Shown: piece after piece, positions 1 through 64,000 of the stretch | Position numbering within the stretch: the stretch's first letter is position 1 | How the letters are laid out: each line of letters begins with the position of its first letter | Assembly (NCBI RefSeq): GCF_020991275.1 | Contig: NZ_JAJLQY010000006.1 | Span: 372,001 to 436,000, forward strand | DNA from: Actinocorallia sp. API 0066 | Lineage (GTDB): Bacteria > Actinomycetota > Actinomycetes > Streptosporangiales > Streptosporangiaceae | Direction: 5' to 3' | DNA: 64,000 bases | Position numbers and translations under genes: made by a program | The notes under the pieces: generated by a model | What the model saw: only the letters and a program-made list of their open reading frames with translations | Database searches by the model: none | What the model was told of the DNA's origin: nothing

Positions 1-1
1 G

Positions 2-382
2 CTGGGGCTCACCGCCTCCGGGGCGCAGCCTCCCGGCGCCACCCGGCGGCTCGCCTTCGACCACGCGCGGATCCTCTCCGACGGGCTGGAGCGCGCGCGC
101 GGCAAGCTGGAGTACACGCCGCTGGCCACCGCCTTCCTGCCCGAGGTCTTCACGATCCCGGAGCTGCGGGCCGTCTACGAGTGCGTGTGGGGCGAGGCCC
201 TGCACGCGGGCAACTTCCACCGGAAGGTGCTGTCGGTGCCCGGGTTCGTCGAAGGGACGGGGCAGACGACGGCGTCGGGAGGACGGCGCGGAGGGCCGCG
301 GGCCCGCCTGTACCGGTCGGGCGACGCGCGGCTTCTCCACCCGGCCCTCCTGCGCCCCGGAACGGAGGACGGCGTCCGGTGA
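2..382 (+). CDS. Nudix-type transcriptional regulator, C-terminal part (cut by window edge)
   Basis: Only the last 126 codons are present; the reading frame is open from base 2 to TGA at 380-382. The visible part matches the winged-helix C-terminus of NrtR-like Nudix proteins: LEYTPLATAFLPEVFTIPEL, then RAVYECVWGEALHAGNFHRK and VLSVPGFVEGTG. In that family a Nudix domain, often catalytically dead, senses ADP-ribose or a related nucleotide and the winged helix binds DNA, typically controlling NAD metabolism. The last 45 residues are arginine- and glycine-rich and look disordered. It points the same way as the following J-domain/VWA/PurA-like genes, so it may be their regulator. An active Nudix hydrolase with the same tail cannot be excluded because the Nudix box lies outside the window. 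Confidence 0.72.
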   Translation: MGLTASGAQPPGATRRLAFDHARILSDGLERARGKLEYTPLATAFLPEVFTIPELRAVYECVWGEALHAGNFHRKVLSVPGFVEGTGQTTASGGRRGGPRARLYRSGDARLLHPALLRPGTEDGVR

Positions 383-533
383 CCCCCTCCCGCCCCCCAG
401 GTGTCCCCTCCTTGTCCCCTTGACAGCTCGGCCTCCTTGTGCCGCCTTCCCTCGGTCTCCCCTACCTCTCCCCTGCTTCTCCCCTTGTGCTTTCCGTCCG
501 CGTGTGCCGCACGTCCCCCTGTGAGGAGGGTCC

Positions 534-1502
534 ATGACCGTCGAAGAGGCGCTCGCCCTGCTGGAGCGCGAGCCCGCCGACGTGTTCGGGAGCGATCCGG
601 CCGAGGCGAGGCGCGTCTACCACCGGCTGGCGCGGGCGCTGCACCCCGACACCGGCGCCGACCCCGACGGGTTCACCCGCCTCACCGAACGGTGGCGGGC
701 CTACCGGGGCACCACGGTCCTGCGGACACGCAAGGCCGCCTACCAGGTGGGGGCGCGGATAGCGCGCGGCGACATCGCCGACCTGTACGCGGTGCGGGCG
801 CCCGACGGGGACGCGCTGCTGAAGATGCCGCGCGACCCGGCCGACGGCGACCTCGTCGAGCGGGAGGCCGTCGCGCTGCGCCAGCTCGCCGCTGACGGCG
901 ACCCGCGGTTCCTGCCGTACGTGCCGCGGCTGATCGAGCGGGTCCGCTACCAGGGGCGCAGCGCGTCGGTCCAGTCGCGCTGCGCGGGCTTCCGCACGCT
1001 CGCCGAGGTGCGCGCGGCCCGGCCGGACGGGCTCGACCCGCGTGACGCGGCGTGGATGTGGCGGCGGCTGCTCGTGGCGCTCGGCTTCGCGCACCGGGCC
1101 GGGGTGCTGCACGGAGCGGTGCTGCCGGAACACGTCATGATCCATCCGGAGGCGCACGGGCTCGTCCTGGTCGGGTGGGGCCAGTCCGTTCCCGGCTGCT
1201 ACGCCGACACCGACCCCAGCGGGCGGGTGCCCCTCCTCGTGGAGGCGCGCGCGTCGTTCTATCCGCCGGAGGTGCCCGCGCGGGAGCGGGCCGTGGAAGC
1301 CACCGACCTGTTCATGGCCACCCGCGTCATGACGTACCTGATGGGCCCGCTCACCCCGGCGCCCCTGCGCGCGTTCGCACGCGGCTGCACCCTCGCCTCG
1401 CCCCGGCGGCGTCCGTCTGACGCGTGGCGCCTACTCGCCGAACTCGACGACCTCCTCGAACGCCTCTACGGGCCGCGCACCTTCCGGCCCTTCGCTCTGT
1501 GA
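534..1502 (+). CDS. J-domain pseudokinase
   Basis: 322 residues; ATG preceded by GAGGAGG. Residues about 1-55 form a J-like domain with the HPD motif near residue 37 and the helix RLTERWRAYRG. A protein-kinase fold follows: a glycine-loop remnant (IARGDIADLYAV) and a lysine strand (ALLKM). The catalytic loop reads HGAVLPEHVMI at about 193-203, where HRDxKPEN is expected, so Asp and Lys are lost. The metal motif DFG is replaced by GWG near 217. Seen directly: both catalytic motifs are broken. Inferred: a binding or scaffold protein that may recruit an Hsp70-type partner. It is followed 36 bp later by a VWA gene and then a PurA-like gene in what looks like one operon. Confidence 0.75.
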   Translation: MTVEEALALLEREPADVFGSDPAEARRVYHRLARALHPDTGADPDGFTRLTERWRAYRGTTVLRTRKAAYQVGARIARGDIADLYAVRAPDGDALLKMPRDPADGDLVEREAVALRQLAADGDPRFLPYVPRLIERVRYQGRSASVQSRCAGFRTLAEVRAARPDGLDPRDAAWMWRRLLVALGFAHRAGVLHGAVLPEHVMIHPEAHGLVLVGWGQSVPGCYADTDPSGRVPLLVEARASFYPPEVPARERAVEATDLFMATRVMTYLMGPLTPAPLRAFARGCTLASPRRRPSDAWRLLAELDDLLERLYGPRTFRPFAL

Positions 1503-1538
1503 CCCCGCCTTAGGACCCCTCGGAAAGGAGCACCCATC

Positions 1539-2504
1539 ATGGGTAGCGGAACCTGGGACACCGGCGTCTACGACGCCGCCGCGAGCTACCGGCGCGCCAC
1601 CGGCGCCAGCGCCTTCGCGCACAGCGACTCCGGCGCCACCCGCGTGCACCCCTCGCTCGACCCGCACGGCGTCGCCGTCCGGGAGAGCCGGGACGGCGAC
1701 GACCACCCCGAGTCGCTCGCGATCGGCGTGCTGTTCGACGTCACCGGCTCGATGCGGAACGTGCCGCGCGGCCTGCAGGCCAAGCTGCCCGAGCTGCTCG
1801 GCCTGCTACTGCGCAAGGGCTACGCCACCGACCCGCAGATCCTCTTCGGCGCCATCGGCGACGCCACCTGCGACCGGGCGCCGCTCCAGGTCGGGCAGTT
1901 CGAGTCCGACAACCGGATGGACGACGACCTCGGCCGCATCCTCCTGGAGGGCGGGGGCGGCGGCCAGATGACCGAGTCCTACGAGCTCGCCCTGTACTTC
2001 ATGGCGCGGCACACCGTCACCGACTGCTGGGAGAAGCGGCGCAAGAGGGGCTACCTCTTCCTCATGGGAGACGAGCTCGCGTACGCGAAGGTGAAGAAGG
2101 ACGAGGTAAGGCGGATCATCGGGGACACGTTGGAGGCCGACATCCCGGTCGCCGACATCGTCGCCGAGCTGCAGGAGAAGTGGCACGTCTACTTCATCAT
2201 CCCGACCGGCACCTTCCACGGCGAGGACCCGAAGCTGCGCGACTTCTGGCGCGGGCTGCTCGGCCAGCACGTCCTCTACCTGGACGACCTCGACGCGGTG
2301 TGCGAGACGGTGGCGCTGACCGTCGGCCTGGCGGAGGAGGCCATCGACCTCGCCGAGGGACTGAACGACCTCGCGGAGGTCGGCTCGGCCGCGGGCCCGT
2401 CGGTGTCGCGGGCGCTGGCCCCGCTCGACAGGGGCGCGGTGGCGCGCTCGGACGTGCCCCTCGTCGTCAGGGACGACGTGCCGAGGGGCACGAGGCGGCT
2501 GTGA
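1539..2504 (+). CDS. VWA (von Willebrand factor A) domain protein
   Basis: 321 residues; ATG with an AAAGGAG ribosome site. After about 60 residues the VWA domain starts with LAIGVLFDVTGSMRNVP; DVTGS at 67-71 replaces the usual DxSxS metal site, and further MIDAS-type residues are in GGQMTESYE and LFLMGDE. The domain ends near residue 250 (VYFIIPTGTFHGEDP), followed by an alanine-rich helical tail. There is no signal peptide, so it is cytoplasmic. Metal-dependent VWA domains bind protein partners; with the upstream pseudokinase it probably forms a complex. Its stop overlaps the next gene's start (GTGA), which implies translational coupling with the PurA-like enzyme. It is not clearly TerY. 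Confidence 0.8.
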   Translation: MGSGTWDTGVYDAAASYRRATGASAFAHSDSGATRVHPSLDPHGVAVRESRDGDDHPESLAIGVLFDVTGSMRNVPRGLQAKLPELLGLLLRKGYATDPQILFGAIGDATCDRAPLQVGQFESDNRMDDDLGRILLEGGGGGQMTESYELALYFMARHTVTDCWEKRRKRGYLFLMGDELAYAKVKKDEVRRIIGDTLEADIPVADIVAELQEKWHVYFIIPTGTFHGEDPKLRDFWRGLLGQHVLYLDDLDAVCETVALTVGLAEEAIDLAEGLNDLAEVGSAAGPSVSRALAPLDRGAVARSDVPLVVRDDVPRGTRRL

Positions 2505-3739
2505 GCCCGCACGTCGTCGTCGTGGACCTCGGGTTCGGCGACGGGGGCAAGGGGACCGTCGTGGACTGGCTGTGCGCCCGTGGGGGCGGGCGCCGGCCGT
2601 TCCACGCGGTCGTCCGCTTCAACGGGGGCGCGCAGGCCGCCCACAACGTCGTGACGCCCGACGGGAGGCACCACACGTTCGCGCAGGTCGGCGCCGGCAC
2701 GTTCACGCCGGGCGTTCGCACCTATCTGTCCCGGTTCGTCATGGTTGATCCGCTGGCGCTGGCGGCCGAGGCCGACCACCTGCGGACGGTCGGCGTGCCG
2801 GACGCGCTCGCCCGCCTGGCCGTCTCCTCCGACGCCCTGCTGACGACGCCCTACCACCGGGCCGCCAACCGCGCGCGTGAACTGGCGCGCGGCGCGGCCC
2901 GCCACGGCTCGTGCGGCATGGGCGTAGGAGAGACCGCCCGCTACGCCCTCGACCACCCCGACGCGCCTCGGGCGGGCGACTGCCTTTCCCCGGCCCGCCT
3001 ACGCCGCTCCCTGACGGCGCTGCGCTCCCGTGTCCTGGACGAGTTCCCCACCGCCGACGCGCCTCCGGTGGACGCCTGCGTGGACGCCTTCACCGCCTTC
3101 GCCTCCGCCGTGGCCGTCGTGGACGAAGCCCGCTTCCTGCCTTACCTCCTCGCGGAGGGCCCCGTGGTCTTCGAGGGCGCTCAGGGCGTCCTGCTTGACG
3201 AACTCCACGGCTTCCACCCCTACACGACCTGGTCCACCACGACGTTCGCCAACGCCCTGGACCTCCTTTCCGGCGCGGAAGCCGTCCGCCTCGCTGTCAC
3301 CCGCACCTACACCACCCGCCACGGGCCCGGCCCCTTCGTCACCGAGGACCCCGCCCTCCACCGCCCCGAACCGCACAACACCGCGGCCACCTGGCAGGGC
3401 GCCTTCCGCGTGGGCCACTTCGACGCCGTCGCCCTCCGCTACGCCCTCCGTGCCTGCGACGGGGCCGACTACCTGGCCCTCACCCACACCGACACCCCAC
3501 CCACCGACCTCTGCACCTCCTACCAGGGATTCACCGCCCTCCCCGTCCACGCCTCCCTCCCCGCCCAGGAACGCCTCACCCACACCCTCCTCACCGAACG
3601 CCCCGTCTACTCAGGCGCCCAAGCCACCCCGGAGGCCATCTCCACAGCACTCGGCCTCCCCTTGGCCCTCACCTCCCACGGCCCCACCCATCTCAACAAA
3701 CACGCCCTCTCCCCCGCCCTCGGCGGCATCCCCGCCTGA
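2501..3739 (+). CDS. Atypical adenylosuccinate synthetase homologue (PurA-like ligase)
   Basis: 412 residues, close to normal PurA length; GTG start overlaps the VWA stop. The P-loop reads GFGDGGKGT (11-19), keeping the catalytic Asp14. The second catalytic site reads GGAQAAHN with His48 kept. VFEGAQGVLLDELHGFHPY and YTTRHGPGPF are clear PurA signatures, as is HFDAVALRYALRACDGADYL. The loop that binds L-aspartate in PurA (TTGRxRRxGW) instead reads TWQGAFRVGH at 297-306, so the key arginines are absent. Inference: it activates a purine nucleotide with GTP like PurA but joins it to something other than aspartate. Context with Nudix-regulator, pseudokinase and VWA genes argues against housekeeping purA. 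The 3' third is strongly C-rich. Confidence 0.8.
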   Translation: MSPHVVVVDLGFGDGGKGTVVDWLCARGGGRRPFHAVVRFNGGAQAAHNVVTPDGRHHTFAQVGAGTFTPGVRTYLSRFVMVDPLALAAEADHLRTVGVPDALARLAVSSDALLTTPYHRAANRARELARGAARHGSCGMGVGETARYALDHPDAPRAGDCLSPARLRRSLTALRSRVLDEFPTADAPPVDACVDAFTAFASAVAVVDEARFLPYLLAEGPVVFEGAQGVLLDELHGFHPYTTWSTTTFANALDLLSGAEAVRLAVTRTYTTRHGPGPFVTEDPALHRPEPHNTAATWQGAFRVGHFDAVALRYALRACDGADYLALTHTDTPPTDLCTSYQGFTALPVHASLPAQERLTHTLLTERPVYSGAQATPEAISTALGLPLALTSHGPTHLNKHALSPALGGIPA

Positions 3740-3840
3740 CCCGGCATCAGCCAACCGAAACCCGATTCCACCCGCCCGCACCCACTCCAGGCCGTCCAAC
3801 GTGCACCCCGCCCACGGACGCCCCGGCCCGTCTCCGGAGC

Positions 3841-3980
3841 CGAGCCCTACATGCCAGAGGCCCGGCGCAACCCCTCCTGAGCCCGACACGGCATGTCAGA
3901 GCCCGGCGCAACGCCTCGGAAGCCGAGCGCGACGTCTCCGGGCCCTGCGCGACGTGTAGGGGCCCTGCGCGACGTGTCGG
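3841..3980. repeat. Degenerate 20-bp tandem repeat, about seven units
   Basis: Between the convergent purA-like and xylB genes the sequence falls into 20-bp units with starts near 3861, 3881, 3901, 3921, 3941 and 3961. The last two units (3941-3960 and 3961-3980) differ at one base and share the core CCTGCGCGACGTGT. Earlier units are more diverged (GCCCGGCGCAACGCCTCGGA, GCCCGACACGGCATGTCAGA). There are no unique spacers, so it is not CRISPR. It is probably a minisatellite. The rest of the 286-bp gap holds no gene that I can support. Confidence 0.7.
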
Positions 3981-4025
3981 GGGCCGGGGCGGGCGGGTTC
4001 CCCCAAGGGGGGCCCGCGGCGGGGT

Positions 4026-5384
4026 TCAGGGGCGGTGGGCGGTGTAGCGGGCGCGGACGTCGGGTGTGGGGGCGGCGGTGTGGGTGCGGGTGGGGGTGGA
4101 GGTCCACTCGGGGGGGTCTTCGGTGGGGGTGAGGAGCCAGGCGGCCTGGCGGGCGGCGCCCAGGGCGACGTACTCGGCGGGGTCGGGCACGAGCACGGGG
4201 CGGCCGAAGATCGCGGGGGCAAGGTGGCGGACGGCCTTGGCGCGGGCGCCTCCGCCGATGAGGAGGATCCGGGACGGGTCCAGGCCGAGCGCGTCGACGG
4301 CGTCGGCGAGGTGGCACAGGAGTCCCTCGACGGCGGCGCGCGCGAAGTGCGCCGGGGTCGAGTTCGCCAGCCGGAGGCCGTGCAGGGTGCCGGTCGCGTC
4401 CGGGAGGTTCGGGGTGCGCTCGCCCTCCAGGTACGGGATCAGGGTGAGGCCGTCCGCGCCGGGCAGGGCGGAGAGCGCCAGATCGCTCAGCTCCGGCAGC
4501 GGGACGCCGAGCATGGCCGCGGCGGCGTCCAGGACGCGCGCGGCGTTCAGCGTGGCGACCAGGGGCAGGTAGCGGCCCGTGGCGTCGGCGAAGCCCGCGA
4601 CCTGGCCCGTCACGTCCGCGCTCGGCCTGCTCGCGACGGCGAACGCGGTGCCGGACGTGCCGACGGACACCACGACGTCGCCGGGCCGTCCGCCCACGCC
4701 GAGCATCGCCGCCATGTTGTCGCCCGTGCCGGGCGCCACCGCGACGCCGTTCCACGCGCCCGCCCGCGCGCGCGGCGCGAGCACCTCGGGCAGGCGGGGC
4801 ACCGCGCCGAAGGCGTCGGCGAGGAGGTCGGTCCGGTACTCGCCGGACGCGGGCGCGTAGTAGCCGGTGCCGGAGGCGTCGCCCCTGTCGGTGACGAGGG
4901 AGCCCGTCATGCGCGACGTAAGCCAGTCGTGCGGTAGGCAGACGGCTTCGGTGCGCGCCGCGTTCTCCGGCTCGTTGCGGGCCAGCCAGCGCAGCTTGGT
5001 GACGGTGAAGGAGGCGACGGGCACGCTGCCGACGGCCTCCGCCCAGAAGGCGGCGCCCTTCTCCGCGACGAGGTCGGCGGCGTCGGGGGCCGAGCGCGTG
5101 TCGTTCCACAGGAGGGCGTCGCGCACGACCGCGCCGGAGCCGTCCAGGCAGACCATGCCGTGCTGCTGCGCGCCGACGGACAGGGCGGCCACGTCGTCGA
5201 GGCCGCCCGCGCGCGCGACGGCCGTCTCCAGGGCGTGCCACCAGGCTCGCGGCGCCACCTCGGTGCCGGGCGGGTGCGGTGCGGAGCCCTCGCGGACGAG
5301 GGCTCCGGTCTCGGCGTCCACCACGACGACCTTGCAGCTCTGTGTGGAGGAGTCGACGCCCGCGACGAGGCGGGGAGCGGTCAT
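4026..5384 (-). CDS. xylB: Xylulokinase
   Basis: 452 residues; phosphorylates D-xylulose to xylulose-5-phosphate with ATP. FGGY-family features in order: phosphate-binding [17 protein letters not shown] near the N-terminus, the [15 protein letters not shown] segment around 150, [12 protein letters not shown] near 240 and the ATP-site [15 protein letters not shown] near 390. Slightly shorter than the usual 480 or so. The start overlaps the xylA stop by 4 bases (ATGA), so the two are coupled. The 3' end and C-terminal tail are Pro/Thr-rich with C-rich codons. The operon is presumably repressed by the divergent ROK regulator through the operator at 6594-6616. Confidence 0.93.
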
Positions 5385-6526
5385 CCGCGGACCCCGAGGA
5401 GGAACTCGACGGCGAGCTGGTTCAGCCGGGTGTAAGCGCTGTCGCGCTGGGCGGCGGCCTCAGGGTCGAAGTCCTCGGCGACGAGGTCGGCCACCGACTC
5501 GCCTTCGGCCAGCGCGGGCACGGCCAAGTCGGCGACGCGGCTGGCGGCGAGCGCCTCGGCGACCTCGGGGTCGGCGCGGAAAGCCGCCGCCTTCTCCTTG
5601 AGGATCAGGTAGGTGCGCATGTTGGCGGCGGCGGAGGGCCACACGTCCATGTCGGTGCGCAGCGGCTTGTAGTCGAAGTGCCGGGGGCCCGCGTAGCCGC
5701 CGGACTCAAGGAGGTCCACGAGGAAGAAGGCGCCCTTCAGGTCGCCGTGGCCGAAGATGAGGTCCTGGTCGTAGCGGGGCCCGTGCTGGCCGTTCAGGTC
5801 GATGTGGAAGAGCTTGCCGTGCCACAGGGCCTGGGCGACGCCGTGCACGAAGTTCAGGCCCGCCATCTGCTCGTGGCCGACCTCGGGGTTGAGGCCGACG
5901 AGTTCGGGGTGCTCCAGGGAGTTGATGAAGGCGAGGGCGTGGCCGATGGTCGGAAGCAGGATGTCGCCGCGCGGCTCGTTGGGCTTGGGCTCGATGGCGA
6001 ACCGCAGGTCGTAGCCCTTGTCGAGGACGTAGGAGGTGAGGATGTCGAACGCCTCCTTGAACCGGTCGAGGGCGACCCTGACGTCCTTGGCCGCGTCCGA
6101 CTCGGCGCCCTCCCGGCCGCCCCAGCACACGTAGGTGGTGGCGCCCAGCTCGGCCGCGAGGTCGATGTTCCGGATGACCTTGCGCAGCGCGTAGCGGCGG
6201 ACGTCCCTGTCGTTGGCGGTGAACGCGCCGTCCTTGAAGACGGGGTGGGTGAACAGGTTGGTCGTCGCCATGGGGACCTTCAGGCCCGTCTCGGCCAAGG
6301 CGCCCCGGAACCTCTCGATCGCCTTGGCGCGGTCCTTCTCGACGGCGAGGAGGTCGTCGTCGTGGAAGGTGACGCCGTAGGCGCCCAGCTCGGCCAGCCG
6401 GTGGACGCTCTCGACGGGGTCGAGGGGGGCGCGGGTGGCGTCGCCGAACGGGTCGCGGGCCTCCCAGCCGACGGTCCACAGGCCGAACGTGAACTTGTCT
6501 TCCGGCCTCGGGGTGTAGGCGGTCAC
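5381..6526 (-). CDS. xylA: Xylose isomerase
   Basis: 381 residues, the short class I size typical of actinomycetes. Converts D-xylose to D-xylulose (also glucose to fructose). The catalytic His/Asp pair is in [10 protein letters not shown]; metal ligands are visible in [45 protein letters not shown] and [10 protein letters not shown]. Cytoplasmic. First gene of xylAB and divergent from xylR across a 122-bp intergenic region holding an inverted-repeat operator. No xylose transporter is in view. Confidence 0.96.
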
Positions 6527-6593
6527 GCGGGTGCTCCTCTGCGCAGGGTTCTTGATCGGGGGGTGGGCCTGGTGTTCATGGAACTTCCGGGTA

Positions 6594-6616
6594 TTTAGTC
6601 CATATTATGAACTTAA
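6594..6616. promoter_or_regulatory. Inverted-repeat operator between xylA and xylR
   Basis: An AT-rich 23-bp interrupted palindrome with 11-bp arms, TTTAGTCCATA and TATGAACTTAA, around a central T at 6605, with two mismatches between arms. It is strikingly AT-rich against the genome background and lies between the divergent xylA and xylR starts. ROK-family xylose repressors bind such sites. It covers the alternative upstream ATG of xylR at 6607, which argues for translation from 6649. Confidence 0.75.
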
Positions 6617-6648
6617 TAAGACCCGATGGAGGTGACATCGTCAAGTCC

Positions 6649-7797
6649 ATGCACGCGAACTCCTCGCAGGCGCCGGTCCGGCACGGCGCGATGCGCGCGC
6701 AGAACCTCGGGCTCGTGCTCGGCGAGGTCGCCAGGGGCGGGCCGCTGACGCGCGCCGCCCTCGCCGAGCTGACCGGCCTGACCAAGACCACGGTCTCCCG
6801 GCTCGTCGCCGACCTGCTCGACGCGGGCCTGGTCGCCGAGGCACCGGCCGTCCCGGACGGCGAGCGCGGCCGTCCGGGCGTCGAGATCAGCCTCAGCGGC
6901 GACCGGGTGGCCGCGCTGGGCCTGGAGGTCAACGTGGCCTATCTGGCGGCCTGTGTGGTCGATCTGACGCGCCGGGTGCGGGTCCGGCGGGTGCTGCGCC
7001 GCGACAACCGCGCCGACCGCCCCGCCGCCGTCCTGGCGGCGCTGGCGGCCCTCGGCGACGCCGCGGTGCGCGAGGTGCCGGGGCTGCGGGTCGCGGGAAC
7101 GGTCCTGGCGATCCCGGGGCCGGTCGGCGGGGGCCGGGTGCACAACGCGCCGAACCTGGGCTGGCGCGACGTGGACGTGCCCGCCCTGCTGGGCCGCCCG
7201 GTGACGGTCGAGAACGAGGCGAACCTCGCGGCCCTGGGCGAGCTGGAGTTCGGCGCGGCGCCCCGCGACTTCCTGTACGTCTCGGGCGAGACGGGCGTGG
7301 GCGCGGGCCTGGTCAGCGGCGGCGCGCTCTTCCGCGGCGCGTCCGGGATGGCGGGGGAGCTCGGCCACGTGGCGGTCGCCTCCGGCGCGGAGGCCGGGGG
7401 ACGCGCCTGCCGGTGCGGGGCGACGGGCTGCCTTGAGGTGTTCGCGGGCAAGGAGGCACTCCCCTCGCCTGAAGCGCTCGCCTCCGGTGATCCCGCTGCG
7501 CTGGACGCCTGCGCGCGCGCTGGACGGGCCCTGGGGATAGCGCTGTCCTCGGCGGTGAACCTCCTGGACCCGGGGACGATCGTGCTGGGCGGGTGCTACA
7601 CGCCGCTGTTCCGGTGGCTCTCCCCTCCGCTGTGCGAGGTGCTCGCCGAACGGCTGGCGACGCTCCGTCCCGATCTGCCCGTGCTCGTCCCGTCGGCGAC
7701 GGGGCCGGACGCGGCGGTGCTGGGCGCGGCGGGCCAGGTGTTGCAGCGGGTCATCGCAGATCCTGCCGCTTATGCCGAGAAAACAACGGATATGTGA
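6649..7797 (+). CDS. xylR: ROK-family transcriptional repressor of xylose genes
   Basis: 382 residues from the ATG at 6649, preceded by GGAGGTGA at 6628-6635; an in-frame ATG at 6607 lies inside the operator and lacks a ribosome site. An N-terminal winged helix (LTRAALAELTGLTKTTVSRL) is followed by the ROK sugar-kinase-like domain: AIPGPVGGG, VENEANLAALGE, GETGVGAGLV, and the zinc-cluster region GELGHVAVASGAEAGGRACRCGATGCLEVFAG. In this family the sugar or sugar phosphate releases the repressor from DNA. Position opposite xylAB makes a xylose repressor role likely. A perfect CGGTTC/GAACCG hairpin lies just after the stop. Confidence 0.88.
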   Translation: MHANSSQAPVRHGAMRAQNLGLVLGEVARGGPLTRAALAELTGLTKTTVSRLVADLLDAGLVAEAPAVPDGERGRPGVEISLSGDRVAALGLEVNVAYLAACVVDLTRRVRVRRVLRRDNRADRPAAVLAALAALGDAAVREVPGLRVAGTVLAIPGPVGGGRVHNAPNLGWRDVDVPALLGRPVTVENEANLAALGELEFGAAPRDFLYVSGETGVGAGLVSGGALFRGASGMAGELGHVAVASGAEAGGRACRCGATGCLEVFAGKEALPSPEALASGDPAALDACARAGRALGIALSSAVNLLDPGTIVLGGCYTPLFRWLSPPLCEVLAERLATLRPDLPVLVPSATGPDAAVLGAAGQVLQRVIADPAAYAEKTTDM

Positions 7798-7888
7798 CGC
7801 TGGTCGGTTCCGTGAACCGGTGTCGCTTTCCGGGAGTCACAGTAGGTGGTTGATCCCCCGCCCTGACCCCCACGGAGCGATACCGAAA

Positions 7889-8644
7889 ATGCTGCACAAG
7901 CGCCTTCTCCCCCTCGCGCTTACCGCCGTCCTGGCGACCGCGGGGTGCACCTTCCAGATCGGGGATCCCTCGATCGTCCAGCCGACACCCAGCTCGTCGA
8001 TCAAGCAGGACGCCCCGCAGACCGGCGACGGCCCCACGACCGAGCAGGGCGGCGTCCCCACCGCCAACGACAGCTTCTCCGACGCCGACGTCACCAAGGA
8101 GATCAACGACGCCGTCGACGTCGTGAACACCTACTGGTCCACGCACTGGAGCGAGTTCTTCACCGGCACCTACACGGCGCCGAGGGTGCTCGGCGCCTAC
8201 AACGGCAGCGACCCCAACCGCTTCACCTGCGGCGGCGAACCCGCGCTGGAGATGAACGCCTACTTCTGCATCCCCGAGGACTACGTGGCCTGGGACTTCA
8301 ACCTGATGCGCGACGGTTACGCCGAAGGCGACGCCTGGATCTACCTCGTCATCGCGCACGAGTGGGGCCACGCCATCCAGCACCGCCTCGACACCAGCCT
8401 CGTCTCGGCCGCCAGCGAACTCCAGGCCGACTGCCTCGCGGGCGCCGTCCTGTACGGGGCCACCAAGGACGGCACCCTCCTGTGGGAGGCGGGCGACACC
8501 GCCGAGATCAGCGCGGGCCTCACCAAGCTCGGCGACGAGACCCCGTGGACCGACCCGAGCAGCCACGGCGACGCCATCGAACGCGTGAGCGCCTTCGGCA
8601 AGGGCCGAACCGGCGGCGTCCTAGGCTGCTTGAACTCTGCTTGA
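7889..8644 (+). CDS. Neutral zinc metallopeptidase lipoprotein (YpfJ-like)
   Basis: 251 residues from the ATG at 7889 (GGAG 10 bases upstream); this start gives a clean lipoprotein signal, with hydrophobic LLPLALTAVLA and lipobox TAGC. The zinc motif HEWGHAIQH lies in the second half, followed by a glutamate-containing ELQADCLAGAV segment, as in the YpfJ/KPN_00809 family of putative neutral zinc peptidases. Four or more cysteines suggest disulphides outside the cell. Probably membrane-anchored on the outer face; substrate unknown. It stands alone, convergent with the transglutaminase gene 24 bp away. Confidence 0.85.
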   Translation: MLHKRLLPLALTAVLATAGCTFQIGDPSIVQPTPSSSIKQDAPQTGDGPTTEQGGVPTANDSFSDADVTKEINDAVDVVNTYWSTHWSEFFTGTYTAPRVLGAYNGSDPNRFTCGGEPALEMNAYFCIPEDYVAWDFNLMRDGYAEGDAWIYLVIAHEWGHAIQHRLDTSLVSAASELQADCLAGAVLYGATKDGTLLWEAGDTAEISAGLTKLGDETPWTDPSSHGDAIERVSAFGKGRTGGVLGCLNSA

Positions 8645-8668
8645 TTGGGCCGGGGGTTCGGGCGCGGG

Positions 8669-9511
8669 TCACCCCAGGCGGGTGACTTCGACGCGGACGT
8701 TCATGACGCTGCTGGGGGCGCCGTGGTAGATGCCCTTGAGTGGGGGGACGTCGTCGTAGTCGCGGCCCCGGGCGACGGTCACGTGGCACTCGCCGACGGC
8801 GACGCCGTTGGTCGGGTCGTGCGCGACCCAGTCGCCCGCCCAGTACTCGACCCAGGCGTGGCTCTGGCCCTCCAGCGTGTCCCCGGGCAGCGCGGAAGGG
8901 TCAGGGTGCAGGTAGCCCGACACGTAGCGCGCGGGCAGGCCGACCGTCCGGAGCATCCCCACGGTGAGGTGGGCGATGTCCTGGCAGACGCCGCGCCCGT
9001 CCTCCCACGCCTCCTGCGCGCTCGTGTGCACGCCCGTGACGCCCGACACGTAGGCGACCCTGTCCCGCACCCAGCCGGAGACGAGCGAGGCCGCCTCGTG
9101 CGGATCAGCGCCGCGCACGAGCGCGCGGACCTGCGCGCACAGGTCCGGCGACAGCTCGGTGCGCGGGGTCGGCGCGAGGTACTCCTCAAGCCCGAGGCTC
9201 TCCACGCAGGCGGGCAGCTCGGTCCAGCTCGGCGGGTCCGGCAGCGTGGGCGCCGTGCTCGTCTCGACGGTGCTGCGCGCCACGAGGACGAGCGAGTGGT
9301 GCGAAGCCTGGAGGTCGAAGCTGGACACCTCGCTCCCCCAGTAGTCCCAGTAGGACCAGACGGGGACGTGCGGCTCCACCGTGAGCCGGTTGCCCAGGAC
9401 CGTCTGCCCGGGAAGCGTCAGCGGGGCCATCCTTACCTCGTTGTAGGAGGCGCGCGCGTCGCCGTCGTAGGAGACGCGCGTGGTGTGCGTGATCTGTAGC
9501 CGCCAGCCCAT
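8669..9511 (-). CDS. Transglutaminase-like protein of the alpha-E/ATP-grasp operon
   Basis: 280 residues. An N-terminal beta domain (THTTRVSYDGDARASYNEVR) precedes the transglutaminase/protease core with its triad: Cys in GRGVCQDIAHL, His in GQSHAWVEYW, Asp in HDPTNG. It is the last of three genes conserved together across bacteria (ATP-grasp, alpha-E, transglutaminase), proposed from comparative genomics to act in peptide or amide tagging, with the transglutaminase-like protein as hydrolase or transferase. It starts one base after the alpha-E stop, with GGAGGGC as ribosome site inside that gene. No signal peptide. Confidence 0.9.
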   Translation of the reverse strand: MGWRLQITHTTRVSYDGDARASYNEVRMAPLTLPGQTVLGNRLTVEPHVPVWSYWDYWGSEVSSFDLQASHHSLVLVARSTVETSTAPTLPDPPSWTELPACVESLGLEEYLAPTPRTELSPDLCAQVRALVRGADPHEAASLVSGWVRDRVAYVSGVTGVHTSAQEAWEDGRGVCQDIAHLTVGMLRTVGLPARYVSGYLHPDPSALPGDTLEGQSHAWVEYWAGDWVAHDPTNGVAVGECHVTVARGRDYDDVPPLKGIYHGAPSSVMNVRVEVTRLG

Positions 9512-9512
9512 G

Positions 9513-10457
9513 TCAGCCCTCCTGTTCCCAGGCCACCGGAAGCGCGTACTGGAAGTACTTGTCCGCGACGGCCTCCGACGCCCTGCCGCATGTGTTCTGC
9601 ATCGCCGTGAGCAGCTCCGGCAGCTGTTCCAGGAGCAGCGACGCGTCCGTGTACTCCAGCCGGGTCCGCAGCTGCCCGATCGGGCGGCGCGCCGCGTCGG
9701 TGAACCCGGCGCGCGCGGGATCGGGATCCAGGACGGCCAGGCACTCTTCGGCGACCGTCAGCGCGTGCAGGACGGACCGGGGGAAGAGCCGGTCCAGGAT
9801 GAGGAACGCGGCGACGAGGCGTGGTTCGCCCGTCCCGCCGTGCGTGCGGATGTAGGACTCGTCGGCTCCGCTGGCCCGTAGCAGCATCGACCAGTCCGGC
9901 GCGTAGGAGGCCGACGGCGTCCGCAGCGAAAGCAGCCGCGCCGTCATGTCGATCCGCTCCAGGCTGCGGCCCAGGACGAGGAAGTGCCAACCCTCGTCAC
10001 GGCTCATCGTGGCGTCGGCGAGGCCGGAGAACAGGGCGGCCCGCTCCCTGACGTAGCGCAGGAACACGTGCGGCCCGAGCCGGGTCGCCTCCCGCCGTCT
10101 GCCTTCGAGCTCGTGCCACGTGACGTTCAGGCACTCCCACATCTCGGTGGAGATGACCTCGCGTACGCTGCGGCCCCCTGTGCGCGCCGCCTGGAGCGCC
10201 CCGGTGATGGACGAAGGGCTGGCGTCGTCATAGGCGAGGCGGGACAGGACGGTGCCTATGTCGATGCGCTCGTCGCCCGGCGGCACCCCGAGGATGGCCA
10301 TGAGGGCGCGGCATCCGCCGTCCACGTCGGCGGACGGCTCCTCCAGCATCCGGTGGACGTGCACGTCCAGGATGCGCGCGGTGTCGTCGGCGCGCTCGAC
10401 GTAGCGGCCGATCCAGAAGAGGGTCTCGGCGATGCGGCTGAGCAGTCCTGTCTTCAC
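9513..10457 (-). CDS. Alpha-E domain protein
   Basis: 314 residues, almost entirely helical. The N-terminus LLSRIAETLFWIGRYVERAD is the hallmark of the alpha-E family, with further conserved ILDVHVHRML and GWHFLVLGRSLERIDMTARL segments. It has no known catalytic motif; in the conserved three-gene module it is thought to be a scaffold or substrate-handling subunit for the ATP-grasp enzyme. Its start overlaps the ATP-grasp stop by 4 bases and its stop is one base from the transglutaminase start, so the three are translated as one unit. Confidence 0.92.
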   Translation of the reverse strand: MKTGLLSRIAETLFWIGRYVERADDTARILDVHVHRMLEEPSADVDGGCRALMAILGVPPGDERIDIGTVLSRLAYDDASPSSITGALQAARTGGRSVREVISTEMWECLNVTWHELEGRRREATRLGPHVFLRYVRERAALFSGLADATMSRDEGWHFLVLGRSLERIDMTARLLSLRTPSASYAPDWSMLLRASGADESYIRTHGGTGEPRLVAAFLILDRLFPRSVLHALTVAEECLAVLDPDPARAGFTDAARRPIGQLRTRLEYTDASLLLEQLPELLTAMQNTCGRASEAVADKYFQYALPVAWEQEG

Positions 10458-11992
10458 TGCTGCTGTGCTCCTTCCGCGGGGCCGCCTTCGGGCACGGTGA
10501 CGTCGGCCGTGGCGCGCGGCAGGGGGATCGGCGGGTGCTCGGGGGCCTGCGCGGCCGACCTGTCGGCGGCGAGCACCCAGGTGTCCTTGGATCCGCCGCC
10601 CTGCGAGGAGTTCACGACGAGTTCCCCTTCAGGCAGCGCCACCCGGGTGAGGCCGCCCGGCAGCACCCACACGTCCTCGCCGTCGTTCACCGCGAACGGC
10701 CTCAGGTCCACGTGCCGGGGGGCCGGGCCGCGCTCGGTGAGCGTCGGCACCGTGGACAGCGAGACGGGCCGCTGGGCGAGCCAGCCGCGCGGGTCGCGGG
10801 TGACGGACGCGCGCAGCGCCTCCAGCGTCTCCTGGTCGGCGTGGGGGCCGATGACGATGCCCTTGCCGCCCGCGCCGTCCACCGGCTTGAGGACGAGCTG
10901 GTCGAGCCGCTCCAGCACCCACGCGGTGACGTCGGGGTCGTCGAGCCGGTAGGACTCCACGTTGGCCAGGAGGGGCTCCTCCCCGAGGTAGTAGCGGATC
11001 ATCTCCGGCACGTAGGTGTAGATCAGCTTGTCGTCGGCGACGCCGTTGCCGACCGCGTTGGCGATCGTCACGTTGCCCGCGCGCGCCGCGTTGACGATGC
11101 CGGGACAGCCGATGACGCTGCCTGCGTTGAAGTGCAGCGGATCCAGGTAGGCGTCGTCTATCCGGCGGTAGATGACGTGGACGGGGCGGCGTCCCTGCGT
11201 CGTCTGGATGTACACGCGGTTGTTCGCGCAGAGCAGGTCGCGGCCTTCGACGAGTTCGACGCCCATCAGCCGCGCCAGCAGGGTGTGTTCGAAGTAGGCG
11301 GCGTTGCCCACGCCGGGGGTGAGGACGGCCACCACGGGGTCGGACACGTCACGCGGGGCGGCCGCGCGCAGGGCGGCCAGGAGGCGGGCGGGGTACTCGT
11401 CGACGGGGTGGACGTGCTGTTCGGCGAACAGCCCCGGGAACGTCCGGGTCATCGCCAGGCGGTTCTCCATGACGTAGCTCACCCCTGACGGGGTGCGCAC
11501 GTTGTCTTCGAGGACGCGGAAGCGGCCGTCCTCGTCGCGGATGAGGTCGATGCCGGAGATGTGGGCCCGCACCCCGTTCGGCGGGGTGAGCCCGCTCACC
11601 TCCCGGTGGAAGTGCGCCGAGGAGCAGATCAGCCGCCACGGCACCACCCCGTCGCGGAAGATCTCCCCCGGCCCGTACACGTCGGCGAGGAACGCCTCCA
11701 GGGCGAGGACCCGCTGTCGGACGCCGCGTGCCAGGCCCGGCCACTCCAGCGCGTCTATGACGCGCGGGATGAGGTCGAGGGGGAAGGGTCTCTCTTCGCC
11801 CGCGTAGTCGAAGGTCACGCCGCGGTCGGTGAAGACGCGCGCCAGCTGGTCGGCCCGGAAGCGCAGCTCGGCCGGGTCCAGCGGCTGGAGGGCCGCGAGG
11901 ACGGGGCCGTAGGCGGCGCGGGGCACGCCGGCACGTTCGAACATCTCGTCCCAGGCCGCCGCGGGCTGATAGTCATCGAAGATGTCCGCCAT
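10454..11992 (-). CDS. Circularly permuted ATP-grasp type 2 enzyme
   Basis: About 512 residues from the ATG at 11992 (MADIFDDYQPAAAWDEMF), the usual start of this family; the frame stays open 21 codons further to a TTG at 12055. Family signatures: FDYAGEERPFPLDLIPRVI, GPGEIFRDGVVPWRL, ISGIDLIRDEDGRFRVLEDN, NAVGNGVADDKLIYTYVPE, and LKPVDGAGGKGIVIGPHA near the C-terminus. Such enzymes are predicted carboxylate-amine ligases. First gene of the coupled operon with alpha-E and transglutaminase. The C-terminal 60 residues are low-complexity. Divergent from the small peptide gene at 12181. Confidence 0.9.
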   Translation of the reverse strand: MADIFDDYQPAAAWDEMFERAGVPRAAYGPVLAALQPLDPAELRFRADQLARVFTDRGVTFDYAGEERPFPLDLIPRVIDALEWPGLARGVRQRVLALEAFLADVYGPGEIFRDGVVPWRLICSSAHFHREVSGLTPPNGVRAHISGIDLIRDEDGRFRVLEDNVRTPSGVSYVMENRLAMTRTFPGLFAEQHVHPVDEYPARLLAALRAAAPRDVSDPVVAVLTPGVGNAAYFEHTLLARLMGVELVEGRDLLCANNRVYIQTTQGRRPVHVIYRRIDDAYLDPLHFNAGSVIGCPGIVNAARAGNVTIANAVGNGVADDKLIYTYVPEMIRYYLGEEPLLANVESYRLDDPDVTAWVLERLDQLVLKPVDGAGGKGIVIGPHADQETLEALRASVTRDPRGWLAQRPVSLSTVPTLTERGPAPRHVDLRPFAVNDGEDVWVLPGGLTRVALPEGELVVNSSQGGGSKDTWVLAADRSAAQAPEHPPIPLPRATADVTVPEGGPAEGAQQQ

Positions 11993-12180
11993 GGCGGCAC
12001 AGTAGGTGGCCTCTGTTTCAGGCGAGTGAAGCTTGATCCCTGATCGTGTCAACAAGCGTGCTTTCGCCTGGTTGGCCCTTACTATGACCGGATTCAGCCT
12101 CGCCGGGCCCCGCTGACCGTGCGGAATGTCCGGATAACATGAGGTGGTAAGATCACTGACCCGTGGAAAGACGGTCGCGC

Positions 12181-12372
12181 ATGACGGAGGAGCCGGTTCC
12201 CGCGTCGTCCGGCGCCGCGCCCGTCGACCGAGCCGAGTTGAGGAACGCCGTGACCGATCAGCCTGTTTCCGTAGCCGAGGAGACCTCCGAGACGACCGCC
12301 GCCGACGAGGTGGCCGCCGCCCTGGCGAACTGGCCGACCAACACCGCGAACCCGCGGCGCACGCAGATCTGA
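12181..12372 (+). CDS. Small acidic peptide of unknown function
   Basis: 63 residues from ATG 12181, with GGAAAG 10 bases upstream; a GTG at 12163 adds six residues and lies only 10 bases after a TAAGAT box (12148-12153), so leaderless initiation is possible. The first 45 residues are Glu/Ala/Thr-rich; the C-terminal tail ANWPTNTANPRRTQI is basic and polar. No cysteine and no membrane segment. A perfect 15-bp stem terminator starts 11 bases after the stop, which supports a real transcribed gene. It lies divergent from the ATP-grasp/alpha-E/transglutaminase operon. I do not recognise a family; a leader-plus-core peptide substrate is one possibility. Confidence 0.55.
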   Translation: MTEEPVPASSGAAPVDRAELRNAVTDQPVSVAEETSETTAADEVAAALANWPTNTANPRRTQI

Positions 12373-12382
12373 CGCGGCCGTC

Positions 12383-12417
12383 CTGTCCCCGTCCGCCGAC
12401 CCGGCGGACGGGGACAG
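12383..12417. terminator. Strong bidirectional hairpin terminator
   Basis: Perfect 15-bp stem CTGTCCCCGTCCGCC / GGCGGACGGGGACAG with loop GACCC, between the small peptide gene and the convergent M20 peptidase gene. There is no U-tract, as is common in high-GC actinomycetes. Confidence 0.8.
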
Positions 12418-12451
12418 CCGCTTTCCGGGCCCCTACGGCCCGCTCAGCGCC

Positions 12452-13789
12452 TCACAGCGACGCCAGGAACAGCGCCTCGGCGTACGCGAGGTGCTCGATC
12501 TCCGTCGGGTCCACGCTCTCGTTGGGCGCGTGGATGAGGCAGGACGGCTCCTCGACGCCGAACAGCATGATCTCCGCGTCCGGGTAGACCCGCTGGAACA
12601 CCGCGCACAGCGGGATCGAGCCGCCCTCGCCCTGGCTCACCGGCTCCCTGCCGTAGGCGGCCTTCAACGCCTCGCCCATCTTCGCGTAGGCCGGGCCGCC
12701 CGTGTGCGCGCGGAACGGCTCGCCCGTGCCCTCGGGCTCCGCCGTCACCCGGACGCCCCAGGGGGCCGCCGCCTTCAGGTGCGCCGTCAGCAGGTCGAGC
12801 GCCTCCTGGGGCGCCGTGCCCGGCGGGACGCGCAGGTTGAGGCGGGCCCTCGCCTTCGCCTGGACGGCGGCCGCCGAGCCTTCCGCTGGAGGGCAGTCCA
12901 CCCCGAGCACGGTCAGGGCGGGCCGCGCCCACACCTGGTCGGCCACCGTGCCGCCGCCGACGAGCCCCACGCCGTCCAGGACGCCCGCGTCGGCGCGGAA
13001 GCGGCCCTCCGGGTAGGCGACCCCGTGCCACGTCTGGTCGGCCCGCAGGCCCTCGACGGTGACGTTCCCGCGCTCGTCGTGCAGGGTGCCGAGCATCCGG
13101 ATGAGCGCGATGAGCGCGTCGGGGGCGGCCCCGCCGTAGGAGCCGGAGTGCACGGGCCCCGCGAGGGTCTCCACCGAGACGACGACGTTGGCCATGCCGC
13201 GCAGCGTCTCGGTGAAGGTCGGGACGCCCACCTCGACGTTCCCGCTGTCCGCGACGAGGATGACGTCCGCCTGCGTCAGCTCCGGGTGGTCGGGGAGGAA
13301 CTCCTCAAGGCCGGGCCCGCCCTGTTCCTCCGAGCCCTCCGCGACGAGGACGACGCCCACAGGCAGGTCGTCGCCAAGCGCGCGCAGGGCCGTCAGGTGC
13401 ATCACGAGGTTGCCCTTGCAGTCGGCGGCCCCACGTCCGTACCAGCGGCCGTCGGGCTGGTCGGTCAGCTCCCACGGCGGTGTCAGCCACGCCGTCTCGT
13501 CCATCGGGGGCTGCACGTCGTAGTGGCAGTACAGAAGGACGGTCGGCCTGCCTGGGGGCGCCGCCTTACGGGCCACCACGGTGAAGGACCCGTCAGGCAT
13601 CTCGTGCGACCCGCCCTCCGTCAGCCCCTCGGCCGCGCAGGCCGCCAGCACCCACCGGGCCGCGGCCTCGCACTCCTGCTCGGGGTAGTGCGCCGGGTCA
13701 TAAACCGACCGGAACGCCACAAGCTCCGCGAGATCGTCCCGCGCCCGCCCCATCAGCCCCCGGACCCTCGTCCGCAACTCCTCGCTCAT
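12452..13789 (-). CDS. M20 family dipeptidase/deacylase
   Basis: 445 residues. Metallopeptidase M20 motifs in order: metal His in LLYCHYDVQPP near 85, bridging Asp in GRGAADCKGNLVMH near 118, catalytic GluGlu in AEGSEEQGGPGLEEFL near 152, metal Asp in ILVADSGN, and the C-terminal metal His in CLIHAPNESVD near 423. A dimerisation domain is inserted at about 190-310. It is closest to the cytosolic dipeptidase subgroup that cleaves dipeptides or acylated amino acids; the exact substrate cannot be read. Single gene, no signal peptide, sharing a terminator region with the small peptide gene. Confidence 0.9.
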   Translation of the reverse strand: MSEELRTRVRGLMGRARDDLAELVAFRSVYDPAHYPEQECEAAARWVLAACAAEGLTEGGSHEMPDGSFTVVARKAAPPGRPTVLLYCHYDVQPPMDETAWLTPPWELTDQPDGRWYGRGAADCKGNLVMHLTALRALGDDLPVGVVLVAEGSEEQGGPGLEEFLPDHPELTQADVILVADSGNVEVGVPTFTETLRGMANVVVSVETLAGPVHSGSYGGAAPDALIALIRMLGTLHDERGNVTVEGLRADQTWHGVAYPEGRFRADAGVLDGVGLVGGGTVADQVWARPALTVLGVDCPPAEGSAAAVQAKARARLNLRVPPGTAPQEALDLLTAHLKAAAPWGVRVTAEPEGTGEPFRAHTGGPAYAKMGEALKAAYGREPVSQGEGGSIPLCAVFQRVYPDAEIMLFGVEEPSCLIHAPNESVDPTEIEHLAYAEALFLASL

Positions 13790-14161
13790 CCTGCCCTCCG
13801 ATAGCCGTCAGTCCTCCGAGCATGCCCCACCCGTCCGCCGCGCCCCACGAGGCCCACGGACGATCATCGAACCATCTTCGGGTTGCATGGGAGGGAAGTG
13901 AAATGTGTCACTTTGCACAAAGCCCCGACGCGGCACCCGCCCCCGGCCGCGCGGGGGCCGGCTCCGCTCCGGCGCACCTCAGCAGGATCACGACCGTGCG
14001 GTCACCGGAAACAAAGAGTTTTCCGGGAGGCAACGGGCGACCTACATGGACAAGGCCAAAGACAGACATCAGCGGATCAGCTCGGCCTAAAATCGCAAGA
14101 TCCCCCACCGAACCCAGCTGACCTGCGCACGGAGTACCACAGAGCAGCACGGAGTAGCCGC
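13790..14161. promoter_or_regulatory. 372-bp leader region upstream of the polysaccharide operon
   Basis: No gene found. It holds two symmetric elements. At 13896-13913 AAGTGA and TCACTT flank AATGTG, an AT-rich patch that could be an operator. At 14005-14026 CCGGAAA and TTTCCGG flank an 8-base loop, followed by GGGAGGCAACGGGCG. The distance to the GT2 start (about 140 bp from the second element) fits a structured 5' leader. It matches no riboswitch consensus that I can recognise. Confidence 0.4.
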
Positions 14162-16015
14162 ATGCACGACCGGCCCGACCACGACATCAGCGGGGCTCCC
14201 GAACGTACCGCCGTCGGCTGGCCGGACGGCGACCCCCGCCGTCCCCGACCCCCGTACCGTGGCCCGCACGAGCACAGCGGCCCAGCGCAGCGGAGGCGCC
14301 CTCCCGGACCGGTCCCCCGGCAGCAGGCGCCCCTGGCGCAGGCCGCCCCGCCTCCGGCCGCCTCAGGGCGGCACACGGGCCCCGCCGTCCCGCCGCAGGC
14401 GCCGCCCCTGCGGCCGGTCGCCGCCGTCGGCGCGCCGACCCGCCCGCCACGGCCCGCCCCGAAGCCGCGCGCGTCCCCTCCGCCGCCCGTCTCGGACTCC
14501 AGGCTCCTCCCCCAGCCTCCGACGGACGAGGAGCGCGACTCCTATTCGGCGCGCCACCTGTGGCTCCTGAACATCTCCTCGATGGTCGGGATGATCTTCA
14601 TCCTGATCAGCGAGGTGCGGTTCGCCGCCCACATCGGCTGGGCCTGGCCGTTCGTGCCCTTCATGCTCTTCACCGTCGTCTACTTCCTGGTGACCGTCCG
14701 GCTCGACTGGTTCTCGCCGTCCTTCAACGTCATCCAGCACAACCGCCTGGTACGCCACTGGAAGCCGGACAGGTACCCCAGCGTCGACGTGTTCCTCCCG
14801 GTGTGCGGCGAGCCCATCGAGGTGCTGCACAACACCTGGACGCACGTGCGCAAGATGGCCATGACGTACCCGGGCCGGGTCGTGCCGTTCGTCATGGACG
14901 ACAGCGCCGACCCCGACCTCGCCGCGATGGCCGAGGACTTCGGCTTCCGCTACGCGGTACGGCCGAACCGGGGCTGGTACAAGAAGGCCGGCAACATGCA
15001 GTTCGGCTTCCAGCGCTCCGACGGCGACTTCATCCTCATCCTCGACGCCGACTTCACGCCGCGCGCCGACATGCTGAACCAGATCCTCCCGTACATGGAC
15101 GCCCAGCCCGACCTGGCGATCGTGCAGACGCCGCAGTACTTCCGGGTGCTGGACGAGCAGGGCTGGATCGAGCGGGGGGCGGGGGCCGTCCAGGAGTACT
15201 TCTACCGATCGGCCCAGGTGTCCCGTCAGGCGGCCGACGCGGCGATCTGCGTAGGCACGTGCGCGCTCTACCGTCGTGCCGCCCTGGACCAGAACGGCGG
15301 CACCACCCTCATCGAGCACTCCGAGGACGTCCATACGGGCTTCGACCTGCGCGCGCTGGGCTGGGACCTCAAGTACGTGCCCGTGGCGCTTGCCGCCGGT
15401 GTCTGCCCGGACAACGTCGGAGCGTTCTACAACCAGCAGTACCGCTGGTGCATGGGCTCGATGAGCCTGCTGACGAGCAGGAAGTTCTGGGGCACCGAGA
15501 TGCGCCGCGTCTCGCGCATGTCGTACTTCTCCGGCTTCTTCTACTACGCCCACACGGCGCTGTTCACCGTCGTCGGCCCGATCCTGCCGATCGTCATGCT
15601 CGCCATCGCGCCCGAACTCTTCGACGCCCACCACATGGTGTGGCTGCTACCGAGCATCATCCACGGCACCGTGATCTTCCCCCTGTGGCACCGCTGCGCC
15701 TACCGGATCGAGGCGTGGGCCGTCCGCATCCTCTACGGGTGGGCCCACTTCTTCGCCATCACCGACCTGCTACGGGGCCGCAAGATGGGCTGGCAGCCCA
15801 CCGGAGGCGGCAAGGCCAAGAAGAACAAGACACGCCGCCTCTGGATCGGCCTGCTCGGCTGGAGCGTCAGCAGCTCCGTCCTCTGGGTCGGCCTGGGGGT
15901 CTGGCGGTCCATCGAGTACGGGCCCGCTGACTACGCCCTCGTCCTGGGCGCCGGCCTGCTCCATCTCGCGGTGGTGCTGCGGGCCGTCGTCCAGCCGCGG
16001 GCGGCGGCGGAATGA
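14162..16015 (+). CDS. Processive family 2 glycosyltransferase (cellulose-synthase-like)
   Basis: 617 residues; ATG with GGAG upstream. Residues 1-120 are Pro/Arg-rich and probably disordered. Two membrane helices follow, then the cytoplasmic GT-A domain with all processive-synthase motifs: DDS near 245, DAD near 294 (LILDADFTPRADML), SED near 387 (HSEDVHTGFDLRALGW) and QQYRW near 425. Four to five C-terminal helices follow. No PilZ domain is visible. It should polymerise a beta-linked polysaccharide and extrude it. It overlaps the next gene (ATGA), and the GH26 gene downstream suggests the product could be a mannan or mixed-linkage glucan rather than cellulose; that is inference. Confidence 0.9.
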   Translation: MHDRPDHDISGAPERTAVGWPDGDPRRPRPPYRGPHEHSGPAQRRRPPGPVPRQQAPLAQAAPPPAASGRHTGPAVPPQAPPLRPVAAVGAPTRPPRPAPKPRASPPPPVSDSRLLPQPPTDEERDSYSARHLWLLNISSMVGMIFILISEVRFAAHIGWAWPFVPFMLFTVVYFLVTVRLDWFSPSFNVIQHNRLVRHWKPDRYPSVDVFLPVCGEPIEVLHNTWTHVRKMAMTYPGRVVPFVMDDSADPDLAAMAEDFGFRYAVRPNRGWYKKAGNMQFGFQRSDGDFILILDADFTPRADMLNQILPYMDAQPDLAIVQTPQYFRVLDEQGWIERGAGAVQEYFYRSAQVSRQAADAAICVGTCALYRRAALDQNGGTTLIEHSEDVHTGFDLRALGWDLKYVPVALAAGVCPDNVGAFYNQQYRWCMGSMSLLTSRKFWGTEMRRVSRMSYFSGFFYYAHTALFTVVGPILPIVMLAIAPELFDAHHMVWLLPSIIHGTVIFPLWHRCAYRIEAWAVRILYGWAHFFAITDLLRGRKMGWQPTGGGKAKKNKTRRLWIGLLGWSVSSSVLWVGLGVWRSIEYGPADYALVLGAGLLHLAVVLRAVVQPRAAAE

Positions 16016-17550
16016 GCGGCGCGCTCGTCACCCGGCAGGACTCGCCGCGCCGCTACACGCTCCCGGTGACGCCGCCCGTCGCCTGGTCGGCCGAGCCCAG
16101 CCGGCGCCGCCGCCGGTTCGGCGCGGCGGCGCTGCTCGCCGTCCTGGCGCTCCAGGCCGTCCTGACCCTCCGCCTGGACAACACGGCCTCCCCGGAGGAG
16201 GCGCTCTACCTGGCCGTCGCGCAGGCGGGCGGTTCGCTTGGAAGCCACGCCGAGCACCTGCCCGGCGCGCCCTTCCTGTACCCGTTCCTCGTCGCGCCCC
16301 TGGACGCCGCCTTCGGCCTCGAAGGGGCCCGCGCCCTGAGCCTCGCGCTCATGCTCGTCGCCAGCGCCCTCGTGTACGGCTTCGCCCGGCGCCTGTTCGG
16401 GCTGCGGCCCGCCCTGATGGCCGTGGCGTCCTTCGCCGTCGTCGCGTCCACCACGTTCACGGGCGGCATCGCCACCTCCGACGCGCTGTCGGTGTTCCTC
16501 CTGAGCTGCGCCATCTGGGCGCTCATCCGGTTCGCGCACTCGGCGGCCGCCGTCGTGCTGCTCGCCGGGCCGCTGTGCGTGCTCGCGTTCGTCGCGAACT
16601 ACGCGGCGGCGGTCGTCCTCCCGTTCGTCGTCCTCACCGCCGCCGTCGCCTGCTGGCCGCGCGCGGGCGGCGGCAGGGCGTGCGCGCGCGCCGCCGTGCT
16701 CACCGTCGTCGTGGGCGTGGGCATCGTCGCGTTCGTCATCGCGAGCGACGTCGGGGCGGGCGTCACCGCGGCCCTCACGGGCGGCGTCGGCACGGCCCTG
16801 ACGGGCGGCGTGGGCGGCGCGGACGTCACCGGCGACATCCTGTGGCGGGCCGCCGAGTACAGCGGCCTCTACGTGGCCCTCACGCTGTTCGGGACGCTCA
16901 TGTACTGGCGCAAGGGGCCGCTGACCGAGACGCCGGGCGTCACCGTCACGGGGCCGCGGCCGGGCGTCCGGCTCGCCATCGGCCTCGTGCTGACCATTCC
17001 CGCCCTGCTCGTGCCGTTCTACCAGGCGGGCCTCGGCACCATCGCGACGCTGCCCGAGCACCTCGGCTACGCCACCGTGCTCGCCGCGCCCATGGTGGGG
17101 CTCGGCATGTCCTGGCTCCTCGGCCGCCACTTCCGCAGCCCCCAGTTCCCCATCGCGGCGTGGCTCGCGCTCTTCGCCCTCGGCTTCGGCCAGGCCGGGA
17201 CCCTCATGGCCGCCTGGCCGCACTCCGCCGACATGGTCAGCCTCGTCAGGCCCGAACTCACCGCCGAGGGCACCTACCTCAGCTCGACGCCCCAGGTGCC
17301 CATCTACACGATCGGAGCGGACGGCACCCGGGCCGCCCAATGGACGGCCACCGAGGGGTTCACCGACCTGGACGCCGTCCAGACCGGTGCGTTCGACCTG
17401 ATCGTGCTGGACAGCGGGGTCGCCCCCGACGTCAACGCGCTCATCGAGGAGCGGATCCTCGTCGGCGGGCTCTACCGCCTGCGCGCGACCTACAAGTACG
17501 ACTACGGGCCCCTGAAGGGCGACTACCGGATCTGGGTGAGGCTCGGATGA
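16012..17550 (+). CDS. Polytopic membrane glycosyltransferase-like protein (GT-C type)
   Basis: 512 residues with about ten hydrophobic segments. After an Arg-rich cytoplasmic start (SRRRRRFGAAALL) the first extracytoplasmic loop has NTASPEEALYLAVAQAGGSL, resembling the acidic first-loop motif of dolichol-phosphate-mannose/ArnT-type GT-C enzymes. The last 100 residues form a soluble domain (TYLSSTPQVPIYTIG onward). It lacks clear family signatures, so the sugar donor is unknown. Coupled by ATGA overlaps to the GT2 upstream and the GH26 downstream, it probably modifies or helps export the same polysaccharide. Confidence 0.75.
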   Translation: MSGALVTRQDSPRRYTLPVTPPVAWSAEPSRRRRRFGAAALLAVLALQAVLTLRLDNTASPEEALYLAVAQAGGSLGSHAEHLPGAPFLYPFLVAPLDAAFGLEGARALSLALMLVASALVYGFARRLFGLRPALMAVASFAVVASTTFTGGIATSDALSVFLLSCAIWALIRFAHSAAAVVLLAGPLCVLAFVANYAAAVVLPFVVLTAAVACWPRAGGGRACARAAVLTVVVGVGIVAFVIASDVGAGVTAALTGGVGTALTGGVGGADVTGDILWRAAEYSGLYVALTLFGTLMYWRKGPLTETPGVTVTGPRPGVRLAIGLVLTIPALLVPFYQAGLGTIATLPEHLGYATVLAAPMVGLGMSWLLGRHFRSPQFPIAAWLALFALGFGQAGTLMAAWPHSADMVSLVRPELTAEGTYLSSTPQVPIYTIGADGTRAAQWTATEGFTDLDAVQTGAFDLIVLDSGVAPDVNALIEERILVGGLYRLRATYKYDYGPLKGDYRIWVRLG

Positions 17551-18518
17551 GACGGCTCACCGCACTCGCCTCCACCGCCCTCCTCCTGCTCGTCACCGGA
17601 TGCGGCGAAGCCGGCAAGGCCCCCTCCCCCAAGGCGGAGCGGATGTCGCACTCGGCGCCCTACGACGTGCGTCCGCTGCTCAAGCCCAAGAAGAAGTATC
17701 TGGGCGTCGCCTACGAGGGCGCGGGACGGCCGGACGACACCGGCCTGAAGACCTTCGCCCGCCTCGCGGGCAAAAAAGCCAACCTGGTGCCCATCTACTC
17801 CGAGTTCGACGACCTGTACCCGGCCGAGAAGGTGTCCTCCCTGTGGGCCGGGGGCGCGCTGCCCCTCGTCGTCTGGGAGCCGTACAAGTCGACGCTGCGG
17901 GACATCGCGGCGGGTGTGCGCGACGTGCACGTGCACACGTTCGCCGAGGCCGTGCGCGCGCTCGACATCCCCGTCGTCCTCAGCTTCGGCCACGAGATGA
18001 ACGGCCACTGGTACCCGTGGGGCACCAAGAAGGCGACGGCGGAGGAGTACATCGCCGCCTACCGGCACGTCCACGACGTCTTCACGCGGGTCGGCGCCAC
18101 GAACGCCATCTGGCTGTGGAGCCCGAACGTGCTGATCAACAACAGCATGAGGCTGCGCCCGTACTTCCCCGGCGCCGCTTACGTCGACTGGGTCGGGCCG
18201 ATCGGCTACTTCGAGTGGAGCAACGACTCCCGCTCCTTCGAGGAGCTGTTCGGGCCGCCGATCAAGGCCATGCGCAAGTTCACCGACCTGCCCGTCCTCA
18301 TCCCCGAGACCGCCGCGCCGCCCACCGTCAACAAGCCGGGCCACATCGCCGACCTCTACGCCGAGATCGCCCGCCGCGACGACATCATCGGCGTCGTCTG
18401 GTTCAACATCAAGAAGGAACGCGACTGGCGCGTCAACTCCAGCAGAACGTCCCTGAACGCCTTCCGCAAGGCCGTCGCCGACCCCGTCTGGAGCTTCGAC
18501 CCCCGAAAAGCCGGCTGA
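17547..18518 (+). CDS. GH26 family glycosidase lipoprotein
   Basis: 323 residues; ATG overlaps the upstream stop. Lipoprotein signal: LASTALLLLVTGC with Cys20. The catalytic domain has the GH26 acid/base Glu in LSFGHEMNGHWYPWG near 150 and the nucleophile in VLIPETAAPP near 254, with WLWSPN and YVDWVGPIGY between. GH26 enzymes mostly cut beta-1,4-mannan or mixed-linkage beta-glucan and related beta-polymers. Anchored outside the membrane and co-translated with the synthase, it is likely a processing or release hydrolase for the polymer, as cellulases are in cellulose operons. Confidence 0.88.
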   Translation: MRRLTALASTALLLLVTGCGEAGKAPSPKAERMSHSAPYDVRPLLKPKKKYLGVAYEGAGRPDDTGLKTFARLAGKKANLVPIYSEFDDLYPAEKVSSLWAGGALPLVVWEPYKSTLRDIAAGVRDVHVHTFAEAVRALDIPVVLSFGHEMNGHWYPWGTKKATAEEYIAAYRHVHDVFTRVGATNAIWLWSPNVLINNSMRLRPYFPGAAYVDWVGPIGYFEWSNDSRSFEELFGPPIKAMRKFTDLPVLIPETAAPPTVNKPGHIADLYAEIARRDDIIGVVWFNIKKERDWRVNSSRTSLNAFRKAVADPVWSFDPRKAG

Positions 18519-18535
18519 CCCGGGCCGGGCAGGGG

Positions 18536-18609
18536 TGGGGCGGGTGGGGCTCGAACCCACGACCGGCGGATTATGAGTCCGCTGCTCTGACCGGCTGAGC
18601 TACCGCCCC
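18536..18609 (-). tRNA. tRNA with CAU anticodon (Met, or Ile2)
   Basis: A full cloverleaf on the minus strand: acceptor GGGGCGG/CCGCCCC, D-arm GCTC...GAGC, anticodon stem GCGGA/TCCGC with loop CTCATAA (anticodon CAT), T-arm GTGGG TTCGAGC CCCAC, discriminator A. CCA is not encoded (CCCC follows). Loop CTCATAA occurs in both elongator tRNA-Met and lysidine-modified tRNA-Ile2; I lean to Met. Confidence 0.9.
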
Positions 18610-18765
18610 TCACGCCGACTCTCCAGAGTCTAGAGGGAGCGTGGGCGGCTTCGGGAGGGAGTAGGGAGTTTCAAGCCTGACCCAAGAAACGGGCCCGGCT
18701 CGGCAACCGCGATCGCAGCCGGGGGCGGGGGTTTCGGGGGGCGGGATTGCCGGTAGGTGGTCGGT

Positions 18766-19302
18766 GTGAATGTGATCGCCAGGCGGGTGTTGCAGCTGCA
18801 CGACGTCGACGGGCAGGGGGTCGGCGATGTGGTCGTGTCGATCGGGCAGCCTTACCTCGATCCGGAGGGGGAGGGAGAGTGGGCCTGCCCTTACGCGATC
18901 GAGGGGCTCGGCGAGTGGGACGGGCAGTACCAGATCGCCGGGGAGGACGCGGTACAGGCGCTCCAGCTCGTCCAGGGCGTCATCTGGGGGGTGCTCACCG
19001 GCTCGGAGATGAGCCACCGCCTGCGGCTCTGGGGCAAACCGGACCTCGGCTTCCCGTCGCCGTTCCACCGGGTCAGGGTCATCCACGAGCCGGCCTCCAA
19101 CAGCGCCTACATCGGCCTCTCCGGGGTCTTCGACCACGACGGCGACGCGGTGGACCAGCTGGAGCTCGACGGCCGTGACGGCGAACTGGCGGCCATCCTG
19201 GACTTCGCCCACTCCGGGGAACTCGTCGGCGTCGAGCTGTTCAACGCGGCGGTCCGCCTTCCGGAGGGCATGCGGGTGCGGACTCATCCCGCCGAGCCCT
19301 GA
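18766..19302 (+). CDS. Conserved hypothetical protein (DUF6968-like N-terminus, DUF2283-like C-terminus)
   Basis: 178 residues from GTG 18766, five bases after AGGTGG; GTGs at 18757 and 18772 are in frame. The N-terminal 85 residues (VVVSIGQPYLDP, WACPYAIEGLGEWD, AVQALQLVQGVIWGVL) resemble DUF6968. The C-terminal 60 (AYIGLSGVFDH, DFAHSGELVGVELFNA) resemble DUF2283, a small fold found in toxin-antitoxin and immunity contexts. The resemblances are from memory of the motifs, not a search. No signal peptide. It stands alone between a tRNA gene and lprG. Confidence 0.65.
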   Translation: MNVIARRVLQLHDVDGQGVGDVVVSIGQPYLDPEGEGEWACPYAIEGLGEWDGQYQIAGEDAVQALQLVQGVIWGVLTGSEMSHRLRLWGKPDLGFPSPFHRVRVIHEPASNSAYIGLSGVFDHDGDAVDQLELDGRDGELAAILDFAHSGELVGVELFNAAVRLPEGMRVRTHPAEP

Positions 19303-19345
19303 CGGCTCCCCCAAAGGTCTCTGTCCCGCGTACCGCCGTTGTGGC

Positions 19346-19351
19346 TAGGCT
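19346..19351 (+). promoter_or_regulatory. Possible -10 box for leaderless lprG transcript
   Basis: TAGGCT at 19346-19351 ends seven bases before the lprG ATG (19359), and there is no ribosome site. This arrangement is typical of leaderless actinomycete messages. The -35 region is not recognisable. Confidence 0.4.
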
Positions 19352-19358
19352 CACCGCC

Positions 19359-20012
19359 ATGTCCAGACTTCGCACCCTCCTCGCGACGCTCTTCGCCGTC
19401 GCCCTGGTGGCCGGCTGCAGCGCCGACAAGGACTCCGGCACCGCCGACCTGCCGCCCGCGCAGCCGCTGCTCCAGCAGTCCACCGAGGCGATGAAGCAGG
19501 TCACCAGCGTCGCCTTCGCCCTCACCACCGAAGGCACCCCGGACCTTCCGGTCCGGGCGATGAACGGCGACCTGCTGCGCAACGGCGACGCGCGGGGCGA
19601 CGTGACGGCGGTGCAGCTCGGACTCACCCTGGAGATCAAGTTCATCCTGGTCGGCCCGGATCTGTACTTCAATCTGGCGGGCGGTTACCAGAAGACCGAC
19701 AAGTCCATGATCACCAACCTGCTCGACCCGGCCGCGATCCTGGACCCCGAGCGCGGCATCCCGCTTCTGCTCACCCAGGCCAAGGACGCCAAGGCCGTCG
19801 CGGTCGAGGACGGGGCCGTCAAGGTCGACGCGACGCTTCCGGCCGCCGCCGTCACGGCGATCGGGGTCCGCGTCACCGAGGACCTCAAGGGCTCGGTGTG
19901 GATAGACGAGGACACCAAGCGGCTCACCAAGGTGCGGATGGACCTTGCGGGCGGCTCGGCGACCCTCACCCTGAGCGACTTCAACGCCAACCCGGAAATC
20001 AAGGCGCCGTAA
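19359..20012 (+). CDS. lprG: LprG-family lipid-carrier lipoprotein (LppX_LprAFG)
   Basis: 217 residues. Lipoprotein signal MSRLRTLLATLFAVALVAGC with the lipid Cys at 20. The mature part follows the LppX_LprAFG pattern: LLQQSTEAMKQVTSVAFAL, then ILVGPDLYFNLAGGYQKTD and a C-terminal LKGSVWIDEDTKRLTKVRM. The family binds triacylated lipids in a hydrophobic pocket; mycobacterial LprG carries triacylglycerol and lipoglycans and works with the P55 transporter. The next gene, three bases downstream, is such a transporter. Together with the WS/DGAT gene this points to lipid export. Confidence 0.88.
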   Translation: MSRLRTLLATLFAVALVAGCSADKDSGTADLPPAQPLLQQSTEAMKQVTSVAFALTTEGTPDLPVRAMNGDLLRNGDARGDVTAVQLGLTLEIKFILVGPDLYFNLAGGYQKTDKSMITNLLDPAAILDPERGIPLLLTQAKDAKAVAVEDGAVKVDATLPAAAVTAIGVRVTEDLKGSVWIDEDTKRLTKVRMDLAGGSATLTLSDFNANPEIKAP

Positions 20013-20015
20013 GCC

Positions 20016-21524
20016 ATGGCAGGACGCCGCCTTGCTATCGGCACCGGCGGGGCCGTGGTCCTGCTGGCGTCGCTCGACGCCTACGTGATCGTGACGGTCC
20101 TGGTCGACATGGGCAGGGACCTCGGACTTCCGGTCAACCGGCCGGAGCGGCTCATCCCCGTCGTCACCGGGTTCCTGCTCGGGTACGTCGCGGCGATGCC
20201 GCTGCTCGGCCAGCTCTCCGACCGGTTCGGGCGCAGGACCGTCATGCACGCCTGCCTGCTGGCGTTCGCGGCGGGCTCGGCGCTCACCGCCGCCGCGCCC
20301 GGGGTCGAGGCGCTCGTGGCCGGACGGGTGCTCCAGGGCGTCGCCGGAGGCGCCCTCCTGCCCATCACCATGGCGCTGGCGGGCGACCTGTGGGAGGAGC
20401 GGCGCCGTCCCGTCGTGCTGGGGGTCGTCGGGGCGCTCCAGGAGCTCGGCAGCGTGCTCGGGCCGCTGTACGGGGCGGGGCTGGCCGCGCTGGTCGGCTG
20501 GCGCGGGCTGTTCTGGGTGAACCTGCCTCTGGCGGCCGCGGCGATGGTCGCCCTGCACTTCACCGTCCCGCCGGGCCGCCCTGAGCGGACGGGAAGAGTG
20601 GACGTCGTGGGCGGGCTGCTTCTGGCGGCCGGCCTCGGGCTGCTCGTCGTCGGCACCTACAACCCGGAGCCCGAGACGAGCGCGCTTCCGTCGTACGGGG
20701 TGCCGATGATCGTCGGCGGGGCGGCGGCGCTCGTCCTGTTCGGCCTCTGGGAGACCCGGACGCGGCACAAGCTGCTCGACCTCACGGGCGCGCGCAAGGG
20801 GCCGGTCTTCGCCGTCCTCGGGGTGAGCCTGCTATCGGGGGCCGCCTTGATGGTGACTCTCGTGGACGTCCAACTCGTCGCCACCACCCTGCTGGGGAAG
20901 ACGACGACGGAGGGCGCCTTCCTGCTGTCGCGGTTCCTCGTGGCCCTCGCCCTGGCGGCGGTGCTGGGCGGCGCGCTGGCACGACGCGTAGGCGAACGGA
21001 TCCCTCTAGCGACCGGAATGGGGCTGGCCGGATGCGGTTACCTCCTCATTTCCGGATGGCCGCTCGACCCTTCCGGGGCGTCCTACGGGCCACTCCCTCG
21101 GATGGACGTGGACCTCGCTTTGACCGGCCTCGGGCTCGGCCTGGTCATCGCGCCGGTGTCGTCGGCCGTCCTGCGGCTCGTGCCTTCCGGCCAGCACGGA
21201 GTGGCCTCCTCGGCCGTCGTGGTGGCACGGATGATGGGCATGTTGCTGGGCATCTCCGCTGTGTCCGCGTACGGGTTCCACCGCCTACAGGAGTTGGTGG
21301 CGGACCTCGTGGTGCCGCTCCCCTTCAACAACCCGGACTTCAGGGCCCAGTACCTCGTCTACGAGGCGGGACTCCAGCGCGCGCTGCACACCGAGTACAG
21401 CGAGATCTTCACCCTGACGGCGGTGCTCTGCTTCGTCGGTGCGGTCGTCGCGCTCGGGGTCACCGGACGGTCCTCACTCCCCGTCACCAAAGCTCGCATA
21501 CCGGAGACTTCCGGACGCCCATAA
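20016..21524 (+). CDS. MFS transporter, P55 (Rv1410c)-like
   Basis: 502 residues with about 14 hydrophobic helices. Helix 1 carries LLASLDAYVIVTVLVDMG; the loop between helices 2 and 3 has motif A as LLGQLSDRFGRR; a long insertion between central helices fits the 14-TM drug:H+ class. It starts three bases after lprG, the same order as lprG-P55 in mycobacteria, where the pair moves triacylglycerol and lipoglycans and confers efflux phenotypes. The synteny is the main reason for choosing P55 over a general multidrug exporter. Confidence 0.85.
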   Translation: MAGRRLAIGTGGAVVLLASLDAYVIVTVLVDMGRDLGLPVNRPERLIPVVTGFLLGYVAAMPLLGQLSDRFGRRTVMHACLLAFAAGSALTAAAPGVEALVAGRVLQGVAGGALLPITMALAGDLWEERRRPVVLGVVGALQELGSVLGPLYGAGLAALVGWRGLFWVNLPLAAAAMVALHFTVPPGRPERTGRVDVVGGLLLAAGLGLLVVGTYNPEPETSALPSYGVPMIVGGAAALVLFGLWETRTRHKLLDLTGARKGPVFAVLGVSLLSGAALMVTLVDVQLVATTLLGKTTTEGAFLLSRFLVALALAAVLGGALARRVGERIPLATGMGLAGCGYLLISGWPLDPSGASYGPLPRMDVDLALTGLGLGLVIAPVSSAVLRLVPSGQHGVASSAVVVARMMGMLLGISAVSAYGFHRLQELVADLVVPLPFNNPDFRAQYLVYEAGLQRALHTEYSEIFTLTAVLCFVGAVVALGVTGRSSLPVTKARIPETSGRP

Positions 21525-21586
21525 CCACAGGTATCGGGAAATCGACGCATTGTCAGCAGCGATCTGACAATGGTTGTGTTCTCCGC

Positions 21587-22963
21587 ATGCAGCGGATGAA
21601 CGGGCTCGACGCCAGCTTCTACCTCCTCGAAGACGAGAACACCCCTCTGCACGTCGCGGCGGTGATCGTCATGGAAGGCCCCGCGCCCTCCTACGGCGAC
21701 CTCGTCCGGCTCGTCGCGGCCAAACTCCCCGGCGTGGAGCGGTACCGGCAGCGCGTCCGGTCCGTGCCGCTGCACGCCGGACGGCCCGTCTGGGTGGACG
21801 ACCGCCACTTCCAGATCCTGTACCACGTCAGGCACACCGCCGTCCCCGCGCCCGGCGGCCCCGACCAGCTACGCAACCTCGCAGGCCGCGTCCTCGCCCA
21901 ACGCCTGGACCCGAAGAAACCACTATGGGAGCTGTACCTGGTGGAGGGCCTGGAGGGCGGCGGCTGGGCCCTCATCGGCAAGGTGCACCACTGCATGGTC
22001 GACGGCGTCGCCGGGATGGACCTCATCGCGTCGCTGTTCGAACTCTCCCCCGACGCGCCCGAGCCCGAGCCGGAGCACGAGTGGCGGCCCCGGCCCGAAC
22101 CGTCCGACCTGGAACTGCTGGCCGACACCCTCGTGGACAACGTCCTGCAGCCCGTCAGGCTGGCGCGGCGCCTCCCCGGCGACCTCGCGGGCATGGTGCG
22201 GCGCGCCCCCGGCGTCGTGGACTACGCGGGCGGCCTCGCGCGGCAGCTCTCGCGGTTCACCCGGGCGTCCGCGAGCGTCCTCAACGGGCCGATCGGGCCG
22301 CACCGGCGCTGGTGCTGGGCGGACGTGGCCCTGGACGACGTCAGGAAGGTCCGCAAGACACACGGGGGCACGGTCAACGACGTGGTGCTCGCCGCCGTCA
22401 CCGCGGGCTTCAGGGCGCAGCTGACGGGCCGCGGGGACCTGTCCCCGGACGTGGTCGTGCGGTCGGCCGTCCCGGTCTCGACCCGGACCGAGGAGGAACG
22501 GGGCATACCCACCAACCGGGTGTCCGCGGTGTTCGTGAACCTGCCCGTCGGGCAGCCCGACCCCGTCGCGCGACTCCTGCATATTCGGACGCAGATGGAC
22601 GACCTCAAGTCCACCCGGCAGGAGCGCGGCGCCGCCCAGCTCACGAAGATCACCGACACCGCGGTGGCGCCCGCGCTGCTCGTCCTCGGCGCGCGCACCC
22701 CGATCCGGCTGTTCAACCCGATCGTGCAGACCGTCACGACGAACGTGCCAGGACCGGCCTTCCCCCTGTACATCCTGGGACGGCGCATGGTCGCGATGTA
22801 CCCGTGCGTCCCCCTGGCGGGCGGCATCCAACTCGCCACGGCGATCTTCAGCTACCTGGGCCGCCTGTACTTCGGCGTCAGCGCCGACTTCGACGGGCAG
22901 CCGGACGCCACGGTGTTCGCCTCCGGCATCGAGGCGGGCGTCGCCGAACTGCTGCGAAGCTGA
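21587..22963 (+). CDS. Wax ester synthase / diacylglycerol acyltransferase (WS/DGAT)
   Basis: 458 residues starting MQRMNGLDASFYLLED, the family's typical start; no ribosome site is visible. The acyltransfer motif HHCMVDG is at 134-140 (His135 and Asp139 catalytic in the family). Other signatures are LDPKKPLWELYLVEGL, the NDVVLAAVTAGFR segment and the C-terminal NVPGPAFPLYILGRRM. It joins acyl-CoA to diacylglycerol (or a fatty alcohol) to make triacylglycerol or wax. It follows lprG-P55 by 62 bp in the same direction, so synthesis and export of neutral lipid may be linked. Confidence 0.93.
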   Translation: MQRMNGLDASFYLLEDENTPLHVAAVIVMEGPAPSYGDLVRLVAAKLPGVERYRQRVRSVPLHAGRPVWVDDRHFQILYHVRHTAVPAPGGPDQLRNLAGRVLAQRLDPKKPLWELYLVEGLEGGGWALIGKVHHCMVDGVAGMDLIASLFELSPDAPEPEPEHEWRPRPEPSDLELLADTLVDNVLQPVRLARRLPGDLAGMVRRAPGVVDYAGGLARQLSRFTRASASVLNGPIGPHRRWCWADVALDDVRKVRKTHGGTVNDVVLAAVTAGFRAQLTGRGDLSPDVVVRSAVPVSTRTEEERGIPTNRVSAVFVNLPVGQPDPVARLLHIRTQMDDLKSTRQERGAAQLTKITDTAVAPALLVLGARTPIRLFNPIVQTVTTNVPGPAFPLYILGRRMVAMYPCVPLAGGIQLATAIFSYLGRLYFGVSADFDGQPDATVFASGIEAGVAELLRS

Positions 22964-22982
22964 CGTCCGTAAGGCGCCCGTC

Positions 22983-23783
22983 TCAGGCCCGGCCCCGCGC
23001 GCGGAGCGTGAGGCGGGCGCCCGCCTTCAGCCCGAACGCCTGCGCCGCCGAACCCTGATTGACGGCAAGCGCCAGCCGCCCCGAGGAATCGGTGAAGACC
23101 AAGGGGTCGCCGGCGGGCACCCTCCCGTAGGTGTCCACCCAGGGAACGGCGATCCCGTCCAGGTCGAGCACGTGTCCGTAAGGCAGCTCTCCGAAGGCGC
23201 GGCGTAGGTCGTCCGGGTGGGCCGCCAGCACGAGGCTGCCGAACGAATCCGGGTACAGGACCGTCGCCGTGAGCGTCCCGTCCCCGACCTCGGGGGCGGG
23301 CAACCGTAGGGGGAGCGGCTCCACGCGCGGTCCGAACTCGGCGAGAGGCACCCCGTTGGCCAGGTGCCCGGCCGCGGGCGCGAAGACGTCGCGGCCGTGG
23401 AACGTGCTCGACGGCTCCGGCAGGCGCAGCCCCGGCGCCTCCAGGACCCGCGCCTCCACCACCCCGCCGAGCGCCTCGGCGGCGGGCGCCAGCAACCCGT
23501 TGTCGGGGCCGACGAGCACGTCGCCCCGGGCGGCCCGCACGGCGATCGGACGGCGTGCCGTACCCACGCCGGGATCCACGACCGCGACGTGAATCCCGAT
23601 AGGCAGGTAAGGGAGCGCCTGCGTAAGCAGGGACGCGCCCTCGGCCACCGCGTAGGGGGTCACCTCGTCGCTCAGCACCTGCACCCGCGCGGCGGGCGCG
23701 ATCCGGGCGACGACCCCGGCGACGATCCCGGTGTAGGCGGCGCCGAAGTCCGTGGTGATACTCACAAAGGGCGAACCGGTCAC
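22983..23783 (-). CDS. SAM hydroxide adenosyltransferase (DUF62, SAM hydrolase)
   Basis: 266 residues. The N-terminal domain has TTDFGAAYTGIVAGV and VVDPGVGTARR. The triad used by archaeal DUF62 (Asp, Arg, His spaced 68/75/127) is matched here by Asp70, Arg77 and His129 with identical spacing. A C-terminal beta-barrel domain follows (VLDLDGIAVPWVDTYGRV). The reaction is SAM + water to adenosine + methionine. There is no sign of the halogenase/fluorinase loop, but I cannot exclude a halide-using relative. Its start overlaps the stop of the glycosidase gene (ATGA). Confidence 0.9.
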   Translation of the reverse strand: MTGSPFVSITTDFGAAYTGIVAGVVARIAPAARVQVLSDEVTPYAVAEGASLLTQALPYLPIGIHVAVVDPGVGTARRPIAVRAARGDVLVGPDNGLLAPAAEALGGVVEARVLEAPGLRLPEPSSTFHGRDVFAPAAGHLANGVPLAEFGPRVEPLPLRLPAPEVGDGTLTATVLYPDSFGSLVLAAHPDDLRRAFGELPYGHVLDLDGIAVPWVDTYGRVPAGDPLVFTDSSGRLALAVNQGSAAQAFGLKAGARLTLRARGRA

Positions 23784-25120
23784 AGTGGGTCACGGTATCC
23801 CACGGGCTCCCGCGACGTTCCCCGCGAGGCCAGCAGATCCAGGACGAGCGCGGCGGACCAGCTGAAGTCATGGCTTCCCCGGCCCGTCCCGTCGAACGGG
23901 TCGAAGTACTCGCGGAACCCCGACTGGCGGACCAGGCGCAGCGTCGCGCCGCCGATCAGGTCGGCCACCGCGGTGAGGCCGTGCCCGGCCGCGCCCGCCC
24001 ACACGATCCAGTTCGTGTTGATCCACGACGGGCCGCGCCAGTAGCCCGCCCGGTCGAACGCCGAAGCCTGGATGTCGCAGGTCGGCACCGGATAGCCCGC
24101 CGCCCCGGCGAACCTTGACGAAAGCAGCAGCTCGGCCAGGCCGCGCACCGCGTACGCGGGCAGCCCGGGATCCAGCAGAGGCGCGAACGACGCCACCGTG
24201 ACCGCGGGCACCGGCTTGCCCGTCCTGACGTCCAACGCGCGGAAGCAGCGCTGCTCGGGATCCCACAGCCGCTCCAGCAGCGCCTCCCTGACCCGCGCCG
24301 CCGCCTCCCGGTGCGGCACCGGATCCCCGCCGGTGATCTCCGCCAGCTCCGCGACCGCCTGGAGCGCCGCCAGGTAGGTGCCGTTGACGAGCGGGTCCTC
24401 GACGGCGAACGGATGAACGTCCCTGAGATGGCCGTCCTTGTATCCGGCATCCCGCAGGGTCGTCACGAGCCACACGTAGCGCTCGTAGTCGACGCCCGTA
24501 GGGGCGGCCTGCCGGACGGCGTCGGGAGCGTACCGCACCGGCGGCAGGCGTAGGGCGGCCAGCGGCCTATCCCACGCGGGGCTGTTGTCCAGGCCCGACT
24601 CCCACGGGTGGCAGATCGACACGAGGCCCGCGCCGCCCAGGTCCCGGACCGTCGCCAGGTAGCGCAGCTGGGCCGTCAGCCTCGGGAGGATCTCCCGCAG
24701 GAAGGCGCGGCTGCGCTCGACGTCCGGCGCGGCCCGGTGCAGGCGCAGCGCCGCGACCGCCTGCATCGGCGGCGGGGTGATGCCCGACGTCTCCACGTCG
24801 CGCGGCGCGTCCGGACGGCCCCGGCTGCGCCACAGCTCGGGCCCCGGGAAGTAGGCGTGCCTGGCGACCTTCGCGTTGAACACCAGGTGCGGCACCATCC
24901 CGTTGCGCCACTGGGCGCGCAGCACGCTCGCGAGCTCACGCTCGGCGCGCTCGTAGCGGTGCCGGGCCAGGCCCAGGCACACGAAGGCCGAATCCCAGCT
25001 CCACTGGTGCGGGTACAGGCCGGGCGACGGCACCGTCGCCGACCCCGTCCAGTTCGCGTCCAGCACCCGGGCGGCCGCCTGCCAGAGAACCGTCTCGTCA
25101 CCGGTCAGTCGCGGGCTCAT
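23780..25120 (-). CDS. MGH1/GH63-like glycoside hydrolase
   Basis: 446 residues of an (alpha/alpha)6-barrel glycosidase. Signatures: GLYPHQWSWDSAFVCLGLAR near the N-terminus, ISICHPWESG-like SICHPWESGLDNSPAWDR in the middle, and YWRGPSWINTNWIVW near residue 370, as in mannosylglycerate hydrolase and GH63-type enzymes. ATG 25120 is chosen over the GTG one codon upstream. Cytoplasmic by lack of signal. Possible substrates are mannosyl- or glucosylglycerate or other compatible-solute glycosides; the sequence alone does not decide. It is upstream of and coupled to the SAM hydrolase. Confidence 0.85.
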   Translation of the reverse strand: MSPRLTGDETVLWQAAARVLDANWTGSATVPSPGLYPHQWSWDSAFVCLGLARHRYERAERELASVLRAQWRNGMVPHLVFNAKVARHAYFPGPELWRSRGRPDAPRDVETSGITPPPMQAVAALRLHRAAPDVERSRAFLREILPRLTAQLRYLATVRDLGGAGLVSICHPWESGLDNSPAWDRPLAALRLPPVRYAPDAVRQAAPTGVDYERYVWLVTTLRDAGYKDGHLRDVHPFAVEDPLVNGTYLAALQAVAELAEITGGDPVPHREAAARVREALLERLWDPEQRCFRALDVRTGKPVPAVTVASFAPLLDPGLPAYAVRGLAELLLSSRFAGAAGYPVPTCDIQASAFDRAGYWRGPSWINTNWIVWAGAAGHGLTAVADLIGGATLRLVRQSGFREYFDPFDGTGRGSHDFSWSAALVLDLLASRGTSREPVGYRDPL

Positions 25121-25163
25121 CACCCCAGCGTGAACCCGTGTTCGCGTTCTGAAAAGCCCCCCG

Positions 25164-25472
25164 TCAGGTCGCCGCCATCTCCTCTTCCCTCTCCTCCTTG
25201 CGGTGCAGCCGCTCGTTCACCTTCTGCCTGGCCGCTCCCGCCATCTCGCCCGTCCGCGCCCAGCCGTCCCTGGCCAGCTCCCCCGCCCGGTGCGCGCCCT
25301 TGGACCCCGCCTCGGCCGCCTGCTCCCGCACCGACGCCGCCGCCGTCTGCACGGCCGGATGCCCCCAGACGTCGAGCGCCGCCCGCCTGATCTGCTCGTA
25401 CCGCTCGCGACCAGCCCGCGCCCCCAGCACGTACCCCACGGCAAGCCCGCCCGCGAAGATCACCCGCTTCAT
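25164..25472 (-). CDS. Small YtxH-like membrane-anchored protein
   Basis: 102 residues from the ATG at 25472 (MKRVIFAGGLAVGYVLGARAG); a further in-frame ATG at 25502 adds ten residues with no clear ribosome site. One N-terminal membrane helix ends in GARAGRERYEQI, the YtxH-type pattern, then an Ala-rich amphipathic helix (ASVREQAAEAGSKGAHRAGEL) and a charged tail RLHRKEEREEEM. Proteins of this kind are linked to general stress, but the function is unknown. Upstream of the glycosidase in the same direction. Confidence 0.7.
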   Translation of the reverse strand: MKRVIFAGGLAVGYVLGARAGRERYEQIRRAALDVWGHPAVQTAAASVREQAAEAGSKGAHRAGELARDGWARTGEMAGAARQKVNERLHRKEEREEEMAAT

Positions 25473-25633
25473 ATACCCGACCCCCCAGGCCGTCTCCCGC
25501 ACTGCCTACCCCCACCCCCTACCCACCCTCCGCCCGCCGACTCCCCCACCGCCCAAAACCCGTGCGCGACCACCCGCCAACATGCGCTAACCTAGACGCG
25601 CTGGCAGGGAGAACCCCACTCCCCACCACACGA

Positions 25634-25706
25634 TCCCGCGTAGCTCAATTGGCAGAGCAGCCGGCTGTTAACCGGCAGGTTATTGGTTCGAGTCCAATCG
25701 CGGGAG
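25634..25706 (+). tRNA. tRNA-Asn (GTT)
   Basis: Cloverleaf: acceptor TCCCGCG/CGCGGGA, D-arm GCTC...GAGC, anticodon stem GCCGG/CCGGC with loop CTGTTAA (anticodon GTT), T-arm ATTGG TTCGAGT CCAAT, discriminator G. CCA is not encoded. Confidence 0.97.
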
Positions 25707-25732
25707 CTTTTCCGCAAGGCGTTTCCTTGCAG

Positions 25733-25770
25733 CTCAGGGCCGGTTCTCTTTCCCGAGAACCGGCCCTGAG
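25733..25770 (+). terminator. Hairpin terminator after tRNA-Asn
   Basis: Perfect 16-bp stem CTCAGGGCCGGTTCTC / GAGAACCGGCCCTGAG with loop TTTCCC, followed by TCATTTCT, 27 bases after the tRNA. Confidence 0.88.
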
Positions 25771-25973
25771 TCATTTCTGGGTGAGTCATCGGCCTATTCC
25801 GGGGTGGGGAGGGTCTGATCTATTGTCCTTGTGCTTTTGGGCGGCGGTGTGGATCGGGCGGTGGACTGTCGCGACGGTTCGGGGGGTCGGGTTCGGGGGT
25901 GGGGGGTTGGAACGGCTGATCAGGTGGGGTGGAAGGGACGGACGGGGAAGATCGGCTGGGGTAGGTTGGGGGG

Positions 25974-26468
25974 ATGGTGCGGGTGGATCGGTCTGTGCGG
26001 GAGAAGCTCCGGTTGGAGCGGGGTGAGCGGGTGCTCGCCATGGCGGGGACGCGTGGCGGGTCGCATGTCGTGGTGACGCGGTACGCGTTGTATGTGCCGG
26101 ACGGGGAAGACGGGTTGGTGCGGGTGCCGTGGGAGAAGGTGCTGCGGGCCTCGTGGAACGACGAGTGGCTGCACGTGTGGGCGGACGAGGCCGAGTACCA
26201 CGTAAGGCTGACCGAGCCGGGGGCGGTGCCCTCGGTGGTGCAGGAGCGGGTGACGTCCACGGTCGTCGTCAGCAGGTACTTCACCTTCGGTGACGACGGC
26301 GGGGTCCGGATCGTCGGCCGCCGGGCCACCCACGACCGGCCCTCGCCCGCGCCCGACGGGCTCCTCTGGTCCCTCGTCTACGACGCCGACCTCGACTCCA
26401 CCGACCCCGGCGTCAAGAACAAGGCGGAGCAGCTCCTGCTCGCCGTCCGCCGCGAGGTCGGCCTCTGA
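25974..26468 (+). CDS. Conserved hypothetical protein (PH-like)
   Basis: 164 residues; ATG after a G-rich stretch with no sharp ribosome site. It is mostly beta-strand in its first half: ERVLAMAGTRGGSHVVVTRY, YALYVPDG, VRVPWEKVLRASWNDEWLHV, EAEYHVRL. This strand pattern with the WEKVLRASW turn is like small PH-like domains. It ends in a helix VKNKAEQLLLAVRREV. I do not recognise a named family. The upstream region 25771-25973 holds no feature I can support beyond G-richness. Confidence 0.72.
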   Translation: MVRVDRSVREKLRLERGERVLAMAGTRGGSHVVVTRYALYVPDGEDGLVRVPWEKVLRASWNDEWLHVWADEAEYHVRLTEPGAVPSVVQERVTSTVVVSRYFTFGDDGGVRIVGRRATHDRPSPAPDGLLWSLVYDADLDSTDPGVKNKAEQLLLAVRREVGL

Positions 26469-26536
26469 CGCCGCACGGCCGCCCGTCGCCGCGCGGGCTC
26501 AGGGCCGCTGGGCCCGAGGCGGCCTGAGTGCGGGGG

Positions 26537-27376
26537 TCAGGGGTGGCGCCAGGGGCCGGTGGTGGGGATTCGGGTGGGGTCCAGGGCTCTGGAGAGGAGC
26601 CAGGAGGTGATGGCGGCGCCGGCGCGGATGCCGGGGGCGGGGGTGACGGTGAGGGTGGGCGGGAGGGGGGTCGGGGTGGTGTGGAGTTCGCCGTGGGCGG
26701 GGCGGATGGCGGCGTCGGCAAGGGTGAGGAGGTCGGCGTCCAGGAGGGAGTCGCCGGCGGCCAGGAGGTGGGTGAAGGGTTCTCGGGTGGCGAGTTCGCG
26801 GGCGGCGGCGGACTTCGTCAGGGGGATCGGGAGGGCGTAGACCTTGCGGCCCTGCAGGGAGACGGTCCAGGAGCGGGCGGCGCACCAGGCCGTCAGGTCG
26901 TCCAGCCAGCCCGACGGTAGGGAGGCGCGGTCCACGACGGTGTAAGCGAAGAGGTCGGCTGCGACGCGCACGCTCTTGGTGAAAGGGCCGCTCATCGCGC
27001 GGAGCCTGTCGTGGACGTCGAGGACGGGGGCGCAGTCGGCGACGCGTTTGCGTACCCGGGCCGTCCAGGAGGGGTCCTCCTCGCCGTCGACGAGGAGGAA
27101 GCCGCCGTTCGCGCAGATGGCGTAGCGCGGCGGCGGTCCGGGCAGCCGGACGCGCGCGTACTGCTCGGGCGTACGGGTCGTGGTGGGGACGAGCAAGGAG
27201 CGCCGCGCGAGGAGAGCCAACTCCTCGGCTGCCTCCTCGGTGACGTAAGACAGCGGCTTGGCCTGGTACAGCTCCACGCAGAGGAGACGAGGCGGGTGAG
27301 GCACGTCCTCCAGGGCGAGGGCGTTGGCGGAGTAGATGAGGGTGCGATCCAGGTCGGTGCACACGGCGACGGTCAT
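26537..27376 (-). CDS. HAD-family hydrolase of the Ter biosynthetic module
   Basis: 279 residues; ATG overlaps the upstream stop (ATGA). HAD motifs: nucleophile VCTDLDRTLIYSANA (Asp8, Asp10), motif II Thr in LLVPTTTRTPEQY, motif III Lys around LPIPLTKSAAA, motif IV LLAAGDSLLDADLL. A C2-type cap lies between. It closely follows two PRTase genes and a CitE-like gene, the set described by Anantharaman, Iyer and Aravind for Ter-linked systems, where the HAD enzyme is expected to dephosphorylate a nucleoside-like product. The C-terminal 60 codons are Pro/Thr-rich and C-rich. Confidence 0.85.
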   Translation of the reverse strand: MTVAVCTDLDRTLIYSANALALEDVPHPPRLLCVELYQAKPLSYVTEEAAEELALLARRSLLVPTTTRTPEQYARVRLPGPPPRYAICANGGFLLVDGEEDPSWTARVRKRVADCAPVLDVHDRLRAMSGPFTKSVRVAADLFAYTVVDRASLPSGWLDDLTAWCAARSWTVSLQGRKVYALPIPLTKSAAARELATREPFTHLLAAGDSLLDADLLTLADAAIRPAHGELHTTPTPLPPTLTVTPAPGIRAGAAITSWLLSRALDPTRIPTTGPWRHP

Positions 27377-28464
27377 GGGCGGGGCCCCTTGGGTTTGATG
27401 AGGCCGACGCACGCGTAGGGCAGGTCGGCGTCCACCTCCTCGACGGGCACGCCGCGCTCGGCGGCGAGGACGCGGATGTGCGCGAGGTCGGCGTCGGCGC
27501 CGCGCCGGGCCAGCACCTTCCAGGGGACGCGGCGCAGCAGCACGCGGGTGGTCTCCCCCACGCCGGGCTTCACGAGGTTGACGTCGCCGATGCCGTACTC
27601 GGCGCTGATCCGCTGGACGGTCGCCCACCCGGACCAGTCGGGCGCCGCGTCGGCCGGGGGCGGCGCCGGTGTGACGGACGGGAAGTGCGCGGTGACCGCG
27701 TCGAGGAAGAGCTGGGAGACGTCGGCGGGGGCGAGGTCCTTGTAGAACTTGGCTCCGTGGAAGTCGTGCGGCCCGATGAGGTCACGGTTCAGGACGGTTC
27801 GGCTGACGAGCCCGGAGACCGTCGAGTTCAGGCAGGCCGACGGGATCAGGAAGTCCTCGCGGGTGCCGTGGACGCGCACGCAGCGGCCGGGGTCGGCGAG
27901 CACGGCCAGCTCGGGCGAGAACCCTCCCCCGTGCGAATCGAGGGCGGCGGCGAGTTCGCGGGTGATGGCGCCCTTGCCCGTCCAGCCGTCGAGGAACATG
28001 ACGGCGCGCGGGTCGTGGTGGCGGGCGAGCCAATCCATCGCGACGAGGTCGATGCCTCGGCCGCGCACGATGGACACGGCGTAGTGCGGGAGGTCGAGCC
28101 CGTGCGCGTAAGCGGCCCAACGACGGCACAGGACGCCGATGGGCGTCCCGGCGCGGGCGAGGGACACCAGGACGGCGCCGCGCCCCCGCTCGGCGATGAT
28201 CCGCTCGGTGATGGCGGCGACGGCGTCGGCCACCCGCGCGGCGGACGTCTCCAGGGCGGCGTGGAAGAGCCGCTGGTACTCCGGCGACGGCTGGTACTCG
28301 ATCGGCAGGGACTCGGCGTAGTGGGCGGCGCCCGACTGGATCGCCTCCTCCCGTTCCTCTGTCGGCGCCTCAAGGAGGGCGTCGGACAGGTCGGTCAGGA
28401 GCCAGGCGACGTCGTCGGGCCGGTAGCTGCCGAACCCGGGGCCGTGCAGGGGGACGGCGCTCAC
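27373..28464 (-). CDS. PRTase-PELOTA fusion (StiP-type) of the Ter module
   Basis: 363 residues from GTG 28464, which overlaps the upstream stop; the frame is open further upstream but inside the preceding gene. The N-terminal part (residues about 30-260) is a phosphoribosyltransferase-like domain: GAVLVSLARAGTPIGVLCRR, YAVSIVRGRGIDLVAMDWL, VMFLDGWTGKGAITREL. A PELOTA-type RNA-binding domain ends the protein (ISAEYGIGDVNLVKPGVGET, then LACVGLIKPK-like YACVGLIKPKGPRP). Databases often label it cysteine protease StiP; the fold here supports a PRTase. Predicted to make or transfer a ribosyl group in the Ter-linked nucleoside pathway. Confidence 0.82.
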   Translation of the reverse strand: MSAVPLHGPGFGSYRPDDVAWLLTDLSDALLEAPTEEREEAIQSGAAHYAESLPIEYQPSPEYQRLFHAALETSAARVADAVAAITERIIAERGRGAVLVSLARAGTPIGVLCRRWAAYAHGLDLPHYAVSIVRGRGIDLVAMDWLARHHDPRAVMFLDGWTGKGAITRELAAALDSHGGGFSPELAVLADPGRCVRVHGTREDFLIPSACLNSTVSGLVSRTVLNRDLIGPHDFHGAKFYKDLAPADVSQLFLDAVTAHFPSVTPAPPPADAAPDWSGWATVQRISAEYGIGDVNLVKPGVGETTRVLLRRVPWKVLARRGADADLAHIRVLAAERGVPVEEVDADLPYACVGLIKPKGPRP

Positions 28465-30065
28465 GACGGCACCACCGCCACCAGTAGGCGGCCGGTCGTG
28501 GCACGCAGCGCGGGCAGCAGGCCGTCCTGGAGCACGGGTGTGTCCCCTTCCTCGTCGACGACCAGGACGACGGCGTCGAATCCCTGGTCCACGTTGTAGG
28601 CGTACCTCTCGCCCGGCCCGTCGGCGGGCGCGTCGTGCGCGGGGAAGGCGAGCCGGTTCCTGATCGCGTATCCGGGGTCGTCCACGGCGAGGACGGGCGA
28701 GCGCGTTGTGGTCGAGTACCGCACCCGCACGTCGGGCAGCAGGTCGGCGAGCGCCTCGGCGAGCCGCAGCGGCGTGTACATGAGCTCCTCGAACCCGAGC
28801 ACCAGCACCCGCCGCGCCGCCTCCGGCAGCTCCTCCGCCACGGCCGCCGCCATCCCCGGCAGCCCCTTCTCCAGCCTTTCCCGATCTTCCGGGCCGAACC
28901 CGTGCCGCCCCCCCGAAGGCACCTCTTCCGGCCACCCCACATCAACCCGCACAAAACCCTCACTACCGGCGTCGCCGGGAACATCCGTGCCGCTCCGGTC
29001 CGCCACGGCCCCCGCGACGCCGGACGCGCCAGCGCCAGGGACGACGGTGGCGCCCTGAATCTCCATGACCCGCGTGACGCCGGGTGCGGCACCGGACGCA
29101 TCGGGATCACCGGGAACGACGGTGGCGCGCTGGCCCTGTGCGGCCCGCGCGGCGCCGGGGGCGGCCTGAACCTGCTCGGCGCGCGTGGCGGGGTCGGGAT
29201 CGGCGTGCCGGGCGGCTCGTGTGGCGGCGGGTGGGGTGAGGGTGGTGAGGAGGGTCTGGGCGGTCGTCAGAATGTCGGTGGGGTGGGTTACGGTGCCGGT
29301 GGCGAGGGTGACGACGTCGATGCGGGTGTCGAGTTCGGTGGCGAGGGCGGCGGTGGCGGTGTGGTCGGCGGGTGCGCGGAGGTCGATGAGGGAGGCGACG
29401 ATGTAGTGGGGGCGGGGGTGTGCGGCGTGCAGGGCGCGCAGGGTGTTGCGGACGGTACGGCCGGTGGAGAGTTCGTCGTCGACGAGGACGAGGGGGAGGT
29501 CGGTGGTGAGCAGGTCGGGCGGGTCGGGCAGGAGGAGGTGGCTGGTGGCGTGGCTGTGCTCCTCCTCAAAACCGCCGTACGGGGTGACGCCCGGCACGGG
29601 GCGGCGCGTGGAGTGCAGGTACGGGGCCTCGCCGAGCGCGTCGGCGACGCCGTGGCCGAGCGCGGTCGCCGTCTCGGCGTACCCGACGACGACGGCCCGG
29701 CGCGGCAGCGCGTGCGCGACGAGCAGGTCCCGGAGCGCGCCGGGCGCCGCGACGTCCCCGGCGAGCCCGGCCCGGAGCAGCTTCCCCGCGCGCAGCGCCA
29801 CGCCGTCGACCGGCCCCGCCTCGGGTCGCAGGGTGAGGGCGACGAGGCGGCCCAGGAGGAGGGCGGCGGAGTGGACGAGGCGGGGGTCGGTGGGCACGTG
29901 TTTGCCCAGGACGGTGGAGACGAGGAGGTGGGCGCGGCGTGGGTTGCGCCGGACGGCGAGGCCGACGAGGTCGGGCAGCGTGAGCCCGACAGGAGTGGCA
30001 TGGGAGGTGAGGGTGAGGGAAAGCCGGGAGGCGACCCAGGCGCCCGTCCAGACGGGTGCCGTCAC
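28461..30065 (-). CDS. Phosphoribosyltransferase-TRSP fusion of the Ter module
   Basis: 534 residues. The PRTase domain carries the PRPP-binding motif LVLVDDELSTGRTVRNTL near 195-210 and the upstream RRAVVVGYAETATALGHGVA. A 100-residue low-complexity linker (about 285-385) contains two ATVVPG segments, RATVVPGDPDASG and GATVVPGAGASG. The C-terminal TRSP domain follows: VLVLGFEELMYTPLRLAEAL, YSTTTRSPVLAVDDPGYAI, ending with FDAVVLVVDEEGDTP. It overlaps its neighbours on both sides, so the four-gene module is tightly coupled. Predicted to ribosylate a base-like intermediate. Confidence 0.86.
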   Translation of the reverse strand: MTAPVWTGAWVASRLSLTLTSHATPVGLTLPDLVGLAVRRNPRRAHLLVSTVLGKHVPTDPRLVHSAALLLGRLVALTLRPEAGPVDGVALRAGKLLRAGLAGDVAAPGALRDLLVAHALPRRAVVVGYAETATALGHGVADALGEAPYLHSTRRPVPGVTPYGGFEEEHSHATSHLLLPDPPDLLTTDLPLVLVDDELSTGRTVRNTLRALHAAHPRPHYIVASLIDLRAPADHTATAALATELDTRIDVVTLATGTVTHPTDILTTAQTLLTTLTPPAATRAARHADPDPATRAEQVQAAPGAARAAQGQRATVVPGDPDASGAAPGVTRVMEIQGATVVPGAGASGVAGAVADRSGTDVPGDAGSEGFVRVDVGWPEEVPSGGRHGFGPEDRERLEKGLPGMAAAVAEELPEAARRVLVLGFEELMYTPLRLAEALADLLPDVRVRYSTTTRSPVLAVDDPGYAIRNRLAFPAHDAPADGPGERYAYNVDQGFDAVVLVVDEEGDTPVLQDGLLPALRATTGRLLVAVVPS

Positions 30066-31216
30066 CGGGCGCTCACCGCCGCGTCAAAAAGATCAACGAA
30101 TCCGACATTGGGTGCGGCCACTCCAAAGACCTCGGCCCGCAGCAGTGTCCGTTCCGCCCAGGCCCGGTGGGGTTTGGCCTCGTTCATCTTGTTGGCGTAG
30201 CTGGAGGCCATCGCGCCCCCCGCCGGGATGCCCAGGATGTCCGTCGCGTCGCTGAACTCCTCGTGCGACACCACCGAGAGGGCGTGCACCGCCGCGACAT
30301 GGCTCGGGTGGATCACGGTCTTGCCGGTGAGCCCGTTGGCCTTGTCCAGGGTGACCTCGCGGATGAAGCCGTCCAGGTCGGCGGTGATCAGCTGGGCGCG
30401 CAGCACCTCGGCGGAGTTCTCGGCGAACGGCGACTCGCGCAGCAGCGGCTTGAACAGCCGCTCGCCCGCCGAGAAGTACTCCCAGACGGGCCCGGTGACG
30501 GTGAAGGCGGTCCCGTCGGCCCGGCCGAAGACGTTGACGACGTCGGCGATGAGGCTGGCCACGAGGTGGATGTCGTAGATCGTGAGGTCGCGCGGGCGGC
30601 GCAGCCCGTAGGCCGAGCACAGGTCGGTGCCGCCGAGCCGGACGGCGAGGATCTGCTCGCGCCGCTGGTCGAGCAGGGTGGCGACGTCGGTGAGCACCGC
30701 CGTGCGGGTCTCCCGGTAGAGCGCGTCGCGGGTCTCGATCACGGGCATGGCGAGCAGCCGCAGCCCGGCGAGGTCGGCGGCCTCGGCGGTGGCGTCGAGG
30801 TAGAGCTTGCCGCTGCCGGCCTCGAACTTGGGCAGCACGTACCCGGTGATCAGCGCGGCGGCGGGGCCGAGCCGCCGGGTCAGGTCGGGGATCTGCTCCG
30901 GCGTGCGGACCCTGACGAACAGGAGCGGCGCGAGCGCGGGGTCGATCGCCCGGACCTGGGCGACGAGGTTGGCCTCGGCGGCGGGCACGTCGGCGTCGGA
31001 GATCGAGTCCTCCAGGCACAGCACCATGCTGCGCACGCCGAGGGCGGCGCACCGGTGGACGTCGGCGGCGAGCCGGGGCCGGGTGGCCGGGCTGTAGAGG
31101 GTGGCGCCCAGGGCGACGGCGAGGAGGTCCGCCGCCGAGTCGCGACCGAAATCACCCGGTTCGCGGTGGAACAGTGCCGCGCGGCGGGCGGCGTCGATCT
31201 GGTGGAAGTGACGCAC
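30062..31216 (-). CDS. HpcH/HpaI aldolase / citrate lyase-like enzyme (CitE-like) of the Ter module
   Basis: 384 residues. TIM-barrel lyase signatures: SMVLCLEDSISDADVPAAEANL (metal Glu/Asp region), LLFVRVRTPEQIPDL (substrate Arg), LAMPVIETRDALY (metal Glu), LAVRLGGTDLCSAYGLRR (metal Asp), and the C-terminal GKTVIHPSHVAAVH. First gene of the coupled four-gene operon ending in the HAD gene. In Ter-linked clusters this CitE-like enzyme is thought to build a small carbon precursor. The start at 31216 follows a 200-bp intergenic region carrying the terC terminator. Confidence 0.88.
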   Translation of the reverse strand: MRHFHQIDAARRAALFHREPGDFGRDSAADLLAVALGATLYSPATRPRLAADVHRCAALGVRSMVLCLEDSISDADVPAAEANLVAQVRAIDPALAPLLFVRVRTPEQIPDLTRRLGPAAALITGYVLPKFEAGSGKLYLDATAEAADLAGLRLLAMPVIETRDALYRETRTAVLTDVATLLDQRREQILAVRLGGTDLCSAYGLRRPRDLTIYDIHLVASLIADVVNVFGRADGTAFTVTGPVWEYFSAGERLFKPLLRESPFAENSAEVLRAQLITADLDGFIREVTLDKANGLTGKTVIHPSHVAAVHALSVVSHEEFSDATDILGIPAGGAMASSYANKMNEAKPHRAWAERTLLRAEVFGVAAPNVGFVDLFDAAVSAR

Positions 31217-31382
31217 GGCTCAGCTACCTTCCCGTTCGGTCTGAGCGCTCAACGCGGGGCCGTCGCTCGTGGTTCCGGCGGCGCGGGGCAGCGAATGCAA
31301 CTTTAATCACACAGAAGCCCGATGCCCGAAAATCCGGTAAGCACCCAGTTAACTCGGCATAACGGACCGCCGAGAACGCCGA

Positions 31383-31413
31383 GAGCCCCGGCCGTCCGCG
31401 ACGGCCGGGGCTC
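31383..31413. terminator. Hairpin terminator after terC
   Basis: Perfect 13-bp stem GAGCCCCGGCCGT / ACGGCCGGGGCTC with loop CCGCG, 12 bases downstream of the terC-family stop on the minus strand. It separates the terDDC unit from the CitE-PRTase-PRTase-HAD operon. Confidence 0.85.
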
Positions 31414-31424
31414 CGCGTGCGCTG

Positions 31425-32510
31425 TCAGATCCGGCTGGACTCCAGCTCCGGCTGCTCGGGCTCGTCGCTCGCGCGTCCGTTGCGGTTGCGCAGGACGACG
31501 GAGCTGAGGAACGCCGTGATGATCAGGCCCGCGCCGACGCCGCCGGTGATCCACTCCGACAGGTGGTGGCCGATGCTGATCATCATGCAGACCGCGAGCG
31601 CGCCGATCGCCCAGTGGGCGCCGTGCTCCAGGTACCTGAACTCGCTCAGCGTGCCCTGGCGGACCAGGTAGACCGTCATCGACCTGATGTACATCGCGCC
31701 GATGCCCAGGCCGATCGCGATGATGATCGGGTCGGTGCTGATCGCGAACGCGCCGATCACGCCGTCGAAGGAGAACGAGGCGTCCAGGACCTCCAGGTAG
31801 AGGAACAGGAAGAAGCCGGCCTTGCCCGTGGCGAGCACGAGGTCGTTGGGGCCGCGCCGCTTCTCCTCGCCCTCCTCCAGTTCCGGCTGGTTGAACAGCT
31901 CTCCGAGGCCGTTGACCAGGATGTAGGTCACGATGCCCAGGATGCCGGCGACGAGCACGTTGGGCCGGTGCGCGTCGTCGGACACCCAGGTGGCGACCGA
32001 GGCGAGCGTGGCGCCGGCGATGACGACCGGGAGCTGGTCCAGCTTGCCGATGCGCACCAGCGGCTTCTCCAGCCACGCCAGCCAGTGGATGTCGCGGTCC
32101 TCGAAGATCCAGTTCAGGAACAGCATCATGAGGAACATTCCGCCGAACGCGGCGATCATCGGGTAGGCGTACTCCATCTCGGAGTGGTACCTGTCCGGAT
32201 CGTTGAACGCCATGTCCACGGCGCCCCACGGCGACATGTTCGCGGTCAGCGCCACCACGAGGATGGGGAAGACCAGCCGCATGCCGAACACCGCGATCGC
32301 GATGCCGATGGTGAGGAAGATCTTCTGCCAGAAGGGGCTCATCCGCGCCAGGACCTTGGCGTTGACGACCGCGTTGTCGAAGGAGAGCGAGATCTCCAGG
32401 ACCGCGAGGATCGCCACGACCGCCAACGCGGAGAATCCTCCGTAGAGGAAGCCCGCGACCAGGCCGAGGATGGTGACCGCGAACGACCACCCGAACGTAC
32501 GAAAAATCAT
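31425..32510 (-). CDS. TerC-family integral membrane protein (DUF475 type)
   Basis: 361 residues with about nine hydrophobic helices. TerC hallmarks are LEISLSFDNAVVNAKVL near 40 and the paired acidic motif FLYLEVLDASFSFDGVIGAF near 240, which in this family are linked to metal ion transport. The DUF475 subgroup is longer than classical TerC and has the GMFLMMLFLNWIFEDRDIHW segment seen here. It lies 54 bp downstream of terD in the same direction. Expected to sit in the membrane with TerD proteins as a metal-linked stress complex; manganese export is a role shown for some relatives. Confidence 0.9.
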   Translation of the reverse strand: MIFRTFGWSFAVTILGLVAGFLYGGFSALAVVAILAVLEISLSFDNAVVNAKVLARMSPFWQKIFLTIGIAIAVFGMRLVFPILVVALTANMSPWGAVDMAFNDPDRYHSEMEYAYPMIAAFGGMFLMMLFLNWIFEDRDIHWLAWLEKPLVRIGKLDQLPVVIAGATLASVATWVSDDAHRPNVLVAGILGIVTYILVNGLGELFNQPELEEGEEKRRGPNDLVLATGKAGFFLFLYLEVLDASFSFDGVIGAFAISTDPIIIAIGLGIGAMYIRSMTVYLVRQGTLSEFRYLEHGAHWAIGALAVCMMISIGHHLSEWITGGVGAGLIITAFLSSVVLRNRNGRASDEPEQPELESSRI

Positions 32511-32564
32511 GATCTGCTGTCCCTGACCCGCTCGCGCGGGCCTGTTCGCGGCCTCGCGGCCGTG

Positions 32565-33143
32565 TTAACCGACGTTGACGCCGAAGTCCAAGGCGATCCC
32601 GTGCAGGCCCGAGGCGTACCCCTGGCCGATCGCACGGAACTTCCACTCCGAGTTGTAGCGGTAGAGCTCACCGAAGACCATCGCCGTCTCGGTCGAGGCG
32701 TCCTCGGAGAGGTCGTAGCGGGCGAGCTCCGTGCCGTCGGCACGGTTCACCACGCGGATGAAGGCGTTGCGGACCTGCCCGAACGCCTGGCCCCGGTTCA
32801 CCGCGTCGTGGATGGACACGGGGAAGACGATCCGCTCGACCCGCGGATCGACCGAGGCGAGGTCCACGTTGATCGCCTCGTCGTCTCCGTCACCCTCACC
32901 GGTGAGGTTGTCACCGGTGTGCTCGACCGTCCCGTCCGGGCTGGTGAGGTTGTTGTAGAAGACGAAGTGCTGATCGGAGAGTACCTTGCCGTTCGACCCC
33001 AGCAGCAGCGCCGAGGCGTCCAGGTCGAAGTCCGCGCCCGTGGTGGCCCGCACGTCCCAGCCGAGACCGACGGTCACCGCACGAAGGTCGGGTACCGCCT
33101 TGCTCAGCGAGACGTTGCCGCCCTTGGAAAGGCTGACGCCCAT
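32565..33143 (-). CDS. terD: TerD-family stress protein (copy 2)
   Basis: 192 residues. Full TerD pattern: [19 protein letters not shown] at the start, [39 protein letters not shown] with the calcium-binding acidic cluster, [20 protein letters not shown], and [19 protein letters not shown] at the end. A cytoplasmic calcium-binding protein of the Ter stress system. A close paralogue of the gene 28 bp upstream; the pair arose by tandem duplication. Ribosome site AGGAG a few bases before the ATG. Confidence 0.95.
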
Positions 33144-33171
33144 GGTCGGAGTGCTCCTTAGCGGTCGCCGG

Positions 33172-33747
33172 TCAGACGTTGACGCCGAAGTCCTGCGCGA
33201 TGCCCGCCAGGCCGGACGCGTAGCCCTGCCCGACCGCGCGGAACTTCCACTCGGCGCCGTTCCGGTAGAGCTCGCCGAAGATCATCGCGGTCTCGGTGGA
33301 CGCGTCCTCGGACAGGTCGTAGCGGGCGATCTCGGCGCCGCCCGCGGCGTTCACCACACGGATGAAGGCGTTGCGGACCTGGCCGAAGTTCTGGCCCCGG
33401 TTGATCCCGTCGTAGATCGAGACGGGGAAGACGATGCGCTCGGCGTTCGGCGGAAGGCCGACGAGGCTGACCTTGACCTGCTCGTCGTCGCCCTCGCCCT
33501 CGCCGGTGAGGTTGTCGCCGGTGTGCTCGACGGCGCCTTCCGGGGTCGTGAGGTTGTTGAAGAACACGAAGTGGCCGTCGGACAGGACCTTGCCGGAGGC
33601 GTCGACGACGATCGCGGAGGCGTCAAGGTCGAAGTCGGTACCGGTGGTCGTCCGGACGTCCCAGCCAAGGCCGACGATGACTGCGGAGAGCCCGGGGGCC
33701 TCCTTGCTCAGCGATACGTTGCCGCCCTTGCTCAGGCTGACCGGCAT
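33172..33747 (-). CDS. terD: TerD-family stress protein (copy 1)
   Basis: 191 residues, about 80% identical by eye to the next gene. [59 protein letters not shown] and [20 protein letters not shown] mark it as TerD; the [10 protein letters not shown] acidic loop binds calcium. It is the promoter-proximal gene of terD-terD-terC. The upstream region carries a perfect 14-bp palindrome (33769-33782) between a probable promoter and the ribosome site CTGGAGG. Confidence 0.95.
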
Positions 33748-33768
33748 CTTTGCCTCCAGGTAAAGGTT

Positions 33769-33782
33769 GATCTCGTGAGATC
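33769..33782. promoter_or_regulatory. Palindrome upstream of terD
   Basis: GATCTC GT GAGATC, perfect 6-bp arms with a 2-base centre, 22 bp upstream of the first terD start. A second, 8-bp palindrome AGACGTCT lies further upstream near 33814. Either could be an operator. Confidence 0.45.
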
Positions 33783-33939
33783 TTGCGTGGGTTTCGAACG
33801 GGTTCCACCTGACAGACGTCTAAGTGACTCTATCGGTTCCCTCTGTTCCCGACCCTCATCCATGGTTTGCGTCCACAAGCGGAAATGGTTGTCTGTGAGG
33901 GGGACGAACCGGCAGAGGAGGCGCCCATGAGGAACAGCC

Positions 33940-35190
33940 GTGGCACGTGATCAACGGCGGCGGGGCCGCCGCGACCCGCGGGCGGTCCAGGCCAGGGAGG
34001 GCGCGCTGGCGACCCGTGAGGAGGCGTTCCAGGCGTTCTTCGACATGGACCAGGCGCAGAAGTTCGTCACGGCGCGGCTGACCGTCCTGGGCGATCTGGA
34101 CGGCGAGGCGGCGGGCCGGATGCGGCGGCGCGCCACCGACGCGGACGCGGCGGCGGACAAGGCGGCCGCCGAGTACATCGGCGTCGTCGACGGCCACGAC
34201 CTGGACGACGAGGACAGGTCGATGATCGAGTACGAGGACGCGGGGCGGGCGCTGCGCGGCACCGTCGCGGCGCTGCGCCGGGCGACCGAGACGCTCAACC
34301 GGCTGGCCGCCGACCTCGCCCCCCTCATCGCGCGCCTGGAGAGTTCTCTTGACGACCTCGCGCCTCTCCTGCGCGGGGCAAGGGAAGCTCTGGGTGCGGC
34401 CCGTGGTGCCATCGACAGTGCGAGTGCCAAGGGGATGGACCCCGCTGAGCTGGAAGGCGACCTCAACACCACGCGCGCACGGCTGGCCGAGCTGACGGGC
34501 GAGGGCCTGGGCGGGCTCGGCCTGCGCGGCGCGATGGAGCGCGCCCGTGAGGTGCGCGGCACGGCCGAGCAGATCGTCGAGGCGGCGCGGGAGCTGGCGG
34601 AGGCGTCGGAGCGGACGCGCAACGGGCTGGCGAGCGTCCGTACCCGCGCGCAGATGACCGAGGGCCGCCGCGCGCGGGTGGAGGAGGCGATGAGTGAGCT
34701 GCGCCGCACCTACGCGATGGCCTGCTGGCAGGATCTGCGGGGCGCGCCTGAGGCGATAGGGCAGGCGTTGGAGCGCGCGCGCGAGCGGATCGCCGAGACC
34801 GAGCGGGCGGCTTCCGTCGGCGATTGGAAGGAGGCTCCGCGCGCGTTGGCGGCGGCCCGCACCGAGCTGAAGGACGCCGAGCGCCGTGCCGCCCGCGTCA
34901 CCGACAGGGTGACGGAGCTGCGCGCCGTCACGGCCGATCCGCGGGGGCCGCTGGACCGGGCGCGGTTCACCGTCCGGGACGCCCAGCGGCTGGCCGTCGC
35001 CGCGCCCGGCGGGGCGGCGCCACGGCACGCGCGCGCCCTGGACGCCCTGGTCACCCGGCTCGACCGGGCTCCCGCCCTGCTGGAGGGCGCCTCCCCCGAC
35101 TACTGGACCTACCTGACCGAGCTCCGCGCGATCACCGACCGGGCCCGCGACGTCGTCGAGGCGATCCGCGCCGAACGCTCGGGCGCGTGA
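33940..35190 (+). CDS. Long coiled-coil protein divergent from terD
   Basis: 416 residues from GTG 33940, seven bases after AGGA. Apart from a basic start (ARDQRRRGRRDPRAV) it is almost wholly helical with heptad-like spacing: ALRGTVAALRRATETLNRLA, LIARLESSLDDLAPLLRGA, MERAREVRGTAEQIVEAARE, ARTELKDAERRAARVTDRV. No signal peptide or membrane helix. Likely a cytoplasmic structural or scaffold protein. Its divergence from terDDC across a 192-bp region suggests shared stress regulation. I do not recognise a named family. Confidence 0.8.
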   Translation: MARDQRRRGRRDPRAVQAREGALATREEAFQAFFDMDQAQKFVTARLTVLGDLDGEAAGRMRRRATDADAAADKAAAEYIGVVDGHDLDDEDRSMIEYEDAGRALRGTVAALRRATETLNRLAADLAPLIARLESSLDDLAPLLRGAREALGAARGAIDSASAKGMDPAELEGDLNTTRARLAELTGEGLGGLGLRGAMERAREVRGTAEQIVEAARELAEASERTRNGLASVRTRAQMTEGRRARVEEAMSELRRTYAMACWQDLRGAPEAIGQALERARERIAETERAASVGDWKEAPRALAAARTELKDAERRAARVTDRVTELRAVTADPRGPLDRARFTVRDAQRLAVAAPGGAAPRHARALDALVTRLDRAPALLEGASPDYWTYLTELRAITDRARDVVEAIRAERSGA

Positions 35191-35196
35191 CGGACG

Positions 35197-35559
35197 TCAG
35201 CGGCCGGGCACCTGGACGGTGAGGTTGCGGCCGACCATCGGCATGCCGCCCGACGGCGTCGGCACCGGCGGCGGCACGGCCACCCGGTCCTGCGGCGGGG
35301 TGTCGGACTTGACCTGTTCGACGAGGACGGCGGTGCCGTACGCGTACACCTCGAAGGACCCGTCGCCGAGCGGGCAGTTGGCGAAGCGCATGCCGAGGAC
35401 GGCGTTGCACCCGTACCGTTCGGCGTCGGCCTTGAGCCGCTCGATCGCCTCCCGGCGGGCCTGTGACAGGCCGCCGTGCGCCACCCCCGCGCCGCTCACC
35501 GCGCCCCTGACGTAACGGATCTCGTAGCCGGGGACGGTGTCGGTAGTCACGATCAGCAT
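35197..35559 (-). CDS. YbjQ/UPF0145-family heavy-metal-binding-domain protein
   Basis: 120 residues from ATG 35559. The conserved YbjQ core covers residues 1-85: VTTDTVPGYEIRYVRGAVSG, ARREAIERLKADAERYGCNA, VLGMRFANCPLGDGSFEVYA with Cys54 and Cys62 as possible metal ligands, then YGTAVLVE. A Pro-rich tail (VPPPVPTPSGGM) follows. The family forms pentamers of unknown function. It ends seven bases from the convergent coiled-coil gene and may belong to the stress locus. Confidence 0.85.
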   Translation of the reverse strand: MLIVTTDTVPGYEIRYVRGAVSGAGVAHGGLSQARREAIERLKADAERYGCNAVLGMRFANCPLGDGSFEVYAYGTAVLVEQVKSDTPPQDRVAVPPPVPTPSGGMPMVGRNLTVQVPGR

Positions 35560-35675
35560 AAGCCCACCGTAGACGACGAGCCCCTGACACGGGATGCCCT
35601 GCCGGGGATTATGCGGTGGTTGTCCGGCTTGGCCGGACGGTCCGGGGACCGTCCGGCGGGCTCGGTGGGGGCGTC

Positions 35676-36851
35676 CTATTCGAGGTACTCGCGCAGCATC
35701 TGGGCGCGCGAGGGGTGCCGGAGCTTGGCGAGGGTCTTGGACTCGATCTGCCGGATGCGCTCCCGCGTCACCCCGAACTCCCGGCCGACCTCCTCGAGCG
35801 TCCGGGGGTGTCCGTCGGACAGGCCGAAGCGCAACTGGATGATGCGCTGCTCCCGGTCCGACAGGGTGGCGAGGATGTCCTCCAGCTGGTCCTGGAGCAG
35901 GATGAACGCCGCCGCCTCGATCGGCACGACGGCGTCGGCGTCCTCGATGAAGTCGCCGAGGTCGGAGTCCTCCTCGCCGATCGGCGACTGGAGCGAGACC
36001 GGCTCCTGGGCGATCCGCTGGATCTCGACGACCTTCTCGGGCACGAGGCCCATCTCGGCGCCGATCTCCTCGGGCAGCGGCTCGCGGCCCAGGTCCTGGT
36101 GCAGCTGCCGCTGGACGCGGATCAGCTTGTTGATGGTCTCCACCATGTGCACGGGGATCCTGATCGTGCGCGCCTGGTCGGCGATGGCACGGGTGATCGC
36201 CTGGCGGATCCACCACGTCGCGTACGTGGAGAACTTGTAGCCCTTCGTGTAGTCGAACTTCTCGACGGCACGGATGAGGCCCAGGTTCCCCTCCTGGATG
36301 AGATCGAGGAACAGCATGCCGCGGCCCACGTAGCGCTTGGCGATGGACACCACCAGGCGCAGGTTGGCCTCGATGAGCCGTTGTTTGGCCCGCGCCCCTT
36401 CACGCGCGAGCGTCTCCAGTTCGAGCCTTTCGTGCACCCGGAGGATGGCGGCTCTGGCCGCCTTCTCCTCCGCGAAAAGGCCCGCCTCGATCGATTTGGC
36501 GAGTTCTACTTCCTCTTGTGCGGTCAGCAGCGGGACGCGGCCGATCTCGCGCAGATAGATCCGGACCAGGTCGCTCGTCGGCGCCCTTCTGCTGAGGTCT
36601 CCCTCTTCCGCTCGCGTGAGTTCCTCGGAGTCCTCCTTGGACTCCAGGACCTCTACCCCCTGCTCTGCGAGCAAACGGACGACGCCGTCAAGGGCGTCGG
36701 CCGGCAGTTCGGAGCGATCGAGCGCGGCGGCGACGTCATCGACGGTGACGCCACCGCGCTCCCTGCCACGTGCGACGAGGTCGGCGACCTGCTCGGCCGA
36801 CGGCGCCTCGCTGGGCAATGTCAAAGGGCCCACGCTCACAGTGTGCGCCAT
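35676..36851 (-). CDS. Principal-type sigma-70 factor (HrdB/HrdA/RpoD-like)
   Basis: 391 residues. It has all group 1/2 regions: a short region 1.1-like start, region 1.2 ([20 protein letters not shown]), region 2 ([60 protein letters not shown]), region 3 and region 4 with the helix-turn-helix [20 protein letters not shown]. It is shorter than the 500-residue HrdB because the N-terminal extension is small, so it may be a second, HrdA/HrdD-like factor rather than the essential one. It follows dnaG by 47 bp in the same direction, recalling the dnaG-rpoD arrangement. Confidence 0.93.
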
Positions 36852-36898
36852 GACACAGCGAAAACGCAGGCCCCAATTTCCCGGGATCCTTCCGGACC

Positions 36899-38749
36899 CT
36901 AGACGCCGCCGCCGTCACGCAGGCCGCGTCGGCGCTGCTCAAGGGCGACGAGGTCGCCGAACAGCCGGTTGTACTCCTCCGCCTCGGAGACCGGATTCAG
37001 CCTCCCGAGTTTGGATTTGAGCGCGGCGATCTCACGGGTGAGCTGGAGTTCCAGGAATCGGACGAGGAGTGCCCTGGAATAGGTGTCGTCCGAAACCGCG
37101 TCGGCTTTCGGATCCGTTTTGGGGGGCTCCACACTGAGACGGGTGATAAGGGCACGGATGTCCTCCGCCGTCGCGAGGTCGCGCAGCCGCGCCGCCCACT
37201 CCATCGGAGCGGCCGCCGCGCCGGTGCCGCCGCCCGCCAGCACCGTCTCGTGGACGCCCCTGTGCTCCGCCACGGAGAACGCGTCGGCCGCGAGGGTGTC
37301 GTAGACCGGGCCGAGCGTCGCGGGGCGCTGGAGCGCCATCTTGAGCAGCTCCCGCTCCAGCTCGACCGTCGGGTCCGCCGGGTCGGCGGCGCGCGGCTTC
37401 TCGCGCTGACGCGGCGGGGCGCCCTTCAGGTGATCGGCGACCCGGCTGAGCACGAGACGCTCGTCCATGAGGCCGATCCAGAGATCCACCCTGGCGGCCC
37501 ACGCCTTGCGCCGTCCCGCGTCCCTGATCCCCGCGACGACGGGAGCGACCGCGTCCAGGGCCCGCATCTGGCTCTCGGGGTCGGCGAGGTCGTGCTCGGC
37601 GATCCGGCTGCGGATGACGAACTCGTACAGCGCGACCCGGGAGGCGACGAGGTCGCGGACCGCCGCGTCGCCGTCCTTGACGCGCAGGTCGCACGGGTCG
37701 AGGCCGTCGGACTGGACGGCGACGAACGTCTGGGCGGCGAACTTGTCGTCGTTGGCGAACGCGCGCAGCACCGCCTTCTGGCCCGCCGCGTCGCCGTCGA
37801 AGGTGAAGATCACCTCGCCACGGCCCTCCGCGCGGTCCATGAGCATCCGGCGCAGCACCTTGATGTGCTCCTCGCCGAACGCGGTGCCGCAGGTCGCGAT
37901 CGCCGTCTTCTCCCCGGCGAGATGGCAGGCCATGACGTCGGTGTAGCCCTCGACGATGACCGCCTTCTTGGTGTTGGCGATCTCCCGCCGCGCCAGGTCG
38001 AGCCCGTAGAGGACGGAACTCTTGTGGTAGATCGGCGTCTCGGGGGTGTTGAGGTACTTCGGCCCGTTGTCGGAGTCGAGCAGCTTGCGCGCGCCGAACC
38101 CGAGGACGTCGCCCGTGGAGTCGCGGATCGGCCAGACGAGACGGCCCCGGAACCTGTCGCGCGGGCCGCGCTGGCCCTGCACGGCGAGGCCGCCGTCGAT
38201 CAGCTCCTTGTCGGTGAACCCGCGCGCGCGCAGGTGCCGGACGAGAGCCTCCCACTCGTTGGGCGCGTAGCCGACGCCGAAATGCGCCGCGTCGGCCGCC
38301 TGGAAGCCCCGGTCCATGAGGAAGCGACGGCCCACCCCCGCCTCCGGGGAGGTGAGCTGCTGCTGGTAGAACTCCGCCGCCGCCTTGTGCGCCTCGATCA
38401 GGCGCGCGCGCTGGCCCCGCTCCTTGTTGGGGACGTAGCCGCCCTCTTCGTGCCGGAGCTGGATGCCCGCCTTACCGGCGAGCCTTTCGACGGCCTCGGC
38501 GAAGCTCAGCCCGTCGACCTCCTGCACGAACTTGATGACGTCGCCGCCTACGCCGCACCCGTGGCAGAAGTAGAGGCCGCGCGCGGGGGTCACGTTGAAG
38601 GAGGGCGTCTTCTCGTCGTGGAAGGGGCACAGGCCCTTGAGGTTGCCCCCGCCCGCGCTGACGAGCTGGAGGTGTTCGCCGATCACCTGATCGATCGGCA
38701 TCCGTTCCCGGACGGCCGCGATGTCCTCTTGTCGGATGCGCCCAGCCAT
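36899..38749 (-). CDS. dnaG: DNA primase
   Basis: 616 residues. The N-terminal zinc domain is visible as [14 protein letters not shown] and [15 protein letters not shown]; the RNA polymerase core follows ([27 protein letters not shown]), then TOPRIM with [20 protein letters not shown] and the acidic pair in [17 protein letters not shown]. The C-terminal helicase-interaction domain is present. Synthesises RNA primers for replication. Essential. In mycobacteria dgt lies beside dnaG; here they are 11 kb apart. A 141-bp divergent region separates it from ureA. Confidence 0.97.
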
Positions 38750-38811
38750 GACGCCGAGTCTATGGCCGGACGGGAGCGCGCGGGCAGCTCCTGGGGACTC
38801 GTCCGAGACGT

Positions 38812-38839
38812 AGTTAATTCGGAGTTAAATCGGCAATTC
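38812..38839. promoter_or_regulatory. GlnR-like direct repeat upstream of urease operon
   Basis: An AT-rich patch with two 11-bp direct repeats that differ at one base: AGTTAATTCGG and AGTTAAATCGG. Read as GTTAA-n6-GTTAA-n6-AATTC it has the n6 spacing of a GlnR box (gTnAc-n6-GaAAc), with an imperfect match to the half-sites. It lies 57 bp before the ureA start. GlnR is known to control ureA in Streptomyces; PhoP also uses 11-bp direct repeats. Assignment is inference. Confidence 0.5.
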
Positions 38840-38890
38840 CCATGGTTCCGAAGGTGGAGGGCACGCGCTGACCAGCGATAACGTCGGCGG

Positions 38891-39193
38891 GTGCTGATCT
38901 CTCCCCATGAGCAGGAACGGCTGCTCCTCCATGTGGCCGCGGGCGTGGCGCGTGAGCGCCAGGGGCGCGGACTCAAGCTCAACCACCCCGAGGCCACCGC
39001 GATCATCGCCGTGCACGTCCTGGAGGGCGCGCGGGACGGGCGGACCGTCGCCGAGCTGATGGAAAGCGGACGCGGGGTGCTGACCCGCGACGACGTCATG
39101 GAGGGCATCCCGGAACTGCTCGACTCCGTCCAGATCGAGGCGACGTTCCCGGACGGGACGAAGCTCGTGACCGTGCACAGGCCGATCCCGTGA
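38891..39193 (+). CDS. ureA: Urease gamma subunit
   Basis: 100 residues from GTG 38891, the family's usual length. [20 protein letters not shown] at the start and [20 protein letters not shown] are diagnostic, followed by [15 protein letters not shown] and [17 protein letters not shown] structural subunit of the nickel urease that splits urea to ammonia and carbon dioxide. First gene of ureABCFGD; overlaps ureB by 4 bases. Confidence 0.96.
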
Positions 39194-39522
39194 GCGGCGC
39201 GGAGCCGTCCGGCGGCTGGGCGCCGGGCCAGGTCGTCGTCGGGGACGAACCGGTCGAACTCAACCCGGGACGGGAGCGGATCACGCTCACCGTCGCCAAC
39301 ACCGGCGACCGTCCCGTCCAGGTCGGGTCGCACTACCACTTCGCACAGGCCAACGCGGCGCTGGAGTTCGACCGGGAGGCCGCGTCCGGCTACCGGCTCG
39401 ACGTGCCCGCCGGGACGGCCGTGCGCTTCGAGCCCGGCCTCGTCCGGGACGTCGACCTCGTACCGCTGGCCGGGCACCGCCTGGTGCCGGGCCTGCGTCC
39501 GGAAGGGGGCCTGCATGGCTGA
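39190..39522 (+). CDS. ureB: Urease beta subunit
   Basis: 110 residues. Urease beta signature: [20 protein letters not shown]-like [20 protein letters not shown], then [20 protein letters not shown] and [20 protein letters not shown]. The first 20 residues are a short family-variable extension. Structural subunit bridging alpha subunits. Overlaps ureA by 4 bases and ureC by 8. Confidence 0.96.
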
Positions 39523-41239
39523 TCTCACCCGCGCACGGATCTCGCGCGCGCGCTACGCCGCGCTCTACGGGCCCACGACAGGCGACCGCATCCGGCTCGC
39601 CGACACCGACCTGTTCATCGAGGTCACCGAGGACCTCGCGCGCGGCGCGGGGGCTGGCGACGAGGCCGTGTTCGGCGGCGGCAAGGTCATCCGCGAGTCG
39701 ATGGGCCAGGCCCGCGCGACGCGTGCGGAGGGCGCCGCCGACCTGGTGATCACCGGCGTCGTCATCCTGGACCACTGGGGCATCGTCAAGGCCGACGTGG
39801 GCGTCCGGGACGGGCGGATCGTCGCCATCGGCAAGGCGGGCAACCCGGACATCATGGACGGGGTGCATCCGGACCTGGTGATCGGGCCGTCCACCGAGAT
39901 CCTCGCCGGGAACGGCAAGATCCTCACCGCGGGCGCGGTGGACTCGCACGTCCACCTGATCTGCCCGCAGCTCATCGAGGAGGCGCTCGGCGCGGGCGTC
40001 ACCACCCTCATCGGCGGCGGCACGGGCCCGGCCGAGGGCACAAAGGCCACGACCGTCACGGGCGCCTGGTACCTGCACCGGATGCTGGAGGCGCTGGACT
40101 CCTGGCCGGTGAACGTCTCCCTGCTCGGCAAGGGCAACACGGTGTCCGAAGCCGCGCTCTGGGAGCAGTTGAAGGCGGGCGCCTCAGGGTTCAAGCTGCA
40201 CGAGGACTGGGGAACGACCCCTTCGGCTATCGACGCCTGCCTCAGGGTGTGCGACGCGTCGGGCGTCCAGGCGGCGCTCCATTCGGACACCCTGAACGAG
40301 GCCGGTTACGTCGAGTCCACGCTCGGCGCCATCGCGGGCCGCTCCATCCACGCCTACCACACCGAGGGCGCGGGCGGCGGGCACGCGCCGGACATCATCA
40401 CCGTCGCGGCGCACCCCAACGTGCTGCCGTCCTCGACGAACCCGACACGGCCGCACACGGTGAACACCCTGGACGAGCACCTCGACATGCTCATGGTGTG
40501 CCACCACCTGTCGCCGTCGGTGCCGGAGGACCTCGCGTTCGCCGAGTCCCGGATCCGGCCGACCACGATGGCCGCCGAGGACGTGCTGCACGACCTGGGC
40601 GCGATCTCGATCATCGGCTCGGACTCGCAGGCGATGGGTCGGATCGGCGAGACCATCGTGCGGACCTGGCAGACGGCGCACGTCATGAAGGCGCGGCGCG
40701 GTTCGCTGGGCGGGCCCGCCGACAACCTGCGCGCTCAGCGCTATGTCGCGAAATACACGATCAATCCGGCGATCGCGCACGGGCTCGACGGGGAGGTCGG
40801 CTCGATCGAGGTCGGCAAGCTCGCCGACCTCGTGCTCTGGGACCCGCGGTTCTTCGGAGTGCGGCCCACCCTCGTCGTCAAGGGCGGGGTCATCGCGTGG
40901 GCGCAGATGGGCGACGCGAACGCCTCCATCCCGACCCCGCAGCCCGTGCTGCCCCGGCCCATGTTCGGCGCCTCCCCGACCGTCGCGGCCGCCACCTCGC
41001 TGCACTTCGTCTCCGAGGCGGCGATCGAGGACGACCTGAAGTCGAAGATCGACGTGCGGCGCGCGCTCGTCCCGGTGCGGAACACCAGGTCGCTGGGCAA
41101 GGCCGACATGCCGCTCAACGACGCGCTCCCGCGCATCGAGGTCGAACCGGACTCCTTCACCGTGCGGATCGACGGGGAGGTCATCGAACCCGCTCCCGCC
41201 GAGAAGCTCCCGATGGCGCAGCGGTACTTCCTCTTCTGA
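39515..41239 (+). CDS. ureC: Urease alpha (catalytic) subunit
   Basis: 574 residues, full length. Nickel ligands and catalytic residues are all in place: His145 and His147 in [12 protein letters not shown], the carbamylated lysine Lys227 in [14 protein letters not shown], His in [13 protein letters not shown], His in [19 protein letters not shown], catalytic His in [18 protein letters not shown], and Asp in [14 protein letters not shown]. Hydrolyses urea with two nickel ions. The active enzyme needs UreDFG, encoded just downstream. Stop and ureF start overlap by one base. Confidence 0.98.
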
Positions 41240-41922
41240 TGCGCGCCCACCTGCTGATGCTCGCCGACTCCCGGCTCCCCGCCGGGGGTCACGCCCACTC
41301 GGGCGGCCTGGAACCGGCCGTCACCGCCGGGGCCGTCGCGACCATCGCGGACCTCGCGGACTTCCTCCACGGTCGGCTGCACACGGCTGGCCTCGTGGCG
41401 GGAGCCTTGGCGGCGGCTGCTTGCGTGCACGCGGGGACGTCCATTGATTGGGCGCTTCCGGACGCCGAAGCGGACGCGCGTACACCGTCGCCCGCCCAGC
41501 GTGCGGCGTCACGGGCGCAGGGCAAGTCGCTGCTCAGGGCGGCTCGGGCGACGTGGCCCTCGGCCGTGTTCGACGGGCTCCGGGTGCAGGTGCCTGCGGG
41601 GGCTCCCCGAGGGCCGCACCACCCGCTCGTCCTGGGCGCCGCCGCTCACGTCATCGGATGCACCGCCCTGGACGCTGCCGCTGTCGCCGCTTACGGGGCC
41701 GTCACGGGGCCCGCGTCGGCGGCGGTGCGGCTCCTGGGGCTCGACCCCCTGGGCGTGCAGCGGGCCCTGGCGGAGCTCGCCCCCGACGTCGACTCCGTCG
41801 CCGAAGAAGCCGCCGCGCACGCGGAGAAGGACTGGGCCGAACTGCCCGCCGCCTCGGCGCCGCTCCTCGACCAGTGGGCCGAGGAGCACCTACGCGCCGA
41901 CCTGCGGCTGTTCGAGTCCTGA
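41239..41922 (+). CDS. ureF: Urease accessory protein UreF
   Basis: 227 residues; ATG shares its first base with the ureC stop. The start LLMLADSRLPAGGHAHSGGL is the conserved UreF N-terminus. All-helical, with PLVLGAAAHVIGCTALDAAA and a C-terminal PDVDSVAEEAAAHAEKDWAE. It joins UreD and UreG on apo-urease and gates GTP hydrolysis during nickel insertion. Confidence 0.92.
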   Translation: MRAHLLMLADSRLPAGGHAHSGGLEPAVTAGAVATIADLADFLHGRLHTAGLVAGALAAAACVHAGTSIDWALPDAEADARTPSPAQRAASRAQGKSLLRAARATWPSAVFDGLRVQVPAGAPRGPHHPLVLGAAAHVIGCTALDAAAVAAYGAVTGPASAAVRLLGLDPLGVQRALAELAPDVDSVAEEAAAHAEKDWAELPAASAPLLDQWAEEHLRADLRLFES

Positions 41923-41943
41923 ACTGAACTAAGGAGACCCACC

Positions 41944-42603
41944 ATGGGCGGATACCACGGACCCGACCAGCACCACGCCGCGCCGAAGCACGGACGCCCC
42001 ATGCGCCTCGGCATCGGCGGACCCGTCGGCAGCGGCAAGACCGCGCTGACGGCGGCCCTGTGCCGGGTGCTGAAGGACGAGCTGAACCTCGCCGTCGTCA
42101 CCAACGACATCTACACCACCGAGGACGCCGACTTCCTGCGCCGCAACGCCGTCCTGGACGACGAGCGCATCATGGCCGTCCGGACCGGCTGCTGCCCGCA
42201 CACCGCCATCCGCGACGACATCTCCGCCAACCTCGACGCCGTCGAGGAGCTGGAGGAGCGGCACGCCGAGCTGGAACTCGTCATCGTGGAGAGCGGCGGC
42301 GACAACCTGACCGCGACGTTCAGCCAGGGCCTCGTCGACGCCCAGATCTTCGTCCTGGACGTCTCCGGCGGCGACAAGGTCCCCCGCAAGGGAGGCCCCG
42401 GCGTCACCACGAGCGACCTCCTCGTCATCAACAAGACCGACCTGGCACCCCTCGTCGGCGCCGACCTCGACGTCATGGACCGCGACTCCGCCGCCGTCCG
42501 CGAGGGCCGCCCCGTCATCTTCAGCTCCATCCGCGAGGACCCCGCCGTGCCCAAGATCACTGACTGGGTCCGCACCTCCGTCCACAACTTCCACCACCAC
42601 TGA
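41944..42603 (+). CDS. ureG: Urease accessory GTPase UreG
   Basis: 219 residues; ribosome site AAGGAG. P-loop [20 protein letters not shown] at about 20-40; [14 protein letters not shown]; metal-binding Cys-Pro-His in [40 protein letters not shown]; and G4 motif [19 protein letters not shown] His-rich N-terminal stretch ([17 protein letters not shown]) may bind nickel, and the C-terminus ends in FHHH. SIMIBI-class GTPase that delivers nickel to urease. Confidence 0.96.
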
Positions 42604-42681
42604 CCTACGAGAGATCCAAGGTCGGCGGACGTACCGCGCGCACACGGGCGACGCGGTGCGGGTGGGTCGAGAGGAGAGCTG

Positions 42682-43377
42682 ATGGGGCGCGGGTACGTGG
42701 CGCACGCGGCGGTGACGGCGGAGGCCGGGCCGGACGGGCGCACCCGGCTGACGAGGCTGCGTTCGGACGGGCCGATCGCGCTGCGGGAGACGCCCGACGG
42801 GCTGTACCTGGTCGGCGCGGCGGCGGGCCCGCTCGGCGGCGACAGGCTCCGGCTGGACATCGAGGTCGGCGCGGGCGCGTCCCTGACGATCCGGTCGGTG
42901 GCCGTCGCGTTGGCGCTGCCCGGTGACGGCGAGTCCCGCTACACCGTCAACGCCGACGTCGAGGGCCACCTCGATTTCGCCCCCGAACCGACCGTCGCCG
43001 CCCGAGGCTGCCACCACCACGCGCACGCCCGCGTCGCCCTGGGCCCGCACGGCACCCTCCGCTGGCAGGAGGAGCTGATCCTGGGCCGCCACAACGAGCC
43101 GCCGGGCCTCCACACGAGCCGCATCGACGTCACCCGCGCCGGCCACCCCGTCCTCCGCCACGAACTCCGCGCCGACCCCACCTCCCGCTCCCGAGCCGTC
43201 CTGGGCCCCGCCAAGGCCGTCGGCTCCCTCTTCCGCACCACCCCCTCCACCCCCCACACCGAACCCGGCCTGGCCATCCTCCCCCTCCCCTCAGGCACCA
43301 CCCTCGCCAACGCCCACGCCCCCACCGCCCCCACCCTCCGCCACCTCCTCACCAAAGCCCAAACCCTGCTCCCCTGA
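42682..43377 (+). CDS. ureD: Urease accessory protein UreD
   Basis: 231 residues, somewhat short for UreD. Family pattern: GPIALRETPDGLYLVGAAAG, PLGGDRLRLDIEVGAGASLT and TLRWQEELILGRHNEPPGLH. Binds apo-urease with UreF and UreG. A 78-bp gap separates it from ureG, with GAGAGGAG as ribosome site. The last 240 bases are very C-rich and G-poor on the coding strand. It ends two bases from the stop of the convergent membrane protein gene. Confidence 0.88.
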   Translation: MGRGYVAHAAVTAEAGPDGRTRLTRLRSDGPIALRETPDGLYLVGAAAGPLGGDRLRLDIEVGAGASLTIRSVAVALALPGDGESRYTVNADVEGHLDFAPEPTVAARGCHHHAHARVALGPHGTLRWQEELILGRHNEPPGLHTSRIDVTRAGHPVLRHELRADPTSRSRAVLGPAKAVGSLFRTTPSTPHTEPGLAILPLPSGTTLANAHAPTAPTLRHLLTKAQTLLP

Positions 43378-43379
43378 CA

Positions 43380-44978
43380 TCAGGAAGCACGGCACGTCCA
43401 CACAACGGTCCCGGGAACGCTCGGCAGCGGCCGCCACGCGACGGGATGGCCAGGCCACGTCAGCTCGATCGGGGCGCCCGGCCGCCACGGGACGAGCACC
43501 GCGCAGACCCCGGGGTGCACCGAATCACCCGTCTCGTACCACCCGATCCGCGTCCACGACACCCGGTGGTACAGCGCCGCGCGCGCCTGCCAGGGCACGT
43601 CCCGCGCCGTGAGCACACCGCCCTCGGGAAGCCCCGCGTCCGGCACCTGCTCGGCCCGCCACGGCGCCGTGACGCTCGTCAGCGCCACGAGGTTGACCAG
43701 GGCGAGGACGAGCGCCCGCCGCTGGACGAGGGCGAGCACGGCCAGCAGGGCGGCGGCGGACGCCGTCGCGGCGCCGAGTTCCAACGCGTCGTCCTCACCG
43801 GTCAGAAAGATGATCTCGGGAAAGTCGAAGGCGATGAAGACGGCGTCCTCCAACCGCCCACCCGCGTAGCCGGCGACGACCCTCGCGGTGACGGCGAGCC
43901 CCACGACAGCGCCCAGCACGGCCCTGCGATCGGCGAGCGCCCTGAGCCCGACGAGCGCGTGGACGAGGGCGAAGCAGGCAAGGTAGCGCCCGTAAGCAAA
44001 GTTGCCGACCCGGTTCTCATCCGGGAGCGCCGCCATCGACGCGTACGCGATACCGAAGGTGACCGCACACAGGACCAACGCAAGGGGATGCCCACGTACC
44101 GCCGCCGCGACCACGACAACGAGGCCCACGCCCGCCAGGCCCCAGGTCGCGGCGATCATGTACCAGAGCTGGCCCGCCGCGCCGGACAGGGCCCAGAGTT
44201 GGCCGTCCACGCTGAGCATTCGGTCCAGGAGCGTGCCGCCGAGGTCGAGCGCCCCGTCCGGGTAGAGGCGGGCGAGCAGGAGGCCGTTGAGCCGCACGAC
44301 AGCCCAGCACCCGGCCGCCACGACGGCCAGTCCCGCGAACGCGGGCCGTCGCCTCCCGCGCACCGCCAGGAGCAGCGCGACGACATGGACGGCGAGGAGC
44401 ACCGCGCCCCGCGCGTGGACGGCCCACGCGTAACAGGCGAGCAGGCTCGCGGGCACCGCCGCGCCCCTGCCGTCCAGGAAGCGGCCGAGCGCGAGCAGCC
44501 ATGCCAGCACGACCACCGGAAGCACGGCGTCCGCCAAAGCGTGCCGTCCGAAGACGACGACAGCGGGCAGCAGCGAGGCCGCCCACGCAAGCGGCATGCT
44601 CGTCAGGCCGATCCGTTTGAGCGCCACGTACGCGAGCGGAAGGGCGAGCGCTCCGACCAGCGCGTTGACGAGCATCACCAGCCGGTACACAAGCACGGGA
44701 TCCTCGGTGACCCAGAAGACGGGCGTCAGAAGCAGCGGATACCCGCCCTGGTAGAAGGTGTGCCCGGACAGGTCGGCTCCGGGCCCTCCCGCCAGCAGCC
44801 GCGCCGCGACGAGGTACCCCGCCTCGTCCGGGTGGGCGGTGGGCCCGAGCCGGTGCCAGGCCAGCCCCCACCGCACCACCGCCTGCCCGAGCCAGCCGAG
44901 CAGCAGCAGCCGGACGCTGTGGTTCCCGCCGCCCGTCAGCGGGTCGAGCGACGGCCGGGCGCGCAGAACGAGGGACAC
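43380..44978 (-). CDS. Polytopic membrane protein, GT-C glycosyltransferase-like
   Basis: 532 residues, GTG start. About 11 hydrophobic helices. The first extracytoplasmic loop has GPTAHPDEAGYLVAARLLAG, where the Asp-Glu pair matches the acidic motif of GT-C enzymes (ArnT/PMT type) that use polyprenyl-phosphate sugars; LSGHTFYQGGYPLLLTPVFW follows. The C-terminal 100 residues form a soluble domain. Could be a mannosyl- or arabinosyltransferase; no neighbour identifies the acceptor. Monocistronic and convergent with ureD. Confidence 0.7.
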   Translation of the reverse strand: MSLVLRARPSLDPLTGGGNHSVRLLLLGWLGQAVVRWGLAWHRLGPTAHPDEAGYLVAARLLAGGPGADLSGHTFYQGGYPLLLTPVFWVTEDPVLVYRLVMLVNALVGALALPLAYVALKRIGLTSMPLAWAASLLPAVVVFGRHALADAVLPVVVLAWLLALGRFLDGRGAAVPASLLACYAWAVHARGAVLLAVHVVALLLAVRGRRRPAFAGLAVVAAGCWAVVRLNGLLLARLYPDGALDLGGTLLDRMLSVDGQLWALSGAAGQLWYMIAATWGLAGVGLVVVVAAAVRGHPLALVLCAVTFGIAYASMAALPDENRVGNFAYGRYLACFALVHALVGLRALADRRAVLGAVVGLAVTARVVAGYAGGRLEDAVFIAFDFPEIIFLTGEDDALELGAATASAAALLAVLALVQRRALVLALVNLVALTSVTAPWRAEQVPDAGLPEGGVLTARDVPWQARAALYHRVSWTRIGWYETGDSVHPGVCAVLVPWRPGAPIELTWPGHPVAWRPLPSVPGTVVWTCRAS

Positions 44979-45058
44979 TGCGTCCTCCCTGTTTTCGGGC
45001 GTGCGGGAGCCCCTGAGGGGCCGTGAGCCCGTGCGGAGCGCGGGTGCGTAACCCGGCG

Positions 45059-46219
45059 TTACCAGGCGATGTCGGCGGGGGTAGCGCCGTCCGGCACGAT
45101 GACGGTGTCGGTCCCGTCGACGTGGCGGATGGTTCTACCGCCCGCCTGGAGGAGGAGTTCCGTGCCCTTCGGGTGCTGTGCCAGCAGGACGGGGCCCTCG
45201 GCGCGGAGCGATCCCGGCGGGCCCAACGGGCGCGCGGAGCCCCCGGCCGCCTCGACGAGGCTCAGCGCGGTGCCGGAGCCCCACGGCTCGCCGAACACAC
45301 AGATGATCCGTGCCCCGTCCGGCGTGATCATCGCCTGGGACAGCCGCGCCGGTGCGAGCCGGTCGTGCAGCGCGTCGCCGCCGACCCGCGCGAGCGGCGT
45401 CGTCACGTCGTCGGGATCGGCCGTCCGCACGACGAGGAGTTCACCGCGCCCGTCCTCGGCCTCCTTCCGGAACACCGCGAGGTCGCGCCCGTCCGGCGTG
45501 TAAGCGAGGCCGAGCACCTCCCCGCCACTCGGCCACGTCGTGGTGGTGTCCTTCCAGCGATGGGCGATCCGTGCCTCTCCGACGGGCCCCTCGACGCCCT
45601 CCGACGTCACCCAGCCCGGCCTGCACGAACGGTAGGAATAGGCGATCGCGTCGCCTTTGGGGGTGGTGGCCAGCCTGTGGGGCCCGGTGTCCGCCGCCTC
45701 GAACGCGACGGGCTCCGTCCCCCAGCTCGTGAACCGGCCCCCGGCGGAGATCGCGATACGGCGGACCCCGTACGTCGCGCATCCGGGCGCGGTGGCCGTG
45801 CTCTCCCGGACCAGGAGGAGGTAGGTGCGCGCGTCCGGGTCGCCGTCCTCGGGCACCGGCGCGACGGCGAGGAAGTCCTCTCCCCCGCCCGCCGCGTTCG
45901 TGTCGAGCAGCGCGCCCGTCGCCGTCGCCCGGACCTCGAACCGCGCCGGTGCGGCGCCCTGCCCCCGGTGGACGGCGACAAAGAACGGTGGTGCCGCGCC
46001 GATGTCGGGTACGGCCGCCCGGACGTCGGTGTCCCGCGTGTCGTCGGGCAGGGCGGACGGCATGAGGACCACGAGGGCGGCGGCGAGGGCCGACCAGAGA
46101 GGCAGGAGCCGCTGCCAGCGCGCGCGCTGGCGCGGCGTGTGGCGGAGCGGGCGGGGGCGGTCGGCCACGAGGTCGCCGGTGTCCCGGAGCGCTGCCCTGA
46201 GCCGGTCCTCGACGGTCAT
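45059..46219 (-). CDS. Membrane-anchored beta-propeller-like partner of the ECF sigma factor
   Basis: 386 residues from ATG 46219, overlapping the ECF sigma stop (ATGA). A short cytoplasmic head (TVEDRLRAALRDTGDLVADR), one membrane helix (LLPLWSALAAALVVLMPSAL, about 40-58), then an extracytoplasmic domain of repeated strands with propeller-like turns such as HRLATTPKGDAIAYSYRSC, VLGLAYTPDGRDLAVFRKE and LSQAMITPDGARIICVF. The position and topology fit an anti-sigma factor or sensor for SigE-family ECF factors, although no ZAS zinc motif is visible in the head. Confidence 0.75.
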   Translation of the reverse strand: MTVEDRLRAALRDTGDLVADRPRPLRHTPRQRARWQRLLPLWSALAAALVVLMPSALPDDTRDTDVRAAVPDIGAAPPFFVAVHRGQGAAPARFEVRATATGALLDTNAAGGGEDFLAVAPVPEDGDPDARTYLLLVRESTATAPGCATYGVRRIAISAGGRFTSWGTEPVAFEAADTGPHRLATTPKGDAIAYSYRSCRPGWVTSEGVEGPVGEARIAHRWKDTTTTWPSGGEVLGLAYTPDGRDLAVFRKEAEDGRGELLVVRTADPDDVTTPLARVGGDALHDRLAPARLSQAMITPDGARIICVFGEPWGSGTALSLVEAAGGSARPLGPPGSLRAEGPVLLAQHPKGTELLLQAGGRTIRHVDGTDTVIVPDGATPADIAW

Positions 46220-46743
46220 CGCGTGGCCTCCAGTTCGCGTTCGAGCGCGGCCAGGGCGCGGGACATGGTGGACCTGACCGTCGAGGGCCGGATCCGCAGC
46301 ACCACGGCGATCTCGGCGTCGGGGAGGTCGGCGTAGTAGCGCAGGACCAGCACCTCGCGTTTGCGGCGCGGCAGCCGGTGCAGGGCGCGCATCACCTCGC
46401 GGTGGTCCTCGCCGAGCATCGCCGCCGCCTCGGCCGACCACACCGGCGGCAGGTGGCGTTCGGCGTGGCGGTGCGCGAGTTTGCGCCTGCGCAGCACCGA
46501 GCGGCACCCGTTGAGCACCGCCGCCCGCGTGTAGGCCAGCAGTTTGCCTTCGTCGCGGAGTGCGGGCCGCTCGCGGTGCAGGCGCACGAACACGTCCTGG
46601 ACGACGTCCTCGGCGGTGGCCTCGTCGCCGACCAGCATCACCGCGAGCCGCACCAGCCCGGTCTGGTGCTCCCGGTAGAACGCGGGCAGCGCGTCCCGGT
46701 CGGCGATCGCGGCTGGCCACCGGATCACGTGTTCCCTCTCCAT
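46216..46743 (-). CDS. ECF sigma factor (SigE family)
   Basis: 175 residues from ATG 46743 (MEREHVIRWPAAIADRDALP); the frame is open 40 codons further upstream without a good start. Region 2 is FYREHQTGLVRLAVMLVGDE and EDVVQDVFVRLHRERPALRD; region 4 is LPRRKREVLVLRYYADLPDA and IAVVLRIRPSTVRSTMSRAL. This is the small SigE-family type common in actinomycetes. Overlaps the downstream membrane protein, its likely regulator. Upstream promoter region 46744-46896 shows no recognisable autoregulatory box. Confidence 0.9.
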   Translation of the reverse strand: MEREHVIRWPAAIADRDALPAFYREHQTGLVRLAVMLVGDEATAEDVVQDVFVRLHRERPALRDEGKLLAYTRAAVLNGCRSVLRRRKLAHRHAERHLPPVWSAEAAAMLGEDHREVMRALHRLPRRKREVLVLRYYADLPDAEIAVVLRIRPSTVRSTMSRALAALERELEATR

Positions 46744-46987
46744 ACCAAGAAGACCCACAACCCCGGACAGTTGCTGCTCTAACCGAGCAACTTTCTCAAA
46801 TCGACTGCCCCCTTCTTCGGTCTTGTCCCGTTTTCCCGGATCAAGATCAAGGGAGTACCCCAAGCTCCATAGAGGTCGGCGACTGGGACAGGCGACGTGA
46901 TCCGGGTCACGTTAGGTGCGGAGGTCCGGGTGTCAGGCTGGGGGGTTACCTCGGTGTGTGTAGGTGATGGGAGGGTGCCTTCTTTCT

Positions 46988-47017
46988 GGGGTGGGGGGTG
47001 GTGGGGAGGGTGGGGGG
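46988..47017 (+). other. G-quadruplex-prone G-run cluster in 5' region of NmrA-like gene
   Basis: Five runs of three to six G within 30 bases (pattern G4-T-G6-TGGT-G4-A-G3-T-G6), on the coding strand 24 bases before the GTG start of the next gene and just before its AGGAGG ribosome site. Both DNA and mRNA could fold as a G-quadruplex. The surrounding 200 bases are also G/T-rich. Confidence 0.5.
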
Positions 47018-47040
47018 ACACGAACGAAGGAGGGGTTCTG

Positions 47041-47925
47041 GTGGTTCTGGTTACTGGGGTTTCTGGGGGGCTTGGGGGGTTGGTCCTTGAGGGGCTGGCC
47101 GGGGTTGGGGATGTTGAGGTGGTTGGGGGGAGTAGTAGGGAAGGAGGGGCGGAGAGGCGGGTGGACTTTGACGAGCCTGGGACGTTGGTGGGGGGGTTGG
47201 CCGGGGTCGGGGTGCTGGTCTTCGTGTCGGCGGGGTACGCGGAGGACGACGTGGTCAGGGCGCGGCACGGGGCGCTCATCGACGCGGCGGTGGAGGCGGG
47301 GGTGCGGCATGTCGTGTACACGAGTCTCGTCGGGTCGGCGGAGCTGCTGAGCATCGCGGCGGCGCACCGGTGGACGGAGCGGCGGCTCGCGGCGGCGCCG
47401 TTCGACGTGACGGTGCTGCGCAACGGCCTCTACGCCGAGATCGCCGCCGGGCTCGCCGCGGACAGTGCGGTCGGCGCAGCCGAGACCGGGGTGTTCGCCG
47501 CGCCGTTCGGCGTTGACGGGCGGCTGCCCGTGGTGGCGCGGGCCGATCTGGCGGACGCCGCGGTGCGCGTCGCCGCCGACTCGGCCCGCGACCTCGCCGC
47601 CGGGCGCGCCAGCAGGCACGCGGGCCGCGTCTACGAGCTGGAGGGGACCCCGATCGGCGCCGCCGACCTCACCGAACTGCTCGCCGCCGCGGTCGGCCGC
47701 CCCGTCCGCTACACCCCCGTCTCCCTCGCCGACCTCCGCGCGTTCCTGCCCCTCACCGGCCAGGAGCCCTACCAGGTCGCGCACAGCGTCTCCCTGTTCT
47801 CCCTGGTCTCCTCCGGCCTCCTCACCGACGTCCCGAAAGGCGACCTCACCACCCTCCTGGGCCGAGAACCCCGCCCCGTCCGAGACCTCATCACCACCAC
47901 CATCACCACCCGCCTCAACCCCTGA
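47041..47925 (+). CDS. NmrA-like NAD(P)-binding reductase
   Basis: 294 residues from GTG 47041, preceded by AAGGAGG; the nucleotide-binding start VVLVTGVSGGLGGLVLEGL confirms this choice. The Rossmann fold continues with VGVLVFVSAGYAEDDVVRAR, VRHVVYTSLVGSAELLSIAA (no catalytic Tyr-Lys pair of SDR enzymes) and FDVTVLRNGLYAEI. It is typical of NmrA/QorB-type proteins that bind NAD(P)H as redox sensors or act as quinone reductases. Convergent with an HxlR-type regulator, a frequent partner of such genes. Confidence 0.85.
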   Translation: MVLVTGVSGGLGGLVLEGLAGVGDVEVVGGSSREGGAERRVDFDEPGTLVGGLAGVGVLVFVSAGYAEDDVVRARHGALIDAAVEAGVRHVVYTSLVGSAELLSIAAAHRWTERRLAAAPFDVTVLRNGLYAEIAAGLAADSAVGAAETGVFAAPFGVDGRLPVVARADLADAAVRVAADSARDLAAGRASRHAGRVYELEGTPIGAADLTELLAAAVGRPVRYTPVSLADLRAFLPLTGQEPYQVAHSVSLFSLVSSGLLTDVPKGDLTTLLGREPRPVRDLITTTITTRLNP

Positions 47926-48042
47926 CCGGTCCGCTCCGCGACGGACGCACGCGTGCCTCACCTCCCAACTGGTCGACGCCGCGACACGACACCTCGCCCG
48001 CCGCACCTCCTGGCTGGTCGACGCTGCTGCGGGACGCGTGCC

Positions 48043-48438
48043 TTACGTCCTGGGGGTGGGTGTTGCGGCGGGGTGTGGGGACTGGTCGGCGGCGTCGAAG
48101 GTGGCGCGGGCCTCGTTGATGGCGGGGCGGTGTTCGCGGGACCAGGCGGCGAGGCCGTCGACCATCGTGGCGAAGCCGAGGCCCAGGTCAGTGAGCTGGT
48201 ATTCGACCTGGGGCGGGACGGTGTCATGCACGGTTCGGCGGACGAGGCCGTCACGCACCAGCCGCCGGGTGGTGACCGTCAGCATGCGCTGCGAGATGCC
48301 CGGCACCGCACGCTGCAGTTCCCGGAACCGGTGCGCGCCCTTGCCCAACGCGACGACGACCAGCACCGACCAGCGGTCGCCCAGCCTGTCCAGCACCTCA
48401 CGGATCCCGCAGTCATCCGCACAAGGCTCATACGTCAT
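48043..48438 (-). CDS. HxlR/YodB-family transcriptional regulator
   Basis: 131 residues from ATG 48438 (MTYEPCADDCGIREVLDRLG); a longer frame upstream has no ribosome site. The winged helix is clear: LGDRWSVLVVVALGKGAHRF, RELQRAVPGISQRMLTVTTR, RLVRDGLVRRTVHDTVPPQV and EYQLTDLG. Cys6 and Cys10 near the N-terminus match the redox-sensing cysteine of YodB/HypR-type HxlR proteins that respond to quinones or electrophiles. It probably controls the convergent NmrA-like gene or a gene outside this pair. Confidence 0.9.
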   Translation of the reverse strand: MTYEPCADDCGIREVLDRLGDRWSVLVVVALGKGAHRFRELQRAVPGISQRMLTVTTRRLVRDGLVRRTVHDTVPPQVEYQLTDLGLGFATMVDGLAAWSREHRPAINEARATFDAADQSPHPAATPTPRT

Positions 48439-48537
48439 GCCCGGACAACGACCCGCTCCCCCGCCCGATTCCCCGGCGGCGGCCGCCAGCCCGCGTGCGG
48501 GAGGCACTGCCGGACTCGGCGGGCCCCGGGACGGGGG

Positions 48538-49767
48538 TCAAAGGTCGGGGAGCGGGACGGACGGGTCGGTGAGGCGGGCCGGATCCACCGGGCGATGGGA
48601 GCGGATGAGGGCCTGGAGGTCTTCGGTGACGTCCCAGGTGTTGACGTTCATGGCGGCGACGACGCGGGACGCCGAGAGCCAGAAGGCGATGTACTCGCCG
48701 GAGTCGGGAGCGCCCCGGAAGACGACGGTGTCGTAGGTGCCGGGGGCGGCGAGGCCGGAGAACTCCATGCCCATGTCGTACTGGTCGGAGAAGAAGTAGG
48801 GGACGCGGTCGTAGACGACGTCCTGCCCGAGCATCGCGCGGGCCGCGGCCGGGCCGCCGTTGAGCGCGTTGGCCCAGTGTTCGACGCGCAGGTGGCGGCG
48901 GTACAGCGGGTGGTAGGCGTTCGCGACGTCGCCCGCGGCGAAGACGTCGGGGTCGTCGGTGCGCAGCGAGGCGTCCACCAGGACGCCGTCCTCACACTTG
49001 AGGCCCGCCGCCTTGGCCAGCGAGTCCTCCGGCGTCACGCCGACGGCGACGAGCACGAGGTCGGCGGGGATCTCGCGGCCCCGGGACGTGGTGACGTGGT
49101 CCACGGACGCCCCGGCGCCGCGCAGCGCGAACAGCCCGTCGTCGAAGATCATCTTGACGCCGTGCGCGCGGTGCAGCGCGGCGAACAGCTCCCCGGCCTC
49201 GGGGCCGAGCGGCGTGTGCAGCGGCCCCGACTCGGCCTCCAGCACGGTGACGTCGTTGCCGTAGGTGCGGGCCGCCGCCGCCACCTCAAGGCCGATCCAG
49301 CCCGCGCCGACGATCACCACGGTGCGGTCGCCCGGCGCGAGCCGTTCGCGCAGCGCGAGGGAGTCGCCCCGGGTGCGGAGCGTGTGCACGCCGCCGAGGC
49401 CGACGCCCGGCACCCGCAGCACCCGTGGGGTGGCGCCGGTGGCCAGCAGCAGCTTGGTGTACTGGAGCGCCGCCCCGTCCGACAGCCGCACCCGGTGCCC
49501 GACGAGATCGAGCGCCCGCGCCTCGACGCCCTCCATCAGCCGCACGTCGTGCGCCGCGTACCAGGACGCGTCGTGCACGTACACCGAGTCGTCCGCCGCC
49601 TTGCCGAGCAGGACTCCCTTGCTCAGCGGCGGCCGCTCGTAGGGGCGCTCGTGCTCACGCCCGACGACGACGATCTCGCCCTCGCACCCCTCGGCCCTGA
49701 GGGTCTCGGCGGCCTTCGCCCCCGCCAGCCCCCCGCCGACGATCACATACGTGCCCTTCCCCGCCAT
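48538..49767 (-). CDS. FAD-dependent NAD(P)H reductase (ferredoxin reductase type)
   Basis: 409 residues. FAD-binding VIVGGGLAGAKAAETLRAEG at the start, ERPYERPPLSKGVLLG near 40, LLLATGATPRVLRVPG, the second dinucleotide site VVIVGAGWIGLEVAAAARTY near 150, and VFAAGDVANAYHPLYRRHLR near 280; a C-terminal reductase dimerisation domain follows. This is the rubredoxin/ferredoxin reductase family (BphA4-like) that passes electrons from NAD(P)H to an iron-sulphur protein or P450 partner. No ferredoxin gene is adjacent. Same direction as dgt, 151 bp downstream of it. Confidence 0.92.
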   Translation of the reverse strand: MAGKGTYVIVGGGLAGAKAAETLRAEGCEGEIVVVGREHERPYERPPLSKGVLLGKAADDSVYVHDASWYAAHDVRLMEGVEARALDLVGHRVRLSDGAALQYTKLLLATGATPRVLRVPGVGLGGVHTLRTRGDSLALRERLAPGDRTVVIVGAGWIGLEVAAAARTYGNDVTVLEAESGPLHTPLGPEAGELFAALHRAHGVKMIFDDGLFALRGAGASVDHVTTSRGREIPADLVLVAVGVTPEDSLAKAAGLKCEDGVLVDASLRTDDPDVFAAGDVANAYHPLYRRHLRVEHWANALNGGPAAARAMLGQDVVYDRVPYFFSDQYDMGMEFSGLAAPGTYDTVVFRGAPDSGEYIAFWLSASRVVAAMNVNTWDVTEDLQALIRSHRPVDPARLTDPSVPLPDL

Positions 49768-49918
49768 CGCGACCTCCCCGCGCTCGTTCCCCGTACGACG
49801 CCCGCCCGGCCACCCGACCGCACCGGACGCCCACGCCGCACCCCCACACTGTCACATCCCGTGTCCACCCGACCACGCACCCTGTGGATAACTCCGCGGG
49901 CGGGGCGCGCTCCGGAGG

Positions 49919-51133
49919 TCAGGGGTGGAGGCGGGCGTGCCAGGCCAGGGCGCTGGTGTCGGTGAGGGAGGCTATCTGGTCGACGATGACGCGGCGGCGG
50001 GCGGCGGCGGTGCCCGCGTCGGCGTAGGCCCAGCGGAAGAGGGGCTCCAGTGTCTCCGGGGCGCCGGCGGCGACGGCCTCGGCGAGAGAGGTGATGACCT
50101 CGCGTTGGCGGGCGCGGCTGGCCTCGTAGCTCACCCAGACGTAGTGCGCCGTGACGGCCTTGAGCAACGACACCTCCTGGCGGATGTGCCGGGGGACGAT
50201 GAGGTCGGCGTCGTAGCGGGTGAGGCGGCCGGGGCCGAAAGCCTCGCGCGTCGCCTCCTCCGCGCCCATGCAGAAGCGTCCGATGAGCCAGCTCGTGAGG
50301 TTCTTCAGCGCGGCGTAGGCGCTCGCCGTGTGGTCGATCTCACCCGGCCAGAACGGCTGGGCGAGCAGCACGGTGAACCGCTCCTCCAGTTCGGGCGCGT
50401 CGCCCTCGCTGCCGTACATCTTGGCGGCGACCTCCGCGACGTCCCGCCGGAGCAGCGGGTCGGCCAGCATCCCGAGGTGGACGGAGCCCGTCACCAGCGC
50501 GTCCTCAAGGTCGTGCACCGAGTAGGCGACGTCGTCCGACCAGTCCATGACCTGGGCCTCGAAGCACGTCCGGTCCGACGGGGCCTCGGCCCGGACCCAC
50601 AGGGCGACTTCGAGGTCGTCGTCGTAGACGCCGTACTTGGCCGGGTTGTCGCGCCGCCGCCACGGATACTTCATCGTGGCGTCCAGGGACGCGCGCGTCA
50701 GGTTGAGGCCGACGCTGCGGCCGTCGGAGGCGAACGACTTGTGCTCCAGCCTCGTCAGCAGCCGCAAGGACTGGGCGTTGCCTTCGAACCCGCCGCACTC
50801 GCCCGCGAAGACGTCGAGCGCCTTCTCGCCGTTGTGCCCGAAGGGCGGGTGTCCGAGGTCGTGCGCGAGGCAGGCCGTCTCCACGAGGTCGGGGTCGCAG
50901 CCGAGCGACTTGCCGAGCTCACGTCCGACCTGGCCGCACTCCAGCGAGTGGGTGAGCCTGGTGCGCTGGAAGTCGTTGGACCCGGGGTCGCCCACCTGGG
51001 TCTTGGACGACAGCCGCCGCAGCGCCGCGCTGTGCAGCACCCGGGCGCGGTCGCGCTCGAAGGCGGTGCGGTCGCGGCGCTTGGGCACCTCGGGGGCCCA
51101 GCGCTCGATGTCGAAGGAGGTGTAGCCGTTCAT
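49919..51133 (-). CDS. dgt: Deoxyguanosinetriphosphate triphosphohydrolase-like protein
   Basis: 404 residues. HD-domain metal motifs: [38 protein letters not shown] and the distal Asp in [18 protein letters not shown]. Starts [15 protein letters not shown], with R-rich [20 protein letters not shown] typical of the type 2 dGTPase-like group. Hydrolyses dNTPs to nucleoside and triphosphate, adjusting dNTP pools. In Mycobacterium it sits next to dnaG; here it is 11 kb away with urease and other genes between. Confidence 0.95.
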
Positions 51134-51173
51134 CCACCGAGGATAGAGGGAGGGAGTGACAGCGTGGTGACGC

Positions 51174-51875
51174 TCACGTCTTCGCGCGGCTACGCCCCAG
51201 CAACACGTAGTAGAGGTAGCCGCCCGTCTCCCGGACGATCGAGTGCATCTGGGTGTCCCTGGTGAGGACGCTCGGCCCGCTGCGGGTGGGCGACGAGACG
51301 GCCTTGATGCCGTTCTCCGAAGCCATCTTCTGTGAGCGGAGGCTGTGCCAGGGGTCGGTGACGACCACGCCGGTCTTCCAGCCGTTCTCCTTGTAGGTCT
51401 TGCCTACCGCGACCATGCTCTGGAGGGTGTCCCTACCGGTCTCGACGGCGACCACGTCCCCGGCGGGCACCCCCAGCCGGATCAGGAAGCTCCGGCCCGC
51501 GGCGGCCTCGGTGACCCTGTCTCCGGTCTGCTTGCCGCCGACCGTCACGATCTTCGGGGCGACCTTGTCGGTGTACAGCTCGAACGCGTGCCTGAGCCGG
51601 TACTCCAGGTAGGGCGAAGGGCGGCCGTCGTACTGCGCGGCCCCCAGGACGATGATCGCGTCGGACTTGGGCCGGTGGTCCTGGCGCGCCTCGTACCAGA
51701 CGCGCCAGCCGACGGTCAGGGGGGTGAGCACGCCGACGGCGATCACGACGAACAGGACGCGTCCGGTCCACACCAGGAACCGGGACCGCCCGCCGCGCCG
51801 CCTCCCGGGCCGCGCCGGCCCCGCCGCCTCGGCACCCTCGTCCTGCCTGCTCATCACATCCGCGTCCATCGCCAT
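51174..51875 (-). CDS. YdcF/SanA-type DUF218 membrane protein
   Basis: 233 residues from ATG 51875; in-frame ATGs at 51869 and 51854 are also possible, and none has a strong ribosome site. A basic cytoplasmic start (GRRRGGRSR), one membrane helix ([20 protein letters not shown]), then the extracytoplasmic DUF218 domain: [60 protein letters not shown]. The family is linked to envelope integrity; the reaction is unknown. 40 bp downstream of dgt in the same direction. Confidence 0.88.
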
Positions 51876-51963
51876 CGTGGCACTCACACTATGTGAGACG
51901 GGCGCGGAGATCGCGGAGTTCGGCCCGACGCCCCGCCTTGCGGAGCATCGGGCCGACACCCTG

Positions 51964-54636
<2,673 letters not shown>

Positions 54637-54662
54637 GGCCAGCTCCTTCCACCCTTTGGGCG

Positions 54663-54687
54663 TGAACTGTACCGGTTGCCCAGTTCA
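54663..54687. promoter_or_regulatory. Inverted repeat upstream of ppdK
   Basis: TGAACTG and CAGTTCA, perfect 7-bp arms around 11 bases, 27 bp upstream of the ppdK start in the divergent ppdK/GH15 intergenic region. A second small palindrome, ACCCCCT/AGGGGGT with a 6-base loop, lies at 54719-54738. Either could be a regulator site; neither matches a consensus I know. Confidence 0.4.
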
Positions 54688-54851
54688 GACCCCTTCACCC
54701 TATTCTCCCAGAGGACAAACCCCCTGGTCAGAGGGGGTGCCGTGGTCTAAGCCAATCGTCTTGTTCCAGAAACTTTGCGTTCTTTTCACACTGGATTGGA
54801 GCGTGCCCACCCGTGAAAACCGGGGAAGCCAGGTACGAGGGAGGTGAGGCC

Positions 54852-56744
54852 GTGCGACGTCGTGGGGCCCTGGGGCCCGGCAGCGAGCCGTTCGCGCCGA
54901 TCGCGGACTTCGGATTCCTGTCCGACTGCGAGACGACAGCGCTCATCGCGCCGAGCGGCAACGTGGAGTGGCTCTGCCTTCCCAAGATCGACTCGCCCAG
55001 CGTGTTCGGCTCGATCCTGGACCGCGACGCCGGATACTTCCGCATCGGCCCGGCGGGCGTCGAGGTGCCCGCCGCACAGCGCTACATTCCGGGCACCATG
55101 GTCATGGAGACCACATGGTGGACCCGAGGGGGCTGGCTGGTCGTCACCGACGCCCTCCTGATGGGGCCGTGGCACCACGAGACGGAACGGTCCGAATCGC
55201 ACCGCCGCGCGCCCACCGACTACGACGCCGACCACGTGCTCCTGCGCAAGGTCAAGTGCGTCAACGGGAACGTGCAGGTCAGGATGGACTGCATGCCGGT
55301 GTTCGAGTACGGCCGCACCCCGGCCCGCTGGAGCTACACCGGCCAGGGCTACGAGGCGGCCGTCGCGGTCGGCGGCGGGCTCAGCCTGCACCTCACCACC
55401 GACATGAACGTCGGGTTCGAGGGGTCGCTCGCCACGAGCAGGAGCCTGCTCAAGGAGGGCGAGTCCCGGTTCGTCGCGCTGTCGTGGAGCACCCACGGCG
55501 CGCCGCGCGACCTCGCGGAGGCCGAGTCCCGCCTACGGTGGACGGTCCACCACTGGCAGCACTGGCTGGACCGGGGCGACTTCCCCGACCACCCGTGGCG
55601 GTCCTTCCTCCAGCGCAGCGCCCTCACCCTGAAGGGCCTCACCTACGCGCCCACCGGCGCGGTGGCCGCAGCGGCGACGACGTCGCTGCCCGAGGCGCCC
55701 GGCGGCGACCGCAACTGGGACTACCGCTACACCTGGATCCGCGACAGCACCATGACGCTGTGGGCGTTCTACACCCTCGGCTACGACTGGGAGGCGAACG
55801 ACTTCTTCCACTTCATCACCGATGTCGCGGAGGAGTCCGACGGCCGGCTCCAGATCATGTACGGGGTGGACGGGCGGTCGGAGCTGCCCGAGTCCGACCT
55901 GGACCACCTGTCCGGGTACGACAACGCCCGTCCCGTCCGGATCGGCAACGGCGCCTACACCCAGGCGCAGCACGACGTGTGGGGCGCGATCGTTGGATCG
56001 GTCTACCTGTTCGTCCGCAAACGGGACAGGCTGGACGACAGGCTGTGGAAGATCGTCGTCACCCAGGTCGAGGAGGCGCTGCTGCACTGGCGCGAGCCGG
56101 ACTGCGGCATGTGGGAGGTGCGCGGCGCGCCCCAGCACTTCACCTCCTCGAAGGTGTTCTGCTGGCTCGCCGCCCAGCGCGGCGCCCAGCTCGCCCGGCT
56201 GCGCGGCGCCGACGAGCACAGCAGGGCCGAGCGCTGGCAGCGCGCCGCCGACGAGATCCGCGACGACGTGCTGAACAACGCGCTGGACGAGCGCGGCGTG
56301 TTCACCGCGCACTACGGCGCCAAGTCGCTGGACGCCTCGGTGCTGCTGATCCCGCTGCTGGGCTTCCTGCCGCCGGACGACAAGCGCGTCCGCGAGACGG
56401 TCCTGGCGATCTGCGAGGAGCTCACCGAGGACGATCTTGTGCTGCGCTACCGGACCGAGGAGACCGACGACGGGTTCGCCTCGGAAGAGGGCACCTTCAC
56501 GATCTGCTCGTTCTGGCTGGTGTCGGCGCTGGTGATGATCGGCGAGTCCGAGCGCGCCAAGACGCTGTGCCAGAAGCTGCTGTCCTACGCCTCTCACCTG
56601 CAGCTGTACGCCGAGGAGATCGACCCGCACACCGGGCGGCACCTCGGCAACTTCCCGCAGGCGTTCACCCATCTCGCGCTGATCAACGCGGTGATGCAGG
56701 TGATCGGCATGGAGCGCGGCCAGCGGCTCTACCCGTTCAGCTAG
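54852..56744 (+). CDS. GH15 family glucoamylase/trehalase-like glycosidase
   Basis: 630 residues from GTG 54852, seven bases after GGGAGG; the frame is open to GTG 54813, which lacks a good ribosome site. N-terminal beta domain PIADFGFLSDCETTALIAPS and VEWLCLPKIDSPSVFGSILD, then the (alpha/alpha)6 barrel: GGDRNWDYRYTWIRDSTMTL, IMYGVDGRSELPESDL, general acid Glu region CGMWEVRGAPQHFTSSKVFC, and ETDDGFASEEGTFTICSFWL carrying the second catalytic Glu. Actinobacterial members include trehalases and glucoamylases; the substrate is not decided by sequence. Cytoplasmic. Confidence 0.92.
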   Translation: MRRRGALGPGSEPFAPIADFGFLSDCETTALIAPSGNVEWLCLPKIDSPSVFGSILDRDAGYFRIGPAGVEVPAAQRYIPGTMVMETTWWTRGGWLVVTDALLMGPWHHETERSESHRRAPTDYDADHVLLRKVKCVNGNVQVRMDCMPVFEYGRTPARWSYTGQGYEAAVAVGGGLSLHLTTDMNVGFEGSLATSRSLLKEGESRFVALSWSTHGAPRDLAEAESRLRWTVHHWQHWLDRGDFPDHPWRSFLQRSALTLKGLTYAPTGAVAAAATTSLPEAPGGDRNWDYRYTWIRDSTMTLWAFYTLGYDWEANDFFHFITDVAEESDGRLQIMYGVDGRSELPESDLDHLSGYDNARPVRIGNGAYTQAQHDVWGAIVGSVYLFVRKRDRLDDRLWKIVVTQVEEALLHWREPDCGMWEVRGAPQHFTSSKVFCWLAAQRGAQLARLRGADEHSRAERWQRAADEIRDDVLNNALDERGVFTAHYGAKSLDASVLLIPLLGFLPPDDKRVRETVLAICEELTEDDLVLRYRTEETDDGFASEEGTFTICSFWLVSALVMIGESERAKTLCQKLLSYASHLQLYAEEIDPHTGRHLGNFPQAFTHLALINAVMQVIGMERGQRLYPFS

Positions 56745-56768
56745 CCCGCTGGACCGGTCCCCCCGGAG

Positions 56769-56839
56769 GCGGCGGCTCACGAGGCCGCCGCTTCCGACCC
56801 TGAGGCGGTTCCGCCTCCGCCCACCCGACATGGGCGGAG
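56769..56839. terminator. Cluster of hairpins between convergent GH15 and zur
   Basis: Three stems in 71 bp: GCGGCGGC/GCCGCCGC (56769-56791), GAGGCGG/CCGCCTC (56802-56817) and CTCCGCCCA/TGGGCGGAG (56815-56839). The second and third overlap and are mutually exclusive. Likely bidirectional termination. Confidence 0.65.
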
Positions 56840-56909
56840 ACGGACCCGCTGTGCCAAGACTAATCGGGCGCCGCCCGGCGCACCGCACCCCTCGGACGTG
56901 ACGGCCGCC

Positions 56910-57299
56910 TCAGGACGCGGCGACGGCCGCGCAGTCCGGGCAGGTGCCGAAGATCTCGATGGTGTGGGTCATGTCGGTGAAGCCGTGTTCGGCGGCGAGC
57001 GCGTCGGCCCACTTCTCCACGGCGGGGCCCGCGACCTCGACCGTCCGGCCGCAGGAGCGGCACACCAGGTGGTGGTGGTGCTCGACGCTGGAGCAGGCCC
57101 GGTAGACGGCCTCGCCGTCGGCGGTGCGCAGCACGTCGACCTCGCCGGACTCCGAGAGCGCCTGGAGCGCCCGGTACACCGTGGTCAGCCCGATCTTGGA
57201 GCCCTCGGCGCGCAGCACCGCGTAGATGTCCTGCGCGCTGCGGAAGCCCTCGCCGCCTGCCAGCGCGCGGCGGACGGCGTCGCGTCGGGCGGTCGTCAT
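56910..57299 (-). CDS. zur: Zinc-responsive Fur-family repressor
   Basis: 129 residues. A winged helix (FRSAQDIYAVLRAEGSKIGL; TTVYRALQALSESGEVDVLR) is followed by the metal-binding domain with HHHHLVCRSCGRTVEVAG and the C-terminal CPDC pair that form the structural zinc site. Last gene of znuA-znuC-znuB-zur, overlapping znuB by 4 bases. Placement in the zinc uptake operon identifies it as Zur rather than Fur; it should bind the 19-bp site upstream of znuA. Confidence 0.93.
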   Translation of the reverse strand: MTTARRDAVRRALAGGEGFRSAQDIYAVLRAEGSKIGLTTVYRALQALSESGEVDVLRTADGEAVYRACSSVEHHHHLVCRSCGRTVEVAGPAVEKWADALAAEHGFTDMTHTIEIFGTCPDCAAVAAS

Positions 57300-58177
57300 G
57301 GGGCCTCCTTCACCGCTTTCTTTCGCCCCGACTCTAGCGGTCCAGGGATGGCATGCGCGGCGCGGCGTCGGGTGAGCGGCCCGAGGAGCGCGCTCACCAG
57401 GAAGAGCCCGAGCGCGGTGACGACGATCGCGGGTCCGGGCGAGATGTTCACCTCCCCCACGCTCCACTGGTAGGACGCGGTGAGGCCACCGAGGGAGGCG
57501 AGGACACCGAAGGCCATGGCGAGCGCGGCGGTCGCCTTGAAGCCGCGGGTGAGCTGCTGGGCGGCCGCGACGGGCACCACCATGAGCGCGCTCACCAGCA
57601 GCAGCCCGACGACCCGCATGGCGACGACGATCGTCAGCGCGGCGACCACGGCGAGCAGGATGCTGAGGAACCGGACCCGCACCCCGGAGGCGCGCGCCAT
57701 CTCCTCGTCCAGGCAGAGCAGGAACAGCTCGCGGCCGAACACCGCGAGCACCGCGAGGACGGCGGCGACGAGCCCGCCGATCACCCACAGGTCCCGCTCG
57801 GAGACGCTGCTGATCGAGCCGAACAGGTACGACAGCAGGTTGGAGGTGCTGCCGCCGGGCGCGAGGTTGGTGACGAGCACGCCGCCCGCCAGGCCCCCGT
57901 AGAACAGCAGCGCGAGGGCGACGTCGCCCCCCGTCCGCCCCGACGCGCGCAGCAGCTCGATGACGACGGCGCCGAGCACCGCCACGACGATCGCGCCGAG
58001 CAGCGGCGAGGTGCTGGTGACCAGGCCGAGCGCGACGCCGGTGAGCGCGACGTGGCCGATGCCGTCGCCGAGCAGCGAAAGCCGCCGCTGCACGATGAAC
58101 GTGCCTACGGCGGGCGCGGCGATGCCGATCAGGAGCGCTGCTAGCAGGGCGCGCTGCATGAAGTCGTAGGAGAGCAC
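57296..58177 (-). CDS. znuB: Zinc ABC transporter permease
   Basis: 293 residues with about eight membrane helices. ABC-3 family features: PAVGTFIVQRRLSLLGDGIG and HVALTGVALGLV near the start, the GRELFLLCLDEEMARASGVR loop, and VGLLLVSALMVVPVAAAQQL. Forms the membrane channel for zinc import with ZnuC and ZnuA. One base separates it from znuC. Confidence 0.94.
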   Translation of the reverse strand: MLSYDFMQRALLAALLIGIAAPAVGTFIVQRRLSLLGDGIGHVALTGVALGLVTSTSPLLGAIVVAVLGAVVIELLRASGRTGGDVALALLFYGGLAGGVLVTNLAPGGSTSNLLSYLFGSISSVSERDLWVIGGLVAAVLAVLAVFGRELFLLCLDEEMARASGVRVRFLSILLAVVAALTIVVAMRVVGLLLVSALMVVPVAAAQQLTRGFKATAALAMAFGVLASLGGLTASYQWSVGEVNISPGPAIVVTALGLFLVSALLGPLTRRRAAHAIPGPLESGRKKAVKEAP

Positions 58178-58178
58178 G

Positions 58179-58976
58179 TCAGTCCTTCTGCACCGGGTAG
58201 CCGCCGTCCCACAGCGACGCCGTGGTGGGCGCCGCGTGCGGGTGGACGTGGTCGTGGCCGGGCGCCGCGCAGTCGCCGGACGGTTCGGGCGGCGTGCCCT
58301 CGTGGACGATCGCGCCGTGCTCCAGCACCACGCTCCGGGTGATCAGCGGGGCGAGCGGGCCCAGTTCGTGCAGCACGAGCAGCACCGTGACGCCGTCGGC
58401 GACGAGCCGGGCGAGCGTGCCCGCGAGCGCCTCCTGGCTGGCCGCGTCGACCCCGGCCAGCGGCTCGTCCATGACGATCACGTCGGGCTCCCCGGCCAGC
58501 GCGCGCGCTATCAGCACCCGCTGCTGCTGCCCGCCGGACAGGCCCGAGGCGTTGCGCCCGGCCAGCGGCGTCAGGTCGAGGGCGTCAAGGGCGGCGGCGA
58601 CGGCCCTGCGGTCGGCGGCGCCGGACGGCCGCCAGCGCGGCCGACGCGCGATCCGGCCGGAGGAGACGACCTCGCGGACCGTCGCGGGCACCCCGCCGCC
58701 GACGCTGAGCCGCTGCGGGACGTACCCGAGCCTGCCGAAGTCGCGGGGGCGGCGCGCGCCGAACACCTCGCGCTCGCCGCCCGCCAGCGGCACCAGGCCG
58801 AGCAGCGCCCGCACCAGCGTGGACTTGCCCGAGCCGTTCGGGCCCATCAGCGCGACGACCTCACCGGGCGCGACGTCGAGGTCGATCCCGTGCAGGACCT
58901 CGCGGCCGCCGAGCCGCACCCGCGCGCCGCGCAGCCGGAACACGGGGACGGGCGCCGGTGCCGTCTCGACGGTCAT
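58179..58976 (-). CDS. znuC: Zinc ABC transporter ATP-binding protein with His-rich tail
   Basis: 265 residues from ATG 58976. Walker A LMGPNGSGKSTLVRALLG, Q-loop LGYVPQRLSVGG, signature LSGGQQQRVLIARALAG, Walker B VIVMDEPLAGVDAAS and H-loop LLVLHELG are intact. The last 45 residues are an extra tail with GHDHVHPHAAP that could bind zinc in the cytoplasm, unusual for an ABC ATPase. Powers zinc uptake. Confidence 0.94.
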   Translation of the reverse strand: MTVETAPAPVPVFRLRGARVRLGGREVLHGIDLDVAPGEVVALMGPNGSGKSTLVRALLGLVPLAGGEREVFGARRPRDFGRLGYVPQRLSVGGGVPATVREVVSSGRIARRPRWRPSGAADRRAVAAALDALDLTPLAGRNASGLSGGQQQRVLIARALAGEPDVIVMDEPLAGVDAASQEALAGTLARLVADGVTVLLVLHELGPLAPLITRSVVLEHGAIVHEGTPPEPSGDCAAPGHDHVHPHAAPTTASLWDGGYPVQKD

Positions 58977-58999
58977 GGTGGCCCTCCTCGGGCGGCGGT

Positions 59000-59950
59000 T
59001 CAGGAGCACGACAGCGCCGTGCGCAGGGCTGCCAGGTTGGCGCGCTGGAGCGACAGGTAGTCGTCGGACGAGCCCGCCCTGACGCCCTCGACGGGATCGA
59101 GCACGGCCGTCTTCACGCCCGCCTCGTCGGCGAGCGCCTGGGCGACCTTCGGGCTGACGAGCGTCTCGGTGAAGACGGTGGTCACCTTGTTCTCCTTGAT
59201 GTGCTCGACGAGCTCGGCAAGGCGGCGCGGCGAGGGCTCGGCCTCCGGGTCGAGGCCGGAGATGCCCACCTGCTTCAGGTCGTAGCGCGCGGCGAGGTAG
59301 GTGAAGGCGGTGTGGCTGGTGACGATCGTCCTGTCGGCGCACTTGGCGAGGCCGTCCTTGAACTCGGCGTCCAGGGCCGTCAGGTCGTCGGCCGCCTTCT
59401 TGGCGTTGGCCCGGTAGTCGTCGGCGTGGGCGGGGTCGGCCTCGGCCAGGCGCTCGCCCAGGGCCGTCGCGACGGTCGCCATCCGGGAGGGGTCGAGCCA
59501 CAGGTGGGGGTCGTGATCGCCCTCGTGCTCGTGGTCTTCCTCCTCCTCTTCGTGGCCGTGCTCGTCCTCGTGGCCCTCCTCGTGGCCGTCGGAGGGCAGC
59601 AGCTCCACCACGGACCCGGCGTCCAGCGCCTTGGCGGCGGCGTGCTGGGCGATCGCGTCGTCCACGGCGGGCTGGAGGCCCCTGACGTACACCGCGAGGT
59701 CGGTCTCGCTCAGCTCGCCGATCTGGCGGGGCGACAGTTCGAGGTCGTGCGGCTCGGTGCCGGGCGAGGTGAGGGTCGTCACCGTGACGTGGCCGCCGCC
59801 GACGCGCTCGGCGAGCCAGGCGACCGGGTAGAACGAGGCGGTCACCGAGGTTCTGTCCGGGTCGCCCGCGCCGGCGCCACCGCCGCCGCACGCGGACACG
59901 GCGAGGAGCATTCCGGACACGGCCACCGACATCACCAGGGGGAGCTTCAT
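59000..59950 (-). CDS. znuA: Zinc ABC transporter substrate-binding lipoprotein
   Basis: 316 residues. Lipoprotein signal MKLPLVMSVAVSGMLLAVSA then Cys21. Zinc ligands of cluster A-I binding proteins: His in GTEPHDLELSPRQIGEL, His in DHDPHLWLDPSRM, His in IVTSHTAFTYLAARYDLKQV, and Asp near the C-terminus. A His/Glu-rich loop (GHEEGHEDEHGHEEEEEDHE) before the second ligand is the ZnuA zinc-trapping loop. The start lies 15 bp after the Zur box. First gene of znuACB-zur. Confidence 0.95.
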   Translation of the reverse strand: MKLPLVMSVAVSGMLLAVSACGGGGAGAGDPDRTSVTASFYPVAWLAERVGGGHVTVTTLTSPGTEPHDLELSPRQIGELSETDLAVYVRGLQPAVDDAIAQHAAAKALDAGSVVELLPSDGHEEGHEDEHGHEEEEEDHEHEGDHDPHLWLDPSRMATVATALGERLAEADPAHADDYRANAKKAADDLTALDAEFKDGLAKCADRTIVTSHTAFTYLAARYDLKQVGISGLDPEAEPSPRRLAELVEHIKENKVTTVFTETLVSPKVAQALADEAGVKTAVLDPVEGVRAGSSDDYLSLQRANLAALRTALSCS

Positions 59951-59964
59951 ATCCCCATCATGGC

Positions 59965-59983
59965 GACAATGAAAACGATTGTC
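59965..59983. promoter_or_regulatory. Zur box upstream of znuA
   Basis: A 19-bp palindrome with perfect arms GACAAT/ATTGTC around GAAAACG, AT-rich and 15 bp from the znuA start. It has the size, symmetry and place of actinobacterial Zur operators. It also overlaps the stop codon of the upstream small membrane protein gene. Confidence 0.85.
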
Positions 59984-60263
59984 AAAACCGGGTGATATCG
60001 CCCAGTGCGAAGAGAAGCAGGAGCACCACGGCACCGACCCGCAAAAGCCGTCCCGACCAGGGCAGACCCGGCCACGAAAGGTAGGCGAACCACCCCAGGA
60101 ACAGCGCCAACGCCACCAACGCCAACGCGCCCACCCACGAGTGGACGAACAGGCCGACCAGCATCAACACCGCCACCACCAGCGGCAGAACCCACCCCGG
60201 CAGGCGGTGCAGGAACACCACGGTCGTCGCGGAGTGCCGTTCCACCAGATCACGCAGGCCCAT
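59982..60263 (-). CDS. Small three-helix membrane protein (DUF6703-like)
   Basis: 93 residues. An amphipathic start (GLRDLVERHSATTVVFLHRL) is followed by three hydrophobic helices: WVLPLVVAVLMLVGLFV, VGALALVALALFLGWFAYL and LLRVGAVVLLLLFALGDI. It resembles small DUF6703-type proteins found beside zinc genes in actinomycetes; this is by memory of pattern. Its stop overlaps the Zur box, so transcription from it may read into znuA. Function unknown. Confidence 0.72.
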   Translation of the reverse strand: MGLRDLVERHSATTVVFLHRLPGWVLPLVVAVLMLVGLFVHSWVGALALVALALFLGWFAYLSWPGLPWSGRLLRVGAVVLLLLFALGDITRF

Positions 60264-60289
60264 ACGTCCAAGGGTGCCAGGATGGCGGG

Positions 60290-60562
60290 ATGATCGCGAT
60301 CACCCGCTACCGCGTCACCGACGACGCCGACTTCACCGCCAGGATGCGCCCGATCCTCACCGCGCTCGCCGCCTCCCCCGGCTACCTCGACGGCCACCTC
60401 GCCCGCTCCGTCGACGAACCCGACCTGTGGGCGCTGATCACCCGCTGGGAGGGCGCCGGATACTACCGGCGCGCGCTCGGCCCCATCCGGCACGAGTTCG
60501 TCCCGCTGTCCGCCCTCGCGATCGACGAACCCGGCGCCTACGAGGTGATCGACCCGAAGTAA
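60290..60562 (+). CDS. Small monooxygenase-fold (ABM-like) protein
   Basis: 90 residues. Ferredoxin-like alpha+beta pattern of the antibiotic biosynthesis monooxygenase superfamily: MIAITRYRVTDDADFTARMR, ALAASPGYLDGHLARSVDEP, DLWALITRWEGAGYYRRAL. Such proteins are dimeric and may act on small ligands or haem; no catalytic residue can be assigned. Divergent from the small membrane protein gene, 26 bp apart. Confidence 0.8.
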   Translation: MIAITRYRVTDDADFTARMRPILTALAASPGYLDGHLARSVDEPDLWALITRWEGAGYYRRALGPIRHEFVPLSALAIDEPGAYEVIDPK

Positions 60563-60650
60563 TCAAGGACGGGTAAGACCCGGCCGCCCCCGGGTTTGCC
60601 GCCCCCGCACACGGGTGATCATCAGCGAGATCCGCTTCGGGGGGAGCGTC

Positions 60651-61898
60651 ATGCGCAGAGCCGTCATCCTGTCCACCGGTGCCCTGGGGGCGGTCTCCGC
60701 GCTCCTGGCCGTCGCCGCCGTCTCGCCCGGCCCGGACGCCACCGCGCTGCCGGAGGCGCCGGCCCGGACCGTCGAGTACGGCGGGCTGCGGATCGCGGTG
60801 CCCGACGGGTGGCCCGTCTACCGGCTCGACGGCGACTCACGCCGCTGCCCACGGTTCGACCAGCACGCGATCTACCTCGGCAGCTCCGGCGCCGAACCCG
60901 ACTGCCCGGCCCGCGTCGTCGGCCGGACCGAGGCGATCCACGTCACCGCGCTGCCGCCGTCCACCGCCCGGCTGTCCGGGCCCGCCGACGCGCGGCGCAG
61001 CACCGCGCGGGTCGCGCTCAGCGCCGTCAAGGTCGCCGAGAGCGCCGACCAGCAGCTCACCCTCGACCTGCCGCAGTCCGGCGTCCGGATCACCGGCGTG
61101 TACGGCGACGACCCGCTCCTCCTCGAACAGACACTCCAGACGGCCACCGCCGGGCCCGGCACCGCGCCACAACCCGAGCCGGAAGCGGAGGAACCCGTCA
61201 AGAAGCGCAGGGCCTGGGAGGAAGGCCCCGGATTCGACACCTGCACCGCGCCGTCCCTCAAGACCATGAAGGCATGGCGCAAGGCGTACTCCATCGCCAA
61301 CATCTACATCGGCGGCGCCGCGCGCGGCTGCGCCCAACCCCGCCTCACCAAGGAATGGGTGAAGAACGTGCGGGCGCTCGGCTACCGGCTGATCCCCACC
61401 TACGTCGGGCCGCAGGCGCCCTGCTCGCCCTACCGCGCCCGGTTCGGCAAGGACAACGCCGTCCGCAAGGGCGAGGCGAGCGCCGACGACGCCGTCGCCA
61501 AGGCCGTCGAACTCGGCATCCCCACACGGCAGCCCCTCTACTTCGACATCGAGGCGTACAACCGCAACGACAAGGGGTGCCGCAAGGCCGTCCTCAAGTT
61601 CCTGCACGCCTGGACGGCACGGTTGCACGAGCTCGACTACAAGTCCGGCGTCTACAGCAGCGTCTCGTCCGGGATCAGGGACCTCGTCGAGGCCGACACC
61701 GACGTCGTCCGGCGGCCCGACGCGATCTGGTTCGCCCGCTGGGACGGCCGCAAGCGCGTCCACGGGCTCAGCTACCTCCCCGACGAGCTGTGGCACCCGC
61801 ACCGGCGGATCAAGCAGTACCGGGGCGGGCACACCGAGAAGCACGGCGGGATCAAACTGCACGTCGACAGCAACATCGTCGACGGCCTCGTGTACTGA
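60651..61898 (+). CDS. Secreted DUF1906 (glycoside-hydrolase-like) protein
   Basis: 415 residues from ATG 60651, preceded by GGGGGAG. Signal peptide: MRRAVILSTGALGAVSALLA then a cleavable Ala-rich stretch. Residues about 40-190 are an unassigned beta-rich domain (YGGLRIAVPDGWPVYRLDGD). The C-terminal DUF1906 TIM-barrel-like domain (Rv2525c-like) starts at GFDTCTAPSLKTMKAWRKAY and carries ANIYIGGAARGCAQPRLTKE, QPLYFDIEAYNRND and AIWFARWDGRKRVH. Asp and Glu in YFDIEAY match the GH25-like active site. Likely a cell-wall enzyme. Confidence 0.85.
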   Translation: MRRAVILSTGALGAVSALLAVAAVSPGPDATALPEAPARTVEYGGLRIAVPDGWPVYRLDGDSRRCPRFDQHAIYLGSSGAEPDCPARVVGRTEAIHVTALPPSTARLSGPADARRSTARVALSAVKVAESADQQLTLDLPQSGVRITGVYGDDPLLLEQTLQTATAGPGTAPQPEPEAEEPVKKRRAWEEGPGFDTCTAPSLKTMKAWRKAYSIANIYIGGAARGCAQPRLTKEWVKNVRALGYRLIPTYVGPQAPCSPYRARFGKDNAVRKGEASADDAVAKAVELGIPTRQPLYFDIEAYNRNDKGCRKAVLKFLHAWTARLHELDYKSGVYSSVSSGIRDLVEADTDVVRRPDAIWFARWDGRKRVHGLSYLPDELWHPHRRIKQYRGGHTEKHGGIKLHVDSNIVDGLVY

Positions 61899-61958
61899 AA
61901 GTAGCGCAATCACGCCGATTCGACCACGGAGAGTCAGAGACGCGGCCGGTTATACGAC

Positions 61959-61986
61959 CTTGCGGGATACCCCCGTGCCCTAGACT
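61959..61986 (+). promoter_or_regulatory. Probable sigma-70 promoter of glyS
   Basis: -10 box TAGACT at 61981-61986 and a -35-like CTTGCG at 61959-61964 with a 16-base spacer; the glyS start is 43 bases after the -10 box and has GGAG as ribosome site. Confidence 0.5.
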
Positions 61987-62028
61987 CAAAACCGTCAATT
62001 ACCGGGGTTTCTTGCTGGAGACATACAC

Positions 62029-63417
<1,389 letters not shown>

Positions 63418-63428
63418 CCCTCCCCTCC

Positions 63429-63459
63429 CGAAAGCCCCGGCCCTTCGCCGGGGCTTTCG
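63429..63459. terminator. Bidirectional terminator between glyS and GntR gene
   Basis: Perfect 12-bp stem CGAAAGCCCCGG / CCGGGGCTTTCG with loop CCCTTCG, between the convergent glyS and GntR genes. The AAAG/CTTT ends give short A and T tracts on both sides. Confidence 0.9.
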
Positions 63460-63468
63460 CGTCCCACC

Positions 63469-64000
63469 TCACGACCCGGCAGCCGGAGGATAGGCCGCGG
63501 ACGCGTCACGCTGAAGCCGCGTGATGATCTCCACCCGGTCCCCGGGGATACGCGCCACGGTCACTTCGACGGGCCGCTGGGTCCGAGCCGAATACCCGAT
63601 CCGGAGGATCTCCAGGATCGGGATGCGCGTGGGGATCTGGAGCAGGTCGGCCTCCTCCTTGACGGGCATGCGCACCCGTTGGATCTCGATCCAGGAGATC
63701 GGCCCGTGCCCCGCCTCCTCCAGCCGGTCGATCCACGCCCCGGGCCCCGCACCGGGCTCGGCGACGGCCGGGACCTCCGCGTAGGCGTCGGGGTGGATCC
63801 AGCTGTCGGACAGCTGGAACGGCGCCTCACCCTCAGGCCCAGTGCACCTCCTGCGCCGCAACACCGGCGTCCCGGGAATGACCTTCAACTTGTTCGCGGG
63901 CCGTTCCGGGATCGGCACGACCTCGGCCGTCGCCGGAATGTGGTGCGCCCACACCTCGTCCCCCGAGAGCGCCGCCGGAAAGTTGTACCCGCCGACGACA
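63469..64000 (-). CDS. GntR-family regulator, UTRA domain (N-terminus beyond window)
   Basis: The last 177 codons; the gene runs off the right edge, so the winged helix is not in view. The visible part is a UTRA effector-binding domain: VVPIPERPANKLKVIPGTPV, LRRRRCTGPEGEAPFQLSDS, WIHPDAYAEVPAVAEPG, VRMPVKEEADLLQIPTRIPI and RPVEVTVARIPGDRVEIITR. This is the HutC/FarR subfamily, often responding to sugars or amino-acid derivatives. Its target is not visible. Confidence 0.85.
   Translation of the reverse strand, partial: VVGGYNFPAALSGDEVWAHHIPATAEVVPIPERPANKLKVIPGTPVLRRRRCTGPEGEAPFQLSDSWIHPDAYAEVPAVAEPGAGPGAWIDRLEEAGHGPISWIEIQRVRMPVKEEADLLQIPTRIPILEILRIGYSARTQRPVEVTVARIPGDRVEIITRLQRDASAAYPPAAGS

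Follow-up and report, generated by a model that had tools for sequence, protein, structure and literature searches.

What does a divergent relative of adenylosuccinate synthetase do when it is encoded beside a Nudix-type regulator, a degenerate protein kinase and a von Willebrand factor A (VWA) protein? The question is raised by the first lines of a stretch of 64,000 nucleotides from Actinocorallia sp. API 0066, the whole of which is referred to here as the window. Four neighbouring same-strand genes, NUD, JPK, VWA and PURA, are found there:

Positions 1 to 382, + strand: 3′ part of NUD (last 126 codons, at 2 to 382), NrtR-type regulator with Nudix and winged-helix domains
Positions 534 to 1502, + strand: JPK, 322-aa protein with a J domain and a degenerate protein-kinase fold
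Positions 1539 to 2504, + strand: VWA, VWA protein of 321 aa (phrog_2971)
Positions 2501 to 3739, + strand: PURA, 412-aa ligase, divergent and adenylosuccinate-synthetase-like

The last two genes share 4 bases (GTGA), the GTG start of PURA lying over the stop of VWA. This is the arrangement described in an earlier, sequence-only reading of the locus, with the precision that NUD is represented in the window by its C-terminal half; the complete gene (L003:9597-10382, GTG start, 261 aa) begins 404 bases upstream. That reading proposed a nucleotide-modifying system in which the J-domain pseudokinase and the VWA protein form a sensing or chaperone scaffold around the ligase. Its interpretation is partly supported: the gene set was confirmed and the proposals on the regulator and on nucleotide modification were strengthened, while the phage form, the link with NAD salvage and the carriage outside actinomycetes had no place in it. 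No description of this set of four genes was found in one open-access library (preprints excluded, subscription journals few).

Conservation and distribution of the gene set

Patchy in its presence, VWA occurs in 57 of the 121 genomes of the order, and all four genes stand together at 47 of these 57 loci; a further set, which partly overlaps the first, has all four at 80 of its 83 loci. Such co-occurrence, which the sequence-only reading had proposed to look for by a neighbourhood survey, rules out a chance adjacency, and gene order is conserved along with the gene set in both sets of loci. The divergence of the four proteins is also correlated (r 0.85–0.92 across 44 loci; 0 of 999 permutations as high) once loci without all four genes, as well as L085, L068, L086, L073 and L035, are left out. 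NUD, JPK, VWA and PURA make up a conserved operon.

Incomplete versions exist: JPK is missing from 8 of the 57 loci of the order, and in the close relative G518 NUD and VWA are accompanied by a mere remnant of PURA, JPK being lacking. VWA was found in 3 of 20 relatives examined, and a search of the phylum with A1 found 4 of 396 genomes, a figure that may be an undercount as five candidates were scored per genome. One collection of species genomes holds 518 stretches with VWA relatives and, beyond actinomycetes, the module is carried by plasmids of Pseudomonadota.

An NrtR-type regulator with its own operator

NUD matches the Pfam families NUDIX (E 2.7e-19) and NrtR_WHD (E 2.4e-12), both above the curated cut-off, and the NCBIfam equivalog NF050029, below its cut-off. 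Its best solved match is 3gz5/3gz6 (E 4e-30), deposited as “MutT/nudix family protein” and which we take to be Shewanella NrtR. The Nudix box is intact in 31 of 55 NUD rows. The predicted binding site of the regulator lies outside the window:

G000:C41:371530-371563, upstream of the window: NUD double operator

This predicted operator is conserved and palindromic, and is located at the promoter of NUD itself, where it adjoins a promoter-like pair belonging to that operon. No more than 1 mismatch of 14 is seen in 126 of 134 upstream regions (some genomes being represented twice, through two partly overlapping locus sets), and none of 20 shuffles per region gave fewer than 2 mismatches. The exact pattern, with W at two places, proved too tight and matched Actinocorallia sp. 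API 0066 alone of 21 genomes; once the two W places were freed, three close relatives with VWA matched the operator at 14 of 14 places. With the exact pattern, which may miss looser sites, a single site was found in the genome of Actinocorallia sp. API 0066. The earlier suggestion of a Nudix regulator responding to ADP-ribose-type nucleotides is strengthened by this NrtR-like character and operator, the ligand being putative.

NUD and the NrtR family have the Nudix and NrtR_WHD domains in common and differ in what they precede, namely JPK-VWA-PURA for NUD in cells and NAD genes for the NrtR family. The operator of NUD also differs from those given for mycobacterial and streptococcal NrtR in the available part of PMC6800001. 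Regulators of this family can sense other ligands, as does AraR in L-arabinose utilization (PMC4666351, available part).

JPK and VWA as a putative co-chaperone pair

The family profile of JPK matches both protein kinases (casein kinase II, 2.3e-6; PknE, 1.4e-5) and J-domain structures (3lz8, 6.5e-5), and the DnaJ Pfam matches of the single JPK sequence fall under the curated cut-off. Three motifs characterize the pair:

Positions 642 to 650, + strand: HPD motif of the J domain (JPK residues 37–39)
Positions 1110 to 1118, + strand: HGA replacing the kinase HRD (JPK residues 193–195)
Positions 1737 to 1751, + strand: metal-site (MIDAS) motif D-V-T-G-S (VWA residues 67–71)

The HPD motif is present in 45 of 46 JPK rows of the order (1 gap), 3 of 4 plasmid rows and 74–75 of 85 viral rows. 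The position of the HRD aspartate is occupied by Ala in 46/46 rows of the order (46 of 48 used; L085 and L035 dropped) and by Ala or Gly in 4/4 plasmid rows, and JPK has VGW where kinases have DFG. The loss of HRD and DFG reported from the sequence alone is thereby borne out and, as judged from these residues, JPK is a pseudokinase in all 50 aligned cellular rows. Among viral forms (85 used; those below 250 aa dropped, no locus being lost from the 85), the HRD aspartate is present in 7 of 85 rows, and the HPD motif is better preserved than the kinase residues, which favours a plausible arrangement in which JPK and VWA would form a scaffold around the ligase.

The VWA sequence has no match in Pfam, NCBIfam or PDB. 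Its predicted structure matches integrin I/VWA domains with a Foldseek probability of 1.00 (mean pLDDT only 68.8), and the D-x-T-x-S metal site is retained, as first noticed in the sequence.

Phage forms and the apparent link with NAD

VWA is found in 206 phage records and, among IMG/VR contigs, in stretches that number in the hundreds (500 in one scan). Among 160 distinct viral loci, a PURA-like gene is present at 156 and a JPK-like gene at 85; the latter was not found at the other 75. Of the 24 viral records that bear NAMPT, 12 have it no more than 8 kb from VWA, for 1.6 expected (P 5e-9, relatedness uncorrected), in a test that was chosen post hoc, once five of the first 80 loci had shown NAMPT, and that covered 71 of the 160 viral loci, on hand-picked contigs of at least 100 kb. 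Only position is enriched: the frequency of NAMPT in these phages (24/71) is no higher than in jumbo phages, 33% of which carry it (PMC9503650, available part of section 25). In some phages NAMPT and NMNAT/Nudix genes are located beside or between VWA and PURA, and NMNAT/Nudix and NrtR genes share co-directional runs with the module. A NAD gene was found in the examined flank of 24 of the 160 viral loci and none in that of most. Near the cassette in cells, NAMPT was found at 0 of 144 loci, and the cellular NAD link depends on the regulator alone. The proximity of NAMPT to the phage module, together with the NrtR-type regulator, points to NAD/ADP-ribose metabolism or to an NAD-centred conflict, and the module is apparently tied to NAD metabolism. 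In the available parts of PMC9503650 (section 25) and PMC12774641, phage NAD salvage (NadV/NAMPT, NadM) and NARP1 include neither a VWA protein nor a J-pseudokinase or PurA-like component.

A parallel exists with the ARG-centred ADP-ribose conflict systems, which, like the module, bring a Nudix-type regulator and a vWA protein into one neighbourhood (PMC9503650, available part of section 31). Unlike these systems, the four-gene set has no ADP-ribosylglycohydrolase or phosphatase, and it includes a PurA-like ligase as well as a J-pseudokinase, neither term occurring in the available text of PMC9503650; identity of the two gene sets was rejected on gene content.

The same data bear on a cellular host defence, in which ADP-ribose from phage-driven NAD depletion would derepress NUD and PURA would make a signal or a toxic nucleotide, phage copies being captured or serving as decoys. 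The NrtR-type regulator, the patchy presence in the order, the plasmid and phage copies, and the theme of a Nudix regulator with a vWA chaperone in the predicted ARG-centred systems (PMC9503650, available part of section 31) all speak for it. However, no constant effector was seen: leaving aside the module itself and an antisense ORF family taken for an artefact, no gene family is shared by more than 17 of the 57 loci, as delineated with a simple, noisy gene caller and left unannotated. Moreover, PADLOC gave no match for NUD (window part only), VWA or PURA and, for JPK, matches limited to kinase-containing families (best MkoA, E 3e-10, 210 residues), which rules out a known PADLOC system. We consider host defence in this form unlikely.

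A clade separate from PurA and PurZ

PURA matches PF00709 (E 1.9e-58), in agreement with its first identification as a PurA homologue, and falls well short of the equivalog cut-offs for PurA. Its predicted structure has a pLDDT of 79, and its main motifs are the following:

Positions 2537 to 2554, + strand: G-D-G-G-K-G P-loop-like motif, with catalytic D14 (E. coli Asp13) and Lys17
Positions 2642 to 2644, + strand: His48 (E. coli His41)
Positions 3314 to 3325, + strand: T-R-H-G family signature, whose His replaces V273 of E. coli PurA
Positions 3392 to 3409, + strand: W-Q-G-A-F-R, replacing the aspartate-binding loop T-T-G-R-R-R-R of E. coli PurA

The roles of R305 and T300/T301 in the aspartate site (E. 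coli PurA numbering), and the catalytic roles of PurA positions other than Asp13 (PMC12884076) and R303 (PMC8342488), are those we presume for the family. On the one hand, PURA has in common with PurA its fold family and Asp13, Lys16, His41, Gln224, Thr239 and Asp333. Asp13, Lys16 and His41 are preserved in 55/55 rows of the order (55 of 57 used; L085 and L068 dropped), and in 152 (1 gap), 152 and 153 of 153 viral rows, respectively (153 of 156 used; those below 300 aa dropped); Asp333 is found in 145 of the 153. On the other hand, the aspartate loop and the ribose/base pocket are rebuilt, mostly through N38Q, T129C/V, V273H, T300W/F/Y, T301Q, the absence of R303 and a hydrophobic residue at R305. 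His occupies the V273 position in every row of the order (55/55) and every viral row (153/153), and these rows all lack R303 and never have Arg at position 305. R303 of PurA touches IMP O2′ and aspartate, and a conserved Val of PurZ sits by C2′ (PMC8342488, available part). By this pattern of residues, what PURA attaches to a purine nucleotide is probably not aspartate, and the proposed nucleotide-modifying system is strengthened by a catalytic core that stays intact beside remodelled substrate loops.

In a tree with long branches, PURA-like proteins form one clade (100/99), separate from PurA and from PurZ, itself one clade (100/99). PURA and PurZ are both relatives of PurA with phage-borne forms, and both are without R303 in place. 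PurZ, however, has Ser at Asp13 and keeps R305, N38, T129 and V273 (4/4 sequences, labelled from Ser13, annotation and neighbours), the opposite of PURA-like proteins in nearly every row; Ser is reported at this position in 100% of 147 phage PurZ (PMC12884076, available part of section 24). Residues (Asp13 kept) and tree rule out membership of PURA in PurZ, and by the same measures the Bixzunavirus genes labelled PurZ-like (HyRo and Tonenili were aligned) are not PurZ.

PURA-like enzymes could nonetheless modify purine bases for hypermodification of DNA or of the nucleotide pool, as PurZ does in 2-aminoadenine phages, bacterial copies having been domesticated from phages. The abundance of VWA in phage records and IMG/VR stretches, the PurZ-like label of PHROG 1211, which PURA matches, and the alignment column from which R303 is missing in both families would agree with such a role. 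It is made quite doubtful by the catalytic Asp13, kept where PurZ has Ser, by the lack of Arg at 305 and the separate position in the tree, and by bacterial genomes that conserve the PURA-like gene with a regulator of its own. That PURA is an ordinary purine-salvage paralogue, still making adenylosuccinate under stress control, is highly improbable despite clear PurA homology and an intact core, given the replaced aspartate loop (55/55 rows of the order; R303 and Arg305 lacking in 153/153 viral rows), a set without a lyase gene, and the canonical PurA already encoded elsewhere in its own genome and in 33/33 cassette genomes tested, of 56 others, by which PURA is also ruled out as the sole PurA, a point on which the sequence-only reading had hung.

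A proposed role in NAD/ADP-ribose metabolism

The gene set, the operator, the clade, the residue pattern, the carriage by phages and the clustering with NAD salvage in some of them are matters of observation. One reading, to which we assign a probability of about 0.5, combines an NrtR-type switch, a PURA of altered substrate and JPK/VWA co-chaperones serving NAD/ADP-ribose metabolism. Its ligand, substrate and amine, as well as the chaperone and conflict roles, are what we infer. NUD, as a dedicated NrtR-type repressor, would sense a nucleotide derived from NAD or ADP-ribose and then leave its double operator, and this release would switch on JPK-VWA-PURA. PURA would use an NTP to phosphorylate the 6-oxo group of a purine nucleotide, the phosphate then being displaced by an amine; with the aspartate loop and ribose/base pocket rebuilt, both its amine and its purine nucleotide would differ from those of PurA. 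JPK and VWA may act as a co-chaperone pair bringing Hsp70 (DnaK) to the ligase or to its target. In bacteria and large phages alike, the module would serve NAD/ADP-ribose metabolism, with stress or conflict centred on NAD as the most likely setting.

A more specific proposal, which we hold to be improbable, starts from the Kongming system, in which dITP turns on an NADase (PMC12774641, available part). PURA might represent a third adenylosuccinate-synthetase branch devoted to non-aspartate amination of a (deoxy)inosine-type or NAD-derived purine nucleotide; phages would use it, along with NAD salvage, to disarm immune systems whose NAD depletion is triggered by an inosine nucleotide signal, and bacteria would keep the module under an NAD-sensing repressor with the Hsp70-linked VWA/J-pseudokinase pair. 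The loss of R303, whose 2′-OH contact in PurA is no longer possible in PurZ, would fit a deoxynucleotide.

The combination of NrtR sensing, Hsp70-linked VWA proteins and purine-ligase chemistry was not found in the open-access literature examined. For annotation, the PurZ-like labels of Bixzunavirus genes are corrected here, and an enzyme family now labelled adenylosuccinate synthetase very probably does something else. The module that contains it is widespread, and phage and host both carry it in their contest over NAD.

Gene Layout and Conservation of the Cassette

The cassette lies on contig C41 of a 7.0-Mb genome, and the window opens within its first gene, which was seen whole after upstream DNA was added (extract L003).

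Genes of the cassette
L003:9597 (GTG start) to window 382 (stop), plus strand: NUD, NrtR-type Nudix/winged-helix regulator, 261 codons
534-1502, plus strand: JPK, J-domain protein with a degenerate kinase fold, as read in the window
1539-2504, plus strand: VWA, von Willebrand-type protein, as read in the window
2501-3739, plus strand: PURA, divergent adenylosuccinate-synthetase-like ligase, sharing GTGA with the VWA end

Judged by VWA, the closest named relative is Actinocorallia populi, at 81% identity. By eye, an ordinary xylose locus adjoins the cassette at 4026-7797, with xylulokinase, xylose isomerase (minus strand) and a ROK-type regulator (plus strand).

The sequence-only reading had taken the four genes for one system, and their co-occurrence in other genomes bears this out. 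Of 121 genomes of the order, this one counted, 57 have VWA, as do 3 of 20 separately drawn "relatives", both same-genus genomes included. The cassette is complete, in one order and on one strand, in 47 of the 57 loci of the order, a count that takes in fragmentary copies (L085) and a locus with a JPK-VWA gap (L052); eight loci (L077-L084) hold NUD-VWA-PURA without JPK, and two (L073, L086) are cut by contig ends. All four genes were matched in 80 of 83 loci of a second set, drawn from organism-titled records (80) and another search (3), partly overlapping the first and spanning Actinomadura, Streptosporangium, Micromonospora, Actinoplanes, Catellatospora, Streptomyces, Actinacidiphila and other genera; a truncated end costs L092 and L109 one gene each, and JPK is lacking in L127. 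The four families show correlated pairwise protein distances (r 0.85-0.92, 44 loci; 0/999 permutations as high), as expected under joint inheritance, which backs linkage but does not prove interaction, because much of the correlation may be vertical.

Single loci depart from this layout. At L085 (G071) the cassette is decayed, all four genes matching as fragments only, with the operator still intact; L463 (G518:C454) is reduced, with operator, NUD and VWA in place, no JPK, and PURA left as a remnant. The gap of about 1.9 kb in the otherwise intact L052 (G083) suggests an inserted gene. At L165:2268-2930 (minus strand), the cassette is flanked by another NUD-like gene, divergent and with 48% identity.

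The Regulator, the Pseudokinase and the VWA Protein

NUD carries NUDIX and NrtR winged-helix domains, both above Pfam cut-offs, and its best solved-structure match is 3gz5/3gz6 (E 4e-30). Two palindromes, CTCA-N4-GAG, lie upstream of NUD at fixed spacing. All 14 fixed operator letters are matched in 97 of 134 upstream regions and all but one in 29, i.e., 126/134 with at most one mismatch; the other eight have more than one, and no shuffled control (20 per region) fell below two. Three close relatives, G516 (the L093 record), G517 and G518, match 14/14. In the window's genome one such site was found, in front of NUD, both with an exact pattern, which proved too tight, and with a longer pattern allowing up to 3 mismatches. 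By eye, a promoter-like pair, TGGACA-17-TATGTT, precedes the operator. NUD would thus act as a local auto-repressor.

In the JPK family profile, the first part has J-domain structures as its matches and the remainder protein kinases. Loss of the kinase HRD motif, read earlier from the sequence, holds throughout the order: Ala replaces the aspartate in 46/46 rows, with the beta3-Lys and helix-C Glu retained, and HPD is kept in 45/46 (the remaining row is a gap). The four plasmid rows have Ala or Gly at this aspartate; the beta3-Lys is missing as well from two of them, both Pseudomonadota, and HPD reads HTD in one row. Among 85 viral rows, HPD residues are retained in 74-75, as against HRD-position Asp in 7 and beta3-Lys in only 44; the J motif is therefore the better-kept function in viral JPK.

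No Pfam family matches VWA, but the structure predicted for it (mean pLDDT 68.8) matches those of VWA/integrin I domains. Its metal-site motif D-x-T-x-S, likewise described before as kept, is invariant in 18 cellular rows and near-invariant in 13 diverse rows.

PURA Is Distinct from PurA and PurZ

PURA matches PF00709. It is neither the only purA nor the housekeeping one: canonical PurA (over 600 bits) is also encoded in the window's genome and in 33/33 other cassette genomes tested (of 56). Three of the 33 give three matches, the cassette gene being in two pieces in G028 and G117; in G063 a third protein (G063:C65:25710-26825, 300 bits) falls between canonical PurA (about 606) and the PURA-like protein (195). 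In a tree of 38 sequences, 22 PURA-like proteins group in a single clade (100/99), separate from 12 PurA and 4 PurZ (the Z-genome phage relative), the deep order of the three groups being unsure given a long-branch warning from the program.

In E. coli PurA numbering, Asp13, Lys16, His41, Gln224, Thr239 and Asp333 are retained in 55/55 PURA rows of the order, and all 55 share N38 to Gln, T129 to Cys, R131 to Met, S240 to Trp, V273 to His, T300 to Trp, T301 to Gln, R305 to Phe, K331 to His and absence of R303. The 153 viral rows retain Asp13 in 152 (1 gap), Lys16 in 152, His41 and Gln224 in 153 each and Asp333 in 145; His replaces V273 in 153 and Gln replaces T301 in 150, none of the 153 has R303, and no row has Arg at 305. 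Among diverse aligned rows, a Vibrio phage PURA retains N38 and T129. In contrast, PurZ controls (n = 4) keep N38, T129, V273, T300 and R305, and have Ser for Asp13. According to an excerpt of PMC8342488, R303 contacts O2' of IMP and aspartate, and the PurZ base pocket includes N49, T132, Q190 and V241 (the last near C2'), which we take by alignment to correspond to columns N38, T129, Q224 and V273. Thus, PURA retains the catalytic centre; what has been replaced is the aspartate loop, together with part of the sugar/base pocket. Since V273, T301, R303 and R305 are replaced alike in Actinomycetota, Pseudomonadota and phages, this pattern argues for one new specificity rather than decay. A phage PURA-like gene is annotated "2-aminooxy adenylosuccinate synthetase" (phrog_1211, Bixzunavirus records); assignment of two examined Bixzunavirus genes to PurZ was rejected on residues and tree.

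Plasmid and Viral Copies

The set is also present on plasmid records of Rhodococcus and Tsukamurella, with NUD downstream, and of Allorhizobium, Acetobacter and Rhizobium, with NUD divergent; NUD was not found at the Variovorax plasmid locus (JPK, VWA, PURA), nor PURA at that of Rhodovulum (NUD, JPK, VWA). Phage records with VWA number 206 and those with PURA relatives 222, some of the latter ordinary PurA and PurZ. Bixzunavirus has the order kinase-VWA-PURA, with one small gene between VWA and PURA in HyRo; examined Rhizobium and Vibrio phages have VWA-PURA, and JPK was not found in them. Three IMG/VR scans for VWA gave 500, 479 and 167 confirmed stretches; the best 80 of each and five phage records, de-duplicated by author, made 160 distinct loci, with PURA in 156 and JPK in 85 (77 and 58 in the first 80).

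In Mycobacterium phage Shifa, an in-frame insertion of 254 residues interrupts VWA (L224:301-2085); its ends are intein-like (Cys first, Asn-Cys last), and it stands directly before the G-D-E motif and is missing from HyRo. Near VWA-PURA, five viral loci have a TROVE (Ro60-like) gene (e.g., L430:9803-11404), and nine have a member of a family whose example is RlaP-like (e.g., L373:1986-3002), one example of each being scanned. A further family, its example without a Pfam match (L340:7158-7904), sits directly upstream of VWA in 24/160 loci and is possibly an extra component.

Of the 160 viral loci, 24 have a co-directional gene for NAMPT, NMNAT/Nudix or NrtR no more than 8 kb away, in orders including NrtR-NAMPT-VWA-PURA-JPK, NrtR-VWA-NMNAT-NAMPT-PURA-JPK, NMNAT-VWA-PURA-NAMPT, NMNAT-NAMPT-VWA-PURA and NrtR-NMNAT-NAMPT-JPK-VWA-PURA. 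Pfam backs these names on single examples (NAMPT_N/NAPRTase, CTP_transf_like + NUDIX, NrtR_WHD), the NMNAT part of L239 not being called. A PF04095 search of entire records, covering 71 loci out of the 160 (contigs of at least 100 kb), gave matches in 24 (8/39 + 16/32); at 34%, NAMPT is as frequent here as in jumbo phages (33%, excerpt of PMC9503650). NAMPT lies within 8 kb of VWA in 12 of the 24, vs. 1.6 expected under uniform placement (P 5e-9, for a test chosen after the link was seen that takes records as independent, kinship ignored), and over 14 kb away along the record as given in the other 12. PURA identity to the nearest other NAMPT-near locus is 40-48%, one pair reaching 70%. NADAR occurs in the flanks of 8/160 viral and 1/144 cellular loci, and NAMPT in 0/144 cellular flanks. 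NAD is therefore still pointed to from two sides, in cells by the family of the regulator and in some phages by the salvage genes.

Proposed Mechanism and Relation to Known Systems

We infer that NAD breakdown would release ADP-ribose or a relative, upon which NUD would leave the DNA and JPK, VWA and PURA would be produced. PURA may activate a 6-oxopurine nucleotide with an NTP and attach a non-aspartate amine, so that no lyase would be needed; the J domain of JPK would recruit DnaK, and VWA may have the ligase or a peptide as its binding partner.

PMC9503650 predicts conflict systems that combine a vWA chaperone with a Nudix-type regulator and are built on an ADP-ribosylglycohydrolase; its text has no terms denoting a PurA-like protein or a J domain. 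In an excerpt of PMC12884076, PurA homologues from viruses are divided between PurA and PurZ groups, others being left unnamed. Because of the contents of these two papers, and because the four-gene set was not found described in the open-access literature searched, we regard the cassette as a new version of NAD-centred modules, its ligase branch being new as well. The Kongming system involves dITP as an inosine-type nucleotide (excerpt of PMC12774641), and at its boldest our proposal is that PURA would remove inosine-type alarm nucleotides of this kind.
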